Positions 1 through 64,000 of a stretch of 64,000 bases of DNA are shown here, piece after piece; position 1 is the first letter of the stretch, and the number at the start of each line of letters is the position of its first letter. The stretch is taken from contig NC_020284.1 of NCBI RefSeq assembly GCF_000340905.1, forward strand, positions 248,001 through 312,000, given 5' to 3'. The notes under the pieces are model-generated. The model had not been told where the DNA came from and did no database searches. It saw nothing but the letters and a program-made list of their open reading frames with translations. The DNA comes from Candidatus Kinetoplastibacterium galatii TCC219 (lineage in GTDB: Bacteria; Pseudomonadota; Gammaproteobacteria; Burkholderiales; Burkholderiaceae_B). The translations under genes and the position numbers were made by a program.

Positions 1-23
1 TTATAATTAAGTATTAATACACT

Positions 24-662
24 ATGCAAGAATTTAATGTATATGAAGGTCTAGTGGTTCCGTTAGACAGAGAGAATGTTGATACGGACCTTATTATTCC
101 TAAGCAATTTTTAAAATCTATTAAACGTACAGGTTTTGGTCCAAATTTATTCGATGAGTTAAGATATTTGGACCATGGCGAACCAGGAATGGATAATAGT
201 AAGCGTCCTTTAAACAAAGATTTTGTCCTTAATAAGGACAGATATAAAGGTGCTACTATACTACTGACTAGGAAAAATTTTGGTTGTGGATCAAGTAGAG
301 AACATGCTCCTTGGGCTCTTACTCAATATGGTTTTAGAGTGATTATAGCCCCATCTTATGCTGATATCTTTTTTAATAATAGTTTTAAGAATGGTTTGTT
401 ACCTATAGTATTGCCTGAAGATGATGTAGATTCTTTGTTTAAATCAGTAGAGAATAAAGTTGGTTATAAAATCAAAGTTGACTTAATTAATCAAGTTGTT
501 ATAACAGATAACGCTAATTTGATAAATTTTGATATAGAACCATTCAGAAAATATTGTTTAGTTAATGGACTTGATGATATAAGCCTTACATTACAACATA
601 AAGAAAATATTAGAGAGTTTGAAAATATTCATTTAAAAAAATATCCTTGGTTAAATATTTAA
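24..662 (+). CDS. leuD: 3-isopropylmalate dehydratase small subunit
   Basis: Small subunit of isopropylmalate isomerase, which together with LeuC interconverts 2- and 3-isopropylmalate in leucine synthesis. The protein has 212 residues, usual for proteobacterial LeuD, and carries the family motif [13 protein letters not shown] at about residues 87-99, with the N-terminal [20 protein letters not shown] typical of the swivelling domain. It begins at the first ATG, 23 bases into the window; leuC probably lies just upstream, outside the window. leuB follows 41 bases downstream on the same strand, so the two are probably co-transcribed. Nothing looks degraded. Confidence 0.96.
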
Positions 663-703
663 TTATCTGTTTATAAATTAATAATTGTTATTTGGTAGGT
701 AAT

Positions 704-1786
704 ATGACTAATACTATTGCTGTTTTAGCTGGTGATGGGATAGGGCCTGAGATTGTTGAGCAAGCAGTTCGTGTTTTATCATCATTAGGTTTGAACTTTG
801 AAATGAAGGAAGCTCTTGTAGGAGGAGCCGCATTTGATAAATTTGAGCACCCTCTACCTAAGTCTACTTTGGATTTAGCAAAAAATTCTCATGCTGTGCT
901 TTTTGGTGCTGTTGGCGACTGGAAGTATGATCACTTGCCTAGAGAGTTACGCCCGGAGCAATCAATTCTAGGTCTGCGTAAGAGCTTAGGTTTGTTTGCT
1001 AATTTAAGGCCTGCTTTTTTATATAATGAGTTGTCAAATTCATCTACCTTAAAACCTGAAGTTGTTTCTGGATTAGATTTATTGATAGTTCGTGAATTAA
1101 CAGGTGATGTGTATTTTGGAACCCCTAGAGGTGTTAGAAATGCAAATGATGGTAATTTTATTGGAGAGCGAGAGGGCTTTGACACTATGCGGTATGCGGA
1201 GTCCGAGGTTCGAAGGATAGCTAAATTAGCATTTGAATCAGCAATGAAGCGTCGCAAAAGATTATGTAGTGTGGATAAAGCTAATGTTTTGGAGACTTCT
1301 CAATTTTGGAGAGACATAGTCATTGATACTGCTAAAGGGTATCCTAATGTAGAGTTATCTCATATGTATATTGATAATGCGGCTATGCAGCTTGTAAAGA
1401 ACCCATGTCAATTTGACGTAATTGTTACAGGAAATCTATTTGGCGACATATTATCAGATGAGGCAGCAATGCTGACTGGATCTATAGGCATGTTACCTTC
1501 TGCTTCGTTAAATTCTAATAATCAGGGACTGTATGAACCAAGTCACGGTTCTGCTCCTGACATAGCAGGGAAAGGAATAGCAAATCCTTTAGCTACCATA
1601 CTTTCTGCCTCTATGTTGTTAAGATATTCACTTAACTTATCTAATTATGCTGATTTGATAGATAAAGCAGTACAAAGGGTTTTGTCTAATGGATTGCGTA
1701 CCGCTGATATTTATGAAAATGGTACCACCAAAGTAGGAACATCTGAAATGGGTAATGCTGTTATAAATGAATTAAGGTTGCCTTAA
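704..1786 (+). CDS. leuB: 3-isopropylmalate dehydrogenase
   Basis: NAD-dependent oxidative decarboxylation of 3-isopropylmalate in leucine synthesis. With the ATG at 704 the protein has 360 residues. The frame is open 12 bases further up to a TTG, but ATG 704 is preferred because a GGTAGG ribosome site ends four bases before it and family members start with [17 protein letters not shown]. Visible motifs are [10 protein letters not shown] near the N-terminus, [10 protein letters not shown] and the C-terminal NAD-site [17 protein letters not shown]. It lies directly downstream of leuD and upstream of asd, the standard betaproteobacterial order. Confidence 0.96.
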
Positions 1787-1873
1787 CACTTATGAAAATT
1801 TATTTGTGTTTTATGAGTTAAATTTTTCATTATTTAATTTTGTTTAAAACTTATTTCGCAAGAGTGAATAAAA

Positions 1874-2995
1874 ATGGTTCAAGCGGTCGGTTTGGTAGGA
1901 TGGCGTGGAATGGTTGGTTCTGTTCTAATGAAAAGAATGAGAGATGAAGGAGATTTCTCTCTTATAGAGCCAGTTTTTTTCTCTAGTAGTAACCCTGGTG
2001 CTAATGCTCCAGAATGGGCTGATGGCACAGGAAAATTAAAAGATTCTTATGATATTCAAGAATTAAAAAAATTACCAATTATTATTACTGCCCAGGGTGG
2101 AGATTATACAACACAGGTACATAGTAAACTTAGACAAGATGGTTGGACTGGTATATGGATAGATGCTGCTAGTACCCTCAGGATGAATAATGATGCTATT
2201 ATTATCCTTGATCCTGTCAATCGTTCTGTCATAGACTCTGCTTTACAAAAAGGCGTTAAAGATTTTATAGGTGGTAACTGTACTGTAAGTTGTATGCTTA
2301 TGGGGTTAGCTGGATTATTTAATAATAATCTTATAGAATGGGCAACTTCAATGACTTACCAGGCAGCTTCTGGTGGTGGTGCTCAACACATGCGTGAGTT
2401 GTTGAATCAGTTTGGGTTTATAAATAATTCGGTATCTGATTTATTAAATGATCCCGCTTCGGCGATTCTTGAAATTGATAGGAAAGTTTTATGTCTTCAA
2501 AAAAGTAGTGATTTGCCGCAAAACAATTTTGGTGTTCCACTGGGCGGTAGCCTAATACCATGGATAGATAAGGATCTTGGCAATGGAATGTCTAGAGAAG
2601 AGTGGAAAGCTGGAGCTGAAACTAATAAAATTCTTGGTCGTAGCAAATCTGATTCTATAAGTATAGATGGATTATGTGTGCGTGTAGGAGCTATGAGATG
2701 TCATAGTCAAGCTCTTACATTGAAACTTAAAAAAGACATTCCATTAGAAGAAATAGAAGATATTATAAGCACCGGCACGAAATGGGCTAAAGTCATTCCT
2801 AATAATAAGGAAGAGACTATGTCAAAATTAACTCCAATTGCAGTAACTGGAACCTTAGATATTCCTGTAGGTAGACTACGAAAATTATCTATGGGATCAA
2901 AATATCTCAGTGCCTTTACAGTTGGTGATCAATTATTGTGGGGAGCTGCTGAACCTTTGCGACGTATGCTACGCATAGTTCTAGAAGAGGCGTAG
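1874..2995 (+). CDS. asd: aspartate-semialdehyde dehydrogenase
   Basis: NADPH-dependent reduction of aspartyl phosphate to aspartate semialdehyde, the branch point for lysine/DAP, threonine and methionine. The 373-residue protein starts with the dinucleotide-binding segment [14 protein letters not shown] and has the catalytic cysteine in GGNCTVSC (Cys136). Later [15 protein letters not shown] and the substrate-binding [13 protein letters not shown] are intact. It would feed the dapCDE genes at 19.4-22.6 kb. It is followed by a strong hairpin terminator. In free-living Bordetella relatives a large fimV gene normally sits between asd and truA; here it is absent. Confidence 0.96.
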
Positions 2996-3005
2996 GTTTT
3001 TATAA

Positions 3006-3056
3006 CACAATAGGGTATTAGCTATGGGAACTTGTGCCTTATTGTGTGATATTTTT
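3006..3056 (+). terminator. Rho-independent terminator after asd
   Basis: A 10-bp stem, CACAATAGGG (3006-3015) pairing with CCTTATTGTG (3037-3046) with one G-T pair, has a 21-base loop and is followed within four bases by ATTTTT. It begins 10 bases after the asd stop codon, as expected for an intrinsic terminator separating asd from truA. Confidence 0.7.
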
Positions 3057-3100
3057 AAAATTTTATATTTATTCATCAAAAATTAAAGAGTATTTTTAGT

Positions 3101-3892
3101 ATGTATAGAATTGCTATGTGCATTTCTTACAATGGCGCTAGTTTTTGTGGATGGCAAACTCAATTAAATCTTTGCGCAGTACAAGATATTATAGAAAATG
3201 CTTTGTATAATTTCTCTGGGTTTAAAAAAACCAGAGTGGTTTGCGCCGGACGTACTGATGCAGGGGTTCATGCTGTTAATCAGGTTATACATTTTGATAC
3301 AGATTTAAACAGGGAAATTGAATCTTGGGTCAGAGGTGTTAATTCTTTTCTACCCAATTCTATTTCTGTAAAATGGGCTCAGTTTGTAGATAATAATTTC
3401 CATGCCCGTTTTAGCGCTATATCTAGAACATATTTCTATATTATATATTGTTCTAAAGTAAGATCAGCTATTTATAATGAATTGGTTGGATGGAGCTTCT
3501 ATGTTTTGGATGTTGATTTGATGAGAAATGCTATTGATTTTTTGGTAGGAGAACATGATTTTAGCAGCTTCAGGTCATCACAGTGCCAGTCTAAAACTCC
3601 TGTTAGAACCATTTATAATGCTGACATTAATAGAAAAGGACCATTTATAGTTTTTAGTATAACGGCTAATGCTTTTCTTCACCATATGATTCGTAATATA
3701 GTAGGCTCATTAATTCAGGTTGGAAGAGGGAATATAGATCCTATTCGAATTAAAGAGCTATTATTGGCTAAAGATAGAACAAAAGGTTTTCCAACTTTTT
3801 CTCCTAATGGGTTGTACTTAATGAACGTTGAATATCCATCTGATTTTCACATAAAGGAAAATTGTGATAATCAAATTTTTATGCATTTCTAG
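3101..3892 (+). CDS. truA: tRNA pseudouridine(38-40) synthase TruA
   Basis: Makes pseudouridine at positions 38-40 of the tRNA anticodon arm. The 263-residue protein has the catalytic motif GRTDAGVHA with the nucleophile Asp53, the N-terminal SYNGASFCGWQ, and the C-terminal FLHHMIRNIVGSLIQVGRG, all hallmarks of TruA. The ATG at 3101 follows an asd terminator and an AT-rich leader. trpF starts 17 bases after its stop, so they form a transcription unit. Length and motifs are normal. Confidence 0.95.
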   Translation: MYRIAMCISYNGASFCGWQTQLNLCAVQDIIENALYNFSGFKKTRVVCAGRTDAGVHAVNQVIHFDTDLNREIESWVRGVNSFLPNSISVKWAQFVDNNFHARFSAISRTYFYIIYCSKVRSAIYNELVGWSFYVLDVDLMRNAIDFLVGEHDFSSFRSSQCQSKTPVRTIYNADINRKGPFIVFSITANAFLHHMIRNIVGSLIQVGRGNIDPIRIKELLLAKDRTKGFPTFSPNGLYLMNVEYPSDFHIKENCDNQIFMHF

Positions 3893-3909
3893 AATAATTA
3901 GTAGTTATT

Positions 3910-4560
3910 ATGATCAATAATAGAGTTAGAATAAAGGTGTGTGGATTCACAAGGGAGGAAGATATTATATCTGCTGTAAACTTGGGAATAGATGCTATAG
4001 GCATGGTTTTTTATGAAAAAAGTAAACGTTTCATTTCGATAGATAGAGCAATTAAATTAAAAAAAGAGATACCTCCATTTGTGGATCTGGTTGCCTTGTT
4101 TGTTAATGCATCAAAAGACATGATTAACGAGATTCAAGATGCTGTTTGTCCTGATTATTTACAGTTTCATGGTGATGAAACTCCAGAATTCTGTGATAGC
4201 TTTAATCAGAAATATTTAAAAGCTTTCCGTGTTGGTTCTCCGAAACTAGATTCTAGTAATCTTTTATTAGAAGAGTGTTTAAAGTATAATAGTGCTTGTG
4301 GATGGTTATTTGATAGTTATAGCTATGGTTATGGTGGAAGCGGAAAGACTTTTGATCATAGTATATTAAAGACTGTATGCGCTCAATCAGTATGTAAAAG
4401 GCCTGTAATATTATCTGGTGGCTTATCCATAAATAACATTGTTGATTCTATAAATTATTTGCATCCGTGGGCTATTGATATAAGTAGTGGGGTAGAGATA
4501 GAACCGGGTATAAAGTCTTCTGCTAAAATTCAAGAAATAATTAATGCAGTGAATATATGA
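3910..4560 (+). CDS. trpF: phosphoribosylanthranilate isomerase
   Basis: Amadori rearrangement of phosphoribosylanthranilate in tryptophan synthesis. It is a single-domain TIM barrel of 216 residues. The general-base cysteine lies in KVCGFTREED (Cys11) and the general-acid aspartate in LFDSYS. The phosphate-binding loops LSGGLSINNI and DISSGVE are present. In free-living relatives trpB and trpA follow; here a tRNA gene and thrS follow instead, so any trpBA must be elsewhere in the genome. The gene itself looks fully functional. Confidence 0.94.
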   Translation: MINNRVRIKVCGFTREEDIISAVNLGIDAIGMVFYEKSKRFISIDRAIKLKKEIPPFVDLVALFVNASKDMINEIQDAVCPDYLQFHGDETPEFCDSFNQKYLKAFRVGSPKLDSSNLLLEECLKYNSACGWLFDSYSYGYGGSGKTFDHSILKTVCAQSVCKRPVILSGGLSINNIVDSINYLHPWAIDISSGVEIEPGIKSSAKIQEIINAVNI

Positions 4561-4605
4561 TTTACTAGTTAAATAATATTACAACAATGTGTATTATGTT
4601 TTTAT

Positions 4606-4634
4606 TTGCAGATTTTTTAAATAAGATATAGAAT
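4606..4634 (+). promoter_or_regulatory. Candidate sigma-70 promoter for tRNA-Val
   Basis: TTGCAG (4606-4611), a 17-base spacer and TAGAAT (4629-4634, five of six matches to TATAAT) place a start site close to 4641, about seven bases before the mature tRNA 5' end. The -35 match is weak, so this is a prediction from spacing and -10 quality only. Confidence 0.45.
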
Positions 4635-4647
4635 TACAGATTTATGA

Positions 4648-4724
4648 AGGCGGTTAGCTCAGGCGGTTAGAGCGCTACGTTGACATCGTAGAGGTCGTTG
4701 GTTCGAGTCCAATACCGCCTACCA
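4648..4724 (+). tRNA. tRNA-Val(GAC)
   Basis: A 77-base cloverleaf with encoded CCA. The acceptor stem AGGCGGT pairs with ACCGCCT, the D arm is GCTC/GAGC, the anticodon stem CTACG/CGTAG holds loop TTGACAT with anticodon GAC at 4682-4684, and the T loop is GTTCGAGTC-like. The position just upstream of thrS matches betaproteobacterial synteny. No structural defects are visible. Confidence 0.95.
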
Positions 4725-4976
4725 TTATTTTATGATCTTAATGCTAGCAATTTGTTTGTTCATCATTGGTATGATGTATAGGTGGTTCATTGGTAATATT
4801 TCTTATGGAATATTTATAACGCAAATTGTTATCTTATCTGAGTCAATAACTTAAATTATTTTACTTTCTAGCATGCATATTTTGTTTACCATTATATAAA
4901 TATAATTTTTTTATTGTGTCTGGCAAAATGTATTACTAGCATTTTTATTAACGGTTAATTTTTAGATAACGGATAT

Positions 4977-6911
4977 TTGATGATAATAATTACCTTTCCA
5001 GATGGTGTTCAACTTAGGTATAAAAGTCAGGTTACAATCTCACAATTAATTATAGATGCTAATTTCAACGCCGGAGAAATAGTTGCTGCTCAGGTAGACA
5101 TTGATGGGAAGCAATTAGAGATATTAAATACTAGTGCCTCTATAAAAAGTAATGCTAAAGTAAGATTGATAAAAAAGAATGATAGTGAATGGTTATCTAT
5201 ATTAAGGCATTCCACAGCACATTTACTTGCTTATGCTATCAAGGAATTATTTGAAGATGCTAAGATAGCAATAGGTCCAGTTATAGAAAATGGTTTTTAC
5301 TATGATATTTCCTGTAAAAAATCGTTCAACGAAGATGATCTTGAAATGATCGAAAAAAGAATGATAGAAATATCATCTAGGGATGAAAATATTACTAGAG
5401 AGGAATGGGATAGGAATCATGCTATCGATTTCTTTAAAAATCAAAACGAAATATACAAAGTTGAACTAATATCCAGAATACCTTTAGATGAAAAAATTTC
5501 TATCTATAAAGAAGGTAGTTTTGTAGATTTATGTAGAGGCCCACATGTGCCATCAACTGGATATTTAAAGTATTTTAAATTATTAAAACTATCTGGTGCT
5601 TACTGGAATGGAGATAGTAATAATGAAATGTTACAAAGGATATATGGAACAGCATGGGCCACTAAAGATGATCTAGACAAGTATGTAGAAATGTTGAAGC
5701 TTGCAGAGAATAATGATCATCGTAAAATAGGCAAGGATCTCGATTTATTTCATTTTCAAGAAGAGGCTCCTGGCTTAGTATTTTGGCATGCTAATGGTTT
5801 ATTAATATGGCAACAAATTGAATATTATATGAGGGATATTTATTCTAAAAATGGATATAAAGAAGTAAAAGCTCCTCAGATAATAGATGTGTCATTATGG
5901 AAAAAAACAGGACACTGGGATAATTATCGTGAAAATATGTTCACTGTAAATTCTGAAAACAGAACTTATGCTTTAAAACCAATGAATTGTCCAGGTCATA
6001 TACAAATATTTAATTCTAAGTTGCATTCATATAAAGATCTTCCTATTAGGTATGGAGAGTTTGGAAATTGTCATAGAAATGAATCTTCTGGTTCTCTGCA
6101 TGGATTAATGAGATTGCGTGGTTTTACGCAAGACGATGGACATATATTCTGCACAGAAAACCAGCTACTTGAAGAATGTACTTTATTTACAAAATTGTTG
6201 CAAAAAGTATACATGGATTTTGGTTTTAATGATATCACTTATAGTGTTGCAACTAGGCCTAAAAAAAGAATAGGTAGTGATCTTATATGGGACAAGGCAG
6301 AATCAGCCCTGATGGACAGTTTAAATAGTATTGGTTGTGATTTCTCCATAAACAAAGAGGAGGGTGCTTTTTATGGCCCGAAGATTGAGTATACTCTTAA
6401 AGATGCTATTGGTAGAAGTTGGCAATGCGGTACTGTGCAGGTTGATTTTTCAATGCCTAATCTATTGAATGCTGAATATATCAACAGTGATGATTGTCGT
6501 CAGAATCCAGTTATGATTCATAGAGCCATATTAGGATCTATAGAACGTTTTATAGGTATTTTAATTGAGCATTATTCTGGTGTAATGCCGCTATGGTTAG
6601 CTCCAATCCAGGTTGTTGTATGTTGTATTTCTGAACAATCTATTGAATATGCAAGATCAATTTATTCTGTCTTGTTCGATAAAGAATTCAGGGTTGAGGT
6701 TGATTTGCGTAATGAAAAAATCGGACGTAAAATTCGTGAACATAGTCTAAGAAAGACACCTTATATTATTGTGGTTGGTGAAAATGAGAAAAATAATGGT
6801 AATATTTCAGTTCGATGTCATGGTTCTATAAATCTTGGACTTATGAGTTTGGAAGATTTTATGATTCGTTTGAATTCAGAGATATCTAAGAAGTGTATGG
6901 TATCTTCTTAG
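4977..6911 (+). CDS. thrS: threonyl-tRNA synthetase
   Basis: Class II synthetase charging tRNA-Thr. The 644-residue protein has the TGS domain (about 1-64), the editing domain with HSTAHLLAYA and VDLCRGPHVPS, the catalytic core with motif 2 near YGEFGNCHRNESSGSLHG and the zinc or substrate residues in MNCPGH, motif 3 near HRAILGSIERFIG, and the anticodon-binding C-terminal domain (IQVVVCCISEQS onward). It starts at ATGATG, with either Met possible. infC follows 34 bases after the stop, the classic thrS-infC order. It is full-length with no lost motifs. Confidence 0.97.
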   Translation: MMIIITFPDGVQLRYKSQVTISQLIIDANFNAGEIVAAQVDIDGKQLEILNTSASIKSNAKVRLIKKNDSEWLSILRHSTAHLLAYAIKELFEDAKIAIGPVIENGFYYDISCKKSFNEDDLEMIEKRMIEISSRDENITREEWDRNHAIDFFKNQNEIYKVELISRIPLDEKISIYKEGSFVDLCRGPHVPSTGYLKYFKLLKLSGAYWNGDSNNEMLQRIYGTAWATKDDLDKYVEMLKLAENNDHRKIGKDLDLFHFQEEAPGLVFWHANGLLIWQQIEYYMRDIYSKNGYKEVKAPQIIDVSLWKKTGHWDNYRENMFTVNSENRTYALKPMNCPGHIQIFNSKLHSYKDLPIRYGEFGNCHRNESSGSLHGLMRLRGFTQDDGHIFCTENQLLEECTLFTKLLQKVYMDFGFNDITYSVATRPKKRIGSDLIWDKAESALMDSLNSIGCDFSINKEEGAFYGPKIEYTLKDAIGRSWQCGTVQVDFSMPNLLNAEYINSDDCRQNPVMIHRAILGSIERFIGILIEHYSGVMPLWLAPIQVVVCCISEQSIEYARSIYSVLFDKEFRVEVDLRNEKIGRKIREHSLRKTPYIIVVGENEKNNGNISVRCHGSINLGLMSLEDFMIRLNSEISKKCMVSS

Positions 6912-6945
6912 GTCATAAGATAAATATTTTTTAGGAGTTTTTAAT

Positions 6946-7482
6946 ATCGTCACCGAAAAAACTAATCGCATCAATGGTGAAATCCGTATCCCCGAGGTGC
7001 GTCTTATAGGAATAAATGGGGAGCAATTAGGGATCGTAAAGATTTCTGAAGCTTTACGTCTTTCTGAACAGCATCAGGTTGATCTTGTTGAGATCGCACC
7101 TAATGCTATTCCTGCAGTTTGCCGATTGATGGATTATGGTAAATTTAAGTACAGAGAACAGAAGCGTCAGGCTGAGGCAAAAGCTAAACAAAAAGTAATT
7201 CAGGTAAAAGAAGTAAAATTTAGACCTTCTACAGATGAAGGTGATTATAATGTTAAGCTTAAAAATCTACGACGTTTTTTGGATGAGGGAGATAAGGCTA
7301 AGGTAACACTGCGTTTCAGAGGCCGTGAAATGGCTCACCAAGAGTTGGGTATGCGTGTACTAGAGAGAATCCGCAAGGATTTGTCTGATTCTGTCATAGT
7401 TGAGTCCATGCCAAAGTTAGAGGGAAGGCAAATGGTAATGATGCTTGCCCCTAATAAAAAGACTACGCCTAATAAAGATTGA
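6946..7482 (+). CDS. infC: Translation initiation factor IF-3 (AUC start)
   Basis: IF-3 binds the 30S subunit, prevents premature 50S joining and proofreads initiator tRNA and start codon. The reading frame continues upstream of GTG 6997 to an ATC at 6946, preceded by AGGAG at 6933-6937 (eight-base spacing). From there the protein reads (M)[21 protein letters not shown], the conserved IF-3 N-terminus, and has 178 residues. No ATG, GTG or TTG exists at the right place. In E. coli the AUU start of infC makes IF-3 limit its own translation; AUC should behave likewise. rpmI and rplT, which normally follow, are absent here. Confidence 0.93.
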
Positions 7483-7501
7483 TATTGTTATTACCTATCA
7501 A

Positions 7502-7570
7502 CAGAATAGAAAATATTCTGATGGTCTATTATAATCGAGTGGCTCGTGTATTTCTGTTTTATACGAGCCA
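7502..7570 (+). promoter_or_regulatory. Candidate gshB promoter with two inverted repeats
   Basis: Between infC and gshB lie a perfect 7-bp inverted repeat CAGAATA(5)TATTCTG (7502-7520), a -10 hexamer TATAAT at 7530-7535 with a weak -35 TAGAAA (7507-7512, 17-base spacing) inside the repeat, and an 11-bp hairpin TGGCTCGTGTA(9)TATACGAGCCA at 7540-7570. The hairpin would sit at the very 5' end of a transcript from this promoter, just before the AAGG ribosome site of gshB. There is no U-tract, so it does not look like an ordinary terminator. Confidence 0.45.
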
Positions 7571-7591
7571 TGTCGACCTAAGGTTATTTTT

Positions 7592-8545
7592 ATGCATATT
7601 TTGTTTATTATCGATCCTATAAATTCTTTGAAGGCGTATAAAGATACTTCTGTTGCTATAATGCGTGCTTTGCTTGATAAAAAACATCGTGTTAGCATTG
7701 CAATGCAGAATGATATCTTTATTGATTCTGATAATATAGTTAAGTCGAATACTAAGTCTATTTGCATTAACGACAATTTAAATGAAAAAATATGGTGGAC
7801 CATTACTGATACTTACTATAGGGTGCCATTGAATAATTTTGATATAGTATTACTACGTAAAGACCCTCCTTTTGATTTAGAATATCTTTATACTACACAT
7901 TTATTAGAAATTTCAGAAAAACAAGGTGTAAAAATTTTTAATAGCCCTAGTGCTATACGTAATTATCCTGAAAAACTTTCTATAATGAAATTTCCTGAGA
8001 TAATAGCCCCTACCTTAGTTACCAGTAATGTAGACTTACTTAAAGATTTTTATTATTCACATAATGATATAATAGTCAAACCCCTTGATGGAATGGGCGG
8101 AGTTGGTATCTTTAGAATAAAAGATGGTGATTCAAACTTAAATGTTATTTTAGAGGTTTCCACAAATAACGGTAGAACTACTGTCATGGCACAGAAATAT
8201 ATATCTGATATAACCAATGGTGATAAAAGGATACTAATCGTTGGAGATAGAATAATACCATTCTGTTTAGCCAGATTTCCTTTATCAGGCGAACATAGAG
8301 GCAATCTTGCAGTTGGAGGAAAAGGGAAAACTCAGAAACTATCTGAAAGAGATATTAGTATAGCTAATACTGTTTACAATAAATTATATGGACATGGTCT
8401 TTATATAGTTGGTTTAGATGTTATAGGTGAATATTTAACTGAAATAAATGTAACAAGCCCAACATGTTTTGTAGAGATTTCAAATCAAACTGGACTTGAT
8501 ATTGCAAATATCTTAGTAGAGTTCTTAGAGAAAAAAGTAAATTAG
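7592..8545 (+). CDS. gshB: glutathione synthetase
   Basis: ATP-dependent ligation of glycine to gamma-glutamylcysteine, the last step of glutathione synthesis. The 317-residue ATP-grasp protein shows the N-terminal MHILFIIDPINSLKAYKDTS, the LRKDPPFDLEYLYTTHLLE segment, the nucleotide-binding KPLDGMGGVGIFR, and the C-terminal DVIGEYLTEINVTSPT, all typical of proteobacterial GshB. An AAGG site precedes the ATG. In free-living relatives a mannose-type PTS EIIA gene, ptsH and ptsI follow; here only an altered ptsH remains, 37 bases downstream of the stop. Confidence 0.96.
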   Translation: MHILFIIDPINSLKAYKDTSVAIMRALLDKKHRVSIAMQNDIFIDSDNIVKSNTKSICINDNLNEKIWWTITDTYYRVPLNNFDIVLLRKDPPFDLEYLYTTHLLEISEKQGVKIFNSPSAIRNYPEKLSIMKFPEIIAPTLVTSNVDLLKDFYYSHNDIIVKPLDGMGGVGIFRIKDGDSNLNVILEVSTNNGRTTVMAQKYISDITNGDKRILIVGDRIIPFCLARFPLSGEHRGNLAVGGKGKTQKLSERDISIANTVYNKLYGHGLYIVGLDVIGEYLTEINVTSPTCFVEISNQTGLDIANILVEFLEKKVN

Positions 8546-8582
8546 TCTTTATATTTAAATTTATTCATAAATAGTGTGTATT

Positions 8583-8837
8583 ATGTTAGCCAAAAATGTT
8601 ACTGTCAATAATGAATACGGGTTAAACGCAACTGAGTCTATCAAATTGACCAATATTGCTAGTGGTTTCCAAAGTGATGTTTTTATTTCTAGTAATTCTC
8701 GTAGAGTAAATGCAAAAAGTATAATGGGTGTTATGATGTTAGCTGCTTGTAATGGAGCAAACATCAAAATAGAGACTATTGGAATAGACTCTGAAGAAGC
8801 GATGGATGCTATTGTTAATTTTTTCAATAAATGTTAG
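8583..8837 (+). CDS. ptsH: HPr-like protein lacking the phosphorylatable histidine
   Basis: HPr family phosphocarrier fold, 84 residues from ATG 8583; a GTG nine bases upstream is also in frame but adds residues not usual for HPr. The active-site motif of the family is GLHARPA with the phosphorylated His15. Here it reads GLNATES: His15 is Asn15, Arg17 is Thr, Pro18 is Glu. The rest is well conserved, including the Ser46 region RRVNAKSIMGVMMLAA. EIIA and EI genes that normally flank ptsH are missing. The protein therefore cannot act as a classical phosphohistidine carrier, but its intact frame suggests it still has a role, perhaps as an unphosphorylated regulator. Confidence 0.9.
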   Translation: MLAKNVTVNNEYGLNATESIKLTNIASGFQSDVFISSNSRRVNAKSIMGVMMLAACNGANIKIETIGIDSEEAMDAIVNFFNKC

Positions 8838-8858
8838 ATTGAGCCAATTAAATAGTTA

Positions 8859-9335
8859 TCAAGTATTTGTTGATCCAAAACCTTTTTCTCCTCTGGTATT
8901 TTGATGTGAGAAATTTTCAACTATTTTAAAATCAGGTCTTATTATGGGGATAAATATCATTTGAGCTATTCTCTCTCCTGGTGCGATATCTATATCTATT
9001 CCTGACTCTATATTATTTCTATTCCAAACACTTATTAATATAGGACCTGAATAGTCTGCATCAATTACCCCCGCTGTATTTCCCAGCACTAGACCTTTCT
9101 TATGCCCTAATCCAGATCTTGGTAATATCATTGCCATAATATTTTTATTATTTATATGAATAGATATCCCAGATGATAATAACTGAGCAGGATTTCCAGG
9201 TTTTATTTTTATTGTACTATCTATACAAGCGTATAGATCTATAGCAGCTGCAAGATCTGTTTGATAGGTTGGAGGCCCCCATAATTTTATTATTCGATCA
9301 TCTAATATTTTTATTTCTATAGAAATGTTATTCAT
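8859..9335 (-). CDS. dut: deoxyuridine triphosphatase (dUTPase)
   Basis: Hydrolyses dUTP to dUMP and pyrophosphate, keeping uracil out of DNA and supplying dTMP synthesis. The 158-residue trimeric-type protein has the five family motifs: AAIDLYAC, PRSGLGHKKGLVLGN, GVIDADYSG, PGERIAQMIF and the C-terminal RGEKGFGST (usually RGxGGFGST, here Lys replaces the fourth-position Gly). It ends the minus-strand unit ribF-ileS-lspA-coaBC-dut, eight bases after coaBC, and converges on ptsH with only 21 bases between the stops. Confidence 0.95.
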   Translation of the reverse strand: MNNISIEIKILDDRIIKLWGPPTYQTDLAAAIDLYACIDSTIKIKPGNPAQLLSSGISIHINNKNIMAMILPRSGLGHKKGLVLGNTAGVIDADYSGPILISVWNRNNIESGIDIDIAPGERIAQMIFIPIIRPDFKIVENFSHQNTRGEKGFGSTNT

Positions 9336-9343
9336 ATTTTTAA

Positions 9344-10543
9344 CTAAACTATTTTTGTTCTATTGTGAATTTCAAGCATTAATTTTCTTGCTGCTTGCAT
9401 TTTACTCATTTTAGGGAATTTATATGATCCATTAGAGTCAAAAAGTACCAATGTTGTTGTATCCAGCTCAAATGTTTCGCTAGCTATATTTCCTACTATT
9501 AGTTGTACTTTTTTGCTTAGTAGTTTCAGTCTAGCATTTTTATCTAAATCATCTGTTTCGGCGGCAAATCCTACACACCAAGGACCATTATCAATTCTAG
9601 CTACTTCTGCCAGTATATCCTTATTAAAAGTTAATGATATATTAGGAATAGTTTTCAAAATATTATCTTTTTTGATTTTATTTTTACTAAAATTTTTTAT
9701 TTTCCAATCACAAACAGCAGCTACAGATATGAATATGTCTGTAGCTCGAACATTATTCATAACAGTTTCATACATTTCTTCAGCTGTTGTTACTTTATAA
9801 CATTCAATATTATAAGGAATCTCTAATGATGTTGGGCCGGTAATCATTGTTACTATCCCTCCTAATTCGCTTGCTGCTCTTGCTATAGCATAACCTGTCT
9901 TACCTGAGGATCTATTACTAATAAATCTAACAGGATCAATCGGTTCAATAGTTGGTCCAGCAGTTATAAGTATTTTTTTTCCTTTTAATAACTTGTCTTG
10001 TAGTGAGGCTATTATTTCGTTAACTATACTAGTAGTTTCAGATAATCTTCCTATACCAATATCGCCACATGCTTGTTTTCCAGATTCTGGTCCTATAATA
10101 TTTATTTTATCTTCTATTAGTTGCTTAATATTTCTTTGTGTGCTGGAATTATCCCACATCTCTTTATTCATAGCTGGAGCTATAAACAAAGGGCATTTCC
10201 TAGCTAAACAAATTGTTGATAATAAATCATCGCCTATTCCATTAGCTATTTTTGCTATGAAATTTGCAGTTGCTGGCGCTATTAATATTAAGTCATTACA
10301 ACGGCCTAGACTTATATGAGTCATGCCATTATAAAATTTATCTTCATTTTCGTCACTAAATACAGGCCTACCTGACAAAGCCTCCATTGTAATTGGAGTA
10401 ATGAATTTTTGAGCAGATCTTGTCATTACAATATCTACGATTGCCCCATTACTTATTAGTCTTCTAGTTAATTCTGCTATTTTATAGCAAGATATACTAC
10501 CAGTCATTCCTAAGACTATACGTTTCTTATCAAGATCTAGCAT
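9344..10543 (-). CDS. coaBC: bifunctional phosphopantothenoylcysteine decarboxylase/synthetase
   Basis: Two consecutive steps of coenzyme A synthesis. The N-terminal flavoprotein CoaC domain has GMTGSISCYKIAELTRRL, the HISLGR region with the catalytic His, PAMNKEMW and the cysteine in ACGDIGIGRL. The C-terminal CoaB domain starts near LLKGKKILITAGPTIEPID and has RFISNRSSGKTGYAIA and the lysine-rich KIKNFSKNKIKK. Its 399 residues are normal for the fused enzyme. It lies between lspA and dut in the same direction, a common proteobacterial arrangement. Confidence 0.95.
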   Translation of the reverse strand: MLDLDKKRIVLGMTGSISCYKIAELTRRLISNGAIVDIVMTRSAQKFITPITMEALSGRPVFSDENEDKFYNGMTHISLGRCNDLILIAPATANFIAKIANGIGDDLLSTICLARKCPLFIAPAMNKEMWDNSSTQRNIKQLIEDKINIIGPESGKQACGDIGIGRLSETTSIVNEIIASLQDKLLKGKKILITAGPTIEPIDPVRFISNRSSGKTGYAIARAASELGGIVTMITGPTSLEIPYNIECYKVTTAEEMYETVMNNVRATDIFISVAAVCDWKIKNFSKNKIKKDNILKTIPNISLTFNKDILAEVARIDNGPWCVGFAAETDDLDKNARLKLLSKKVQLIVGNIASETFELDTTTLVLFDSNGSYKFPKMSKMQAARKLMLEIHNRTKIV

Positions 10544-10564
10544 TTTATTAATTTATTGAATTCA

Positions 10565-11101
10565 CTAGCTTTCATATGTATTTTGGTTTTTTGACATAAA
10601 ATCATTTGTAACAAAAATCAAAAAACCTATGCTTATCATAATATCTGCTATATTAAATACTGGGAAGTAAAAATTGTGGTAATGCAAGGATATAAAATCT
10701 ATTACATATCCGTAGACTATTCTATCAGAAACATTTCCAAGAGTACCACTAAGTACTAATATAGCAGCAAACCTTATTTTAATAGACAAATCACTTTTAT
10801 CACTGGCTAATCGATGTATAAATATCATTATGAATATCGATGCAACAATTCCAATAGAGATAAGTAGATATTTTTGCCATACTTGCTGATTTGATAGCAA
10901 CCCGAATGCTGCTCCATCGTTATATATCAGCGTTAAATCTAAAAATGGAAATACATTTAAACTGCTGCCGTAAGATAAATGGTTGTTATAATATGCTTTT
11001 GTTCCTTTGTCCAGAAAAACGAAGAGAAGCACACCAATAACATATAATATATTATTAAGACTGATAAAATTAACAAGCCGCCACCTACTATTATTAGTCA
11101 T
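10565..11101 (-). CDS. lspA: lipoprotein signal peptidase
   Basis: Inner-membrane aspartyl protease that removes signal peptides from diacylated prolipoproteins. The 178-residue protein has four hydrophobic segments and the two conserved blocks with catalytic aspartates, GNVSDRIVYGYVIDF and FPVFNIADIMISIG, plus NDGAAFGLLS in the periplasmic part. A substrate is visible in this window: the NlpD-like lipoprotein at 47 kb with a clear lipobox. It sits 32 bases after ileS, the conserved ileS-lspA pair. Confidence 0.94.
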   Translation of the reverse strand: MTNNSRWRLVNFISLNNILYVIGVLLFVFLDKGTKAYYNNHLSYGSSLNVFPFLDLTLIYNDGAAFGLLSNQQVWQKYLLISIGIVASIFIMIFIHRLASDKSDLSIKIRFAAILVLSGTLGNVSDRIVYGYVIDFISLHYHNFYFPVFNIADIMISIGFLIFVTNDFMSKNQNTYES

Positions 11102-11133
11102 AATTCATATCCTCTATAAGCACAAAATTATGA

Positions 11134-14004
11134 CTACATACAGGTAGATTCTGACGATAGTATGTTTTCCACGCATCTGATGCATAGGTCTTTATATCTA
11201 TCATTGCATCCAACATCTTCGGTATAATGCCAGCAACGTTCGCATTTCTTATTGCTAGATACATTGACATTAATTATTACATCATTACTATCATGCTTAT
11301 AAACTAATACTTTTGATACAATTAATACAAACTTCAATTCTTCTTTTAAACTGTCTAATATTTTTTTATCAGACAAGTTCACATATATATTTACTTCAGC
11401 TTGCAGGGATGATCCTAGTTTACCAGTATTGCGTATTTCCTCTATCTTTTTTTGTGTTAAGTCTCTAATTAATCTAATACGATCCCATTTTTTAACCAGC
11501 AAGCTATAATCATTATTATCAAGCCCTAAATTATTATATACATCAGTGAATATTGTAATATTGTTATTCATTTTTGTATTAAAATCTATTGCTTTTGTTT
11601 CTAGCAATGATTTCCATGCTTCTTCTGCTGTAAATGATAGTATAGGAGCTAGCATCTTTATCAAAGATTGAGCAATTTCTGATAAGGCGCTCTGAGCAGA
11701 TTTTCTAGCGAAACTATCTGGTTTTGTGGTGTATAATCTATCCTTTAAAATATCTAAATAAAATGCCCCTAGTTCTTCCGAACAAAAATTTTGTAATTTA
11801 GATATTGCTGTATGAAAGTCATATTTTTCATAATGACAAATCACTTCTTTTTGTATTTGATATGTTACGCACAGAAAATATTTATCTATTTCTAACAGAT
11901 TGTCAAACTTTATGAATTGCTCAGCTCTATCGAAATCGTTAAGATTGGCAAGGAGAAATCTTACTGTATTGCGCATTCTTCGGTAGCTTTCAACCACTCT
12001 ATCAAGTATTTCATCTGAAATGTGCATTTCTGCAGAATAATCTGTAGTAGCAACCCATAACCTTAGTATTTCTGCTCCTAGAGAATTACATATCTCCTTA
12101 GGTGATATTATATTTCCTAATGATTTACTCATTTTGCGGCCATTTTGATCCACAAAAAATCCATGTGTTAAGACTGATTTGTAAGGTGATTTTCCATACA
12201 GCATGCAACCAACCAACAAAGAAGAATGAAACCATCCCCTGTGTTGATCTGAGCCTTCTAGATATAAATCGGCAGGCCAGCTCAGTATATTTTTATGAGA
12301 ACCATCGATGTCATTATTAAGACCTCCTATTACAGTGGCATGCGTTGACCCAGAGTCAAACCACACATCTAATGTATCTTGATTTTTTCTATAAAGCTCT
12401 ACTTCACTTTCATCTATCAGATCACTTATATCTATTTTTTGCCATTCCTCTATACCACCTTTCTCTACTCTTAGAGCTATTTTCTCTAGAATTTCTATAG
12501 TTCTAGGGTGAATTTCATCAGTTTCTTTGTTTACTAGAAAAGCTATAGGCACACCCCATTTTCTTTGTCTTGAGAGTGTCCAGTCTGGTCTATTAGCTAT
12601 CATAGATTTCAAACGTTCTTTTCCCCATGTAGGGTAGAATGTTATGTTGTCAATGTTTGATAAAGCTGATTCTCTAATTGTTATATCATTATGCTTGATA
12701 TCCATTCCAGCAAACCATTGACGTGTTGCTCTTAATATGATTGGTGTTTTATGGCGCCAGCAGTGCATATAACTATGAGAATAGTCTTCAGATTTTACTA
12801 ATGATCCGTTTTTTTCTAGAAGATCTAGTATCTCTTTGTTTGCATCCCAAATTATTTTATCACCAAAAACTGGTAGGTTTTTATCATACTTGCCATTGCT
12901 ATTAACCATGTTAAGTATATCTTTGTCTTGAAAGCCATTTTCTTTAAAAACAGCAAAATCTTCCACGCCATGCGCTGGTGCAGAGTGTACTACACCTGTA
13001 CCATTATCCAATGTTACATAATTAGCAAGATATAGCTTAGATCGTCTATTATAAAAATTATGTGTCTCGGATAATGGATGTAAAAATTCTAAATTCAGTA
13101 AATATTTTCCTTTGGTAGTGGCTATTATTTCAAATTCTTTAATATTTGTTTTTTCAATAAAGTAATTAATTCTGTCTTTTGCTACTATTATTAAAGAACC
13201 ATGAATAAATGATGGCTTAACTCGCACCAGGGAATATTCTAAATCAGGATGTACATTTATAAATTGATTAACAGGTATGGTCCAAGGAGTTGTTGTCCAT
13301 ATAACAATACCTCCATCTTCTTGGATTTTGTCTAAATTAAAAGCTCTTGATAATTTATCTTTTTCAGTAAACTTGAAGGATACAAATATAGAAGTATCTA
13401 GGCGGTCGTTGTACTCAACCTCTGCATCAGATAAAGCTGATCCGCAATCAAAACACCAGTTAACAGGCTTCAGTCCTTTGTAAAGATATCCATTTTTTAA
13501 AATTTTAGCTAACACCCTAAGCTCATTAGCTTCATTTTTAAAGTTCATTGTTAAATATGGATTATCCCAGTGTCCCAATATACCAAGACGTTTAAATTCG
13601 GATTTTTGTCTTTCGACCTGTTGGCTTGCATATTTACGGGCCCTTTGCTGCAACTCCTTAGTTTCTAGATTTTTGCCATATTTCTTTTCTATTTGAATTT
13701 CTATAGGCATACCATGGCAATCCCAACCAGGAACATACTGTGCATTATACCCAAGCATCAGTTTACTCTTAATTATTATATCTTTTAGGATTTTATTAAT
13801 AGCATGTCCAAGGTGTATATCCCCGTTTGCATAAGGAGGGCCATCATGTAAAGTAAACTTTACTCTGTCTTTACATGCGGATTCAATAGCTGTATATATT
13901 TGTTTGTCTTCTAATTGTTTTACCCACACAGGCTCTCTCTGCGCTAAATTTCCACGCATAGGGAAAGATGTTTCAGGTAAATTAAGTGTTTTTTTATAGT
14001 CCAT
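11134..14004 (-). CDS. ileS: isoleucyl-tRNA synthetase
   Basis: Class I synthetase of 956 residues. The HIGH signature appears as [13 protein letters not shown] near residue 60, the editing domain includes [12 protein letters not shown], and [11 protein letters not shown] is the second ATP-binding signature. The C-terminal zinc-binding cysteines are present in [13 protein letters not shown] and CIRC. The start codon overlaps the end of ribF by 11 bases, indicating translational coupling. No truncation relative to the E. coli type. Confidence 0.97.
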
Positions 14005-14986
14005 GTTTTAAAAAATAATATCGTGCGTCTTGTACGTCTTTTTCTATCGCTTCGATAAGAGTACTCATGTTAGTAAATTTTTCTTCATCTCTAAGTTTCA
14101 TTATAAGATCAACTGATATAATTTCACCATATGCATTTACTTTCTCATCCAATAAGTATGTTTCAAGCAACATCTTTCCATTGTTTTCTAGTGTTTTTCT
14201 AGTTCCTAAAAATGCTACCCCTGGTAATGCTTTACCTTTTAATCCATGGACTACTACAGCATAAGTACCAGTGCTGATAGCACAATCTTGCTGAATTTTT
14301 AAATTCATTGTTGGAAAACCTATGGTTCTTCCTATTTTATTTCCGTGTATTACGTGTCCACTAATTGACAACCTTCTTCCTAATAATTTGTTGGCGGCGC
14401 TTATATTTCCTTTGCTTAATATAGATCGTATCCTGGAACTAGATATATTATGATATTCTCCATCTCTCAACATTTCTATAGAAATAGTCTCGAAACATGA
14501 ATTTGATTTTCCTATTTCCTTTAGTGTATTTATGTTTCCAGTTCGATTATGACCAAACCTAAAATTTTCTCCAACTATTACGAGACGTACTTTTAATATA
14601 TCGATAAGGTAATCTTTAATAAAATTCTCTGCAGATATTTTTGCTATATCTTTATTAAATTTGTTTATTATAATTTGGCGAATTCCTTGTTGAGCCAACA
14701 TCGAAAATTTATCTCTAAATCCACAAATATTTTTTTGTTTTTGCCCTGAAAAATATTCTTTTGGATGAGGATAGAACGTTAATATTGAAGGTAATAGATC
14801 TCTAGTTTTAGCCTCATTAAAAAGACAGGAAAGGATTTTTTTGTGTCCTAGATGAATCCCATCAAAATTCCCTATTGTTATTGCACAAGGTTTGAATTTA
14901 TCATTAGGTTTAATATGTCTACTTATGTATAATTTTTCTTTCACAGTTAGTAACTTTGATTTATAAGAGTCAAATAGATAGTTCAT
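13994..14986 (-). CDS. ribF: bifunctional riboflavin kinase/FAD synthetase
   Basis: Converts riboflavin to FMN and then FAD. The N-terminal FMN-adenylyltransferase domain shows [16 protein letters not shown] and the downstream FYPHPKEYF and [12 protein letters not shown] blocks; the C-terminal kinase domain has [15 protein letters not shown] and [11 protein letters not shown]. 330 residues, normal length. It is the first gene of ribF-ileS-lspA-coaBC-dut and is divergent from purN with only 27 bases between start codons. It uses the product of the riboflavin genes ribB and ribH at 54-55 kb. Confidence 0.95.
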
Positions 14987-15013
14987 ATATTAAATAAGAA
15001 GGAAGATTTTATT

Positions 15014-15667
15014 TTGACTAAACATTCTAATAAAAAAAGCCGATTTGTTATACTTATATCAGGTCGAGGCAGCAACATGCAGAAAATAGTCGAGACTTGT
15101 AAAAATGAAAATTGGTCTGCTGATATAAGTGCTGTCATCTCTAATAACCCTAGGGCATCTGGGCTAGATTGGGCTAAAGACAATAACATAAATAGTATAT
15201 CTTTAGACAGTAGTAGTTATTCTGATAGAGATAAATTTGACAGTGATTTAAGCTCAGAGATAGACAAATACTCTCCAGATTATATTTTGCTAGCTGGTTT
15301 TATGAGAATACTAGGTCACTCCTTTGTGAAAAAATACTATGGAAAGTTAATAAATATACATCCTTCTTTACTGCCTGCTTTTCCAGGTTTAAATACGCAC
15401 AGCAACGCTATTGCTAGTGGTGTGCGCATTCATGGCTGCACTGTACATTTCGTGTCTCCAGAGCTAGATAGTGGCCCAATAATAGCTCAAGGCTACACTA
15501 ATGTTTTTACTCACGATACTGTTAAAACACTAGCAGAAAGGGTTCTTATGGTTGAACACAAAGTTTTACCTTCCGTGGCTCATTGGTTAACTTTAGGTGA
15601 AGTTACTCTGAATAATGATAATAAAGCTATAATCCTGAATGATCATAATGGCTTATTTTATTTATGA
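15014..15667 (+). CDS. purN: phosphoribosylglycinamide formyltransferase (TTG start)
   Basis: Transfers a formyl group from 10-formyl-THF to GAR in de novo purine synthesis. The 217-residue protein contains the phosphate loop SGRGSNMQ, the catalytic Asn-His in NIHPSLLPAFPG and the aspartate in VSPELDSGPIIAQ. The start is a TTG at 15014 with AAGGAAG eight bases upstream; the next Met lies inside the substrate loop and is too late. It is divergent from ribF. Its stop is followed by the largest empty spacer of the window. Confidence 0.94.
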   Translation: MTKHSNKKSRFVILISGRGSNMQKIVETCKNENWSADISAVISNNPRASGLDWAKDNNINSISLDSSSYSDRDKFDSDLSSEIDKYSPDYILLAGFMRILGHSFVKKYYGKLINIHPSLLPAFPGLNTHSNAIASGVRIHGCTVHFVSPELDSGPIIAQGYTNVFTHDTVKTLAERVLMVEHKVLPSVAHWLTLGEVTLNNDNKAIILNDHNGLFYL

Positions 15668-16224
15668 TTTAATTTCATGCTAATTAATTATTAGTTAGTT
15701 TTTAATGTTGTATTATGGAAACATAATTTCTATTTGGAATATTAATCATTGTTCCTATAATTTTACAGCTCCGATTTTTAAATTGATTGTTAGCTCACTT
15801 ATTTTTTAGAAATTTCATGCCAATTTATATTATATCTAGCTAATGTTTTATAGTAATATTCTGCTATTCGTTTTTCTGGATTTATGAAATTTCTCATCTA
15901 GTTGTAAGAGTAAAATTATAAAATCAACTTTTTACACTATCCTATATAGTAAGTTAGAATAACGTGTTTTGTATGATTACTCTGCTTAGCATAAAATTTT
16001 AGTAATTGTATTTAATGTGTTTTTAATTATGTATTGTTATAAATGAAGGTTATATAGCTTTACAGCAAGTCTTTATATCTTAATTAAAACCACTAAAGAT
16101 TCTGATATGTTTTTGAATATTCTAATTTAGTTTATTGTCAATTTTGTATTATAGTCTCATTAGGATCATGATATTGATACCTATTTGTCCTTGGAAATTA
16201 TTTTAATATTATCTCATCATAAAT
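15668..16224 (+). other. 557-bp AT-rich spacer, no gene recognised
   Basis: This is the longest stretch without a coding call. It has stop codons in all frames, no recognisable tRNA, RNase P RNA, tmRNA or SRP RNA core, and no clear hairpin followed by a T-run. It may hold the uvrD promoter and eroded remains of a lost gene, but no identifiable homology can be read by eye. Confidence 0.6.
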
Positions 16225-18489
16225 ATGATTCTAGAAGAACTTAACAAAGCACAGAAAGAAGCAGTAACTCTTGATTCTTCACATGCCTTAATTTTAGCTG
16301 GTGCAGGCAGTGGTAAAACCAAAGTTTTAGCATCAAGATTAGCATGGTTATTGGATACTAATCAGGTTGATGTATCCAATATTCTAGCTGTAACATTTAC
16401 CAATAAAGCTGCCCGTGAAATGATTTCTCGTGTTTTGAAAATGGTGAATATAGATACACGCAGACTTTGGATAGGAACTTTTCATAGTTTGTGTCACAGA
16501 ATGCTTAGAATTCATTGCAATGAGGCACATCTATCTAAGGATTTTCAAATCATAGATACATCGGATCAAATATCACTAATCAAACAGCTAATTAAAATTA
16601 ATAATATTAATGATTCAAAATACCAACCAAGAGATTTTCAGCGTTTTGTGAATTCTAATAAAGAAAATGGTGTTAGATATGTTAGTGTAGACACTCGTAG
16701 AAGTTATGATCGTGATTTGTTAGATTTTTATAAATTGTATGAGGATTATTGTTTTAAAAATAATTTGGTAGATTTTTCTGAGCTATTGCTAAGGTGTTAT
16801 GAACTTTTAAAATATAATGATAATCTTCGAGGATACTATAATGACAAGTTTTCTCACATACTAATAGATGAGTTTCAAGATACTAATAAATTACAATATA
16901 ATTGGATAGGTTTACTTATTGGGAGACAGACATCTGTCTTTGCAGTTGGTGATGATGATCAGTCTATATATGCATTTCGCGGTGCAAATATAGATAATAT
17001 GTCGTCGTTTGAAAAGACTTATGCTAAGGGGTCTGTGATTCGTTTAGAGCAAAATTATAGATCTTTTGGACATATACTAGGAGCAGCCAATTCTTTAATA
17101 AAGCACAATAAAGGTCGTCTTGGGAAAACCTTATGGACAGATCAAGGAGACGGAGAGCTAATTAGAGTTGTTGAGAGCTCTAGTGACGTTGGCGAAGCTC
17201 ATTGGATAGTAGAAGAAATAAGGAATCTTATTAGAAAAGGTATAGATGCTAGTAGCATAGCCGTTTTATATAGAAGCAATATGCAATCTAGGGTTATAGA
17301 GCATGCTTTATTTTCTAGTAATATATCATACACAGTTTATGGTGGCCTTAGATTTTTTGAACGCCAAGAGGTTAAGCATGCTCTAGCTTATTTAAGACTT
17401 GTGGTGAATCCAAACGATGATAATGCCTGGTTAAGAGTAGTAAATTTTCCATCACGTGGCATCGGAGCACGCACTATAGAAAATCATTTAGAATTAGCAA
17501 GATCAAATAATTTAAGCTTAAGAGATTCGGCCAGATATGTACCTGGGAAAGGAGGTGCTAGTATATCATCTTTTTCTAGTTTAATTGATGATCTTATTAT
17601 TAATTCTAATAGGCTTACCTTGCCTGAATTAATAGAATACACTATAGAACGTAGTGGGCTGGGGTCGTATTATAAGAGTGAGAAAGATTTGCAGGATCGT
17701 TTAGAAAATTTGAAGGAGCTTATAACTGCAGCTACCGTTTTTTCTATAGATGAAAAGTGTGATAGTACCCCTGCCAACAATTCATTATCTATGAATTCAA
17801 ATATAGATGATGGGATTATCTCTACTCCGTTATTATCATTTCTTTCAAATGCATCCTTAGAAGCAAATGAAAATATATCTGGTGATCATGCTTCTTCTAT
17901 ACAGTTAATGACAGTACATGCCTCTAAAGGTCTAGAGTTTAAGGTGGTTTTTATTACAGGTGTTGAGGAAGGGTTATTCCCTCATGAAAATAGCATGTCC
18001 GAAGATTCCGGATTGGAGGAAGAACGTCGTTTAATGTATGTTGCAATAACTAGGGCAGAAGAAAAGCTATATATTTCTATGGCAAATAGTCGTATGCTGA
18101 GAGGACAAGTTCGTTATTCTTCAAGTTCTCGTTTCCTAGATGAAATAGATATGAATCATATTCAATGGTCTAGGTCTGGAGCTATTTATAAAAATAATTC
18201 AAGTAGACGATTTAAAGAAAAATCAAGTGTTGAGCATACAAAACCCAATCAGAACAATTTAGTCAATAATTATAGTTCTAATTATAGTTCTATTTCTTCC
18301 AATAAAAGATCAATTGTAAATGATAGATTATTTTCGATTGGTCAATCGGTTAGTCATAATCGTTTTGGTGATGGTATTATAGTAAAATTGATTGGTAGTG
18401 GAAGTTCGGCACAAGCTCAAATTAATTTTCAAAATCATGGCATGAAAACTCTAGCTCTAACAGTAGCTAAATTAGAAGTTAAAAACTAG
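16225..18489 (+). CDS. uvrD: UvrD/PcrA-type superfamily 1 DNA helicase
   Basis: 3'-5' DNA helicase of excision and mismatch repair. 754 residues with the SF1 motifs in order: LILAGAGSGKTKVL (Walker A), TFTNKAAREM, DEFQDTN (Walker B), GDDDQSIYAFRGAN, RLEQNYRS, TVHASKGLEFKVVFITGVEEG and EEERRLMYVAITRAEEKL. A C-terminal Tudor-like tail starts at FSIGQSVSHNRFGDGIIVKL. UvrB is encoded at 30.8 kb, so nucleotide excision repair is represented. It converges on prmB with 11 bases between stop codons. Confidence 0.95.
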   Translation: MILEELNKAQKEAVTLDSSHALILAGAGSGKTKVLASRLAWLLDTNQVDVSNILAVTFTNKAAREMISRVLKMVNIDTRRLWIGTFHSLCHRMLRIHCNEAHLSKDFQIIDTSDQISLIKQLIKINNINDSKYQPRDFQRFVNSNKENGVRYVSVDTRRSYDRDLLDFYKLYEDYCFKNNLVDFSELLLRCYELLKYNDNLRGYYNDKFSHILIDEFQDTNKLQYNWIGLLIGRQTSVFAVGDDDQSIYAFRGANIDNMSSFEKTYAKGSVIRLEQNYRSFGHILGAANSLIKHNKGRLGKTLWTDQGDGELIRVVESSSDVGEAHWIVEEIRNLIRKGIDASSIAVLYRSNMQSRVIEHALFSSNISYTVYGGLRFFERQEVKHALAYLRLVVNPNDDNAWLRVVNFPSRGIGARTIENHLELARSNNLSLRDSARYVPGKGGASISSFSSLIDDLIINSNRLTLPELIEYTIERSGLGSYYKSEKDLQDRLENLKELITAATVFSIDEKCDSTPANNSLSMNSNIDDGIISTPLLSFLSNASLEANENISGDHASSIQLMTVHASKGLEFKVVFITGVEEGLFPHENSMSEDSGLEEERRLMYVAITRAEEKLYISMANSRMLRGQVRYSSSSRFLDEIDMNHIQWSRSGAIYKNNSSRRFKEKSSVEHTKPNQNNLVNNYSSNYSSISSNKRSIVNDRLFSIGQSVSHNRFGDGIIVKLIGSGSSAQAQINFQNHGMKTLALTVAKLEVKN

Positions 18490-18500
18490 ATTTCATTCAT

Positions 18501-19397
18501 TTATGGTATCTGTTCTTTATGTAGCAACATAATACTATTCTCAGTATTAGCAGTAGTTATCCATGTTGGATTAATGTTTTGAAAATGTTTTATAAAATTA
18601 TTATATTCATTACCTATTTCTAGGACTAGAATTCCTTCTCTTTTTAAGAATATCTTAACTTTTTTAATATTTTTTATAATACTCATACCATCTTCACCTC
18701 CATCAAGGGCTATTATCGGTTCATGTAAGTATTCTTCAGGCAGGTTATTGAGAGATTGAGTATTTACATAAGGTGGGTTACATATAATGATATCATACTG
18801 ACTGATTGGTATATCATCAAATAGATTACTGTTTATTATTTTAATTCTATCTTGCAGATTATAGTAGTTTATATTTTTTTCAGCTATTTTTAGAGCTTTT
18901 TCAGAAATATCAGTTGCAGTGACAATAGATCTTTGAAAAGAAAGTGCAGACAGTATGGCAAGACACCCTGAGCCAGTACATAAATCCAGAATACTAGTAA
19001 TTGATTCTGGATCTTTAACCCAAGGATATATACAATTTTGTATTATTTCAGAAATCGGAGACCTTGGTATTATAGCATTTTTGTTTATATAAAATTTATA
19101 CCCTTGCAATAAGGATTCTTCTGTTAAATATGAAACAGGTATTCTAAGGTCAACTCTTTTACTAATCAAATGCAGAATTTTTCTTATTTCATTTTCTGTG
19201 ATATTAGAGTCTAAGAATATATCTAGATTATCAGCAGTTAAATTCAATGAATGCAATATGAGATACACGGCCTCATCATATGCATTATCACTTCCATGAC
19301 CAAAAAAAATACCAGATTTATTAAATATAGTTGTTGTATATCTAATAATATCTCTCAAGGTTCTCAATCGATTTATACAAGAATAGTTGATCATCAT
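18501..19397 (-). CDS. prmB: ribosomal protein L3 glutamine methyltransferase
   Basis: SAM-dependent N5-methylation of a glutamine in ribosomal protein L3. The 298-residue protein has the SAM site LDLCTGSGCLAILSAL and the catalytic motif ICNPPYVN. The segment LPEEYLHEPIIALDGGEDGM is of the PrmB type rather than the release-factor enzyme PrmC. It ends the dapC-dapD-dapE-prmB unit, three bases after dapE, an order also seen in free-living betaproteobacteria. The distinction from PrmC is by motif and neighbourhood. Confidence 0.88.
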   Translation of the reverse strand: MMINYSCINRLRTLRDIIRYTTTIFNKSGIFFGHGSDNAYDEAVYLILHSLNLTADNLDIFLDSNITENEIRKILHLISKRVDLRIPVSYLTEESLLQGYKFYINKNAIIPRSPISEIIQNCIYPWVKDPESITSILDLCTGSGCLAILSALSFQRSIVTATDISEKALKIAEKNINYYNLQDRIKIINSNLFDDIPISQYDIIICNPPYVNTQSLNNLPEEYLHEPIIALDGGEDGMSIIKNIKKVKIFLKREGILVLEIGNEYNNFIKHFQNINPTWITTANTENSIMLLHKEQIP

Positions 19398-19400
19398 AAG

Positions 19401-20540
19401 TTATAATAAGAGTAATTTTTCTAATGTTAATTTATATATGTTCTTTAATGTATTTAGAGACGATATATCTATTCTTTCATTGACTTTATGTATTGTGTCA
19501 TTGCAAGGACCAAATTCTATTATCTGTTTACTGATTTTTGTTATAAACCGCCCATCTGAAGTGCCACCTGATGTGGATAGTGTGGTTTTTATGTTTGTTT
19601 CTTCGAATATAGATTCTTTTATGGCATCTATAAGTGATCCATTTTGAGTTATGAAAGGTTCTCCATTGAGCATCCAATCTAACTTATAACTTAATTCGTA
19701 TTTATCTAATATAGAATGAACCAATTTTTTTAGATTCTCTGGAGTATTTTCAGTTGAAAAACGAAAGTTAAATTTCACTTCTAGTTCACCAGGTATAACA
19801 TTAGTTGCTCCATTACCAGAGTGAATGTTTGATATCTGAAATGTGGTAGGTGGGAAATGCTTATTTCCTAGGTCCCATTTGTGGTTTAGTATATCTGATA
19901 ATGCAGGAGAGAATGCTTGTATTGGATTCAATGCTAGTTGTGGGTAGGCTACATGTCCTTGAATTCCTTTTATAACAAGATTGCCCGATAATGAACCCCT
20001 TCTACCATTTTTACACATATCTCCAATTTTCTTTTCTGAAGTAGGCTCTCCAACTATACAGAAATCTATTGACACATTATTTTCTTTTAAGTATTTACAA
20101 ACTAAAGATGTACCATGAACTGCGTCTCCTTCTTCATCTGAGGTTATAAGGAGAGCAATAGATCCATTATGCTGTGGATACTTTTCTACAAACTCTTTAA
20201 CGGCCACTAAAAAAGCAGCTATAGACCCCTTCATATCAGAGGTTCCTCGTCCATATATATAACCATCACACTCAGTTGGGACAAAAGGATCACTAGCCCA
20301 TTCTTCTATCTTGCCAGCAGGGACTACATCAGTATGTCCAGCAAAAACGAATAGTGGATTATCAGTGCCTCGTCTAGCCCACAGATTAGTTACACCATTC
20401 TTTGCTATTGTCTTACATTTAAATCCAATATCCGTCAGGATGTCAGATATTACTTTTTGACATCCTGCATCATCTGGAGTAATAGACTTTAATGAAACTA
20501 GATTGTTTACAATATCAATCACTGACAGATTATTTGTCAT
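19401..20540 (-). CDS. dapE: succinyl-diaminopimelate desuccinylase
   Basis: Di-zinc M20-family hydrolase that releases LL-diaminopimelate from its N-succinyl form. The 379 residues include the metal and catalytic motifs FAGHTDVVPAG, GRGTSDMKGSIAAF, SDEEGDAVHGT, GEPTSEKKIGDM and the C-terminal GPCNDTIHKVNERI with the last metal-binding His. Its start overlaps the dapD stop by one base (TAATG), indicating coupled translation. It serves both peptidoglycan and lysine synthesis. Confidence 0.96.
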   Translation of the reverse strand: MTNNLSVIDIVNNLVSLKSITPDDAGCQKVISDILTDIGFKCKTIAKNGVTNLWARRGTDNPLFVFAGHTDVVPAGKIEEWASDPFVPTECDGYIYGRGTSDMKGSIAAFLVAVKEFVEKYPQHNGSIALLITSDEEGDAVHGTSLVCKYLKENNVSIDFCIVGEPTSEKKIGDMCKNGRRGSLSGNLVIKGIQGHVAYPQLALNPIQAFSPALSDILNHKWDLGNKHFPPTTFQISNIHSGNGATNVIPGELEVKFNFRFSTENTPENLKKLVHSILDKYELSYKLDWMLNGEPFITQNGSLIDAIKESIFEETNIKTTLSTSGGTSDGRFITKISKQIIEFGPCNDTIHKVNERIDISSLNTLKNIYKLTLEKLLLL

Positions 20541-21364
20541 TATGTTCTCAATAAGTCATTTATGCTTGTCTTTGATCTAGTTTTAGCATCTACTCTCTTT
20601 ACTATTACAGCACATGCTAGACTATGTGATCCATCAGAAGAAGGTATTGATCCTGGAACAACAACTGATCCAGATGGAACTCTTCCATAAATGATTTTTC
20701 CAGTTGTTCTATCTAAAATCTTTGTGCTTTGAGAAATAAATACTCCCATAGCCAGGACAGAATTCTCTTCTACAATTACTCCTTCTACTACTTCTGATCG
20801 TGCTCCGATAAAACAGTTATCTTCTATTATAGTTGGGTTTGATTGCAAAGGTTCTAAAACCCCACCTATGCCTACTCCACCTGAAAGATGTACATTTTTA
20901 CCTATTTGAGCACATGACCCAACCGTAGCCCATGTATCAACCATAGTACCTTCGTCTACGTAAGCTCCTATATTCACATATGATGGCATTAAAACTACAT
21001 TACTAGCTATAAAAGATCCTTTTCTTGCTATCGCTCCCGGAACAACTCTATATCCAGACTCCATAAATTTCTTGTCATCAAAGCCAGAAAATTTTAGTGG
21101 AACTTTATCATAAAATAACATTGATCCATTACTTACAGTTTTATTTTCCTCTATTCTGAAAGATAATAGTACTGCTTTTTTTATCCACTGATTAACAATC
21201 CATTCACCGTTTATTTTTTCCGCAACTCTTAGTTTGCCAGAATCTAGCAATTCTATGGTGTCTTTAACAGCATTAGAAGCTTCAGTTTTTAAGTTTGTAG
21301 GAGATAAGTTTAATCTATCGTCCCAAAGATTTTCAATCGTGTTTTGTAATTTTGTATTAGTCAT
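20540..21364 (-). CDS. dapD: tetrahydrodipicolinate N-succinyltransferase
   Basis: Acyltransferase committing tetrahydrodipicolinate to the succinylase branch of DAP synthesis. The 274-residue protein has an N-terminal helical domain and a left-handed beta-helix with hexapeptide repeats (about residues 100-215, for example [20 protein letters not shown] and [12 protein letters not shown]). Its length equals E. coli DapD. It lies between dapC and dapE, so all three succinylase-branch steps are encoded together. Confidence 0.96.
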
Positions 21365-21396
21365 AATAATTAGTATAAATAAAAGATATTAATGTT

Positions 21397-22605
21397 TCAG
21401 ATACTGTTTTTCACAAAGTTAACAATTCTATTTGCAGCTTCGACACATTCTTCTAAAGAAGAAACCAGGGCAATTCTTATTCTGTTATTACCTGGATTTG
21501 TTCCTAAAGATTCTCTAGCCAGAAAACTTCCAGGAAGCACAGTAACGGTTGTTTTTTTATATAGTTCTCTCGTGAATATAGTATCTGACATAGGAGTTTT
21601 TGCCCATAAATAAAATGAGGCTTGTGGTCTCGATACATCTAAAACTTTTTGTAATATAGGTAGAACTGTACTTATTTTGTTTGTGTATAGCTTTCTATTT
21701 TCTTGTACATGAATTTCATCATTCCAAGCTGCTATACTTGCACTAACAACTACCGGTCCCATTGCGCTTCCATTGTATGTTCTATACAGAAGGAATTTAT
21801 TTAACAACTCCGAGTCGCCTGCTATGAATCCTGACCTTAAACCTGGTAAACTTGATCTTTTGGACAAACTAGAAAATACAACTAGATTTTTAAAATCTTT
21901 TACACCGATAATATCAGCAGCTTGCATACCGCCAAGAGGGGGGGTCATTGTTTCGTCATATATTTCTGAATAACATTCATCTGAAGCTATGATGAAGCCA
22001 TATTTACTAGACAAGTGAAATATTTTTCTCCATTCATCTAGATTAATAACATTGCCTGCTGGATTTCCTGGTGAACACACGAATACTAATTTTGTTTTTT
22101 TCCAAATATTTTCTGGAACACTATCCCAATCATATGAAAAATTACTACCTTGATCTAAGTTTATATAATAAGGTTTAGCGCCAGCTAAAAAAGTAGCCCC
22201 TTCATAGATTTGGTAAAATGGATTTGGACATATCACTATGGGATCTGGATCGGAATCTGAATCAATAGCAATTTGTGTAAATGAAAATAATGCTTCCCTA
22301 GACCCTAATGCAGGCAAGACTTGTGACTCTGCATCGACAGATTCTATCTTATAACGATTTTTTATCCATTTACAAATAACTTCTCTTAAAACTATATCTC
22401 CCTTTGTTGATGGATATACGGACAATCCTGACAAATTTTCTATTATTGTTTTTTTTACTATGGGTGGTGATGGATGTTTGGGTTCACCTATAGATAAATT
22501 AATAGGAATAGCATCGTGGCTTTCATTTTCAATATCTACATTCTTTAAAAGAGCACGTAGATTTTCAAACGGATAAGGATTTAATTTATTTAATCTTTTG
22601 TTCAT
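21397..22605 (-). CDS. dapC: N-succinyldiaminopimelate aminotransferase
   Basis: PLP-dependent class I aminotransferase acting on N-succinyl-2-amino-6-oxopimelate. The frame opens at a TTG at 22614, but ATG 22605 gives MNKRLNKLNPYPFENLRALL, the usual start, and 402 residues. The PLP lysine is in SSLSKRSSLPGLRSGF, the ring-binding Asp in SDECYSEIYD and the carboxylate-binding Arg in NRIRIALV. The assignment over other class I enzymes rests on this operon with dapD and dapE. Confidence 0.93.
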   Translation of the reverse strand: MNKRLNKLNPYPFENLRALLKNVDIENESHDAIPINLSIGEPKHPSPPIVKKTIIENLSGLSVYPSTKGDIVLREVICKWIKNRYKIESVDAESQVLPALGSREALFSFTQIAIDSDSDPDPIVICPNPFYQIYEGATFLAGAKPYYINLDQGSNFSYDWDSVPENIWKKTKLVFVCSPGNPAGNVINLDEWRKIFHLSSKYGFIIASDECYSEIYDETMTPPLGGMQAADIIGVKDFKNLVVFSSLSKRSSLPGLRSGFIAGDSELLNKFLLYRTYNGSAMGPVVVSASIAAWNDEIHVQENRKLYTNKISTVLPILQKVLDVSRPQASFYLWAKTPMSDTIFTRELYKKTTVTVLPGSFLARESLGTNPGNNRIRIALVSSLEECVEAANRIVNFVKNSI

Positions 22606-22629
22606 AATGTACAATTCTGGTCATTAAAG

Positions 22630-22638
22630 TGCTATAAT
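22630..22638 (+). promoter_or_regulatory. Extended -10 promoter for tRNA-Leu
   Basis: TGC followed by a perfect TATAAT (22633-22638) forms an extended -10 element about 16 bases before the tRNA 5' end, consistent with a start near 22645. No good -35 element is seen, as is common with extended -10 promoters. Confidence 0.55.
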
Positions 22639-22653
22639 ACCACCAATGGATGA

Positions 22654-22738
22654 GCGAAGGTGGCGAAATTGGTAGACGCACCAGGTTTAGGTCCTGGCGC
22701 CGCAAGGCGTGTGGGTTCGAGTCCCTTCCTTCGCACCA
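22654..22738 (+). tRNA. tRNA-Leu(UAG)
   Basis: An 85-base class II tRNA with encoded CCA. The acceptor GCGAAGG pairs with CCTTCGC, the anticodon stem CCAGG/CCTGG encloses TTTAGGT with anticodon TAG at 22688-22690, and the long variable arm (CGCCGCAAGGCG region) is typical of leucine tRNAs. The T arm contains GGTTCGAGTCC. A run of five T follows the CCA after two bases. Confidence 0.96.
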
Positions 22739-22961
22739 CTTTTTATCATTATGCATATCTACCATAGCTCTCGCTATTGTTTTATGCTATTTTTCTATTC
22801 ATTATAAATGAAAGTGGTTTCAATAGTACTTCTTATATAATTTTACTATTATATTACTTTATTTGCTATTAGTGATTTTTTGATAACTAGTTAGTTTTTG
22901 CTTCTTAGTTATTCTAAATACATAATTTGTTGCATTATTAGCACTAAATATTGAAATTTTA
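22739..22961 (+). other. AT-rich spacer upstream of the cold-shock promoter
   Basis: Together with the cold-shock leader this leaves about 390 bases between tRNA-Leu and the next start codon. This part holds the T-run after the tRNA and no open reading frame or RNA gene I can recognise. Confidence 0.5.
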
Positions 22962-23126
22962 TTGACTTGATTTTAGAAGATTAGGATAGTATTACAACAC
23001 GATTTTGGTTGTTGAGGTTTTTTGTTCAGTGCTTTGCCTACTTCAGGTTATGGTTATTGTTCTTTGGCTCTCTCCTTGATTGTGTTTTTTGAGGCTTAGG
23101 CCTATGTGTTTCAAGGAAAATATAAT
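22962..23126 (+). promoter_or_regulatory. Candidate promoter and long 5' leader of the cold-shock gene
   Basis: TTGACT (22962-22967), a 17-base spacer and GATAGT (22985-22990, four of six) predict a start near 22997. The resulting leader of about 130 bases begins with a small ACAAC/GTTGT hairpin and ends with AAGGA (23113-23117), nine bases before the ATG. Long structured leaders are characteristic of cspA-type mRNAs. Promoter and leader are inferences from sequence only. Confidence 0.4.
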
Positions 23127-23336
23127 ATGTTGGAAACTGGAGTAGTAAAGTGGTTTAATGCCGAAAAAGGTTATGGTTTTATAGCCCCTGAATCTGGAGG
23201 CAAGGATCTTTTTGTGCATTTTTCTGAAATCCAAGGTACTGGATTTAAATCTCTTGAAGAAAATCAGAGAGTAAGCTTTGTGGTTACTAATGGACCTAGA
23301 GGTTTACAAGCAACAAAGATTCAAATATTGCAATAG
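23127..23336 (+). CDS. cold-shock domain RNA chaperone
   Basis: A 69-residue CspA-family protein made only of the cold-shock domain: [13 protein letters not shown] carries RNP1 and DLFVHFSEI carries RNP2. ATG 23127, with AAGGA nine bases upstream, gives the family start; an in-frame GTG at 23106 would add seven non-homologous residues. Such proteins bind single-stranded RNA or DNA and melt secondary structure. A strong terminator follows, so it is a single-gene transcript. Which Csp paralogue it represents cannot be told. Confidence 0.93.
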
Positions 23337-23376
23337 TAGAATATATTTTATACATAGATAAAATATTTTTACGCAT

Positions 23377-23418
23377 AAGGACCGCTTCTGTGACTATGGA
23401 AGTGGTCTTTATTTTTAT
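23377..23418 (+). terminator. Rho-independent terminator after the cold-shock gene
   Basis: A 12-bp stem (23377-23388 with 23399-23410; core GACCGCTTC/GAAGTGGTC, with two G-T pairs) encloses a 10-base loop and is followed by ATTTTTATT. It is among the most GC-rich spacer segments of the window and a convincing intrinsic terminator. Confidence 0.85.
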
Positions 23419-23622
23419 TAGTTGTCGAGTAATAACTAGATACAGGTTTAATTTTTGAAATATAAAAAAGTATTAGTTTTTGATAGTTTTCTTTATTGAA
23501 GTTTTTGAGTTATTTGTATCTAATATAATATAATTTTGAAAAAATTTATAATATTAAAACTTTCCTGTAAACTCTCCAGAGTTAGTAATTTTTTTAACTA
23601 TTTATTTTTAATGGATTTTTAA

Positions 23623-24936
23623 ATGCAGCCTGTGATTGAATCGCTTTCTGGTTTGAAGCGTCGTGTAGTTCTAGAAGTCTCTGTTGCAAATGTAGAGAAT
23701 AAGTTTCAGAAACAATTAAAGGACATTGCTAAGAAAACAAAAATCCCTGGTTTTAGACCAGGGAAGGCTCCTATCAAGATGGTTGAGAGCTCTCATGGTT
23801 TTAGCATACGACAAGATATTATTAGTAGTGAATTGAGTGATGTATTCGAAAAAATTATTAAATCAGAGAATCTTAATATAGTTGGGATTCCAAATATTGT
23901 TCCTATAACAAAATCCACTGAGAACAATAATGTATTAACCTTTGAAGCAACATTTGAAATTTATCCAGAAGTTGTTATTCCTGATTTTGCTAATGTTGAT
24001 GTCGTTAGATATGTTTCAGAGGTAAAAGATAAAGATGTGGATAAAACTATAGATTTTTTGCGCCAGCAAAAATCATCCTTTGTTAGTAAAAAAGGTAAAG
24101 TTATTTCCAAAGGGGACAAGGTAACATTAAGTTTTCTTGGAACAATAAAAGGCAAGCCTTTCCAGGGTGGCAACTCAGATTCTTTTTCTTTTGTTGTCGG
24201 TAATGGGCAGCTTTTATCTGAGTTTGAGGATGCTGTACTTGGAATGGTTGATAATGACGAGAAAGTCTTTAATGTAACATTTCCAGACAACTATCAAGAT
24301 AAAACTCTTTCAGGTAAAACAGCTGAGTTCAGCATTAAAATTATAGATGTCTGTGAAAATATTCTTCCGGAGTTAAATGACGAATTCGCTAAGTTATTTA
24401 GTCATGATAAATCATTCAATATTGAAATGCTTCGCCAAGAGATATTAGATAGTTTAAAACGTGATATTGATTTTAGATTAAAAAATAGAAACAAAAAATC
24501 TGTTATGAATGTTCTTTCAAACTTAATAAGTTTTGACATTCCTGAAGTTTTGATTGAAGATGAAAAGAATAATATGTTGAATAAATTCAAAAATCATATT
24601 AAATCAAAAAACGGTGCAGATAATGTGGAAAATATTTCCCCAGATCTTTTTTCAGAAGAAGCGAAAAATAGAGTTGGTATTGGATTGTTAGTATCTGAGT
24701 TGTCTAATAAAAATAATTTATTACCAACAGATGAACAGATCAATGAATATTTCGAGTCAGTTGCAAAAAATTACCAAGATTCTGAAAAGCTAATTAAGCA
24801 ATATCTTTCAGATAAAAAACATTACTCTGATAGTAAAATGTTAATTCTAGAAGATAATTTAGTTAATTATATTTTCTCATTGGCAAATGTTACTGATGAA
24901 GTTCTCTCATTTGAAGATCTGATGGGAATACAATGA
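23623..24936 (+). CDS. tig: trigger factor
   Basis: Ribosome-associated chaperone and peptidyl-prolyl isomerase. The 437 residues show the ribosome-binding signature [14 protein letters not shown] near residue 45, a central FKBP-like domain (about 160-245, [20 protein letters not shown]) and a helical C-terminal substrate-binding domain. Its stop overlaps the clpP ATG (ATGA), so the chaperone and protease are translationally coupled. It heads the conserved tig-clpP-clpX-lon cluster. Confidence 0.96.
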
Positions 24937-25568
24937 TAAATAAAAATATAATTACAGACTATTTAGGAATATCAAATTTTAATTATGTTCCAACTGTCAT
25001 TGAGCAATCTGGAAGATCTGAGCGTGCTTATGATATATATTCTAGGCTTTTAAAAGAAAGGATTGTTTTTTTATCTGGACCAGTGACAGATTATTCTGCT
25101 AATTTAGTGATTGCTCAGTTATTATTTTTGGAATCAGATGATCCAAGCAAGGATATCTTTCTTTATATAAATTCTCCTGGTGGTTCTGTTTATGCAGGAA
25201 TGGCTATATTTGATACGATGAATTTTGTTAAGCCCGATATTTCTACTATGTGTGTAGGAATTGCTGCAAGCATGGGAGCTTTTTTATTAGCCTCTGGTAC
25301 AAAAGGTAAAAGGTTTTCCCTTCCTAATGCTTGTATGATGATACATCAACCATCAGGTGGAGCACAAGGTCAAGCAAGTGACATCCAAATTCATGCTGAA
25401 GAAATACTTAGATTACGTAATCGTTTGAATAAAATATTAGCAGAAAATACTGGACAAAATATGGAAAAAATCTCTAATGACACTGATAGAGATAATTTTA
25501 TGTCGGCTAGTGATGCTTTGAATTATGGATTGATTGATAAGATATTAGTAAATCGTGCCATTGGATAA
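24933..25568 (+). CDS. clpP: ATP-dependent Clp protease proteolytic subunit
   Basis: Serine peptidase forming the tetradecameric ClpP barrel. The 211 residues keep the catalytic Ser113 in [14 protein letters not shown] and His138 in [15 protein letters not shown], with the Asp following in [11 protein letters not shown] short propeptide precedes [17 protein letters not shown]. It starts inside the tig stop codon and clpX follows 67 bases later. Confidence 0.97.
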
Positions 25569-25635
25569 TGATGATTTATTTTATTCAAAATCTTTTATGT
25601 TTTATTGCTAATTTTATATTTTAGAGATGTGATTT

Positions 25636-26892
25636 ATGTCAGTAAAAAGTGAATCTTTGGATGGTGAAGTTTGTTGTTCTTTTTGTGGAAGAAAACAAAA
25701 TGAGGTTGAGCGTCTAATATCCGGTCCTTCGTCTTTATGCATATGTAATGAATGTATTGATTTATGCAATGAGATTATGCTTGAGGAATCTCATATATCA
25801 ACAACTAACATAAATAATGATCTTAAATTTAATCTACCAACACCTGGACAAATTAAAAGCCATCTTGATCAATATGTGATAGGGCAAGATATTCCAAAAC
25901 GCATACTTTCTGTTGCAGTGTATAATCATTATAAGCGCATAAATGATATTAGTAGTTCTGATACCGATAATGAAGTAGAGCTGGCTAAAAGTAATATTAT
26001 ACTTTTGGGTTCGACTGGATCAGGCAAGACTTTGTTGGCTCAGGTGCTAGCAAAATTTCTAGAGGTTCCATTTGTAATAGCAGATGCAACAACATTAACA
26101 GAAGCTGGTTATGTTGGAGAAGACGTTGAGAATATTATTCATAAGTTATTACAAACTTGCGATAATGATATAGAAAAAGCTCAAAAAGCAATTATATATA
26201 TAGATGAAATAGATAAAATTTCTAGAAAATCTGAGAATCCATCTATAACTAGAGATGTTTCAGGAGAAGGGGTGCAACAAGCTCTGCTGAAATTTATTGA
26301 AGGAACAGTAGCATCAGTTCCTCCACAAGGAGGAAGAAAAAATCCAAATCAAGATTTTATTCAAGTTGATACTACTAATATATTGTTTATAGTAGGAGGA
26401 GCTTTTGATGGTTTAGACAAAATTATTAGATCCAGATCAGAAAAATCTGGTATAGGTTTTTCTGCGAATGTTTTTTCAAGAAACGATGATTCTAATAATT
26501 TTAATAAAGTTGAACCAAGGGACTTGGTTAAATTTGGATTAATACCAGAGCTAGTTGGTAGGTTACCTGTCATAGCATCACTTGATGATCTTGATGAAGT
26601 TGCTTTGGCTAGAGTCCTAGTGGAGCCTAGGAATTCTATTGTTAAACAATTTCAAAAATTATTTTCTTTTGATAATGTTGATCTCGAAATTACTGAAAAA
26701 GCTTTGCACGCTATTGCTCATAAGGCATTAACTAGAAAAACTGGCGCTAGAGGTTTAAGATCCATAGTTGAAAGCGCTTTATTTGATATAATGTACGATA
26801 TTCCTGATAACAAAGATATATGTAAGGTTGTTCTAGATGTTGCGGAAGAGGATGAATTAAAAATTATCGTTACAAGAAACAATCGAGTATAG
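25636..26892 (+). CDS. clpX: ATP-dependent Clp protease ATPase subunit ClpX
   Basis: AAA+ unfoldase partner of ClpP. The 418-residue protein has an N-terminal zinc domain with cysteines 14, 17, 37 and 40, Walker [13 protein letters not shown], the pore loop in [12 protein letters not shown], Walker [12 protein letters not shown], the ClpP-docking IGF in SGIGFSANV, and the sensor-2 region [10 protein letters not shown]. All functional elements are present, so ClpXP should be active. Its gene sits between clpP and lon. Confidence 0.97.
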
Positions 26893-26936
26893 TTTTTATT
26901 TATCTAAGTTTTTGTTTGGTTTTGTTACCTTTTGCT

Positions 26937-26965
26937 ATTGAATTAGTGTCTATTGGCACCAATAT
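26937..26965 (+). promoter_or_regulatory. Candidate heat-shock (sigma-32-like) promoter for lon
   Basis: ATTGAAT (26937-26943) and ACCAATAT (26958-26965), 14 bases apart, each match five of seven defined positions of the sigma-32 consensus. The second element overlaps a perfect inverted repeat TATTGG-CA-CCAATA (26951-26964). lon is a classical heat-shock gene, but rpoH is not in this window, so the assignment is tentative. Confidence 0.3.
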
Positions 26966-27047
26966 TATCATTATTGATTAAAGTTCAAGTATCAAATAAA
27001 TTTTTATTTTCATAAACTAATATTTTTATTATCTCAAGGATGCGCTT

Positions 27048-29456
27048 ATGTCGGACAGCAAGCCTGTTCACTCAGAATCTGTAGGTTTACCGTTGCTACC
27101 GTTAAGAGATGTAGTTGTCTTCCCAAATATGGCTATACCTTTATTTGTTGGAAGATCTCGCTCTATAAAAGCTCTTGAAATAGCTATGGAAGCTGACAGG
27201 AAAATAATTTTAGTAGCTCAGAAATCTGCTAGCAAAGATGATCCTGACGCTGGAGATCTATATAATATAGGTTGTTTGGTTAACATTTTACAGATGCTTA
27301 AGCTTCCTGATGGTACTGTTAAAGTTTTAGTAGAAGGTGTCCAACGTGTATCCATTTTAGCTATTGATAATATAGATACCCATTTTGTTTGTAATATTGA
27401 TTACATAAGTAATGTCGATAGTGATAAAACAGAATTAGAAGCATTGCGACGTGCCCTAACAGAACAGTTTGATGAATATCTCAAACTTAATAAAAAAATA
27501 CCTTCAGAAGTTATTTCATCATTATTTGATATAAAAGATGCAGAACGTTTAGCATATACAATAGCTGCGCATTTGCCTATCAAGTTGGAAAGTAAGCAGG
27601 GTATACTTGAAACTGTTTCATTATCAGAGCAAATGGAATTATTGCTATCTTATATAGATATAGAGATAGATATTCTACAGGTCGAGAAAAAGATACGTGG
27701 TCGTGTAAAAAAACAAATGGAGAAAAGCCAGCGAGATTACTATCTTAATGAGCAATTTAAGGCTATTCAAAAAGAACTTGGTGAGGGAGAAGATAACGGC
27801 TTAGAGGATCTAGAAAAGAAGATTAATTCAACAAGTTTATCTAAGGAAGCCTCTAAAAAAATAGATTCGGAATTATCTAAGTTAAAATTAATGTCTCCAA
27901 TGTCGGCAGAAGCAAACGTAATTCGTAATTATATAGAAACTGTCATAAATTTACCTTGGAAAAAAAAGAGTAAAGTTAATATAAATCTCGTCAATGCTGA
28001 GAGTGTTTTAGAGAATGATCATTATGGTCTAGAGAAGGTAAAAAATCGTATCATTGAATACCTTGCTGTGCAGAAAAGAGTTAAAAAATTAAAGGCTCCT
28101 ATCTTATGTTTAGTTGGTCCACCTGGTGTTGGTAAAACTTCATTAGGACAATCTATTGCCAAGGCAACTAATCGCAAATTTGTGAGAATGGCTTTAGGAG
28201 GGGTTAGGGACGAAGCTGAAATTAGAGGCCATCGTCGAACATATATTGGATCAATGCCAGGAAAAATCTTACAGAATTTATCAAAAGTTGGTGTTAATAA
28301 TCCTCTGTTTTTATTAGATGAGGTGGATAAGCTAGGTATGGATTTTAGGGGCGACCCTGCTTCAGCTTTGTTGGAAGTATTAGATCCAGAGCAAAATAAT
28401 ACATTTCAAGATCATTACGTAGAGGTAGACTTTGACCTTTCTGACGTAATGTTTGTAGCTACCAGTAATACGTTTAATATACCGCCTGCATTGCTTGATA
28501 GAATGGAGATTATAAGTCTATCTGGTTATACTGATGATGAGAAACTGCATATAGCTAGGTATCATCTTTTACCAAAGATAATGAAAAACAATGGGATCCT
28601 AGAAAATGAATTGAAGATAGATGACTCTGCATTAATAGGAATAATACAGTATTATACTAGAGAAGCTGGTGTTCGATCTTTAGAAAGAGAGATAAGTAAA
28701 ATATGTCGTAAAACAGTAAGGAAAATTTTAGAAAACAGTGAGAAAAACCAGACTAATTCTCTAATTGAGCTTAATTCAAATGGTCTAGAAGAGTATTTGG
28801 GTGTTCGTCGATATAATTTTGATTCTGTAGATCATGAAAATAGAGTTGGACAGGTAACTGGTCTAGCATGGACTGAAGTTGGTGGGGATTTATTAACTAT
28901 TGAGGTGGCAGATGTTTCTGGAAAGGGAAATATCTTGCGTACAGGATCTTTGGGTGAGGTCATGAAAGAATCTGTAGAGGCTGCTCGTACTGTAGTTAGA
29001 TCTAGATTGGGTTCATTTGGCTTACAAGATGATATCTTTGATAAAAGGGATATGCATGTACATGTCCCTGAAGGAGCTACTCCTAAAGATGGTCCGTCTG
29101 CGGGTATAGCTATTGCTACTGCCATGGTCTCTGCATTAACAAAAATACCAGTAAGATTTGATGTTGCTATGACAGGTGAAATTACTTTGAGAGGCGAGGT
29201 TCTTCCAATTGGCGGTCTAAAAGAAAAGTTACTAGCAGCTCGTAGAGGAGGAGTAAAGACAGTTTTAATTCCTAATGATAATATAAAAGATTTGTCTGAG
29301 ATGCCTGATTCTATAAAAGGAAGTTTAGAGATAATACCAGTAAAATGGATAGATAAAGTTCTTGAAATATCTTTAGAAAGAGCTCCTGAGCTTATGAATG
29401 CCTCAAGTAAAGGTATAGTTAGTAATAAAAATACAAAAAAAATAATAATAAAATAA
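27048..29456 (+). CDS. lon: ATP-dependent protease Lon
   Basis: AAA+ serine protease for misfolded and regulatory proteins. 802 residues in three parts: an N-terminal substrate-binding domain (about 1-310), an AAA+ domain with Walker A GPPGVGKTSLGQ and Walker B LFLLDEVDK, and a protease domain with the Ser-Lys dyad in PKDGPSAGIAIATA and GGLKEKLLAARRGG. The C-terminus ends in a short Lys/Asn-rich tail. It closes the tig-clpP-clpX-lon cluster and converges on tyrB across a strong hairpin. Confidence 0.97.
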   Translation: MSDSKPVHSESVGLPLLPLRDVVVFPNMAIPLFVGRSRSIKALEIAMEADRKIILVAQKSASKDDPDAGDLYNIGCLVNILQMLKLPDGTVKVLVEGVQRVSILAIDNIDTHFVCNIDYISNVDSDKTELEALRRALTEQFDEYLKLNKKIPSEVISSLFDIKDAERLAYTIAAHLPIKLESKQGILETVSLSEQMELLLSYIDIEIDILQVEKKIRGRVKKQMEKSQRDYYLNEQFKAIQKELGEGEDNGLEDLEKKINSTSLSKEASKKIDSELSKLKLMSPMSAEANVIRNYIETVINLPWKKKSKVNINLVNAESVLENDHYGLEKVKNRIIEYLAVQKRVKKLKAPILCLVGPPGVGKTSLGQSIAKATNRKFVRMALGGVRDEAEIRGHRRTYIGSMPGKILQNLSKVGVNNPLFLLDEVDKLGMDFRGDPASALLEVLDPEQNNTFQDHYVEVDFDLSDVMFVATSNTFNIPPALLDRMEIISLSGYTDDEKLHIARYHLLPKIMKNNGILENELKIDDSALIGIIQYYTREAGVRSLEREISKICRKTVRKILENSEKNQTNSLIELNSNGLEEYLGVRRYNFDSVDHENRVGQVTGLAWTEVGGDLLTIEVADVSGKGNILRTGSLGEVMKESVEAARTVVRSRLGSFGLQDDIFDKRDMHVHVPEGATPKDGPSAGIAIATAMVSALTKIPVRFDVAMTGEITLRGEVLPIGGLKEKLLAARRGGVKTVLIPNDNIKDLSEMPDSIKGSLEIIPVKWIDKVLEISLERAPELMNASSKGIVSNKNTKKIIIK

Positions 29457-29479
29457 CAAAACATTAGTGACTATTTACT

Positions 29480-29515
29480 ATATGAGCAGGAAAAATAAAT
29501 GATTCCTGCTCATAT
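29480..29515. terminator. Bidirectional hairpin between lon and tyrB
   Basis: A perfect 13-bp stem ATATGAGCAGGAA / TTCCTGCTCATAT with a 10-base loop lies between two convergent genes. Neither side is followed by a pure T-run, but position, GC-rich core and symmetry fit a shared transcription end or mRNA 3'-stabilising structure. Confidence 0.65.
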
Positions 29516-29520
29516 CTTAA

Positions 29521-30726
29521 CTATCGCTCTAGAACCTGTGCTATGCTTGATGCAACGATCTCGACATTTTTGTCATTTAGCGCTGCAACACATATTCTGC
29601 CACTAGATACAGCATAGATACCATGTTGCTCACGCAGCATATCAACTTGGTGCGATGTTAGTCCAGAATAAGAAAACATTCCTCTTTGATTTAATACAAA
29701 ACTAAAATCTTTTTTATTGCTATATTTGCTAATTTCCTCAACAAGTTTTTTACGCATTAGCTTAATTCTATCTCTCATACCAGATAATTCATGCTTCCAT
29801 GTCTCAAAAAGATCATCAGAGCTCAATATATGATTGACTATACTGGCGCCATGTGTAGGTGGATTTGAATAGTTAGTTCTTATCAATCTTTTTACTTGAC
29901 TGAGCACTCTATTAGATTCATCTCTGCTGTTAGTGGTTATTGTTAAAGCACCAACACGTTCCCCATATAATGCAAATGATTTTGAAAATGAAGAGCTGAT
30001 AAATGATGGTATGTCCATATCTGCAAACATTCTAACAACATGCGCATCTTCAGATAATCCATTTCCAAAACCTTGGTATGCAATATCTAGAAATGGTATT
30101 AAATCTCGCTCTTTAATTATTTTTGCTATATCTTTCCACTGTGATTCACTAGGATCAATACCTGTAGGATTATGGCAGCATGCATGCAGTACTATTATCG
30201 TTCCGCTGGATGCAGTCTTTAAATTTTCAAGCATCTTATCAAATGCAATATTGTTAGTATCTGGATCATAGTAAGAATAAGTATCTACTACAAACCCTGA
30301 TTTTTCAAATATAGCCCTGTGGTTTTCCCAGCTAGGATCGCTTATTAAGACCTTAGCACCCGGGGACAATTGATGCAACAAATCCGCCCCGATTTTTAAA
30401 GCCCCAGTTCCACCAAGAGTTTGTACTGTTAGTGAACGTCCTTCTTCAATTTTACTGGAGTTGGTTCCAAGTAGTAATTTCATTACATTTTTATTGTAGC
30501 TAGAAATACCATCAATAGGCAAATAACCTCTAGATAATTTTTTTGATGCAAGAAATTCTTCAGATTTACTAACAGCTTCCATTAAAGGAATTTTGCCATT
30601 TTTGTCATAGTATACACCAACTCCAAGGTTTACCTTATTTGGCCTACTATCCGAATTAAATTTTTCATTTAGTCCCAATATAGGATCACTAGCTGCTAGT
30701 TTGACAGATTTAAATATATCTTTCAT
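29521..30726 (-). CDS. tyrB: aromatic-amino-acid/aspartate aminotransferase
   Basis: PLP-dependent class I aminotransferase of the AspC/TyrB subfamily, transferring amino groups to form aspartate, tyrosine or phenylalanine. ATG 30726 gives [19 protein letters not shown] and 401 residues; a TTG 12 bases upstream is the alternative. The PLP lysine is in [18 protein letters not shown], with YLPIDG and the [12 protein letters not shown] block typical of the subfamily. Whether aspartate or aromatic substrates dominate cannot be read from sequence. It is divergent from uvrB. Confidence 0.9.
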
Positions 30727-30792
30727 GATGCTCGTCAATGTTATAGATTTAGTATAATGAATTTACAATCCCTTTACAATTTAGAGTCTAAC

Positions 30793-32808
30793 ATGACAAA
30801 TAATAGATTTGTAGCTTTTTCTAGAAACAGTCCATTCAATCTTTTTCAGCCTTATCAGCCTGCAGGCGATCAGCCAGAGGCAATCGATAAATTAATAAAT
30901 GGTTTAGAAAGTGGTTTGCGTTACCAGACTCTATTGGGCGTTACTGGTTCCGGTAAAACATATACTATGGCTAATATCATAGCAAGAACTGGCAGACCAT
31001 CATTGATATTAGCTCCTAATAAAACATTAGCAGCACAATTATATTCAGAAATGAGGGATTTTTTTCCTAAAAATGCGGTTGAATATTTTGTTTCTTATTA
31101 TGATTTTTATCAGCCAGAGGCATATATAGCATCAAAGGATATATTCATTGAAAAAGATGCTCGCATTAATGCTCATATAGAGCAGATGCGCTTATCTGCT
31201 ACTAAAAGTTTAGTAGAAAGGTCTGATACCATTATAGTAAGTACTGTATCTTGTATATATGGTATTGGTGATATGTCTTGCTATAACTCTATGGCCTTTT
31301 CTTTACGTTTAGGTAATTTAGTATCAAGAAATAATTTTTTGAAAAACTTGGTAGATATGCAGTATGTCAGAAATGATACAGAATTCTCTAGATCTACATT
31401 TCGTGTTCGTGGTGAATATATAGATATTTTTCCAGCCGAGAACTTTGATTTAGCCCTGAGAGTTTACCTGGTTGATGATGAGATAAAGAAATTATCACTA
31501 TTTGATCCAGTTATAGGTAAAATAGTTCAGGATATCCCTCGTTTTGCTTTATATCCTGTATCACATTATGCTGTTCCCAGAGGAGTAATATTATCAGCTA
31601 TTGATACTATAAAAGAAGAGCTAAGGCAACAATTAGAATTTTTAACAGACAACAATAAATTATTGGAAGCAAAACGTTTAGAACAGAGAACAAGATTTGA
31701 TTTAGAGATGTTACAGGAAACAGGTTTTTGCAAAGGTATTGAAAATTATACTAGACATATATCTAATTCATTACCAGGGGCTCCTCCAAGTACTTTAATG
31801 AATTATTTGCCGTCTGATGCTATTATTTTCATTGATGAGAGTCATATAACTCTTGGTCAGTTGTCAGGTATGTATTATGGAGACAGATCTAGAAAAGAAA
31901 CATTAGTAAGATATGGTTTTCGTTTGCCATCAGCATTAGATAATAGACCTTTAAAATTTGATGAATTTGAAAATATAGTCAAGCAATGTATTTTTGTTTC
32001 AGCAACTCCTTCTGATTATGAAAAAAAACATTCTAGTAATGTGGTTGAGCAACTAGTTCGACCAACTGGATTGGTTGATCCGGTTGTAGAAGTTAGATCA
32101 GCGGAAACACAGATTGACGATCTTTTACATCAAATAAAAAAAAGAATTATATTGAAAGAAAGAATATTTGTTACAACTCTAACAAAACGAATGTCTGAAA
32201 ATTTAACTGAATTCTTGAAGGAAAATGGTATAAAAGTAAGATATTTGCATTCGGATATAGATACTGTTGAAAGAGCTGAAATATTACGAGATTTACGCAT
32301 TGGATCCTTTGATGTTTTAGTAGGAATAAATTTACTGAGAGAAGGTTTAGATATACCAGAGGTTTCTTTAGTCGCAATACTTGATGCTGATAAAGAAGGT
32401 TTCTTAAGATCAGAGCGTAGTCTAATTCAAACTATAGGTAGAGCTGCTAGAAATATTAATGGCTATGCGATATTGTATGCTGACAAAATAACAGATTCTA
32501 TGAGAAAAGCTATAGAAGAAACTCAAAGAAGAAGAGAGAGGCAATTAGAGTTCAATTCTGTACATGGCATTAAAGCGACTGGTATTAAAAAAGATATAAG
32601 AGATCTTATAGATGGAATAGTGATTAATAATAAACCATCACTAGTTAATATTGATAGAAAAATTATTAAGTCTCATAAAAAATTATCAAAAGAGATTAAA
32701 CGATTAGAGAAGTCCATGATTGATCATGCTAATAGATTGGAATTTGAAAAAGCTGCCGAAGTTCGCGACTCTTTGAATGCGCTAAAAGAACTTCTTTTAT
32801 TTAGCTGA
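30793..32808 (+). CDS. uvrB: excinuclease ABC subunit B
   Basis: Damage-verification helicase-like subunit of nucleotide excision repair. Walker [14 protein letters not shown], the beta-hairpin [19 protein letters not shown], later SF2 motifs ATPSDYEK and TIGRAARN, and the C-terminal UVR motif with [21 protein letters not shown] are present. ATG 30793 gives 671 residues, near E. coli's 673. An ATG at 30757 is in frame, but it overlaps a perfect -10 TATAAT at 30753-30758, which favours the later start. It is divergent from tyrB, so their promoters overlap. Confidence 0.95.
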
Positions 32809-32835
32809 AATATTATTGTTTTTTAGGATATTGCC

Positions 32836-33300
32836 ATGAAAAATGTTCTTTTCGTATGTACTGGTAACATCTGCCGTTCTCCAACCGCAGAAGGTGTATT
32901 TAAAAAATTACTATTAAAAAAAGAGATGGGAAGAAATTTTAATGTTGATTCTGCTGGTACTCATCCGTATCATATTGGAAGAAAACCTGATGATCGTTCG
33001 ATAAGAGAAGCATTATTAAGGGGATACGACATTAGCAATCATGTAGCAAGGCAATTAGAAAATATTGATTTTTTCTGTTTTGACTTTATACTTGCAATGG
33101 ATTATAAAAATATCCAATACATAAAAGGTATTTGTCCTCATGAATGTTTCTATAAGGTAAAACTTTTAACTTATTTTTCCGATTATTATAATAATTTTGA
33201 AATTCCTGATCCTTATTACAGTGCACGTTATGGGTTTAAACTAGTTATAGATTATATTGAAGATGCTTGTAATGGTTTAGTAGATTATCTGAATCTTTAA
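32836..33300 (+). CDS. low-molecular-weight protein-tyrosine phosphatase
   Basis: Small cysteine phosphatase of 154 residues. The active-site loop VCTGNICRSPTAEG has the C-x5-R signature (Cys8, Arg14) and the general-acid Asp is in the late DPYY motif (IPDPYYSARYG). It lies just upstream of iscR, a neighbourhood also known from free-living betaproteobacteria. No capsule or tyrosine-kinase gene is near, so its substrate is unknown. Confidence 0.92.
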   Translation: MKNVLFVCTGNICRSPTAEGVFKKLLLKKEMGRNFNVDSAGTHPYHIGRKPDDRSIREALLRGYDISNHVARQLENIDFFCFDFILAMDYKNIQYIKGICPHECFYKVKLLTYFSDYYNNFEIPDPYYSARYGFKLVIDYIEDACNGLVDYLNL

Positions 33301-33353
33301 ATATACTTAAAATTTTTTGTTAATTAATTCCTTATAGAAATACTCTGGAATTG

Positions 33354-33362
33354 TGATATAAT
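33354..33362 (+). promoter_or_regulatory. Extended -10 promoter of the isc operon
   Basis: TGA directly followed by a perfect TATAAT (33357-33362) lies 28 bases upstream of the iscR ATG; the predicted start near 33369 leaves a short leader with GGAG and GGGG ribosome-site candidates. I could not align a full IscR-binding site with confidence, so autoregulation is likely by analogy only. Confidence 0.55.
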
Positions 33363-33390
33363 AGCCACATGGAGTTGCTTATGGGGTTTT

Positions 33391-33894
33391 ATGATGCGGT
33401 TAACTACTAAAGGTCGTTTCGCTGTTACTGCTATGTTGGATTTAGCATTGAATCAAGTTGCAGGGAGGGTTAGTATAGTTTCTATTAGTAAGCGTAATAA
33501 TATTTCACTATATTATCTAGAGCAATTGTTCATTAAGTTAAGGAAGTGTTCTTTAGTAAGAGGCATGCGTGGTCCAAGCGGTGGTTATTATTTAGCTAAA
33601 TTGCCAGATAAGATAACTTTAGCAGATATTATATCTGCTGTTGATGAATGTATAGATTCTACAAGTTGCAGTGGAAGGGTTAATTGCATAAAAGACAAAT
33701 TAACCGGTGAGTATAAAAAATGTTTAACGCATGATCTGTGGTCTGATTTAAATAGACAAATGTTTGATTATCTTAATTCGATTTCTTTACTAGACCTTAT
33801 GCTAATTCATCGTAATGGTTTAAAACATTCACCTCAAAAGGACCAAGAAGTATATATAGTAAAAAATCTAGGATGTAATTTGACTACTGTATAA
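33391..33894 (+). CDS. iscR: Fe-S cluster-sensing transcription regulator IscR
   Basis: Rrf2-family repressor that senses [2Fe-2S] supply and controls the isc operon. The 167-residue protein has the winged-helix N-terminus MRLTTKGRFAVTAMLDLAL and recognition region YYLEQLFIKLRK. The cluster ligands are Cys93, Cys99, Cys111 and His114. The spacing C-x5-C-x11-C-x2-H differs from the usual C-x5-C-x5-C-x2-H by six extra residues in the ligand loop. It starts with ATGATG and is first in iscRSUA-hscBA-fdx. Still an IscR, but cluster binding might be altered. Confidence 0.94.
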   Translation: MMRLTTKGRFAVTAMLDLALNQVAGRVSIVSISKRNNISLYYLEQLFIKLRKCSLVRGMRGPSGGYYLAKLPDKITLADIISAVDECIDSTSCSGRVNCIKDKLTGEYKKCLTHDLWSDLNRQMFDYLNSISLLDLMLIHRNGLKHSPQKDQEVYIVKNLGCNLTTV

Positions 33895-33927
33895 GAATAT
33901 AGTTATTTAGAAGACATGAAGGTTATT

Positions 33928-33984
33928 ATGGCAAAAAAAATAAATCCCCTATCTACATGGATTATTCCGCTACCACGCCTGTAG
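33928..33984 (+). other. Native iscS start out of frame across an A8 tract (possible recoding site)
   Basis: ATG 33928, with GAAGG (33918-33922) upstream, begins ATG GCA AAA AAA ATA and would end after 18 codons at TAG 33982-33984. The iscS frame is one base behind: in it, the bases just before ATG 33957 read KSPIY, the conserved IscS N-terminus. Codons GCA AAA AAA contain the heptamer A AAA AAA, a canonical -1 slip site. A -1 slip, or one added A in the A8 run (33933-33940), gives [18 protein letters not shown]. Confidence 0.75.
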
Positions 33985-35147
33985 ATCCAAGGGTAGTGGA
34001 GAAAATGATACCATGGTTGTATGATAATCCTGGAAATCCTGCTTCTAGAAGCCATAGTTTTGGTTGGAAAGCTGAGGATGCGGTAGAGAAAGCTAGAATA
34101 GATGTTGCAAATTTAGTTAATGCAGATCCACGAGAAATTATATGGACTTCTGGAGCAACTGAGTCTAATAACCTAGCAATAAAAGGTGCTGCAAATTTTT
34201 ATTCTGAAAGAGGTAAGCATATCATTACCATTAAGACAGAACATAAGGCAGTTCTAGATACTTGTCGTAACCTTGAGAAACATGGATTTGATGTTAGTTA
34301 CCTTGACGTTATGAGTAATGGACTTCTAGATCTTGATTACTTTAGAGACTCTATTAGAAAAGATACTGTGTTAGTTTCAGTAATGTTAGTTAATAATGAG
34401 ATTGGTGTTATTCAAGATATAGAAGCAATAGGAAAAATATGTAGAGAGAAAGGGATTATTTTTCATGTGGATGCAGCTCAAGCATCCGGCAAGTTAGTAA
34501 TAGATTTGCAAAAAATGCCTGTTGACTTGATGTCATTTTCTGCTCATAAAGTATATGGTCCTAAAGGAATTGGCGCTTTGTACATTTGTCGCAAGCCTAG
34601 GGTACGTGTTGAAGCACAAATTCATGGTGGTGGTCATGAACGAGGACTTAGATCAGGAACATTAGCAACACACCAGATTGTTGGAATGGGAGAAGCATTT
34701 CGCATTGCTAAGACAGATATGAATACAGATAATGTGCGTATAGCTTCACTAAGAAACAAATTATTGAAAGGAATCTCTAATATTGAGGATGTTTATATAA
34801 ATGGTAGTCTGGAAAATAGCGTTCCACATAATTTGAATGTAAGTTTCAATTACGTGGAGGGTGAATCGTTAATTATGGCATTAAAAAACCTAGCCGTTTC
34901 TAGTGGTTCCGCATGCACATCAGCTAGTCTAGAACCATCATATGTACTGCGTGCTTTAGGGAGAAGTGATGAATTAGCGCATAGTTCTATTCGTTTTACT
35001 CTAGGTAGATTTTCTTGTGAAGATGATATTGATTTTGCTATTCAAGAATTGAATACACATGTTAATAAATTAAGAGACATGTCTCCTTTATGGGAAATGG
35101 TTAAAAGTGGTATGGATTTGGAATCTGTGCATTGGTCATCTCATTGA
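33957..35147 (+). CDS. iscS: cysteine desulfurase IscS (start disrupted)
   Basis: PLP enzyme delivering cysteine sulfur to IscU and tRNA thiolation. From ATG 33957 it has 396 residues: [16 protein letters not shown] Lys198 in [10 protein letters not shown], catalytic Cys320 in [14 protein letters not shown]. This start has no ribosome site and drops the conserved KSPIY strand just upstream. The frame upstream of 33957 back to a stop at 33900 has no ATG, GTG or TTG. The natural start at 33928 is one base out of frame at an A8 tract, so normal IscS may need slippage. The coding body is under obvious constraint. Confidence 0.93.
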
Positions 35148-35174
35148 TATTGAGTTTTTGAAAGGATATTACTT

Positions 35175-35561
35175 ATGGCTTATAGCGATAAAGTTTTGGA
35201 TCATTATGAAAATCCTCGTAATGTTGGATCTTTTAGTAAAGATGATGAGTCTGTCGGTACTGGTATGGTTGGGGCTCCTGCTTGTGGCGATGTTATGAAA
35301 TTGCAGATAAAGGTTAATGGTGATGGCATTATCGAGGATGCTTGTTTTAAAACATATGGATGTGGTTCTGCTATTGCTTCTAGTTCTTTGGTAACAGAAT
35401 GGATTAAAGGTAAATCACTGACACAAGCAGAAGAAATTAGTAATATGCAGATAGCTGAAGAATTAGCATTACCTCCTGTGAAAATACACTGTTCTATATT
35501 GGCAGAAGATGCCATCAGATCAGCTATAAGTGATTATAAGTTAAAAAATAAGATAGATTAA
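35175..35561 (+). CDS. iscU: Fe-S cluster scaffold IscU
   Basis: Scaffold on which IscS sulfur and iron are built into [2Fe-2S]. The 128 residues have the three ligand cysteines at the standard positions, Cys37 (GAPACGD), Cys63 (YGCGSAIASS) and Cys106 (KIHCS), the Asp39 next to Cys37, and the LPPVK motif recognised by HscA. It follows iscS by 27 bases. It is fully intact, in contrast to its partners iscS and hscA. Confidence 0.97.
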   Translation: MAYSDKVLDHYENPRNVGSFSKDDESVGTGMVGAPACGDVMKLQIKVNGDGIIEDACFKTYGCGSAIASSSLVTEWIKGKSLTQAEEISNMQIAEELALPPVKIHCSILAEDAIRSAISDYKLKNKID

Positions 35562-35578
35562 TATTTAAGAGATACGAA

Positions 35579-35902
35579 ATGTCTATAGATTTAACTAAGA
35601 ATGCTGCTTCACATATAGATCGTTTTCTAAAAAAACGAGGCAAAGGCATAGGTTTGCGAATGAAAGTTCAAATAAACGGATGCTCTGGTCTTTCTTATAA
35701 AATAGAGTATGTTGATGATTATAATGAAAATGATATAATTTTTGAAAATTTTGGTATAAAAATTTTTATTGACCCTGATAGTTTAATTTACTTGGATGGA
35801 ACTATACTTGATTATGTTAGAGATGGATTTAAAGAAGGATTTAAGTATATAAATCCTAATGAAAAATCCAAATGCGGCTGTGGTAAATCTTTTATGGTAT
35901 AA
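35579..35902 (+). CDS. iscA: A-type Fe-S carrier IscA
   Basis: Carrier passing Fe-S clusters from IscU to apoproteins. The 107-residue protein has the invariant cysteines at Cys35 (INGCSGLSY), Cys99 and Cys101 (KCGCGKSF), exactly the E. coli IscA numbering. It lies between iscU and hscB with 17 and 15 bases of spacing. No anomalies. Confidence 0.96.
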   Translation: MSIDLTKNAASHIDRFLKKRGKGIGLRMKVQINGCSGLSYKIEYVDDYNENDIIFENFGIKIFIDPDSLIYLDGTILDYVRDGFKEGFKYINPNEKSKCGCGKSFMV

Positions 35903-35917
35903 GAATTAATTTTATTT

Positions 35918-36436
35918 ATGCGAAGATTAGATTATTTTAATACATTTGGATTGCCTATTTCATTTTCTATAGATCAAGATAAATTAGAAAAATCCTGGAA
36001 ACATTTATCTTGTATTGTGCATCCAGATAGATATATAAATTCTGATGATAGAGATCTAAGATCTTCTGTAGAACTGGCATCTTTTGTAAATGAAGCTTAC
36101 AAGATATTAAAAGATCCAGTGTTACGTGCTAGCCATATATGTGAAATCAATGGTTTTAACTGTAATAAAAAATCTGATATTAGTATTATTTTCCTTGAGC
36201 AACAATTAGTATGGAGAGAATCTGTTGATGATTTATATAACATTAGAGATCTTGATGGCTTAAAAAAATTAGGAATAACTCTTTGTAAAGAAAGAGATGA
36301 AAGGCTTATATCATTGTCTAAGTTGCTAGATAAAGATTTCGATTATGCAAATTCATGTATTTTAATCAATGAGCTAATGTTTATTGATAAAATTTATAAT
36401 AACATTGAAGAAAAAATTCTTGTTCTTGCTGACTAG
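35918..36436 (+). CDS. hscB: Fe-S assembly J-domain co-chaperone HscB
   Basis: Co-chaperone that brings IscU to HscA and stimulates its ATPase. The 172-residue protein opens with LDYFNTFGLPISFSID and has the HPD motif in CIVHPDRY within the N-terminal J domain; the C-terminal helical part (about 90-172) binds IscU. It sits 52 bases upstream of the preferred hscA start. Confidence 0.95.
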   Translation: MRRLDYFNTFGLPISFSIDQDKLEKSWKHLSCIVHPDRYINSDDRDLRSSVELASFVNEAYKILKDPVLRASHICEINGFNCNKKSDISIIFLEQQLVWRESVDDLYNIRDLDGLKKLGITLCKERDERLISLSKLLDKDFDYANSCILINELMFIDKIYNNIEEKILVLAD

Positions 36437-36488
36437 AATATTCTCATATTATTGCAATATTAATTTAACACAAACAAAGTCTAAACAG

Positions 36489-38264
36489 ATGGAACTATTA
36501 CAAATATCTGAACCTAATGATCTACCTTGTGAAAGATCTAAGAAAACAATTCTTGGTATTGATTTAGGAACTACAAATTCTTTAGTTGCTTTTGTAAATG
36601 ATAATGATATTCCAGAGGTTTTATGTGATGATCTTAATAGATCACTGTTCCCGTCAATTATTGGTTTTCTAAATGATGGCAAAATTTTAGTTAGTCATCA
36701 AGCTATGGAATTAAAAAGCAATGAAATAATATCTTCCTTTAAAAAATTTATGGGAAGATCTTTTGATGATTCAAAATTTCTGCATTCTACTTATAAATTA
36801 TTAGACAAGAATGGTGTTTTAAAAATAAATACTTCATACGGTGAGTTTACGCCATTAGAAATATCATCCAAAATACTGGATCATCTATATAAGCTAGCCG
36901 TGTACAAAATAGGAAAAGATGTTAAAGATGTTGTTATTACTGTGCCTGCCTATTTTAATGAAACTCAGCGACAAGATACCAGGGCAGCAGCAACTCTAAT
37001 AGGCCTAAATGTGGTTCGTTTAATAAATGAGCCTACAGCAGCTGCAATTGCTTATGGTATTGATAATACTAAGGAAGGCATCTATGCTGTATTTGATTTA
37101 GGTGGTGGTACTTTTGATATTTCTATCTTAAAATTTACTGATGGTGTTTTTGATGTTATAGCCACTTCAGGTGATAATGCACTAGGAGGAGATGATTTTG
37201 ATTTGGCAATAGTTAATTATGTTATGAGTTTATTTCCTAGTAAAGAATTTTCTTTTGAACAAAGAAATGGTTTAATAAGAACAGCAAGAGAAACAAGAGA
37301 ACATTTATCATATAGTGATTCATCTATGTTTTATTTGCCATCAGAAATAGGAAATCCTATAGAGATAAGCAATGATATTTTCTACAAATTGGTGGATCCT
37401 TTAATTATTAGAATATCTAAATGCATTAAAAATTTACTACTTGATGCTAAATTAAAGACTGATGATATTTCTGGGGTCATAATGGTGGGCGGATCTACTA
37501 GAATGCCTATAATACGTAATTTTGTGGCTAAATATTTTAAGAAAGAGCCATTATTCAATCTTGATCCAGATAAAGTTGTTGCTATTGGTGCAGCTATATA
37601 CGGTGATATGTTATTGAATAGAGAATCCTTGAGTAAAGAGTGGCAACTATTAGATGTTACTCCTTTGTCATTAGGTATAGAAGTTGCTGGTGGATTGGTA
37701 GAGCGAATAGTACGTAGGAACAGTAAAATCCCTGTTTCTCACTCTCAAGATTTTACTACTATGAAAAATGGACAAACTGCGATGAAGATCCATGTTCTTC
37801 AAGGTGAGAGTGATTTAGTATCTAAATGTCGTTCTTTAGCTTATTTCGAATTAAATAATATTCCGGCAATGCCGGCTGGCCAAGCTCGAGTTAATGTGAC
37901 TTTTCAGATAGATGCAGATGGTTTATTACTAGTATCTGCCAAGGAGTCAATGACTGGCCTGGGATCAAGTGTAATAGTTAATAATTTGAGTAAAATGTCA
38001 CATGATGAGATAAGAAGTTTACTTTTATCAGACGATAATAAATCGGTAGATAAAGAAGATTCTTCAATATTCTACAAATTAAAATTAAAACTAGAGAATT
38101 TATTAGAATCAACAAACACAATACTTAATACAGATTCTGATCTTATAAGTGAAAATGAGTTATCTGAGGTGAAGAGTAAAATTATTAGCGCAAATAATTT
38201 GTTGAAGGTTGGTAATATTGATTTTGATAACTTAAAAATGATGTGGATTATTTTTCATCATTAA
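36489..38264 (+). CDS. hscA: Fe-S assembly Hsp70 chaperone HscA, C-terminally frameshifted
   Basis: Hsp70 that binds IscU's LPPVK motif and drives cluster transfer. ATG 36489 gives MELLQISEPN, the family start; an ATG at 36384 overlaps hscB and adds non-homologous sequence. The ATPase domain (GIDLGTTNSLVAF, DLGGGTFDIS, VMVGGSTRMP) and substrate domain (about 390-500) are intact. The frame ends LKMMWIIFHH at 591 residues, against about 616-620 usual. The missing 36-residue helical tail is readable in the -1 frame starting at an A5 tract (38234-38238), so one A seems lost. Confidence 0.93.
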   Translation: MELLQISEPNDLPCERSKKTILGIDLGTTNSLVAFVNDNDIPEVLCDDLNRSLFPSIIGFLNDGKILVSHQAMELKSNEIISSFKKFMGRSFDDSKFLHSTYKLLDKNGVLKINTSYGEFTPLEISSKILDHLYKLAVYKIGKDVKDVVITVPAYFNETQRQDTRAAATLIGLNVVRLINEPTAAAIAYGIDNTKEGIYAVFDLGGGTFDISILKFTDGVFDVIATSGDNALGGDDFDLAIVNYVMSLFPSKEFSFEQRNGLIRTARETREHLSYSDSSMFYLPSEIGNPIEISNDIFYKLVDPLIIRISKCIKNLLLDAKLKTDDISGVIMVGGSTRMPIIRNFVAKYFKKEPLFNLDPDKVVAIGAAIYGDMLLNRESLSKEWQLLDVTPLSLGIEVAGGLVERIVRRNSKIPVSHSQDFTTMKNGQTAMKIHVLQGESDLVSKCRSLAYFELNNIPAMPAGQARVNVTFQIDADGLLLVSAKESMTGLGSSVIVNNLSKMSHDEIRSLLLSDDNKSVDKEDSSIFYKLKLKLENLLESTNTILNTDSDLISENELSEVKSKIISANNLLKVGNIDFDNLKMMWIIFHH

Positions 38265-38362
38265 ATGATGATCTTTTAAAACTAAGAATTAATAAATCTC
38301 TTAGAAATGCTTTATTAGATAAAAAAATTGATAAATATAGTAAAAATATATGGCAAAGATAA
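38237..38362 (+). pseudogene. Out-of-frame C-terminal tail of hscA
   Basis: Reading from AAT 38237 in the -1 frame gives NDVDYFSSLNDDLLKLR followed by INKSLRNALLDKKIDKY and a TAA at 38360-38362. It aligns without gaps to the HscA C-terminus recalled from E. coli, which has RRMDQSVRRALKGHSVDEV at this position. One extra A in the A5 run would join it to the main frame as LKNDVDYF. The tail overlaps the fdx start by 13 bases. Its conserved look suggests a recent lesion, functional slippage or a sequencing error. Confidence 0.85.
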
Positions 38363-38691
38363 CTGTACTACCTAATAAGGATATATGTCCATCTGGTATT
38401 ATTATAGATAATGCTCCTGAAGATGTTTCTATTTGTAAAGTTTTGTTAGATAACAACGTTAACATAGAACACGCATGTGGTATGGTAGGGGCATGCACAA
38501 CTTGTCATGTTATAATAAGAGATGGTTTTTCCTCATTAGAGAAGTCGTCTGATTTAGAAGACGATATGCTAGATAAAGCATGGGGTTTATCTTCAAACTC
38601 TAGATTATCATGTCAGTGCAAGGTCTCTAAATCTGATTTATCAATTGAGATACCCAGATATACTATAAACCATGCTAAAGAAAATATATAA
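38350..38691 (+). CDS. fdx: [2Fe-2S] ferredoxin of the Isc system
   Basis: Adrenodoxin-type ferredoxin supplying electrons for cluster assembly. The 113 residues have ligands Cys43, Cys49 and Cys52 in HACGMVGACTTCHV and Cys88 in SRLSCQC, one position from the E. coli numbering. It is the last isc gene before a strong terminator; iscX is absent. It begins within the out-of-frame hscA tail. Confidence 0.96.
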   Translation: MAKITVLPNKDICPSGIIIDNAPEDVSICKVLLDNNVNIEHACGMVGACTTCHVIIRDGFSSLEKSSDLEDDMLDKAWGLSSNSRLSCQCKVSKSDLSIEIPRYTINHAKENI

Positions 38692-38702
38692 CTAGATTAT
38701 TT

Positions 38703-38732
38703 AACACATATCTAAGGATTTAGATATGTGTT
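38703..38732. terminator. Bidirectional terminator between fdx and lysS
   Basis: A perfect 13-bp stem AACACATATCTAA / TTAGATATGTGTT with tetraloop GGAT lies between the convergent isc operon and prfB-lysS. It is followed by CTTGTTTAG on the plus strand. It probably ends both transcripts. Confidence 0.75.
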
Positions 38733-38742
38733 CTTGTTTAGT

Positions 38743-40272
38743 CTATATTTTTTCTCTTAAATGAGGAAATAGTATTACGTCTTTTATATTTGATTTATCT
38801 GTTATTAGCATTACTAGCCTATCTATTCCTATACCACATCCTCCAGTTGGGGGCATGCCATATTCTAATGCTGTTATGTAGTCGGAATCAAAAAACATTT
38901 TATGATTATCTTCTGAATCATTATTTTTATTTTCTGCTTGTTCTAATAGTCTTCTTGCTTGTTCTTCAGGATCATTCAACTCAGAAAATCCATTGGCTAT
39001 TTCTTTACCAGCGATAAATAATTCAAATCTTTCTGTTATTTTTTTGTTAATGTCTGATTGTCTTGCTAACGGTGAAGTTTCAACAGGATAGTCTATTATA
39101 TATGTTGGATCCCAGATTTTTTCTTCTGTTGTTTTTTCAAAAAGACATAATTGTAGTTCTCCTAATTTGGAAGATTTTAGGAAATCTTGTGAGATTTTTT
39201 TGTCAATATGTTCTATTTCTTTTTGTAAAAACTCATAATCATTCAGCTGCTCTATGTTGTATTTCTTATTATATTTACAAATGGCATCACATATATTCAA
39301 TCTTTCAAATGGTTTTGAGATATTTATAGTTTTATCTTGATAATTTAAATAATTCTTTTTATTTATAGCCATTGATATTTCGCATATTAACTTTTCAGTA
39401 AAGTTCATCATCCAATTATAATCTGTATATGTAGCATAAAACTCCATCATTGTGAATTCAGGATTATGTCTTGGGCTTATTCCTTCATTTCTAAAGTTGC
39501 GATTTAATTCAAATACTTTATCAAAACCACCTACTATTAGTCTTTTTAAATACAGCTCTGGAGCTATGCGTAAATACATATCCATATTGAGAGAGTTGTG
39601 GTGAGTGGTAAATGGCTTAGCAGAGGCACCACCTGGAATTGTATGTAGCATTGGTGTTTCTACTTCTATAAAACCCTCTTTAGACATATGTTGTCTAATA
39701 TTAGTTATTATTTTGCTACGCAATTCAAAGGTTTTTTTTGTGTCTTCTGTTACTATTAGATCTACATATCTCTGTCTATACTTTATATTGGGATCAGATA
39801 TACCATGAAATTTTTCAGGTAATGGTCTTATTGCTTTTGATATGATTGATATCAATTTAACATTTATAGATAATTCTCCTTTATTTGTTTTAAAGACTTT
39901 TCCTTCTATTAATAATATGTCACCTAAGTCAAATTGTTTAAAATTATTATATATTTCATCATTAACATTTTTTTGGGATATATATATCTGTATACGTCCT
40001 GTGCTATCTTGAATTGTTGAAAAGCTTGCTTTGCCCATAATTCTTTTCAGCATCATGCGTCCAGAAATCCTAACATTTATATCTTTCGAATTAATAATAT
40101 CAGAATCTAAATCTTTATATTTGTTTATGATATCTATATTCTTTTCAGTCGGAGTAATATTATTAGGGTATGAAAAACCTATTTCCCTGTATTTATTAAG
40201 TTTTAATCGTCTTTCTAAGATAAGTCTGTTTTCTTCATGATCAGAATTTATAGAGTCATTCTTATTAGTCAT
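38743..40272 (-). CDS. lysS: lysyl-tRNA synthetase (class II)
   Basis: Charges tRNA-Lys. The 509 residues comprise an OB-fold anticodon domain (about 60-180, [19 protein letters not shown]) and a class II catalytic core with motif 2 [20 protein letters not shown] and motif 3 [12 protein letters not shown]. It lies 32 bases downstream of prfB, the conserved prfB-lysS pair, and converges on fdx. No defects seen. Confidence 0.97.
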
Positions 40273-40304
40273 AATTTTTCTCTAATAGTTTATTATAAAT
40301 TTAT

Positions 40305-41408
40305 CTAGATGCCCATTTTTAAGCTTTCATGTATAAAGACATCTAAATTACCATCAAGTATCTTTTGCACATTAGATACTTCTACATTTGTTCTTAGGTC
40401 TTTAATTCTGCTCTTATCTAATACGTATGAACGTATTTGATTTCCCCATCCAACGTCTGTTTTTGAGTCTTCCAGTTTTTTTTGTTCAACTAATCTATTT
40501 CTCATCTCTAAATCAAATAGTTTGGATTTTAGCATTTGCATAGCTTCTGATTTATTTCTATGTTGAGATCTATCATTTTGACATTGAACAACTATACCAG
40601 TAGGATTATGTGTAATACGTACGGCAGAATCAGTTTTATTAATATGTTGTCCTCCAGCTCCACTTGCTCTATAGGTATCTATTCTTAAATCAGAAGGATT
40701 AATGACAATATCAAAAGAATCGTCTATTTCTGGGTATACAAATACACTTGCAAATGAAGTATGCCTTCCACCTGAAGAGTTAAACGGGCTTTTTCTGACA
40801 AGGCGATGTACCCCTGTCTCAGTTCTTAAATAACCAAAAGCATATTCTCCTACAATTCTAATTGTGGCCGATTTAATTCCAGCAACTTCACCTGATGATT
40901 CTGATATAATCTCAGAGCTAAAACCTTTTATTTCAGAATACCTTAAGTATTGCCTTAATAGCATCGACGCCCAATCTTGTGCCTCTGTTCCTCCTGCTCC
41001 TGATTGTATATCCAAGAAACAATTTAGCTGATCAGTTTTGTTGACGAACATTCTGCAAAATTCCATCTCTTTTATTTTGCTATCAAGTACACACATACTA
41101 TTTTCTATAGATTTTATTGTTTTAAAATCATTATCCGTTTCAGCTATATAAAATAGTTCTATGGAGTCATTTATTTCGTTGTGTAGTAATTCTAGAGTAT
41201 TTATAATGTTTTCTAAATATTTTTTCTCTTTATTTAAATTTTGAGTACAACTAATATTGTTCCATGAATTAGGATCTTCTAGTTCAGCATTTATGATATG
41301 CAATCTTTCTATTTTTTTATCGTACTCAAGATACCTCCGAAGATCTAATTCTCTTTGCTCATAGTCTTTAAGGTTTGTAATGACCTGATTTTTATTTTCT
41401 ATGTTCAT
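40305..41408 (-). CDS. prfB: peptide chain release factor RF2, no programmed frameshift
   Basis: Terminates translation at UGA and UAA. ATG 41408 has GGAG nine bases upstream and gives 367 residues; an ATG 15 bases earlier is in frame. The anticodon-like SPF ([11 protein letters not shown]) and peptide-release GGQ ([13 protein letters not shown]) are present. In many bacteria RF2 needs a +1 shift at CUU UGA C near codon 26. Here codons 24-30 read CGG AGG TAT CTT GAG TAC GAT, so the frame is continuous and the autoregulatory stop is gone while the Shine-Dalgarno-like stimulator remains. Confidence 0.96.
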
Positions 41409-41423
41409 TATATTAAACTCCAT

Positions 41424-41739
41424 TTATTATAGGTATTTATTAATTAGTAATATATTACAGATGTTATACATGTTTTAATAGATAGGTTTCTTTATAATGC
41501 CGTGTCATATTATTCTGTTATTTTTAAGTTTATAATCTTGTTCATTACAATAATTAACAATTTAATTATTAATTCTATAATTTACATTCTAATTATAGAA
41601 TTGATTTTTTAATAAAATAAAATTTATTTGTATATCTAAAATAAATAATAAGAAACATATGAATTCTTTATCTGATAATTAAGAATTATATTTTGTTTTA
41701 AATAAATTCAACCACCAAGTTTATTCTAGCGGGTATTTA
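41424..41739. other. Divergent spacer between prfB and queE
   Basis: About 316 very AT-rich bases separate the divergent prfB-lysS and queE units. They must hold promoters in both directions, but TATAAT-like strings are too frequent here to choose one. A weak inverted repeat AATTCTT...AAGAATT lies around 41660-41690. I found no preQ1-riboswitch-like aptamer, open frame or RNA gene. Confidence 0.5.
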
Positions 41740-42372
41740 ATGACATATTCTGTAAAAGAGATTTTCAAAACATTGCAAGGTGAAGGATTCTATACAGGAA
41801 GGGCTGCTGTATTCTGTAGATTTACAGGTTGTAATTTTTGGAATGGTAATGATTTAGATCGTATTAATGCGGTATGTAAATTTTGCGATACTGATTTTGT
41901 TGGTATAAATGGATGTAATGGGGGTAAATTTAGATCTGCTAGCCTGCTTGCTAGAGAAATATCCAGAATATGGGGAGAAGAATATTTTGGCCGTTATGTT
42001 GTATTAACTGGAGGAGAACCATTATTACAGTTAGATAGTGCTCTATTAAGCGAGTTACATAACAATGGATTTGAAGTTGGTATCGAGACCAATGGAAGTA
42101 TTATTCCTCCTAAGAATGTGGATTGGATTTGTGTTAGTCCAAAAGACTTAAATCGTATGATTTTAAGAGAGGGTAATGAGTTAAAATTAGTTTTTCCTCA
42201 AAATGATATTTGTCCAGATAATTTTGTTGATATGAATTTCCAGCATTTTTATTTACAACCAATGTATAGCGATTATTTAGCATTAAATATTGATTTAGCT
42301 GTTAATTATTGTAAAAATAATCCAAAGTGGAGATTAAGTCTTCAGACACATAAATACATAGGAATACCATGA
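41740..42372 (+). CDS. queE: 7-carboxy-7-deazaguanine synthase QueE
   Basis: Radical-SAM enzyme converting 6-carboxytetrahydropterin to CDG on the queuosine path. The 210-residue protein has the SAM cluster cysteines Cys31, Cys46 and Cys49 in an unusual C-x14-C-x2-C spacing, known for Burkholderia-type QueE, instead of C-x3-C-x2-C. VVLTGGEPLLQ follows. Its stop overlaps the queD start (ATGA). queC and queF are not in the window. Confidence 0.94.
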   Translation: MTYSVKEIFKTLQGEGFYTGRAAVFCRFTGCNFWNGNDLDRINAVCKFCDTDFVGINGCNGGKFRSASLLAREISRIWGEEYFGRYVVLTGGEPLLQLDSALLSELHNNGFEVGIETNGSIIPPKNVDWICVSPKDLNRMILREGNELKLVFPQNDICPDNFVDMNFQHFYLQPMYSDYLALNIDLAVNYCKNNPKWRLSLQTHKYIGIP

Positions 42373-42812
42373 TTTCAATCTCAAGAAAATTAGAATTTGA
42401 TGCTGGACATAGGATACCAAATCATAATGGAAAATGTAGTAATATTCATGGACATAGATATTCGTTAATAGTTACACTGGAAGGTGAGGTTTCTAAAGAA
42501 TCCTCGAGTAGCGACCATGGGATGTTAATGGATTTTGCTGATGTTAAGCTTTTAGCCCTAGAACATATCATAAATATTTGGGATCATGCATTTTTAGTAT
42601 CTTACGATGATTATGAGATTTTAAATCTACTAAAATCTCTACCTAACCATAAAACTGTAATTTTGGACAAGGTACCTACTGTTGAAAACTTGGCAATTAT
42701 TTCTTTCAAGAAATTGAAACCAGTTTATAGTAAGCACTATAGGAATAACTTAAGTTTAAAAAAAGTTTGCCTTTATGAAACCCCTAATTGCTGGTCAGAG
42801 TATATTGAATAA
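42369..42812 (+). CDS. queD: 6-carboxy-5,6,7,8-tetrahydropterin synthase QueD
   Basis: Makes 6-carboxytetrahydropterin from dihydroneopterin triphosphate for queuosine. The 147 residues carry the zinc histidines 14, 28 and 30 and the catalytic Cys23 in FDAGHRIPN and KCSNIHGHRY, the QueD/PTPS signature. It starts inside the queE stop codon, strongly linking it to the same pathway rather than biopterin synthesis. Confidence 0.94.
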   Translation: MISISRKLEFDAGHRIPNHNGKCSNIHGHRYSLIVTLEGEVSKESSSSDHGMLMDFADVKLLALEHIINIWDHAFLVSYDDYEILNLLKSLPNHKTVILDKVPTVENLAIISFKKLKPVYSKHYRNNLSLKKVCLYETPNCWSEYIE

Positions 42813-42829
42813 TATAGGCTTAACATATT

Positions 42830-43309
42830 GTGATTTTATTAAATGATTTTGATAAATCAATGCTTTCTTTAGCATTGAGGCAAGCGGAAATAGCTTATTG
42901 TAAAGGAGAAGTTCCTGTTGGTGCTGTTATAGTTAATAGTAATCATGTTCCCGTTTCTTTCGGATATAATAGAACAATAACAGATAACGATCCAACAGCA
43001 CATGCTGAGATTGTTGCTATAAGACTATTATCTAATAAGATCAGTAATTATAGATTAAATGGCATGAGTATGTATGTAACTTTAGAGCCGTGTGTAATGT
43101 GTATGGGTGCTATTTTAAATTCTAGATTATCTAAAGTTGTTTATGGAGCTAGAGATTTTAAAACTGGCTCTTGTGGTGGGGTTCTAGACATAACAAGCAT
43201 CAAGGAAATTAATCACCATACAACTGTTTTTGATGGCAGTTCATTAAATGATTGTGGTTACATAATGAAAAATTTTTTTTATGATTTACGCAGAAAAAAG
43301 AGTAAATAA
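42830..43309 (+). CDS. tadA: tRNA-specific adenosine deaminase (GTG start)
   Basis: Deaminates adenosine-34 of tRNA-Arg(ACG) to inosine. The 159 residues show the zinc/catalytic motif HAE (58-60, in PTAHAEIVAI) and PCVMC (Cys88, Cys91 in LEPCVMCMGAIL). A GTG at 42830 is the best start; the next Met is within the first helix. It follows queD by 17 bases, so three tRNA wobble-base modification genes are in a row. Confidence 0.94.
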   Translation: MILLNDFDKSMLSLALRQAEIAYCKGEVPVGAVIVNSNHVPVSFGYNRTITDNDPTAHAEIVAIRLLSNKISNYRLNGMSMYVTLEPCVMCMGAILNSRLSKVVYGARDFKTGSCGGVLDITSIKEINHHTTVFDGSSLNDCGYIMKNFFYDLRRKKSK

Positions 43310-43347
43310 CGACTAAATTATTAACAGCTACATAATAACTTATAATT

Positions 43348-43923
43348 ATGAGAACCATTAATACCAGCTATAGGTATATGTATATAGTGAAAAAGAGTCG
43401 TTTCTTAGTTCAAGCCGTTCCTGTCAGTAGTATTTCTGAAGCCAATGTTTTTTTTTCTTATAATGAGAATAATCTTGCAAATCATAATTGTTGGGCTTAT
43501 CGTATAAACGATTCATATCGTTACTTTGATGATAATGAGCCGCATGGTACTGCAGGTAGACCAATACTTCAGGCAATAGATGAATTAAATCTCAACATGG
43601 TTGCTGTATTAGTTACTAGATGGTTTGGAGGCATAAAGTTAGGAAAAGGTGGCCTTATGAGAGCTTATAAAGCTTCTGTCACAGGTTGTTTATCTCATAG
43701 TAATTTTATTGAAATAAAGGATACATTACTAATAAAATGTACGATAGCAGTTAAAGATATGCACATTATCTATAATTTAGACAATAGTGTAAGTATAGTA
43801 TCTAATCACTTCAATAACAGTAATTGTGAATTTATTATCGAAGTTCAAAAAGATAAAATCGATTCTCTGAAGAATACGATTAATAAAATATCTAAAGGCA
43901 GTGCATTACTATGTTGCCTTTAG
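43348..43923 (+). CDS. yigZ: YigZ/IMPACT-family protein
   Basis: A UPF0029/IMPACT domain protein of 191 residues. Signature segments are NCWAYRIND, DDNEPHGTAGRPILQAI and VTRWFGGIKLGKGGLMRAYK. Biochemical role is not settled; eukaryotic IMPACT binds the Gcn1 translation control protein and bacterial YigZ has been suspected of acting in translation. The C-terminal ferredoxin-like domain (about 130-191) is present but diverged. It follows tadA and converges on trxA. Confidence 0.88.
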   Translation: MRTINTSYRYMYIVKKSRFLVQAVPVSSISEANVFFSYNENNLANHNCWAYRINDSYRYFDDNEPHGTAGRPILQAIDELNLNMVAVLVTRWFGGIKLGKGGLMRAYKASVTGCLSHSNFIEIKDTLLIKCTIAVKDMHIIYNLDNSVSIVSNHFNNSNCEFIIEVQKDKIDSLKNTINKISKGSALLCCL

Positions 43924-43988
43924 ATATTTCCAAGAAAAAATTTAAATATCAATTGATAGATTTTTACATAAAATCATGTAAGTGTAGT

Positions 43989-44315
43989 TTAGTATTTTTC
44001 GTTTTGCGCGTTTTGAATAAGCTCATTAATTTTATTGATACTTATAGACCCTGGTTTTGCATAAACTTGTTTTTTCTTATGAAATATTACTATAGTTGGT
44101 ATTGCGCTGATCTTAAGTTCTGAAGCCAGTTCTTTTTCATCATCTACATTTATTTTTGCAAATAAAGCTGAATCATTCTGTTGTGCTGCATTTTCAAATA
44201 CATGGGCAAAGCTCTTACATGGACCACACCAAGGAGCCCAGAAATCTATAACTACTGTGTCATTATTTTCTATGGTTTCATTAAATATTTTTTTGTTTAG
44301 TTCTATTACGCTCAT
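43989..44315 (-). CDS. trxA: thioredoxin
   Basis: Small dithiol-disulfide oxidoreductase, 108 residues, with active site WAPWCGPCK (Cys30, Cys33), the buried Asp in VVIDFWAPW and the cis-proline in ISAIPTIVIF. It is transcribed from 44315 with a 192-base divergent spacer towards tsaD. No defects. Confidence 0.96.
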   Translation of the reverse strand: MSVIELNKKIFNETIENNDTVVIDFWAPWCGPCKSFAHVFENAAQQNDSALFAKINVDDEKELASELKISAIPTIVIFHKKKQVYAKPGSISINKINELIQNAQNEKY

Positions 44316-44507
44316 TTATATATCCTTTTTTATAAAAATAATAATATTTCATTATATATTAATATCACCAAATATTATTATGCTATTTACTTATTGAGAT
44401 AGTTTTATATAGTATTATGTACAGTGATATAAAATACTTTTGAGATGCTATTATATTTATTAAGTTTGTTTGTTATTTGAAAATATTTGATATTATAAGA
44501 TGATGAA

Positions 44508-45542
44508 ATGATAATTCTTGGTTTTGAAAGTTCTTGTGATGATACTTGCGTTGCGATTTTCTCAACGAGTTTGGGATTAATTTCTAACGTTATTCATACT
44601 CAAAAGGATACGCATATTGATTATGGTGGAATAGTTCCTGAATTAGCATCCAGAGACCACCTAAGCCATATAGTAAGACTAACCAAGAAAGCTATGAGTG
44701 ATGTGGATTTAGATTTCAGCGATATCAATGCTATAGCTTATACGGCTGGACCAGGTTTGTTAGGATCTTTACTAGTTGGATCTAGTTTTGCTAAGTCTAT
44801 TGCCTGGTCCTTAAGCATACCATCTATACCAATAAATCATCTTGAAGGGCATTTGTTATCTCCTTTAATCACAAATCAAGATTTGGAATTTCCTTTTATC
44901 AGTTTATTGGTGTCTGGTGGAAATACAATGATTGTTCTAGTTAAGAGTTTTTGTAATTATTGCGTGATTGGTGATACATTGGATGATGCGGCTGGTGAAG
45001 CTTTTGATAAAATTGCTAAGTTAATAGGTCTAACTCCTTGTAACGGATCAGAATTATCGAGGTTAGCAGATGATGGTGATGGTAGTTATTTTGATTTGCC
45101 AAGACCAATGATAAAAACCAATGATTTTAATTTTAGTTTTAGTGGATTGAAAACATCTGTTATGTTAAGAATAAAAAAACTAAAATCAAATGATAATTTC
45201 AATTATTCAACAAAAGCGAATATAGCTGCATCTGTACAGGATGCTATAACTGATATACTAGTCCACAAGGTAATTCTTGCTGTCAAAAAGACTGGAGTAA
45301 CCAACGTAACTATTTCTGGTGGTGTCAGTGCTAATAAGGTCTTAAGAAGTAAATTGATTTATGCGCTAAGTAATCTAGGTGGTAATGTTTATTTGCCAAG
45401 CATTGAGTTATGCACTGATAATGCAGCGATGATAGCATTCACTGCTGCATATAAAATAAAATTTGGTCTGGTGGATTTTACAAATATTTCTGATTACAAC
45501 CAGGTTAGATCAAGATGGAGTATTGAGGATATTAATAAATGA
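44508..45542 (+). CDS. tsaD: tRNA N6-adenosine threonylcarbamoyltransferase TsaD
   Basis: Transfers the threonylcarbamoyl group to A37 of ANN-decoding tRNAs. 344 residues with the Kae1 landmarks GFESSCDDTCVAI, ELASRDHLSHI, the metal-binding NHLEGH, LVSGGNTMIV, DDAAGEAFDK and the late DNAAMIA. It converges on plsY with only four bases between stops. Confidence 0.96.
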   Translation: MIILGFESSCDDTCVAIFSTSLGLISNVIHTQKDTHIDYGGIVPELASRDHLSHIVRLTKKAMSDVDLDFSDINAIAYTAGPGLLGSLLVGSSFAKSIAWSLSIPSIPINHLEGHLLSPLITNQDLEFPFISLLVSGGNTMIVLVKSFCNYCVIGDTLDDAAGEAFDKIAKLIGLTPCNGSELSRLADDGDGSYFDLPRPMIKTNDFNFSFSGLKTSVMLRIKKLKSNDNFNYSTKANIAASVQDAITDILVHKVILAVKKTGVTNVTISGGVSANKVLRSKLIYALSNLGGNVYLPSIELCTDNAAMIAFTAAYKIKFGLVDFTNISDYNQVRSRWSIEDINK

Positions 45543-45546
45543 TAAA

Positions 45547-46173
45547 TTAGATGATTATACGATTTTCTGTGCCATTTATTAGTTTTTTAATATTTTCTTT
45601 ATGCTTGTAGATTAGTATTGTACTTAATATTATGGTAGATACCAGTATTGCGCAATCCACATTGCCTAACTCATATGCGAATATATTGTATATTACAGAT
45701 AAAGTAACAGTCACAATAGAAGCTAGAGAAGAATATCTCCATATATAAGCTATTAATACCCAAGATATTGCACAATATACTGATAATAAAGGATTTGTCG
45801 CAATTATTATACCAAAAAATGTTGCTATTCCCTTTCCTCCTTTGAAATTAGCAAAAATTGGATATATGTGCCCCAATATTACAAATACAGCAGAGATGCC
45901 GACTAATTCTGAATAACATCCCCCATAAATTATGTTTGTTATCTTTAGAGCTATTAATCCTTTTGCCATGTCTCCTAACAATGTTATTATAGCTGCTGTT
46001 TTATTACCTGTTCTTAGCATATTTGTAGCTCCAGGATTCCTGGATCCAAAGTTTCTAGGATCTTCTAATTTTAGAAACTTACTTATTAAAATTGCAAATG
46101 GTACTGATCCAATTATATAGGAAGAAATAGCTATTATAAGAAAATGAATATTTATGTAGTTGTTGTCTATCAT
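45547..46173 (-). CDS. plsY: acyl-phosphate glycerol-3-phosphate acyltransferase PlsY
   Basis: Inner-membrane enzyme acylating G3P for phospholipid synthesis. The 208 residues have about five hydrophobic segments and the three conserved loops: GSVPFAILISKF, the SRNPGATNMLRTG loop and NFKGGKGIATFFG. It faces tsaD and surE on the opposite strand and has no operon partner. Confidence 0.94.
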   Translation of the reverse strand: MIDNNYINIHFLIIAISSYIIGSVPFAILISKFLKLEDPRNFGSRNPGATNMLRTGNKTAAIITLLGDMAKGLIALKITNIIYGGCYSELVGISAVFVILGHIYPIFANFKGGKGIATFFGIIIATNPLLSVYCAISWVLIAYIWRYSSLASIVTVTLSVIYNIFAYELGNVDCAILVSTIILSTILIYKHKENIKKLINGTENRIII

Positions 46174-46272
46174 AATAATGTTTTTGATCTATAATTCTGA
46201 TTTAAGTATATAAGATATATTGATATCAAATATCAACGTATCAATTATACTATTTCTTAGGATAAAATTTTA

Positions 46273-47019
46273 ATGCATATTTTAATTTCTAACGACGATG
46301 GTTATTCTTCAGTTGGTCTGAAGGCTGTAGTTAATGCATTGGCTGGTATAGCAGATGTAACAGTAGTTGTCCCTGAGTCAAATTGCAGTGGCTCTTCAAA
46401 CTCTATTACTCTTAGTAGGCCGCTGAATGTTCATTTTGATTCAGATAATTACATGATTATAAATGGCACTCCAACTGATTGTGTCCATTTAGCTATGACT
46501 GGTTTGTTAGATAGGTTACCTGATCTTGTCATTTCAGGTATTAATAATGGAGCTAATCTTGGTAGTGATGTTCTTTACTCAGGTACTGTTGGGGCAGCTA
46601 GAGAGGCTTACATGTTTGGTATTCCATCGATTGCTGTTTCTTTAGTTGAAAAAGGATGGGAAAATTTAGAATCAGCTACTATGATTTTACATGACATAGT
46701 GGTTAATTTTATTAAAAACCCTTTTCAAGAACCATTTCTATGGAATATTAATATTCCTAATATCAGCATAAACCATATTAATGGTATAAAAGCTACGAGA
46801 ATAGGTAAGAGACATCCATCACAATTATCTACAAAACATAAAACCCCTCGTAATGAAATTGTGTATTGGATAGGACCAGTAGGAGAGATTTCTGACAAAT
46901 CTGATGGAACCGATTTCAATGCCATATCAAATAATTTTGTCTCTATTACGCCATTAGGAATTGATTTAACTGTAATGAATAGCTTAGATAAAATAAATGA
47001 ATGGGCCATAAATATTTGA
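46273..47019 (+). CDS. surE: 5'/3'-nucleotidase SurE
   Basis: Metal-dependent nucleotidase. The 248 residues contain the metal-binding SNDDGYSSVGL (Asp8, Asp9), NCSGSSNSIT and SGINNGANLGSDVLYSGTV. In free-living relatives surE is followed by pcm, nlpD and rpoS; here nlpD follows after 34 bases, and neither pcm nor rpoS is present at this locus. Confidence 0.95.
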   Translation: MHILISNDDGYSSVGLKAVVNALAGIADVTVVVPESNCSGSSNSITLSRPLNVHFDSDNYMIINGTPTDCVHLAMTGLLDRLPDLVISGINNGANLGSDVLYSGTVGAAREAYMFGIPSIAVSLVEKGWENLESATMILHDIVVNFIKNPFQEPFLWNINIPNISINHINGIKATRIGKRHPSQLSTKHKTPRNEIVYWIGPVGEISDKSDGTDFNAISNNFVSITPLGIDLTVMNSLDKINEWAINI

Positions 47020-47053
47020 AAATAATTATGAGAACTCCACTAGTTGTATTCAC

Positions 47054-47815
47054 ATGAGATATTTAATGATTTATATGTTAAGTATTATAAACATATTAAC
47101 AAGACGTTTATTTTTTAGTGCATTATCGTTGGTTTTGCTAATTTCTGGATGCAGTAAGGAAGTTATTAAATTCAAATGTGCTCCTATATTTGAAGTTTCT
47201 ATTAATGAGAGACAATCTATAAATGCTTATATAGTTAAACAAGGTGATAGTTTATATAAAATATCAAAACTTTACGATATAGATGTTGATTTGCTAAAAA
47301 AAGTTAATAATCTTGATAGCTCTTGTCAGCTTAATACTGGTAGTTTGTTATATATACCATCAGTAGATAACTCTTATGAGGAGTCAATTGTTACAAATAG
47401 CACTAATATAAGGAAAATTGAGAATCCGATCTCCAAGACCAACACAAATATTAAAATACTTTGGGAATGGCCTTGTGATGGAATAATCAAAGAGTATTTT
47501 AATTTAAAGAATAGAGGTATAGATATATCTAGTACTATAGGAGAACCAGTTTTTGCTGCTGCTAGTGGTAAAGTTGTATATAGCGGCGGCGGCGTTCGTG
47601 GATTAGGAAAATTACTAATTTTGAGTCATGATCAAGGTTTTATAACAGCATATGCTCATAATAGCAGGCTATTTGTTTATAATGGCCAAGAAGTTACAAA
47701 AGGCTATAAGATAGCTGAAATAGGAGATAGTGATTCTGACTATCCAAAATTGCACTTCGAGATTCGTAAAAATGGTTTGCCTGTTGATCCTCTGAATTAT
47801 CTTCCTAAAAAATGA
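47054..47815 (+). CDS. nlpD: NlpD-like murein hydrolase activator lipoprotein
   Basis: Outer-membrane lipoprotein. The signal peptide (LTRRLFFSALSLVLLISGC) has a lipobox Cys at residue 33 of the longest frame; ATGs at 47066 and 47075 are alternative starts. A LysM motif follows (YIVKQGDSLYKISKLYDI), then an M23/LytM domain. The catalytic first His of LytM is replaced (NRGIDIS), while HFEIR is kept, as in E. coli NlpD, which activates amidases instead of cutting murein. Its stop overlaps the next start (ATGA). Confidence 0.9.
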   Translation: MRYLMIYMLSIINILTRRLFFSALSLVLLISGCSKEVIKFKCAPIFEVSINERQSINAYIVKQGDSLYKISKLYDIDVDLLKKVNNLDSSCQLNTGSLLYIPSVDNSYEESIVTNSTNIRKIENPISKTNTNIKILWEWPCDGIIKEYFNLKNRGIDISSTIGEPVFAAASGKVVYSGGGVRGLGKLLILSHDQGFITAYAHNSRLFVYNGQEVTKGYKIAEIGDSDSDYPKLHFEIRKNGLPVDPLNYLPKK

Positions 47816-48591
47816 TCCCTGTCTTAGTATTTGATATAGAAACTATTCCTGATATTGAATCTATAAAAAAAATAGGTGTGTATGATGCATGTTTATCTGA
47901 TCAGCAAGTTTTGGATTCGTTTACCGCTAAACGTATAGAATTGTGCGGTAATAATTTCGTACCGCTGCATTTGCATAAAATAGTTGCTATTAGCTGTGTT
48001 TTTAGGAACAATAAAGACTTTTATGTAAAAACCCTAGGCAAGCATTCTGATCATGAGAGCAAGCTTTTAGAGTTCTTTTTTGCTATTATCGATAAGTATT
48101 CTCCAAGGTTAGTTAGTTGGAATGGCACAAGTTTTGATCTTCCAGTAATACACTACAGAAGTATGATAAATTGTATCTCTGCTCCTAGATATTGGGATAC
48201 TGGTGATAACAACGATCGCAATTTAAAGTTCAATAATTATATCAATCGTTATCATAGTATGCATTTAGATTTGATGGATGTTTTATCTAAATACAATGGA
48301 CGTTCTGGTGTTTCAATGAACGAATTGGCAAAATTATGCAAATTCCCAGGAAAGATTGGAATGGATGGTAGCAAGGTTTGGGACTATTGGTCTGATAATA
48401 AAATTTCTGAGATACGTTCTTACTGTGAAACAGATGTTATTAATACATGGTTATTGTATTGTAGATTTTGTCTCTTTAGAGGTCATCTAAATAAAGAATC
48501 TTATAAAAATGAAATTAGTATAGCAAAAAACAAAATATCATCACTTGATGGTGATCATTGGAGATCATTTCTTAATTCCTGGGATAATTAA
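47812..48591 (+). CDS. predicted 3'-5' exonuclease (PolB-exo-like)
   Basis: A DnaQ/PolB-type exonuclease fold, 259 residues. Acidic metal ligands are in VLVFDIETIPDI (Asp, Glu), SWNGTSFDLPVIHYR (Asp) and the late YCETDV (Tyr-x3-Asp). No polymerase domain is attached. Translationally coupled to nlpD by a four-base overlap and upstream of rlmD. The actual substrate is unknown. Confidence 0.85.
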   Translation: MIPVLVFDIETIPDIESIKKIGVYDACLSDQQVLDSFTAKRIELCGNNFVPLHLHKIVAISCVFRNNKDFYVKTLGKHSDHESKLLEFFFAIIDKYSPRLVSWNGTSFDLPVIHYRSMINCISAPRYWDTGDNNDRNLKFNNYINRYHSMHLDLMDVLSKYNGRSGVSMNELAKLCKFPGKIGMDGSKVWDYWSDNKISEIRSYCETDVINTWLLYCRFCLFRGHLNKESYKNEISIAKNKISSLDGDHWRSFLNSWDN

Positions 48592-48640
48592 AATTAATCT
48601 ATCAAGCTGAGCATTATAAAAATAAATGTAAATAATATTA

Positions 48641-49963
48641 TTGGAACATAATTTGAAGAAAGTGTTACTTATTGAATCTATTGATGCTAAAGGAATGGGT
48701 ATATCACATGACGAAAGCGGTAAGGTGATTTTTATAGATGGTGTCTTGCCAGGTGAATTAGTACAATTCGAAATCTTTAGAAGAAAGTCATCTTATGATA
48801 TTGCTATTCTAACAAGAATATTATCTAGTTCACCATATAGAGTAATTCCGCGTTGTAAGCATTTTAATGTTTGCGGTGGTTGTTCTATACAACATATAGA
48901 CGATAGGGCACAGGTAGCAATAAAGCAACGTGTTTTAGAAGATAGTTTTTATCATATAGGAAAAATAAAACCAAATTTCTTATTTAGTCCTGTATATGGT
49001 GAACCATGGCATTATAGGCAAAGGTCTCGTTTATTTGTAAAGTTTTTGCAAAATAATGATAAAGTGATACTAGGTTTTTATGAAAAAAGAAGTAATCATA
49101 TTATTGATATTTTAGATTGCCCAGTGCTATCAGAAAAAATTAATACAATATTAAATCCTATAAGAGAAATGATTTATAGACTAACTATAAGAAAACTTAT
49201 ATCTCAAGTGGAAATTGCCGTTGGTGATAACAACGTATCATTACTTATATATAATTCATACAGTCCTTCTAAGTGTGATATAATGAGCATAGTTAATTTC
49301 GGCGTGATTAATTCTGTTGATGTATGGTTACACTCATCTAACAATAGTATCTATAGAGTTGGTGATAGTAAGTATAAAGATACTAGCTATTCTCTACCAG
49401 AATTCGGGATTTCAATACCTTTTAGGCCTAAAAATTTTACTCAAATTAATCATAATGTTAATAGCATATTGGTATCAAAAGTTATAGGGTTAATGGAGAT
49501 AGGGCCGTATGATAATATACTGGATATGTTCTGTGGGTTAGGAAATTTTACCTTTCCAATGGCAAAAATAGCCAATAAAGTTATTGGTATTGACATAGAT
49601 GATAGCTTAATATGTAGGGCACGTGATATTGCTTTAAATTACGGGATGAGTGGGATTGTTAATTTCATAAAGATAAATTTGTTTTCCTTGAATAATGATT
49701 TTTTTAATAGACTAGATCATTTTGATATAATGCTCATGGATCCTCCAAGAAGTGGGGCTAATCTGGTAGTTAGATTAATAGCCAGTTTGGATAAAAGTAG
49801 AAAGCCTCGCAGGATAGTCTATGTATCATGTAATCCTCATACTCTGGCTCGTGATTCATCTGTATTGGTTATTAATGGCGGCTATAGAGTTGTATGCTCT
49901 GGTATTATTAACATGTTTCCTCATACTAGCCATGTAGAATCTATAACTGTATTTGATTTATAG
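48641..49963 (+). CDS. rlmD: 23S rRNA (uracil-1939-C5) methyltransferase RlmD
   Basis: SAM-dependent m5U methylase with an Fe-S cluster. 440 residues: an N-terminal TRAM-like domain, cluster cysteines in CKHFNVCGGC plus the later LDCPVL, the SAM site DMFCGLGNFTFPMA, DPPRSGAN and the catalytic cysteine in VSCNPHTLARD. The start is uncertain: TTG 48641 or TTG 48653, neither with a good ribosome site. Its cluster depends on the isc genes at 33-38 kb. Confidence 0.93.
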   Translation: MEHNLKKVLLIESIDAKGMGISHDESGKVIFIDGVLPGELVQFEIFRRKSSYDIAILTRILSSSPYRVIPRCKHFNVCGGCSIQHIDDRAQVAIKQRVLEDSFYHIGKIKPNFLFSPVYGEPWHYRQRSRLFVKFLQNNDKVILGFYEKRSNHIIDILDCPVLSEKINTILNPIREMIYRLTIRKLISQVEIAVGDNNVSLLIYNSYSPSKCDIMSIVNFGVINSVDVWLHSSNNSIYRVGDSKYKDTSYSLPEFGISIPFRPKNFTQINHNVNSILVSKVIGLMEIGPYDNILDMFCGLGNFTFPMAKIANKVIGIDIDDSLICRARDIALNYGMSGIVNFIKINLFSLNNDFFNRLDHFDIMLMDPPRSGANLVVRLIASLDKSRKPRRIVYVSCNPHTLARDSSVLVINGGYRVVCSGIINMFPHTSHVESITVFDL

Positions 49964-50047
49964 TTTTTGTAGCTTTATTGTATTCTTAGAACGACGCAGC
50001 TATTTTTATAGAGTCGATTTTATAGTTTTGGTATATCAAAATATTTT

Positions 50048-51979
50048 ATGTTTGAATTTATTCGTAATAAGAGCCGTTTCATACTTTTAATTTTGTTTTT
50101 TTTAATAACTCCTGCTATATTTTTTTCAGGAGTATTTAATTATAAATATGAACAAGATGATCCTAAAATTGCTAAGTTTGGAGATATTTATATTACTCTT
50201 GGAGAATTTAATATTGCATATTCTGGATTCTTGGATCAATTGCGTTCAAATGTAAGAAATTGTACAGATATGAATATGATTGATACTCCTGAGATGAGAG
50301 AACAATTTCTAGAGGAGTTGATCAATACTAAATTGCTAAGCCTAGTATCCTCAGACATGAATATATCTGTGACTGATGAGAGGCTTAGAGACTATATATC
50401 CTCATTAGATTGGGGTAATGGCAAAGGTAATTTCTCAAATGATAATTATGTAAAAGTATTATCGAACTACGGGATGACTCCTGCTGAGTTTGAATACAAC
50501 CAAAGAAAATTTCTTTCTGCTAAACAAATTACAGATTCTATTGCTTCTTCTGGCATAGCTTCAAAAGTTATATTAAATAAATATTTAGATAGCATGACAC
50601 AGAAAAGAGTAATACGTACTAGAATGTACAATTTTGATAGCTATAAATCTCTTGTTGACATTAGCCCAGAAGAAATTAATTCATGGTATCTAAAAAATAA
50701 AGATTTTTTTAAAAAACCAGAGAATGTTGATATTGAATACATAGTAATAGATGAGGTTAACTGTAATGAAGACTTAGATATTGACGATAGTGAGGCTAAG
50801 TCTTTTTATAAAAAAAATCTTGATAAGTTCACTGTGCCAGGGAAATTTTCTTTTGAAAGTATTTTTTTCTCTTTTGATGATATTAAGACAAATGAAGAAA
50901 AGTTAGATTTATTTAATGAAGCCAAAACTGTTCTAAACAAGCTAGACGGAAACCCAGATTGTATACTTTTTTCTAAAGACAGCTCTAATTCAAATTTTGT
51001 TTATACAAATTATGATTTAAGTACAGAGGAGGAAATATTAGAAGCATTAGGTCAAGAAGCTAAAGATGCTATTTTAAAATTAGCTAAAGGACAGCATTCA
51101 AAATTATTGGAGACCTCATGTGGTTTATATATATTTAGATTAAATGAAATATCTTTACCTCGTGTGTTACCGTTCAAAGATGCTAAGAACAAAATAATCA
51201 TTGAAATACAACAAGATTATAGACATAAATGTTTTTGTGAGAAAATTGATCGTGTAAGGGAATTAATATACAACGAAGATTATGACATTGAATCTATTGC
51301 ATTAGATATAGGGGTAAAAGTTTCTTCTTTAAGAGGATTAACAAAGAATGGAGTAGCTATTGATGACAAATATCAGAGTATTGTAAAAAATAATTATTTA
51401 AATAATTATCAAGTTTTAAGCGTAATTTTTTCTAATGAAGCCTCACTTGATAAAAATTATTTTGGATTAGTTCAAGTATCACCATCAGTTTTTATAGTAG
51501 TAAAGGTATTAAAGTATAATGCTTCCTCTATTTTTTCATTGTCTGAGGTTTCTGGTAAAATAAGATCTCTTGTTTTGGAAGATAAAGTCAGAGTTCTTGC
51601 CATGGATGATGTTAATAGATACATAGAGAGTGTTTCTAAAAATAATAAATTTGATAAAAGTAAGTTTTCTGAAAAAATTGAAATATCTAGATTTGAATCA
51701 GATTTTAGGTTGCCAAAAGAATTAGTAAATGCTGTAATGTCTATGCCAACAAGTAGCTTACCGTATTATGGCAAGGTTAATGTAGACTCAGGTATTTTAT
51801 TAGTTTATTTAGAAAATATTTTAAACAAAAAAAATGATGACCCTTTAATAGATAAACAAATAAGCGACTCATTGATACATTCCACCGGTAAATCTGAATG
51901 GCTTGCGACATTAAGATTTCTTAAAAATAAGTATAAGTTAAAATTGCTTGATCATGTTGATGATGTTATTAATAATTAA
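50048..51979 (+). CDS. ppiD: PpiD/SurA-type membrane-anchored periplasmic chaperone
   Basis: Inner-membrane folding factor of 643 residues. A single N-terminal transmembrane segment (about 11-30, FILLILFFLITPAIFFSGV) is followed by a SurA_N-like helical domain (about 45-200), a parvulin-like domain (about 235-365) and a long C-terminal helical part. Sequence conservation of the parvulin domain is weak, so isomerase activity is doubtful; the chaperone role is the safer call. Confidence 0.88.
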   Translation: MFEFIRNKSRFILLILFFLITPAIFFSGVFNYKYEQDDPKIAKFGDIYITLGEFNIAYSGFLDQLRSNVRNCTDMNMIDTPEMREQFLEELINTKLLSLVSSDMNISVTDERLRDYISSLDWGNGKGNFSNDNYVKVLSNYGMTPAEFEYNQRKFLSAKQITDSIASSGIASKVILNKYLDSMTQKRVIRTRMYNFDSYKSLVDISPEEINSWYLKNKDFFKKPENVDIEYIVIDEVNCNEDLDIDDSEAKSFYKKNLDKFTVPGKFSFESIFFSFDDIKTNEEKLDLFNEAKTVLNKLDGNPDCILFSKDSSNSNFVYTNYDLSTEEEILEALGQEAKDAILKLAKGQHSKLLETSCGLYIFRLNEISLPRVLPFKDAKNKIIIEIQQDYRHKCFCEKIDRVRELIYNEDYDIESIALDIGVKVSSLRGLTKNGVAIDDKYQSIVKNNYLNNYQVLSVIFSNEASLDKNYFGLVQVSPSVFIVVKVLKYNASSIFSLSEVSGKIRSLVLEDKVRVLAMDDVNRYIESVSKNNKFDKSKFSEKIEISRFESDFRLPKELVNAVMSMPTSSLPYYGKVNVDSGILLVYLENILNKKNDDPLIDKQISDSLIHSTGKSEWLATLRFLKNKYKLKLLDHVDDVINN

Positions 51980-51999
51980 ATAAAGATTTTTTATCATAT

Positions 52000-52557
52000 T
52001 TAACTGTTATAAAGCATTAATTTTGAATGCACTATGCCGCTTTTACTGCTTTTCAATAATTTGAATTTTTCTGGGATTATTAAGTCTAATTCTGATTCCG
52101 AGTATATTAGCCCATGTTTTTTTATAGCTACAGGTATCAGCTCCCATAGTTTGTTTAAAATATTTTTATTAAAAGGAGGATCTAATAATATTAAATCAAA
52201 TTGTTTTGTGTTTTTTTTGCATATAAAATCAATAGCTTCGCCGTAATAAACATTTATATTTTCAGCTTTGATTTTTTTAATTGTTTTCTTTATAAACATG
52301 ATGGTTTCTTTATTGTTATCTACCATTTGTATAAAACCAGCTCCTCTGGAAGCAGCCTCAAATCCCAATGATCCACTTCCTGCAAACAAGTCAAGAACAT
52401 TCTTATCTGTGAAATTATTATCCCAATGATTATTTATCCAGTTAAACAAAGTACCTTTTACTTTGTTTGGCGTTGGTCTTAGTCCTTGCATAGTTGGGAA
52501 TGTAACTTTAGTATTCTTATATTGTCCAGATATAATACGAGTAGAGTTTTTGATCAT
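52000..52557 (-). CDS. rsmD: 16S rRNA (guanine-966-N2) methyltransferase RsmD
   Basis: Methylates G966 of 16S rRNA. 185 residues, with RIISGQYKNTKV near the start, the SAM motif VLDLFAGSGSLGFEAASRGA and the catalytic LDPPFNKN. The start ATG (52557-52555) overlaps the ftsY ATG on the opposite strand (52556-52558) by two bases, so the leader of each gene lies within the other. No obvious ribosome site precedes it. Confidence 0.93.
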   Translation of the reverse strand: MIKNSTRIISGQYKNTKVTFPTMQGLRPTPNKVKGTLFNWINNHWDNNFTDKNVLDLFAGSGSLGFEAASRGAGFIQMVDNNKETIMFIKKTIKKIKAENINVYYGEAIDFICKKNTKQFDLILLDPPFNKNILNKLWELIPVAIKKHGLIYSESELDLIIPEKFKLLKSSKSGIVHSKLMLYNS

Positions 52558-53659
52558 GTTTAAGTTTTTTAAAAAAAAATCATTTAAAGTTAGTAATAAA
52601 GAATTACCAGATTGTACTGATTCAAATAATTATTTAGAAAAAGAACAAGATAGTAGCGATAACCACGAGAGCACTATTAAGAATAATAGTTTAAATCATA
52701 CAGATGATGATAAACAGATATTAGTAAAAGAATTAGAATATTCGAATCTTAATAATAGTTGGTTTGGTATTTTGAAGAAAAGTTTATCTAATACTAGCAA
52801 GAAATTAAGTACAATTTTTTATAATTTTAAGGATAATGAAGATTTATTTGAAAATTTAGAAGATATATTAATAACATCTGATGTTGGTTATAGAACCACG
52901 GAAAAAATTTTATCAAAATTAAAAGATAAGGTAAAGAAAGAAAGAATATCAGATCCTGTACATATTAAAAATTTACTCAGGACTATTTTGATAGATCAAT
53001 TGAAGCCTTTAGAGGGCATAATTAACATAGACAAGAAACCATTTATAATTTTAACTTCTGGTTCTAATGGAGTGGGAAAAACAACTTCTATTGCGAAATT
53101 ATCATATTATTTTAAGAGTAGAGGTTTATCTGTTTTGCTTGTGGCTGCTGATACATTTCGTGCCGCAGCTTGTGAGCAATTGAGAAATTGGGGAGATAAA
53201 AACAATATACCGGTTTTTCATACGGATTCTTCCGATCCATCTTCAGTTGTGTTCGATAGTATACATTATGGCAAATCAAAAAATATTGATGTCATTATCA
53301 TAGATACAGCAGGCCGCCTAGCTTCTAATCAAAACTTAATGTCTCAGTTGGGCAAAATCAAAAAAGTTATTTCTAAGATAGATAGGGATGCTCCTCATGA
53401 ATCTATTTTGATAGTGGATGGTAATATGGGCCAGAGTGTTTTGACGCAGCTAGAGTCTTTTAATAATATAGTTGATTTAAGTGGATTGATTATTACTAAA
53501 CTAGATGGCACTGCCAAAGGTGGAATATTAGTTGCTATATCTGATATGTTTGAAAATAATGAAAAAATTATACCTGTATATTGGGTAGGTTTAGGTGAAG
53601 GCATATCTGATTTATATGACTTTAAAGCTGTTGAGTTCGTTGATGCATTGTTGAATTAA
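52556..53659 (+). CDS. ftsY: signal recognition particle receptor FtsY
   Basis: GTPase that docks SRP-ribosome complexes at the membrane. ATG 52556 gives MFKFFKKKSFKVSN, the usual FtsY start, and 367 residues. The frame remains open upstream inside rsmD, but that part is non-homologous. A reduced acidic N-terminus precedes the NG domain with GSNGVGKTTSIAKL, VAADTFRAAACEQL, DTAGRLASN and TKLDGTAKGG. Divergent from rsmD with overlapping starts. Confidence 0.95.
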   Translation: MFKFFKKKSFKVSNKELPDCTDSNNYLEKEQDSSDNHESTIKNNSLNHTDDDKQILVKELEYSNLNNSWFGILKKSLSNTSKKLSTIFYNFKDNEDLFENLEDILITSDVGYRTTEKILSKLKDKVKKERISDPVHIKNLLRTILIDQLKPLEGIINIDKKPFIILTSGSNGVGKTTSIAKLSYYFKSRGLSVLLVAADTFRAAACEQLRNWGDKNNIPVFHTDSSDPSSVVFDSIHYGKSKNIDVIIIDTAGRLASNQNLMSQLGKIKKVISKIDRDAPHESILIVDGNMGQSVLTQLESFNNIVDLSGLIITKLDGTAKGGILVAISDMFENNEKIIPVYWVGLGEGISDLYDFKAVEFVDALLN

Positions 53660-53758
53660 TTTTTTATTATCATGGTTTTTATAAATAATATTTCTAGAAG
53701 TCATTTTATTGTTTTATTATCTAATCACACGATATACTTAAATCGAAAGAGAGATGAG

Positions 53759-54805
53759 ATGAGTTTACATATATCCTCTACTGTAGAGATTATTCATGAA
53801 TTACGATCAGGACGCATGATTATATTAGTAGATGAAGAAGATAGAGAAAATGAAGGAGATCTACTTATAGCATCGGAATTTGTTTCTGCAGATGCTATTA
53901 ATTTTATGGTGAAGTATGGTAGAGGTTTAGTATGTCTCACGCTAACAAATGAGTATTGTAATAAGTTAGGTTTGACGATGATGTCGGATCGAAATAGATC
54001 AAGATATGGCACAAACTTTACTCAATCTATTGAAGCAGCATGTGGTATTGATACTGGAATTTCTACTGCGGATCGTGCACATACTATTAAAGTTGCCATA
54101 TCATCAGATACAACTCCTGATGACATTGTGCAGCCAGGTCATATATTTCCTGTTCGTTCTGTACCTGGTGGAGTACTAGTTAGAGCAGGCCACACTGAAG
54201 CTGGTTGTGATCTAACATCAATAGCTGGATTAATACCATCATCTGTAATTTGTGAAATTTTAAATGACGATGGGACAATGGCCAGACTCCCAGATTTAAT
54301 AAGTTTTTCGCAAAAACATAATATAAAAATAGGCACTATATATGATTTAGTACAATACAGAATTAAGAATGAGTCTATAATAAGCAGAATAGGGCATCGT
54401 AATATAAAAACTCTTCAAGGAACTTTTAAATTAGTTTTTTATAAGGATTTATTTCATGACAAATCCTTGCATATTGCTTTAATTAGCGGAGATCCTAGGG
54501 AAACCCATGAAACATTGGTTTACATTTATAAATCAATCTCCATAGTAGATATTATGGATGTTAATGAAAAACCATTAAGTTTTAATAATGCTCTGAAAAA
54601 TATATCTAATTCTTTGTCAGGAGTACTGGTGTTAATAAATTGCCAATCAATAGATAACAATAATATATCAGAGCAAATTAATAAAATATTAAATTCAGAA
54701 GATGCTAATAATGTAAATATTAATAGCCTTGATTCGTATAGTTGTGGTATAAGTGATCAGATTTTACGTGACATAGGTGTCAAAAACATGAAAAATATTA
54801 TCTGA
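53759..54805 (+). CDS. ribB: 3,4-dihydroxy-2-butanone-4-phosphate synthase with a degenerate C-terminal domain
   Basis: Makes the four-carbon unit for riboflavin from ribulose 5-phosphate. ATG 53759 gives 348 residues; the frame extends 29 codons upstream without homology. The N-terminal RibB domain (1-200) is intact, with DEEDRENEGD, TGISTADRAHT and HTEAGCDLTS. The C-terminal 140 residues resemble a GTP cyclohydrolase II domain by position only: zinc cysteines and the GSxRCDCG motif are missing. So it should not supply cyclohydrolase activity. Confidence 0.93.
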   Translation: MSLHISSTVEIIHELRSGRMIILVDEEDRENEGDLLIASEFVSADAINFMVKYGRGLVCLTLTNEYCNKLGLTMMSDRNRSRYGTNFTQSIEAACGIDTGISTADRAHTIKVAISSDTTPDDIVQPGHIFPVRSVPGGVLVRAGHTEAGCDLTSIAGLIPSSVICEILNDDGTMARLPDLISFSQKHNIKIGTIYDLVQYRIKNESIISRIGHRNIKTLQGTFKLVFYKDLFHDKSLHIALISGDPRETHETLVYIYKSISIVDIMDVNEKPLSFNNALKNISNSLSGVLVLINCQSIDNNNISEQINKILNSEDANNVNINSLDSYSCGISDQILRDIGVKNMKNII

Positions 54806-54900
54806 TCTGTATTTAATGTTCATTAAAAACGATCTTAATCATGTAGATTACATAGATGGTTTTTGTTTATAAATTTTAATTATTGGGTGTATTTTATATC

Positions 54901-55383
54901 ATGAATATTTACAGCATTGATCCAGATTTAAATGGTAAAGGTCTTAGCATTGGTATAGTTAGATCAAGATTTAATGGTGATATCAGCCAAATTGAATTGG
55001 ACTATTGCATTGAAGAACTTACTAATTTAGGAGTCTCTAGTGATGATATTGTACTAGTTACAGTTCCTGGAGCTTTGGAAATAGGTGTTGCATTATCACA
55101 TATGTTAGAAACGTATGATTTTAATGCGATGATTGCTTTGGGTGCTGTTATTAGAGGCGATACTTTTCATTTCGAGATTGTTAGTAATGAAATGTCATCT
55201 GCTATAAATAATGTTTCATTAAGTACTGGTGTACCAATAGCTAACGGGGTTCTTACTGTTGATTCTGAGGAGCAAGCAAATATAAGGGCTGCTAAGAAAG
55301 GTTATGATTGTGCTAGAGCTGCAGTGGAGATGTCTAATCTTATAATAAAACTTAGAGCTGATCAAAAATATGAAGATGAGTAA
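54901..55383 (+). CDS. ribH: 6,7-dimethyl-8-ribityllumazine synthase
   Basis: Condenses the RibB product with the pyrimidine intermediate to lumazine. ATG 54901 gives 160 residues; a TTG 18 bases upstream is in frame. The active-site segments [35 protein letters not shown] and [12 protein letters not shown] are intact. Forms a riboflavin cluster with ribB and leads into nusB. Confidence 0.95.
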
Positions 55384-55413
55384 ATTTTTAACTAATTAAA
55401 GAGGTTGGATTAT

Positions 55414-55848
55414 ATGCGTAATGCTCATCATAAAGGAGCTCGTCGTCTTGCTCGTGAACTTGCTCTTCAAGGTATTTATGCTTGGCTTTTATCTGGAAAT
55501 AAATATAAAAATGTTAATGAAATTCATGACGATATACATGATAATGGCAAAAGTAATTTAATCGACAATGATTGGTTTAAAATTCTTATAAATGGCGTTT
55601 TAGATAATCATGATTTGCTATGCGAAAAATTTACTCCTTATATAGATAGATCTTTAGATTCAATATCACCGGTAGAATATGCAATTTTATTGATGGGTAG
55701 TTTTGAGTTAATAAATCACATTGAGATTCCATATAAAGTCACCATAAATGAGGCAGTTGAATTAGCAAAATCATTCGGTGGAACCGATGGTTTTAAATTT
55801 ATAAATAGTGTCTTAGATAAATTAGCTAGTGATATTAGAAATAGTTAA
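55414..55848 (+). CDS. nusB: transcription antitermination factor NusB
   Basis: Binds boxA RNA with S10 for rRNA antitermination. ATG 55414 gives 144 residues, preceded by AAAGAGG; an in-frame TTG at 55405 is the alternative. HHKGARRLARELALQGIYAW and SPVEYAILLMGSFEL are typical. The gene is 30 bases downstream of ribH. thiL, which normally stands between nusB and pgpA, is missing. Confidence 0.94.
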   Translation: MRNAHHKGARRLARELALQGIYAWLLSGNKYKNVNEIHDDIHDNGKSNLIDNDWFKILINGVLDNHDLLCEKFTPYIDRSLDSISPVEYAILLMGSFELINHIEIPYKVTINEAVELAKSFGGTDGFKFINSVLDKLASDIRNS

Positions 55849-55977
55849 TTAACTTAATTGCGATTGTAATACCTTAATTTATTTCCCTGTCTTTTATTTG
55901 ATATATAATCAATTTCTAATTTACATTTTTCTATAATTATTTTAATTTGTTATATTTACTTGATTTGTTTTTATATT

Positions 55978-56475
55978 ATGAAAAATCGTTATTCTGTAGG
56001 TTTTCCAAACTTCTCTTGGATTTGTAAGAAGCCTGAAAGGCTAGTATCATTCGGGTTTGGTAGTGGTTTAATCAGACCTGGATCTGGCACATGGGGTACC
56101 GTTTTTGCTTGGTTATTATGGTATATAATTCCTTGGCATTTGATGAGTAATTATGCAATATTTTCAATTGTGTTATTAGGGTTTATATATGGTTGTATTG
56201 CTTGCAAACGAGTTGATAATGAATTAGGAGCTCACGACCATGTAGGTATAGTATGGGATGAGATTGTTTCTTTTAATATAGTTTTATTGGTTGTTCCCAA
56301 TGTTTTTCATGTGCAGTTTATTTCTTTCATGATTTTTAGATTTTTCGATACTGTGAAACCATATCCTATAAATAAAATAGATAAAGAAGTTAGCAGTGGA
56401 ATAGGTATAATGATGGATGATTTGATAGCTGCATTTTATACGATAGCATTAGTTGCTTTTGTCTATAAGTTTTGA
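55978..56475 (+). CDS. pgpA: phosphatidylglycerophosphatase A
   Basis: Membrane phosphatase making phosphatidylglycerol. ATG 55978 gives 165 residues; a TTG 18 bases upstream is in frame. It has PGSGTWGTVFAWLL, VGIVWDEIVSFN and FRFFDTVKPYPI, with about four hydrophobic segments. Its 3' end overlaps that of the convergent pyrF by 27 bases. Confidence 0.93.
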   Translation: MKNRYSVGFPNFSWICKKPERLVSFGFGSGLIRPGSGTWGTVFAWLLWYIIPWHLMSNYAIFSIVLLGFIYGCIACKRVDNELGAHDHVGIVWDEIVSFNIVLLVVPNVFHVQFISFMIFRFFDTVKPYPINKIDKEVSSGIGIMMDDLIAAFYTIALVAFVYKF

Positions 56476-57315
56476 TCTTATTAAATGCATTTTCTTTTTT
56501 CTGGATAGGTTTATATCATCTCTAAATCTCTTTGCAGCTATTGAGGATGCTTCTCTCCAATTATCATTATTAGATGCATATATTATTGCTCTAGATGAAC
56601 TTATCATTGCTCCAGAACAATTATTATTCGTGCCAGATACTACCGTAGAATATACCTCTCCGCCCTGAGCTCCTATTCCAGGTACAAGTATTGGCATATC
56701 TTCACCAATAGTTTTTCTTATTAAAGCTAATTCTTTCGGAAATGTAGCACCAGCCACTAACCCAAATTGTGAGTTTATGTTCCATTCTTCTGATATTACT
56801 CTTGCTATGTGTAGGTATAGAGGAGTTCCATCGATTATTTTTAATGATTGGAAGTCAGACCCACCTGGATTAGAAGTTCTACAAAGAACTAACACGCCGC
56901 GATCCTCCCACTCTAAATATGGCTCTATAGAATCTAATCCCATAAATGGATTTACTGTTAATGCATCAGCTTTATATCTTTCAAATGCTTCAATTGCATA
57001 TTTTTCTGATGTATCGCCAATATCTCCTCGTTTTGAATCTAAAATAATAGGTAAATAAGGATAATTACTCCTTATGTATGCGCATATTTCTTCTAGCTCT
57101 TCCTCAGCCCTATAAGCAGAGAAATAGGCGATCTGCATCTTAACACTAGATATGTATTCTGCGGTTGCTTCTATTATACCTTTGCAAAATTCAAATATAG
57201 ATTTTTTATTTCCTGCTAATTCTTTAGGAAAACGTTTTGGATCAGGGTCTAATCCGACTTGCAATAGTGAATTATTTCTATCGCAGGATTGTTCAATTTT
57301 TTTTATGAATTTCAT
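56449..57315 (-). CDS. pyrF: orotidine 5'-phosphate decarboxylase (long type)
   Basis: Final step of UMP synthesis. 288 residues, the longer PyrF type found in many betaproteobacteria. Catalytic Lys-Asp cluster in LDSKRGDIGDTSEKYA, then TVNPFMGLDSIEPYL and the phosphate loop VPGIGAQGG. The last nine codons lie antisense to the end of pgpA. Confidence 0.94.
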   Translation of the reverse strand: MKFIKKIEQSCDRNNSLLQVGLDPDPKRFPKELAGNKKSIFEFCKGIIEATAEYISSVKMQIAYFSAYRAEEELEEICAYIRSNYPYLPIILDSKRGDIGDTSEKYAIEAFERYKADALTVNPFMGLDSIEPYLEWEDRGVLVLCRTSNPGGSDFQSLKIIDGTPLYLHIARVISEEWNINSQFGLVAGATFPKELALIRKTIGEDMPILVPGIGAQGGEVYSTVVSGTNNNCSGAMISSSRAIIYASNNDNWREASSIAAKRFRDDINLSRKKKMHLIRSKLIDKSN

Positions 57316-57498
57316 TTTAAGGGGCTAGCTGGGATTTATTAGTATTTTAACTTCAAAATTAAAGTAAGATTTATTAATTTTAAAAAGTATGCTATTAATT
57401 TAATAAATGTATATTTAGTTAAATTTTAGATTTGTTTTTAATAATTTTACAGGTTTCTATAGACAGATGTATTAATTTTTATTAACAAGTGATAGTTA

Positions 57499-59076
57499 TT
57501 AATGTATTCCTTCATCATGTTCAACTGACCTTAAATATCTTCTAACTTCATAAATAGCTCTTCTAGATTTTATATATTCAAGCCATTTGATATCAGGATT
57601 AGATTGTTCTGATGTTACTATTTCTACTATATCGCCATTATTTAATTTTTTGCAAGGTGAACACCATTTTCCATTAATTTTAGCAATCAACAATGTATTA
57701 CCAAGGCTAATTTTAATAGCATATGCAAAGTCTATGACAGTAGAATTTTTTGGTAAAGTAACGATCTTTCCTGATGATGAAAAAACATTTATAGAATCTT
57801 GAAAAAGGTCAATTCTCACATATTCTAAAAACTCTTTTGGATTATATATTTTATCTTCTATATTGAATATAGATTGAAATTTACAATTTTCTGGTTGGCC
57901 TTTAGATTCAATATTATCTCGTTTTTGTATCCAAAAATTAGTGATTCCATTTTCAGCTAAATTATCCATGTTTTTGGTTTTAATTTGAAATTTTATTTTT
58001 ATACCATTTGAATTAATTACAGTAGTATGTAAGGATTGATATCCATTTATTTTTGGCATAGCTATATAGTCTTTAAATTTTCCATGTATTGGCCTATATG
58101 ATTGATGTATAATCCCCATTGCTAAATAGCAATCTGATACCTTATCGGTGGTAATATTGAAGCGGTATGTATTGGTAATCTCAGAAAAAGGAATACTGTG
58201 TGATGACATTTTTTTATAAATACTGAACAATGAATCCGCATTACCATTCCTGATTTCAATACTTAGATTATTTTTTGATATTTCTTTATAAATATCATAC
58301 TTTATTTTATCGCTTAACTTGTTGTGTTTTTGTCTCTCAAATAATAAAGCTTTATACATTATCTTAAATCTACACGGATAAATTACAGCAAAACTTAAAT
58401 CTTGTAATTCTTTATGCGTAATGCTCAAACCAAGTCTATAAGCAATTGGGGCATATATCTCTAATGTTTCAGTAGCAACCCTTCTTTTTTTATCTGGGTT
58501 AGTTATAGCATTTATAGTACGCATATTGTGTAATCTATCAGCTATTTTTATAAGAATTACTCTAATATCTTTATTTGTAGCTATTAAAATCTTTCGTAGA
58601 TTTGCGGCTTGTTGCTCAAGTTTATTATTGAAATTTATTTTGTCAAATTTTGATAATCCATCAACTAATGATGCCACATTTTTACCAAATCTTGTTTCTA
58701 ATTCTAATCTTGATATACCATGGTCTTCCATAACATCATGTAATAATGCTGCAGACATTGCGTCTTTATCTAGTTTCCATTGCGAACATATCTCGGCTAC
58801 AGCTACAGGATGTGATATGTAAGGAGAACCACTGTCTCTTTTTTGACCAGAGTGTACTTTGTCAGCAAAAATGAAAGCCTCACAAACTAATTGTAAGTCC
58901 TTTTTAGACAGATGTAATTTTAGTTTTTTAAGTAAAGATAAGAAAGAATTATTTTTAATAAGTAAAAAATGACCAAGATTGCTCTGTAACTTGAAGTAAT
59001 CTTTATTCCAAAAATTCAGAAACTTAAAAAATCTTAATAAGTTACTGGAAATAGTCCTGAATTCATTTGAACTCAT
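57499..59076 (-). CDS. spoT: Truncated SpoT/RelA-type protein, likely (p)ppGpp hydrolase only
   Basis: 525 residues, versus over 700 for SpoT. The HD hydrolase domain is intact: His89 in ISHPVAVAE, His113-Asp114 in LLHDVMED, and DRLHNMRT (Asp180, Asn184). In the synthetase region the catalytic Asp (E. coli Asp259) is Asn302 and the catalytic Glu (Glu319) is Lys362 in IKFQIKT; both have the same spacing of 60. The basic loop is also altered. A TGS domain (about 420-490) is kept, and the protein ends there without helical and ACT domains. Follows rpoZ and gmk. Confidence 0.92.
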   Translation of the reverse strand: MSSNEFRTISSNLLRFFKFLNFWNKDYFKLQSNLGHFLLIKNNSFLSLLKKLKLHLSKKDLQLVCEAFIFADKVHSGQKRDSGSPYISHPVAVAEICSQWKLDKDAMSAALLHDVMEDHGISRLELETRFGKNVASLVDGLSKFDKINFNNKLEQQAANLRKILIATNKDIRVILIKIADRLHNMRTINAITNPDKKRRVATETLEIYAPIAYRLGLSITHKELQDLSFAVIYPCRFKIMYKALLFERQKHNKLSDKIKYDIYKEISKNNLSIEIRNGNADSLFSIYKKMSSHSIPFSEITNTYRFNITTDKVSDCYLAMGIIHQSYRPIHGKFKDYIAMPKINGYQSLHTTVINSNGIKIKFQIKTKNMDNLAENGITNFWIQKRDNIESKGQPENCKFQSIFNIEDKIYNPKEFLEYVRIDLFQDSINVFSSSGKIVTLPKNSTVIDFAYAIKISLGNTLLIAKINGKWCSPCKKLNNGDIVEIVTSEQSNPDIKWLEYIKSRRAIYEVRRYLRSVEHDEGIH

Positions 59077-59091
59077 AATTGAACATTAAAG

Positions 59092-59295
59092 TTAACCAGG
59101 GACTTTAGATAGCATTTCCAGTCCTGAAAGTCCTCTGCTTATTTCACGCAGAGCCAGAACTGTAGGCTTATCCTTGCTTTCTAATTTTGGAGCATGGCCC
59201 TGTGCTAATTCACGAGCACGGTATGCTGCTGCTAATGTAAGATCAAATCTATTATTTATATTTTTTAAGCAGTCTTCTACTGTTATACGCGCCAT
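59092..59295 (-). CDS. rpoZ: RNA polymerase omega subunit
   Basis: The 67-residue omega subunit, with [20 protein letters not shown] and RARELAQG, which stabilises beta-prime. It is 15 bases upstream of spoT on the minus strand and downstream of gmk, the classic gmk-rpoZ-spoT order. greB is not present afterwards. Confidence 0.95.
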
Positions 59296-59372
59296 TTTTT
59301 TAGTTCGCCTCTACTGTTAAATATATGACTCTATACTTCAAATAATATAAGACAATCCTGTCATCTATTAAG

Positions 59373-59993
59373 CTAATAAGCAATGCCTAGTTTATTAAAC
59401 AAATTCTTATTTTTAAGATACTGATATTGAAATCTCAATTTTGTTGATTTGATGATATAGTTTATTTCTGATAATGCCAAATTGAAATCAGAGTTTATTA
59501 TAACATAATCATAATCTTTAGCATGCATGATTTCACTTTTAGCTACAGATAATCTTCTTTCTATAACTTCCATAGAATCTAGTGCACGAAGAATTAAGCG
59601 ATTTCTTAGCTCCTCTATTGATGGTGGAAGGATAAAAATCCTGATTGCATCTGGGTAATAATTTTTTATTTGATCTGAGCCTTGAAAATCTATTTCCACT
59701 ACAATGTCATTATTTTTAACATCTCTATTATTCACAAAAGATTTATGCGTCCCATAGAAATTATTATGCACTTCCGCCCATTCTACAAATTCGTTGTTAT
59801 TACGCATTTTTAAAAAATCTTCTATTGTTACAAAATAATAATCAACCCCATTTCTTTCGCCTACTCGAGGTTTTCTTGTTGTATAAGATACGGAAAGTGA
59901 TATCGATTTATTATCTTTCAGCAATGCTTTTATTAAACTAGATTTTCCAGAACCACTAGGTGCTGTTACAATAAATAAATTGTTATTGCTCAT
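59373..59993 (-). CDS. gmk: guanylate kinase
   Basis: Phosphorylates GMP to GDP. ATG 59993 gives MSNNNLFIVTAPSGSGKSS and 206 residues; the frame extends 17 codons upstream without homology. The P-loop APSGSGKSSLIKAL, TTRKPRVGERNGVDY and EIDFQGSDQIK identify the family. First gene of gmk-rpoZ-spoT. Confidence 0.95.
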   Translation of the reverse strand: MSNNNLFIVTAPSGSGKSSLIKALLKDNKSISLSVSYTTRKPRVGERNGVDYYFVTIEDFLKMRNNNEFVEWAEVHNNFYGTHKSFVNNRDVKNNDIVVEIDFQGSDQIKNYYPDAIRIFILPPSIEELRNRLILRALDSMEVIERRLSVAKSEIMHAKDYDYVIINSDFNLALSEINYIIKSTKLRFQYQYLKNKNLFNKLGIAY

Positions 59994-60224
59994 ATAAATT
60001 AATTTTATTCTATAATCTTTATTAATCTGGGTTTTAGCTTCCATAATTATTTCATATTATACAAAACAATTATAGGAGTTATGTTATATTTAAATATGTA
60101 CTTTATAGTTTTGTATTTATAATTTATAACATAACTAATTTGTTGAATTATTGCAGTTGTTTTTTATAATATTTTTAGCTTATTGCTTATTGTATTTAAA
60201 TTACTTTAAATTTAGGTAGGTTAC

Positions 60225-61739
60225 ATGGACTCAATTTTTATGGAAAATATGCAGAAGCAAGATTTCAAAATTCCGGAGCGCTTCCCATTCGACACTTTTC
60301 AGGATGCCGAGTTGGCTGTTGATCGATTAATCGAAATATACGAACGCAATACTAAATTCTTACGTGATGAATTTAGTAATATATTAATTAATCAGCAGGG
60401 CAACAATATAGATTATCGTGTGAGATCCTGCTATCCAGCTATAAGGATACAAGTTAGTACTCATGATTCTATAGATTCTAGATTTTCTTATGGACATGTT
60501 GCTGAGCCAGGCATTTACCAAACTACTGTTACTAGGCCAAAGCTTTTTAGATCTTATTTAGTGGATCAAGTTAATCAATTACTCCATAATCATCGTGTTC
60601 CTGTTAGTGTTGGCGAGTCTAACTCTCCAATACCATTGCACTTTGCCTTCTCAGAAGGGGCTCATGTTAAGTATAGTGATACTAAGTCCATAAATAGACC
60701 ATTAAGAGATATATTTGATGTTCCAGATCTTTCAGTTACTGACGATGCTATTGTTAATGGTACATGGAGAGAAAAGGAAGGGGATAATATAAAACCCCTG
60801 GCTCCTTTTACTGCTGCCCGTATAGACTACTCTCTGCAGCGTCTACAGCATTATACAGCTACTGCTCCTCATTTTTTTCAAAATTATGTTTTATTCACCA
60901 ATTATCAATTCTATGTTGATGAATTTTGTGAAATGGCAAAGAAGTTAGTAATGGATGGCACAGGTGGTTATACATCATTAGTAGAGCCTGGAAACATCAT
61001 TACTAGCAATGATGGATCTGATCAGAATCAAAATTTGAGTATAAGAACTCCTCAAATGCCTGCATATCACTTGACTAGACCTAATCATTCAGGAATCACG
61101 TTGGTAAATATTGGAGTAGGGCCTTCAAATGCTAAAACTATAACTGATCATGTTGCCGTGTTAAGACCACATGTTTGGCTAATGCTAGGTCATTGTGCAG
61201 GTTTACGTGATTCACAGCGCTTGGGTGATTATGTGTTGGCACATGGATATGTACGTGATGACCATGTCTTAGATGAAGACTTGCCTTTATGGGTTCCTGT
61301 TCCAGCATTAGCAGAAGTCCAAGTAGCATTAGAAAAGGCTGTTGCAGAAATATCTGGATTACAGGGATGGGATCTAAAACGTATCATGCGAACAGGTACA
61401 GTGGTTACTATTGATAATAGAAACTGGGAATTGCATGATCAGCTTGAGGTTGTAAAACGTTTTGCTCAATCACGCGCGATAGCGCTTGATATGGAATCAG
61501 CAACTATTGCAGCTAATGGTTTTCGCTTACGCGTTCCTTATGGTACTTTATTATGTGTTTCAGATAAACCATTACATGGGGAATTGAAATTACCTGGTAT
61601 GGCTAGTGATTTTTATTTAAAACAGGTTAGCCAACACTTAGAAATAGGTGTAAGAACTCTTGAGTATTTAAGGGATATGCCATCGGAGAAGCTGCACTCT
61701 AGAAAATTGAGAACGTTTATGGAAACTGCTTTTCAATAA
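60225..61739 (+). CDS. amn: AMP nucleosidase
   Basis: Cleaves AMP to adenine and ribose 5-phosphate. 504 residues: an N-terminal AMP-nucleosidase-specific domain (about 1-190) and a nucleoside-phosphorylase-like catalytic domain with NIGVGPSNAKTITDHVA, LMLGHCAGLRDSQ, ALDMESATIAANGFR and SDKPLHGELKLPG. A strong site TAGGTAGG precedes the ATG. Its codon use in the first 100 bases is more GC-rich than neighbours. The gene is not often kept in reduced genomes. Confidence 0.93.
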   Translation: MDSIFMENMQKQDFKIPERFPFDTFQDAELAVDRLIEIYERNTKFLRDEFSNILINQQGNNIDYRVRSCYPAIRIQVSTHDSIDSRFSYGHVAEPGIYQTTVTRPKLFRSYLVDQVNQLLHNHRVPVSVGESNSPIPLHFAFSEGAHVKYSDTKSINRPLRDIFDVPDLSVTDDAIVNGTWREKEGDNIKPLAPFTAARIDYSLQRLQHYTATAPHFFQNYVLFTNYQFYVDEFCEMAKKLVMDGTGGYTSLVEPGNIITSNDGSDQNQNLSIRTPQMPAYHLTRPNHSGITLVNIGVGPSNAKTITDHVAVLRPHVWLMLGHCAGLRDSQRLGDYVLAHGYVRDDHVLDEDLPLWVPVPALAEVQVALEKAVAEISGLQGWDLKRIMRTGTVVTIDNRNWELHDQLEVVKRFAQSRAIALDMESATIAANGFRLRVPYGTLLCVSDKPLHGELKLPGMASDFYLKQVSQHLEIGVRTLEYLRDMPSEKLHSRKLRTFMETAFQ

Positions 61740-61746
61740 TATTTAA

Positions 61747-61822
61747 TGGTGGAGCGGAGGAGGATCGAACTCCCGGCCTTCGCATTGCGAACGCGACGCT
61801 CTTCCAACTGAGCTACCGCCCC
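61747..61822 (-). tRNA. tRNA-Ala(CGC)
   Basis: A 76-base cloverleaf on the minus strand with encoded CCA. The acceptor GGGGCGG/CCGCTCC carries the G3-U70 wobble pair that identifies alanine tRNAs. The anticodon stem TCGCG/TGCGA holds loop TTCGCAA with anticodon CGC (complement of 61787-61789). It starts three bases after the xthA stop and ends seven bases from the amn stop. Confidence 0.95.
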
Positions 61823-61825
61823 ATT

Positions 61826-62617
61826 TCATTCATATAGGTTATTGCTAATTACAGCAATAACTGGCGCATGATCTGATGGTTTTTCAAATCCACGTAACGA
61901 TTTGTCTATTTTGCAAGTCTTACAAAATTCTTTCAAGGAATATGATAGTAATATGTGATCTATTCTGAATCCCATATTACGTTTAAAAGATAATCTTCTA
62001 TAATCCCACCAACTATAGGATTTTTCAGGTTGTTTAAATAATCTAAAGGCATCTACTAAACCTAGCTGTATAAGTTTATTGAATGATTTGCGCTCAGTAC
62101 TGGATGTTAATATCTGGTCTTTACAAATCTCTGAATTATAAACATCATCATCTTTAGGAGCTACATTATAATCACCAAGCACTATAAGATGGTCATTTTT
62201 TAGTAATTCATTTTTTACTAGATCAGCTAATTTATCAAACCATTTAATTTTATATTCATACTTTTCGCTGTCTATCATTTGACCATTAGGGCAATATACA
62301 CACACAACACAAATTTTTCCAATTTCTGATGAAATAGTTACGGATATTAATCTTTTTTGTTCTTCAATATTGCCGTATAGATTATATGAAGTTTTTGTGG
62401 ATTGATATCTGCTGACGATAGCTACGCCATTAAATGTTTTTTGCCCAAGCCAATAGCTCTTGTAGCCTAAGCTCTTAAATGATTCATATGGAAATTTATC
62501 GTCAGTAATTTTTGTTTCTTGTAGACATAGAACATCAATATCATTCTGAACTAAAAAATTTAATACCTGTTCTAAACGTACTTTTAAAGAATTAACATTC
62601 CAGGTTGCTATATTCAT
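61826..62617 (-). CDS. xthA: exodeoxyribonuclease III (AP endonuclease)
   Basis: Cuts DNA at abasic sites in base-excision repair. ATG 62617 gives MNIATWNVNSLKVRLEQVL and 263 residues; the open frame continues 13 codons upstream without homology. Catalytic residues are in CLQETKI (Glu), LGDYNVAP (Asp, Asn) and PSDHAPV (His). A tRNA-Ala gene follows three bases after its stop, so tRNA may be cut from the xthA transcript. Confidence 0.94.
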   Translation of the reverse strand: MNIATWNVNSLKVRLEQVLNFLVQNDIDVLCLQETKITDDKFPYESFKSLGYKSYWLGQKTFNGVAIVSRYQSTKTSYNLYGNIEEQKRLISVTISSEIGKICVVCVYCPNGQMIDSEKYEYKIKWFDKLADLVKNELLKNDHLIVLGDYNVAPKDDDVYNSEICKDQILTSSTERKSFNKLIQLGLVDAFRLFKQPEKSYSWWDYRRLSFKRNMGFRIDHILLSYSLKEFCKTCKIDKSLRGFEKPSDHAPVIAVISNNLYE

Positions 62618-62700
62618 ATAAAAATAACCATACGGCATGTCATAAAATAACAACAAATGACAGATATTTAAAATATGATTAAAAATTTATAAGATTATTA

Positions 62701-62970
62701 CTAGCTTAATAACATGTTTTTAACAGACGTTGCTAGACGACTCTTATGACGCGCAGCTTTGTTTTTATGAATTATACCTTTATCTGCTATTCTATCTATT
62801 ATGCTTGTCGCTTTTCTTAAAATATTCTCAGATGTACTCTTATCTTTCGATTCAATAGATTGATTTACTCTTTTTATAGCAGTACGTAACATTGATCTTA
62901 AACTAGAATTATGTTTATTTCTTTCTACTGATTGACGTGCACGTTTACGAGCTTGTGATGTATTAGCCAT
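62701..62970 (-). CDS. rpsT: 30S ribosomal protein S20
   Basis: Basic 89-residue helical protein that binds 16S rRNA. MANTSQARKRARQSVERNKH and KGIIHKNKAARHKSRL are diagnostic. An AAGGAA site precedes the ATG. It lies downstream of murJ on the same strand, the arrangement common in betaproteobacteria. Confidence 0.96.
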   Translation of the reverse strand: MANTSQARKRARQSVERNKHNSSLRSMLRTAIKRVNQSIESKDKSTSENILRKATSIIDRIADKGIIHKNKAARHKSRLATSVKNMLLS

Positions 62971-63036
62971 TTTTCCTTAATTCTTTTTAATTTAAAGTTA
63001 TAAAGTAGTCAATTATAAAGTTTTTATAATTTAAGT

Positions 63037-63066
63037 AAAATATTTTTTGCTTATAAAAAATATTTT
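63037..63066. repeat. AT-only inverted repeat between murJ and rpsT
   Basis: A perfect 12-bp inverted repeat AAAATATTTTTT / AAAAAATATTTT with a six-base loop lies in the 169-base murJ-rpsT spacer. Composition makes chance pairing easier, and there is no adjacent extra T-run, so a terminator role is only possible. Confidence 0.4.
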
Positions 63067-63139
63067 ATAATGTTTAATAATTATTCAATTATTAAATATT
63101 ATAATTATATGTTTATTTTTATATTAAAATACAAGTATT

Positions 63140-64000
63140 TTAATATTCTTTTTTTGTGATAAATAAATTAAAAAAATCTTTCGATCTCATGCCACATATA
63201 AATAATAAGGCAACATATATTATAAATCCTACTATTAGTATAGATGATAGTATCGAAAATCTTTGTATTACATTCGATTGTAGCTCAATCCAGTTAATTT
63301 TATGATCAAAGAAATTCAGAAAAACTCCCATTAGAATTGATGCTGGTATTAAACGCAATAGGATAATTATCCATCCATTTTTATATGATTTAAATACATT
63401 ATTTCTTTTTAAAAGAAATAGCATAAATATAGAATTCAATGTAGCACCAACGCTGTAAGAAATAGCTATACCTATATGAGAGTATAATGGCACAAGGAAT
63501 ATATTTAATGTTTGCGCAAGAAACAACGATATCAATGCAGTTTTAGTAGGTGTTAAGGTATCTTGCATCGCATAGAATGCAGAAGATAATATTTTAATAG
63601 TCATCATTCCTAGCAATCCTATCGAATATGCTAGAACAGCTGATTTTGTATTACATACATCTATTTGATTAAATTCTCCATAATGGAATAACACAGTTAC
63701 TAATCCATTTGGTATTGCTACCATGCATACCATCGAAGGAACTCCAAATAACAATATTATTTTAAGACTATTATTTATTAATAAATTATATTTATCTTGA
63801 TTTTTACTGACATATGATCTTGATAGATCAGGTAGCATTACTGTACCTAATGCCAATCCTATTAATGCAGTTGGTAAATCTACTATTCTGTCTGCTAAAG
63901 TTAGCCATGTTAAGCTACCTGGTGCTAGCCAGGTAGCTATATTTGTATTTATTAAAAGAGAAATTTGAGATATAGAGACACCAATTAATGCAGGCATCAT
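63140..64000 (-). CDS. murJ: lipid II flippase MurJ, C-terminal part (cut by window edge)
   Basis: The 286 C-terminal residues of a MATE-like, multi-spanning membrane protein (MviN family) that flips lipid II. At least eight hydrophobic segments are visible, with family sequence such as LADRIVDLPTALIGLALGTVMLPDLS-type spacing and LFHYGEF. The 5' part lies beyond 64000. Together with the DAP genes it indicates that a peptidoglycan pathway is still in use. Confidence 0.92.
   Translation of the reverse strand: MMPALIGVSISQISLLINTNIATWLAPGSLTWLTLADRIVDLPTALIGLALGTVMLPDLSRSYVSKNQDKYNLLINNSLKIILLFGVPSMVCMVAIPNGLVTVLFHYGEFNQIDVCNTKSAVLAYSIGLLGMMTIKILSSAFYAMQDTLTPTKTALISLFLAQTLNIFLVPLYSHIGIAISYSVGATLNSIFMLFLLKRNNVFKSYKNGWIIILLRLIPASILMGVFLNFFDHKINWIELQSNVIQRFSILSSILIVGFIIYVALLFICGMRSKDFFNLFITKKEY

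Follow-up and report, generated by a model that had tools for sequence, protein, structure and literature searches.

The iscS gene of Candidatus Kinetoplastibacterium galatii TCC219, which lies in the 64,000-nucleotide stretch of DNA analysed here (the window), is one base out of frame with its own start in the genome record. The ATG that serves as the in-frame start in the nearest relatives is followed in this record by a run of eight As, one too few for the frame. Judged against the two nearest relatives, both of which are in frame, and against the intact, conserved state of the rest of the gene, the offset is more than chance and a real property of the record. The leading explanation, to which we would give slightly less than an even chance, is a homopolymer undercall in the iscS tract, the organism most likely having nine As.

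The iscS start in the record and in related symbionts

The focal genome is a single contig of 822,140 bases, on which the window covers 248,001-312,000. Read directly from the forward strand, a GAAGG ribosome-binding site at 33918..33922, part of GAAGGTTATTATGG, stands 5 nt ahead of an ATG at 33928..33930, which is followed by the A8 tract at 33933..33940. The zero frame from this ATG is one base off the iscS frame and runs for 18 codons (33928..33984), ending at TAG 33982-33984. The body of iscS (33957..35147, an IscS-subfamily cysteine desulfurase of 396 codons counted from ATG 33957) has its first in-frame ATG at 33957..33959 and its nearest upstream in-frame stop, a TAG, at 33900..33902. 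The positions given for the start region in the initial annotation are exact. The 18 in-frame codons between that stop and ATG 33957, looked at for a non-standard start, comprise one ATC and no ATG, GTG or TTG. Scored against an anti-Shine-Dalgarno sequence that we assumed, ATG 33928 pairs at -3.8 kcal/mol, an average value that 33% of 205 conserved ATG starts equal or exceed in strength. By contrast, ATG 33957 has almost no pairing (+2.9), and pairing at least as strong is found at 93% of the 205 conserved starts and at 98.6% of 2,258 internal ATG codons. The earlier claim that no other start carries a ribosome site is upheld by these values.

The stretch GAAGGTTATTATGG is identical in the focal genome and its two nearest relatives, G001 (810,172 bases) and G002 (820,037 bases). 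It is followed in G002 by ATGGC and six As (MAKNKFPIYMDYS) and in G001 by ATGG and ten As (MEKKNKFPIYMDYS), both in frame; a third close protein has the N-terminus MVKKNKFPIYMDYS, and in five more distant genomes of the genus the start is in frame without a long A-run. Given the identical upstream stretch and the in-frame starts of the relatives, alignment indicates that ATG 33928 is the ancestral start, that tract length drifts among species and that the focal tract is short by one A. The initial annotation had proposed aligning the site across related symbionts to see whether the shifted frame is conserved, and it is not. An ATG equivalent to 33957 is present in all eight genomes of the genus that were searched and is replaced by Leu or Phe in the ten outgroup loci printed, so this codon too is old. 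No second copy from the species was found that might reveal the true tract length: only P0001 is 100% identical among the 120 proteins listed of 8,000 scored, and none of the 21 loci from a contig scan, which possibly left out records of the genome itself, is titled Kinetoplastibacterium.

The gene otherwise looks like a desulfurase gene under normal constraint. Its product scores 704.7 bits with TIGR02006 (IscS cysteine desulfurase; curated cut-off 643.2), matching from model position 7, and it is the sole match to a desulfurase query across the focal genome at E <= 0.001. The dN on the focal branch is 0.020, a share of 0.274 of the three-taxon tree that lies at the 62nd percentile of 80 genes, and dN/dS against G001 is 0.052/0.73, values that point to normal constraint. 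The isc region reads iscR, iscS, iscU, iscA, hscB, hscA, fdx, where the names of the small genes are those we presume. A start at ATG 33957 drops the residues matching 1-6 of E. coli IscS; among the 120 IscS-like proteins listed, 118 have 403-410 residues, the exceptions being the focal protein and P0007, which comes from a 1,505-base contig. An AlphaFold2 model of the G002 protein is uninformative on the N-terminal strand because its pLDDT is below 50 at residues 1-3 and 8-16. The literature consulted on frameshifts in the genus Kinetoplastibacterium, on K. galatii and on S. galati proteomics yielded nothing on iscS.

Frame breaks elsewhere in the record and in related genomes

The comparison of reading frames took in 384 kb from the focal genome, 380 kb from each of G001 and G002, and 200 kb from each of two further genomes of the genus, G005 and G006. 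The minimum ORF length was 60 aa for most comparisons, and 80 aa with slightly laxer end limits in one. Among 340 G001 ORFs with a focal match, this survey, which is blind to breaks within about 5-12 residues of gene ends, found four single-A losses in sense A-runs and no insertions, all four in genes that are otherwise intact. Besides iscS (A8), the affected genes are RdgB/HAM1, RluB and an unnamed conserved gene of 310 residues. RdgB/HAM1 (L069:12541-13134, minus strand) has its start broken at an A7, which is an in-frame A8 in G001; 135 codons are left without an in-frame ATG, GTG or TTG, and dN/dS is ordinary at 0.119/0.629. RluB (L073:935-2350, minus strand), for which a pcnB-like identity was considered and discarded, is broken at an A7 around codon 25 of its N-terminal extension; the next in-frame start is a TTG 47 codons on, ahead of the S4 domain. 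Its tract is A8 in G002 and AAG AAA AA in G001, so that the loss of a G is also possible. The unnamed gene (L067:4083-4898, minus strand; no Pfam match) is broken at an A8 near its 3' end, affecting the C-terminal 37 residues, and its tail has a dN/dS similar to that of the body; the tract ends in A_AAA_AAG, which is among the strongest E. coli -1 heptamers.

Within the isc operon, hscA (36489-38264, plus strand) is one base short at an A5 (38234-38238) relative to G001 and G002 and loses its C-terminal ~34 residues. The matching codon is GAT in both relatives, and the base lost may therefore be a G, for which reason hscA was left out of the run counts and rejected as a fifth single-A loss. 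It serves as a comparison from the same operon and is not part of whatever happens at iscS. The hscA tail is still recognisable in another frame, where the usual stop is gone and the reading frame would overlap fdx. All five genes are in frame in G001 and G002.

Once decayed genes are set aside, single-base run losses number 0/335 in G001, 0/329 in G002 and 0/197 in G005, and the focal 4/340 differs from the combined 0/861 with P 0.006. The genes set aside in G001 were multi-lesion or weak ones, which we take to be KdsB-like, LptF-like and AmiC-like genes and a RelA-like N-terminus, together with a focal gene of 156 residues whose match consisted of just two weak pieces. Those set aside elsewhere were three adjoining decayed genes in G005, a PepP-like gene that is broken in the focal genome and already two ORFs in G002, and two cases from G002 itself, a UvrA-like gene and the site of programmed frameshifting in prfB. 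The counts also leave out spurious short ORFs, ORFs cut at the sample edge and starts that differ with no change of frame. The G005 trio (L097, at about 107-111 kb of the concatenated sequence) comprises neighbouring genes, presumably of lipid A synthesis, that have decayed in the PNG-M02 symbiont, while G006 has them intact. The UvrA-like gene of G002 (L124-L125), whose G001 counterpart has 1,839 residues, is interrupted by a GTGA duplication of 4 bases that does not lie in a run. G005 (816,901 bp) was taken as the PNG-M02 symbiont, whose sequence comes from Illumina and PacBio reads (PMC8229890). Most annotated pseudogenes in the newly sequenced genomes of that report are described as frameshifted, which means that frameshifts in themselves are no rarity in clean genomes.

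A very different picture is seen in G006 (821,813 bp), which is probably the 454-only assembly of PMC3616161. Here 12 of 190 genes, including DnaG, Der, MnmA, Dxs and PepN, carry frame-breaking gaps, both insertions and losses, spread along the genes; the 12 were hand-picked from the comparison rows, and some of their alignments also contain paired compensating gaps. Ten of the breaks fall in A/T runs, one (Der) by our reading beside a run and one outside any run. Run-length artefacts thus occur in records of the genus, and pseudogene calls in G006 warrant caution. The focal breaks are distributed otherwise. Each of the four run losses sits no further than 13% from an end of its gene, a placement with P 0.005 when set against 269 sense runs of at least seven As. 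No mid-gene single-base run loss was found in the focal sample, although 72% of those 269 runs are more than 13% away from an end. When hscA is included, the focal breaks fall nearer to gene ends than those of G006, with P between 0.002 and 0.010 according to the choice among three gaps in one G006 gene. All four broken tracts are of A and none of T, which given run abundance has P 0.26. A8 and A9 windows number 254 and 32 in the focal genome, the fewest of eight genomes. An inference of undercalling from such counts was rejected, four broken tracts out of some 380 A/T runs of at least seven being too few to cause the low counts.

That genuine single-base losses do reach fixation in this clade is shown by prfB. 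The programmed +1 frameshift site of prfB (RF2; 40305-41423, minus strand), near 41325-41338, is lost in the focal genome (CTTGAG). G002 keeps CTTTGA behind GGAGG, and the programmed-frameshift base is missing from G001 as it is from the focal genome. RF2 autoregulation would then be lost in two of the three sister symbionts.

Explanations for the missing base

If the tract was undercalled, eight As would have been recorded for nine in a 454-based assembly, and iscS would be an ordinary gene starting at ATG 33928 with its GAAGG, as in the relatives, with no need of recoding. The error would have escaped correction because the resulting ORF looks merely nine residues shorter. According to PMC3846528, the host project relied on Roche 454 and Newbler 2.3; the S. 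galati symbiont is listed there as sequenced earlier, and the symbionts are described as finished to a closed circle. We infer that the symbiont record was built on 454 reads and that the iscS tract was miscalled in it. Frameshifts that are unclustered and supported by BLAST are expected to be sequencing errors (PMC3711429). An undercall is favoured by the identical, in-frame start in G001 and G002, by the excess of single-A run losses over the relatives together with the 454 reads of the host project, and by the G006 artefacts, which show that such errors occur in records of the genus. Several observations weaken it: raw errors should fall anywhere, and the run losses lie near gene ends; the hscA loss, at an A5 and perhaps of a G, is not a typical undercall; G001, from the same project, shows no run losses, near ends included; and the focal genome, with the fewest A8 and A9 windows, offers fewer targets. 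Two readings fit the end-near pattern. Either curation cleared away obvious errors inside genes and spared those that merely shorten an ORF, or genuine losses persist solely at places where they do no harm, and the latter would argue against efficient slippage rescue, since rescued breaks should hit the middle of genes too.

It is possible, though we consider it doubtful, that the A8 is real, a one-base deletion since the split from the sister symbionts, and that slippage at the run yields full-length IscS. Either RNA polymerase would add an A, or tRNA-Lys would slip by -1 on A_AAA_AAA, with the ribosome site used for initiation as stimulator, and the slip rate would set the amount of IscS. 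Either event yields the expected N-terminus, as the initial annotation held, and this outcome is automatic, a -1 slip in a run always restoring one lost run base. The heptamer was likewise correctly located (33933-33939) in the -1 phase; its phase carries no evidential weight past run length because A_AAA_AAN occurs in all three phases of any A8. GAAGG lies 11 nt upstream of the heptamer's second base and is absent from the stimulatory SD motifs listed in PMC4066793. The 70 nt folded downstream gave no significant hairpin (z -1.53; equalled or bettered by 14 of 200 shuffles). A conserved, programmed slip site was therefore rejected, G001 and G002 being in frame and the third close protein beginning MVKKNKFPIYMDYS. 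Slippage as such draws support from the gene itself, the only desulfurase match in the genome and normally constrained, and from precedents in Blochmannia and Buchnera (PMC3017870, PMC5009743). In E. coli, shifted product amounted to 10, 40 and 63% from cassettes carrying 7, 9 and 11 As, polymerase and ribosome shares not being separated (PMC3711429), and in a reporter for E. coli RNA polymerase rescue was weak and detectable only from eight As or seven Ts up (PMC6260861). If the A8 is real, a fair guess would be that between about a tenth and a third of initiations end in slipped IscS. Against slippage stand the absence of the offset from the relatives and the lack of mid-gene losses in the focal sample, which efficient rescue should tolerate. 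An undercall is at least as likely as slippage, given three further single-A losses in the record, none in the compared stretches of G001, G002 and G005, and the 454 host project.

Sequencing error and weak initiation at ATG 33957 had both been named as alternatives, and they proved to be the right ones to weigh. A real A8 with IscS initiated at ATG 33957, nine residues shorter yet working, seems unlikely to us. In its favour, the codon is present in all eight genomes of the genus searched, the remaining protein scores 704.7 bits with TIGR02006 from model position 7, and the other focal breaks also lie at gene ends, where truncation is often bearable without rescue; perhaps ribosomes that finish the 18-codon ORF re-initiate there, the stop of that ORF beginning 25 nt past ATG 33957. 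Set against this are a pairing that nearly all internal ATG codons equal or exceed, the loss of the conserved x-P-I-Y stretch and the uniform length of the listed proteins. A dying gene, with a real A8 and little or no IscS made, is very improbable. The rdgB gene, which lacks an in-frame start in the record, suggests that loss may be under way for some genes, and iscS by contrast is a sole match with the remaining isc operon present and constraint normal. A fuller scheme can be drawn in which a real A8 has become established where the sole cysteine desulfurase gene begins and the initiation ribosome site doubles as a -1 stimulator. In a symbiont controlled by its host, slippage would then cap IscS, and hence the supply of Fe-S clusters and thiolated tRNA, at a fraction of full output, the A-run losses near the ends of rdgB, rluB and the unnamed gene forming a lineage-specific set. 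We regard this scheme as improbable.

The consequences differ with the length of the tract. If it is miscalled, then the tract lengths of relatives, the break counts of clean genomes and the positions of breaks within genes offer a means of telling record errors from recoding. If the A8 is real, slippage right after initiation would set the rate of an essential sulfur enzyme, providing a test case for the reliance of reduced genomes on decoding errors and a further instance of the bypassable A-run deletions already known. In either case, resequencing should come before any of the broken genes in this record is labelled a pseudogene or a recoded gene.

Comparison with known frameshifting and sequencing-error systems

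With -1 programmed ribosomal frameshifting of the dnaX type (A_AAA_AAG or A_AAA_AAA), iscS shares the heptamer and a purine-rich ribosome site at the spacing given above. It differs in that its heptamer is automatic in an A8, stands without a significant hairpin and is not conserved, and the 18-residue zero-frame product has no known use.

The slippage-rescued A-run genes of endosymbionts offer another parallel. Frameshifted genes with poly(A) tracts in Buchnera and Blochmannia are rescued by slippage (Tamas 2008 and Wernegreen 2010, as reported in PMC3017870 and PMC5009743), with 12-50% corrected transcripts (PMC5009743), and the endosymbiont poly(A) tracts counted were those of 9 or more As (PMC3017870). 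Like them, iscS belongs to an AT-rich reduced symbiont and has a one-base A-run offset in an otherwise intact, constrained gene. Unlike them, its tract has eight As and its offset falls at codons 2-4, and the sampled focal genome shows no mid-gene case; some of the Buchnera and Blochmannia genes keep their offset across lineages, whereas iscS is in frame in G001 and G002.

The focal breaks may finally be set beside the 454 homopolymer indels of finished genomes. Whereas the indels of G006 are spread through its genes, the focal breaks all lie near gene ends, and the hscA loss possibly falls outside a run. Like 454 homopolymer indels, however, they are single-base run losses, there are several in the one record, and 454 reads were used in the host project.
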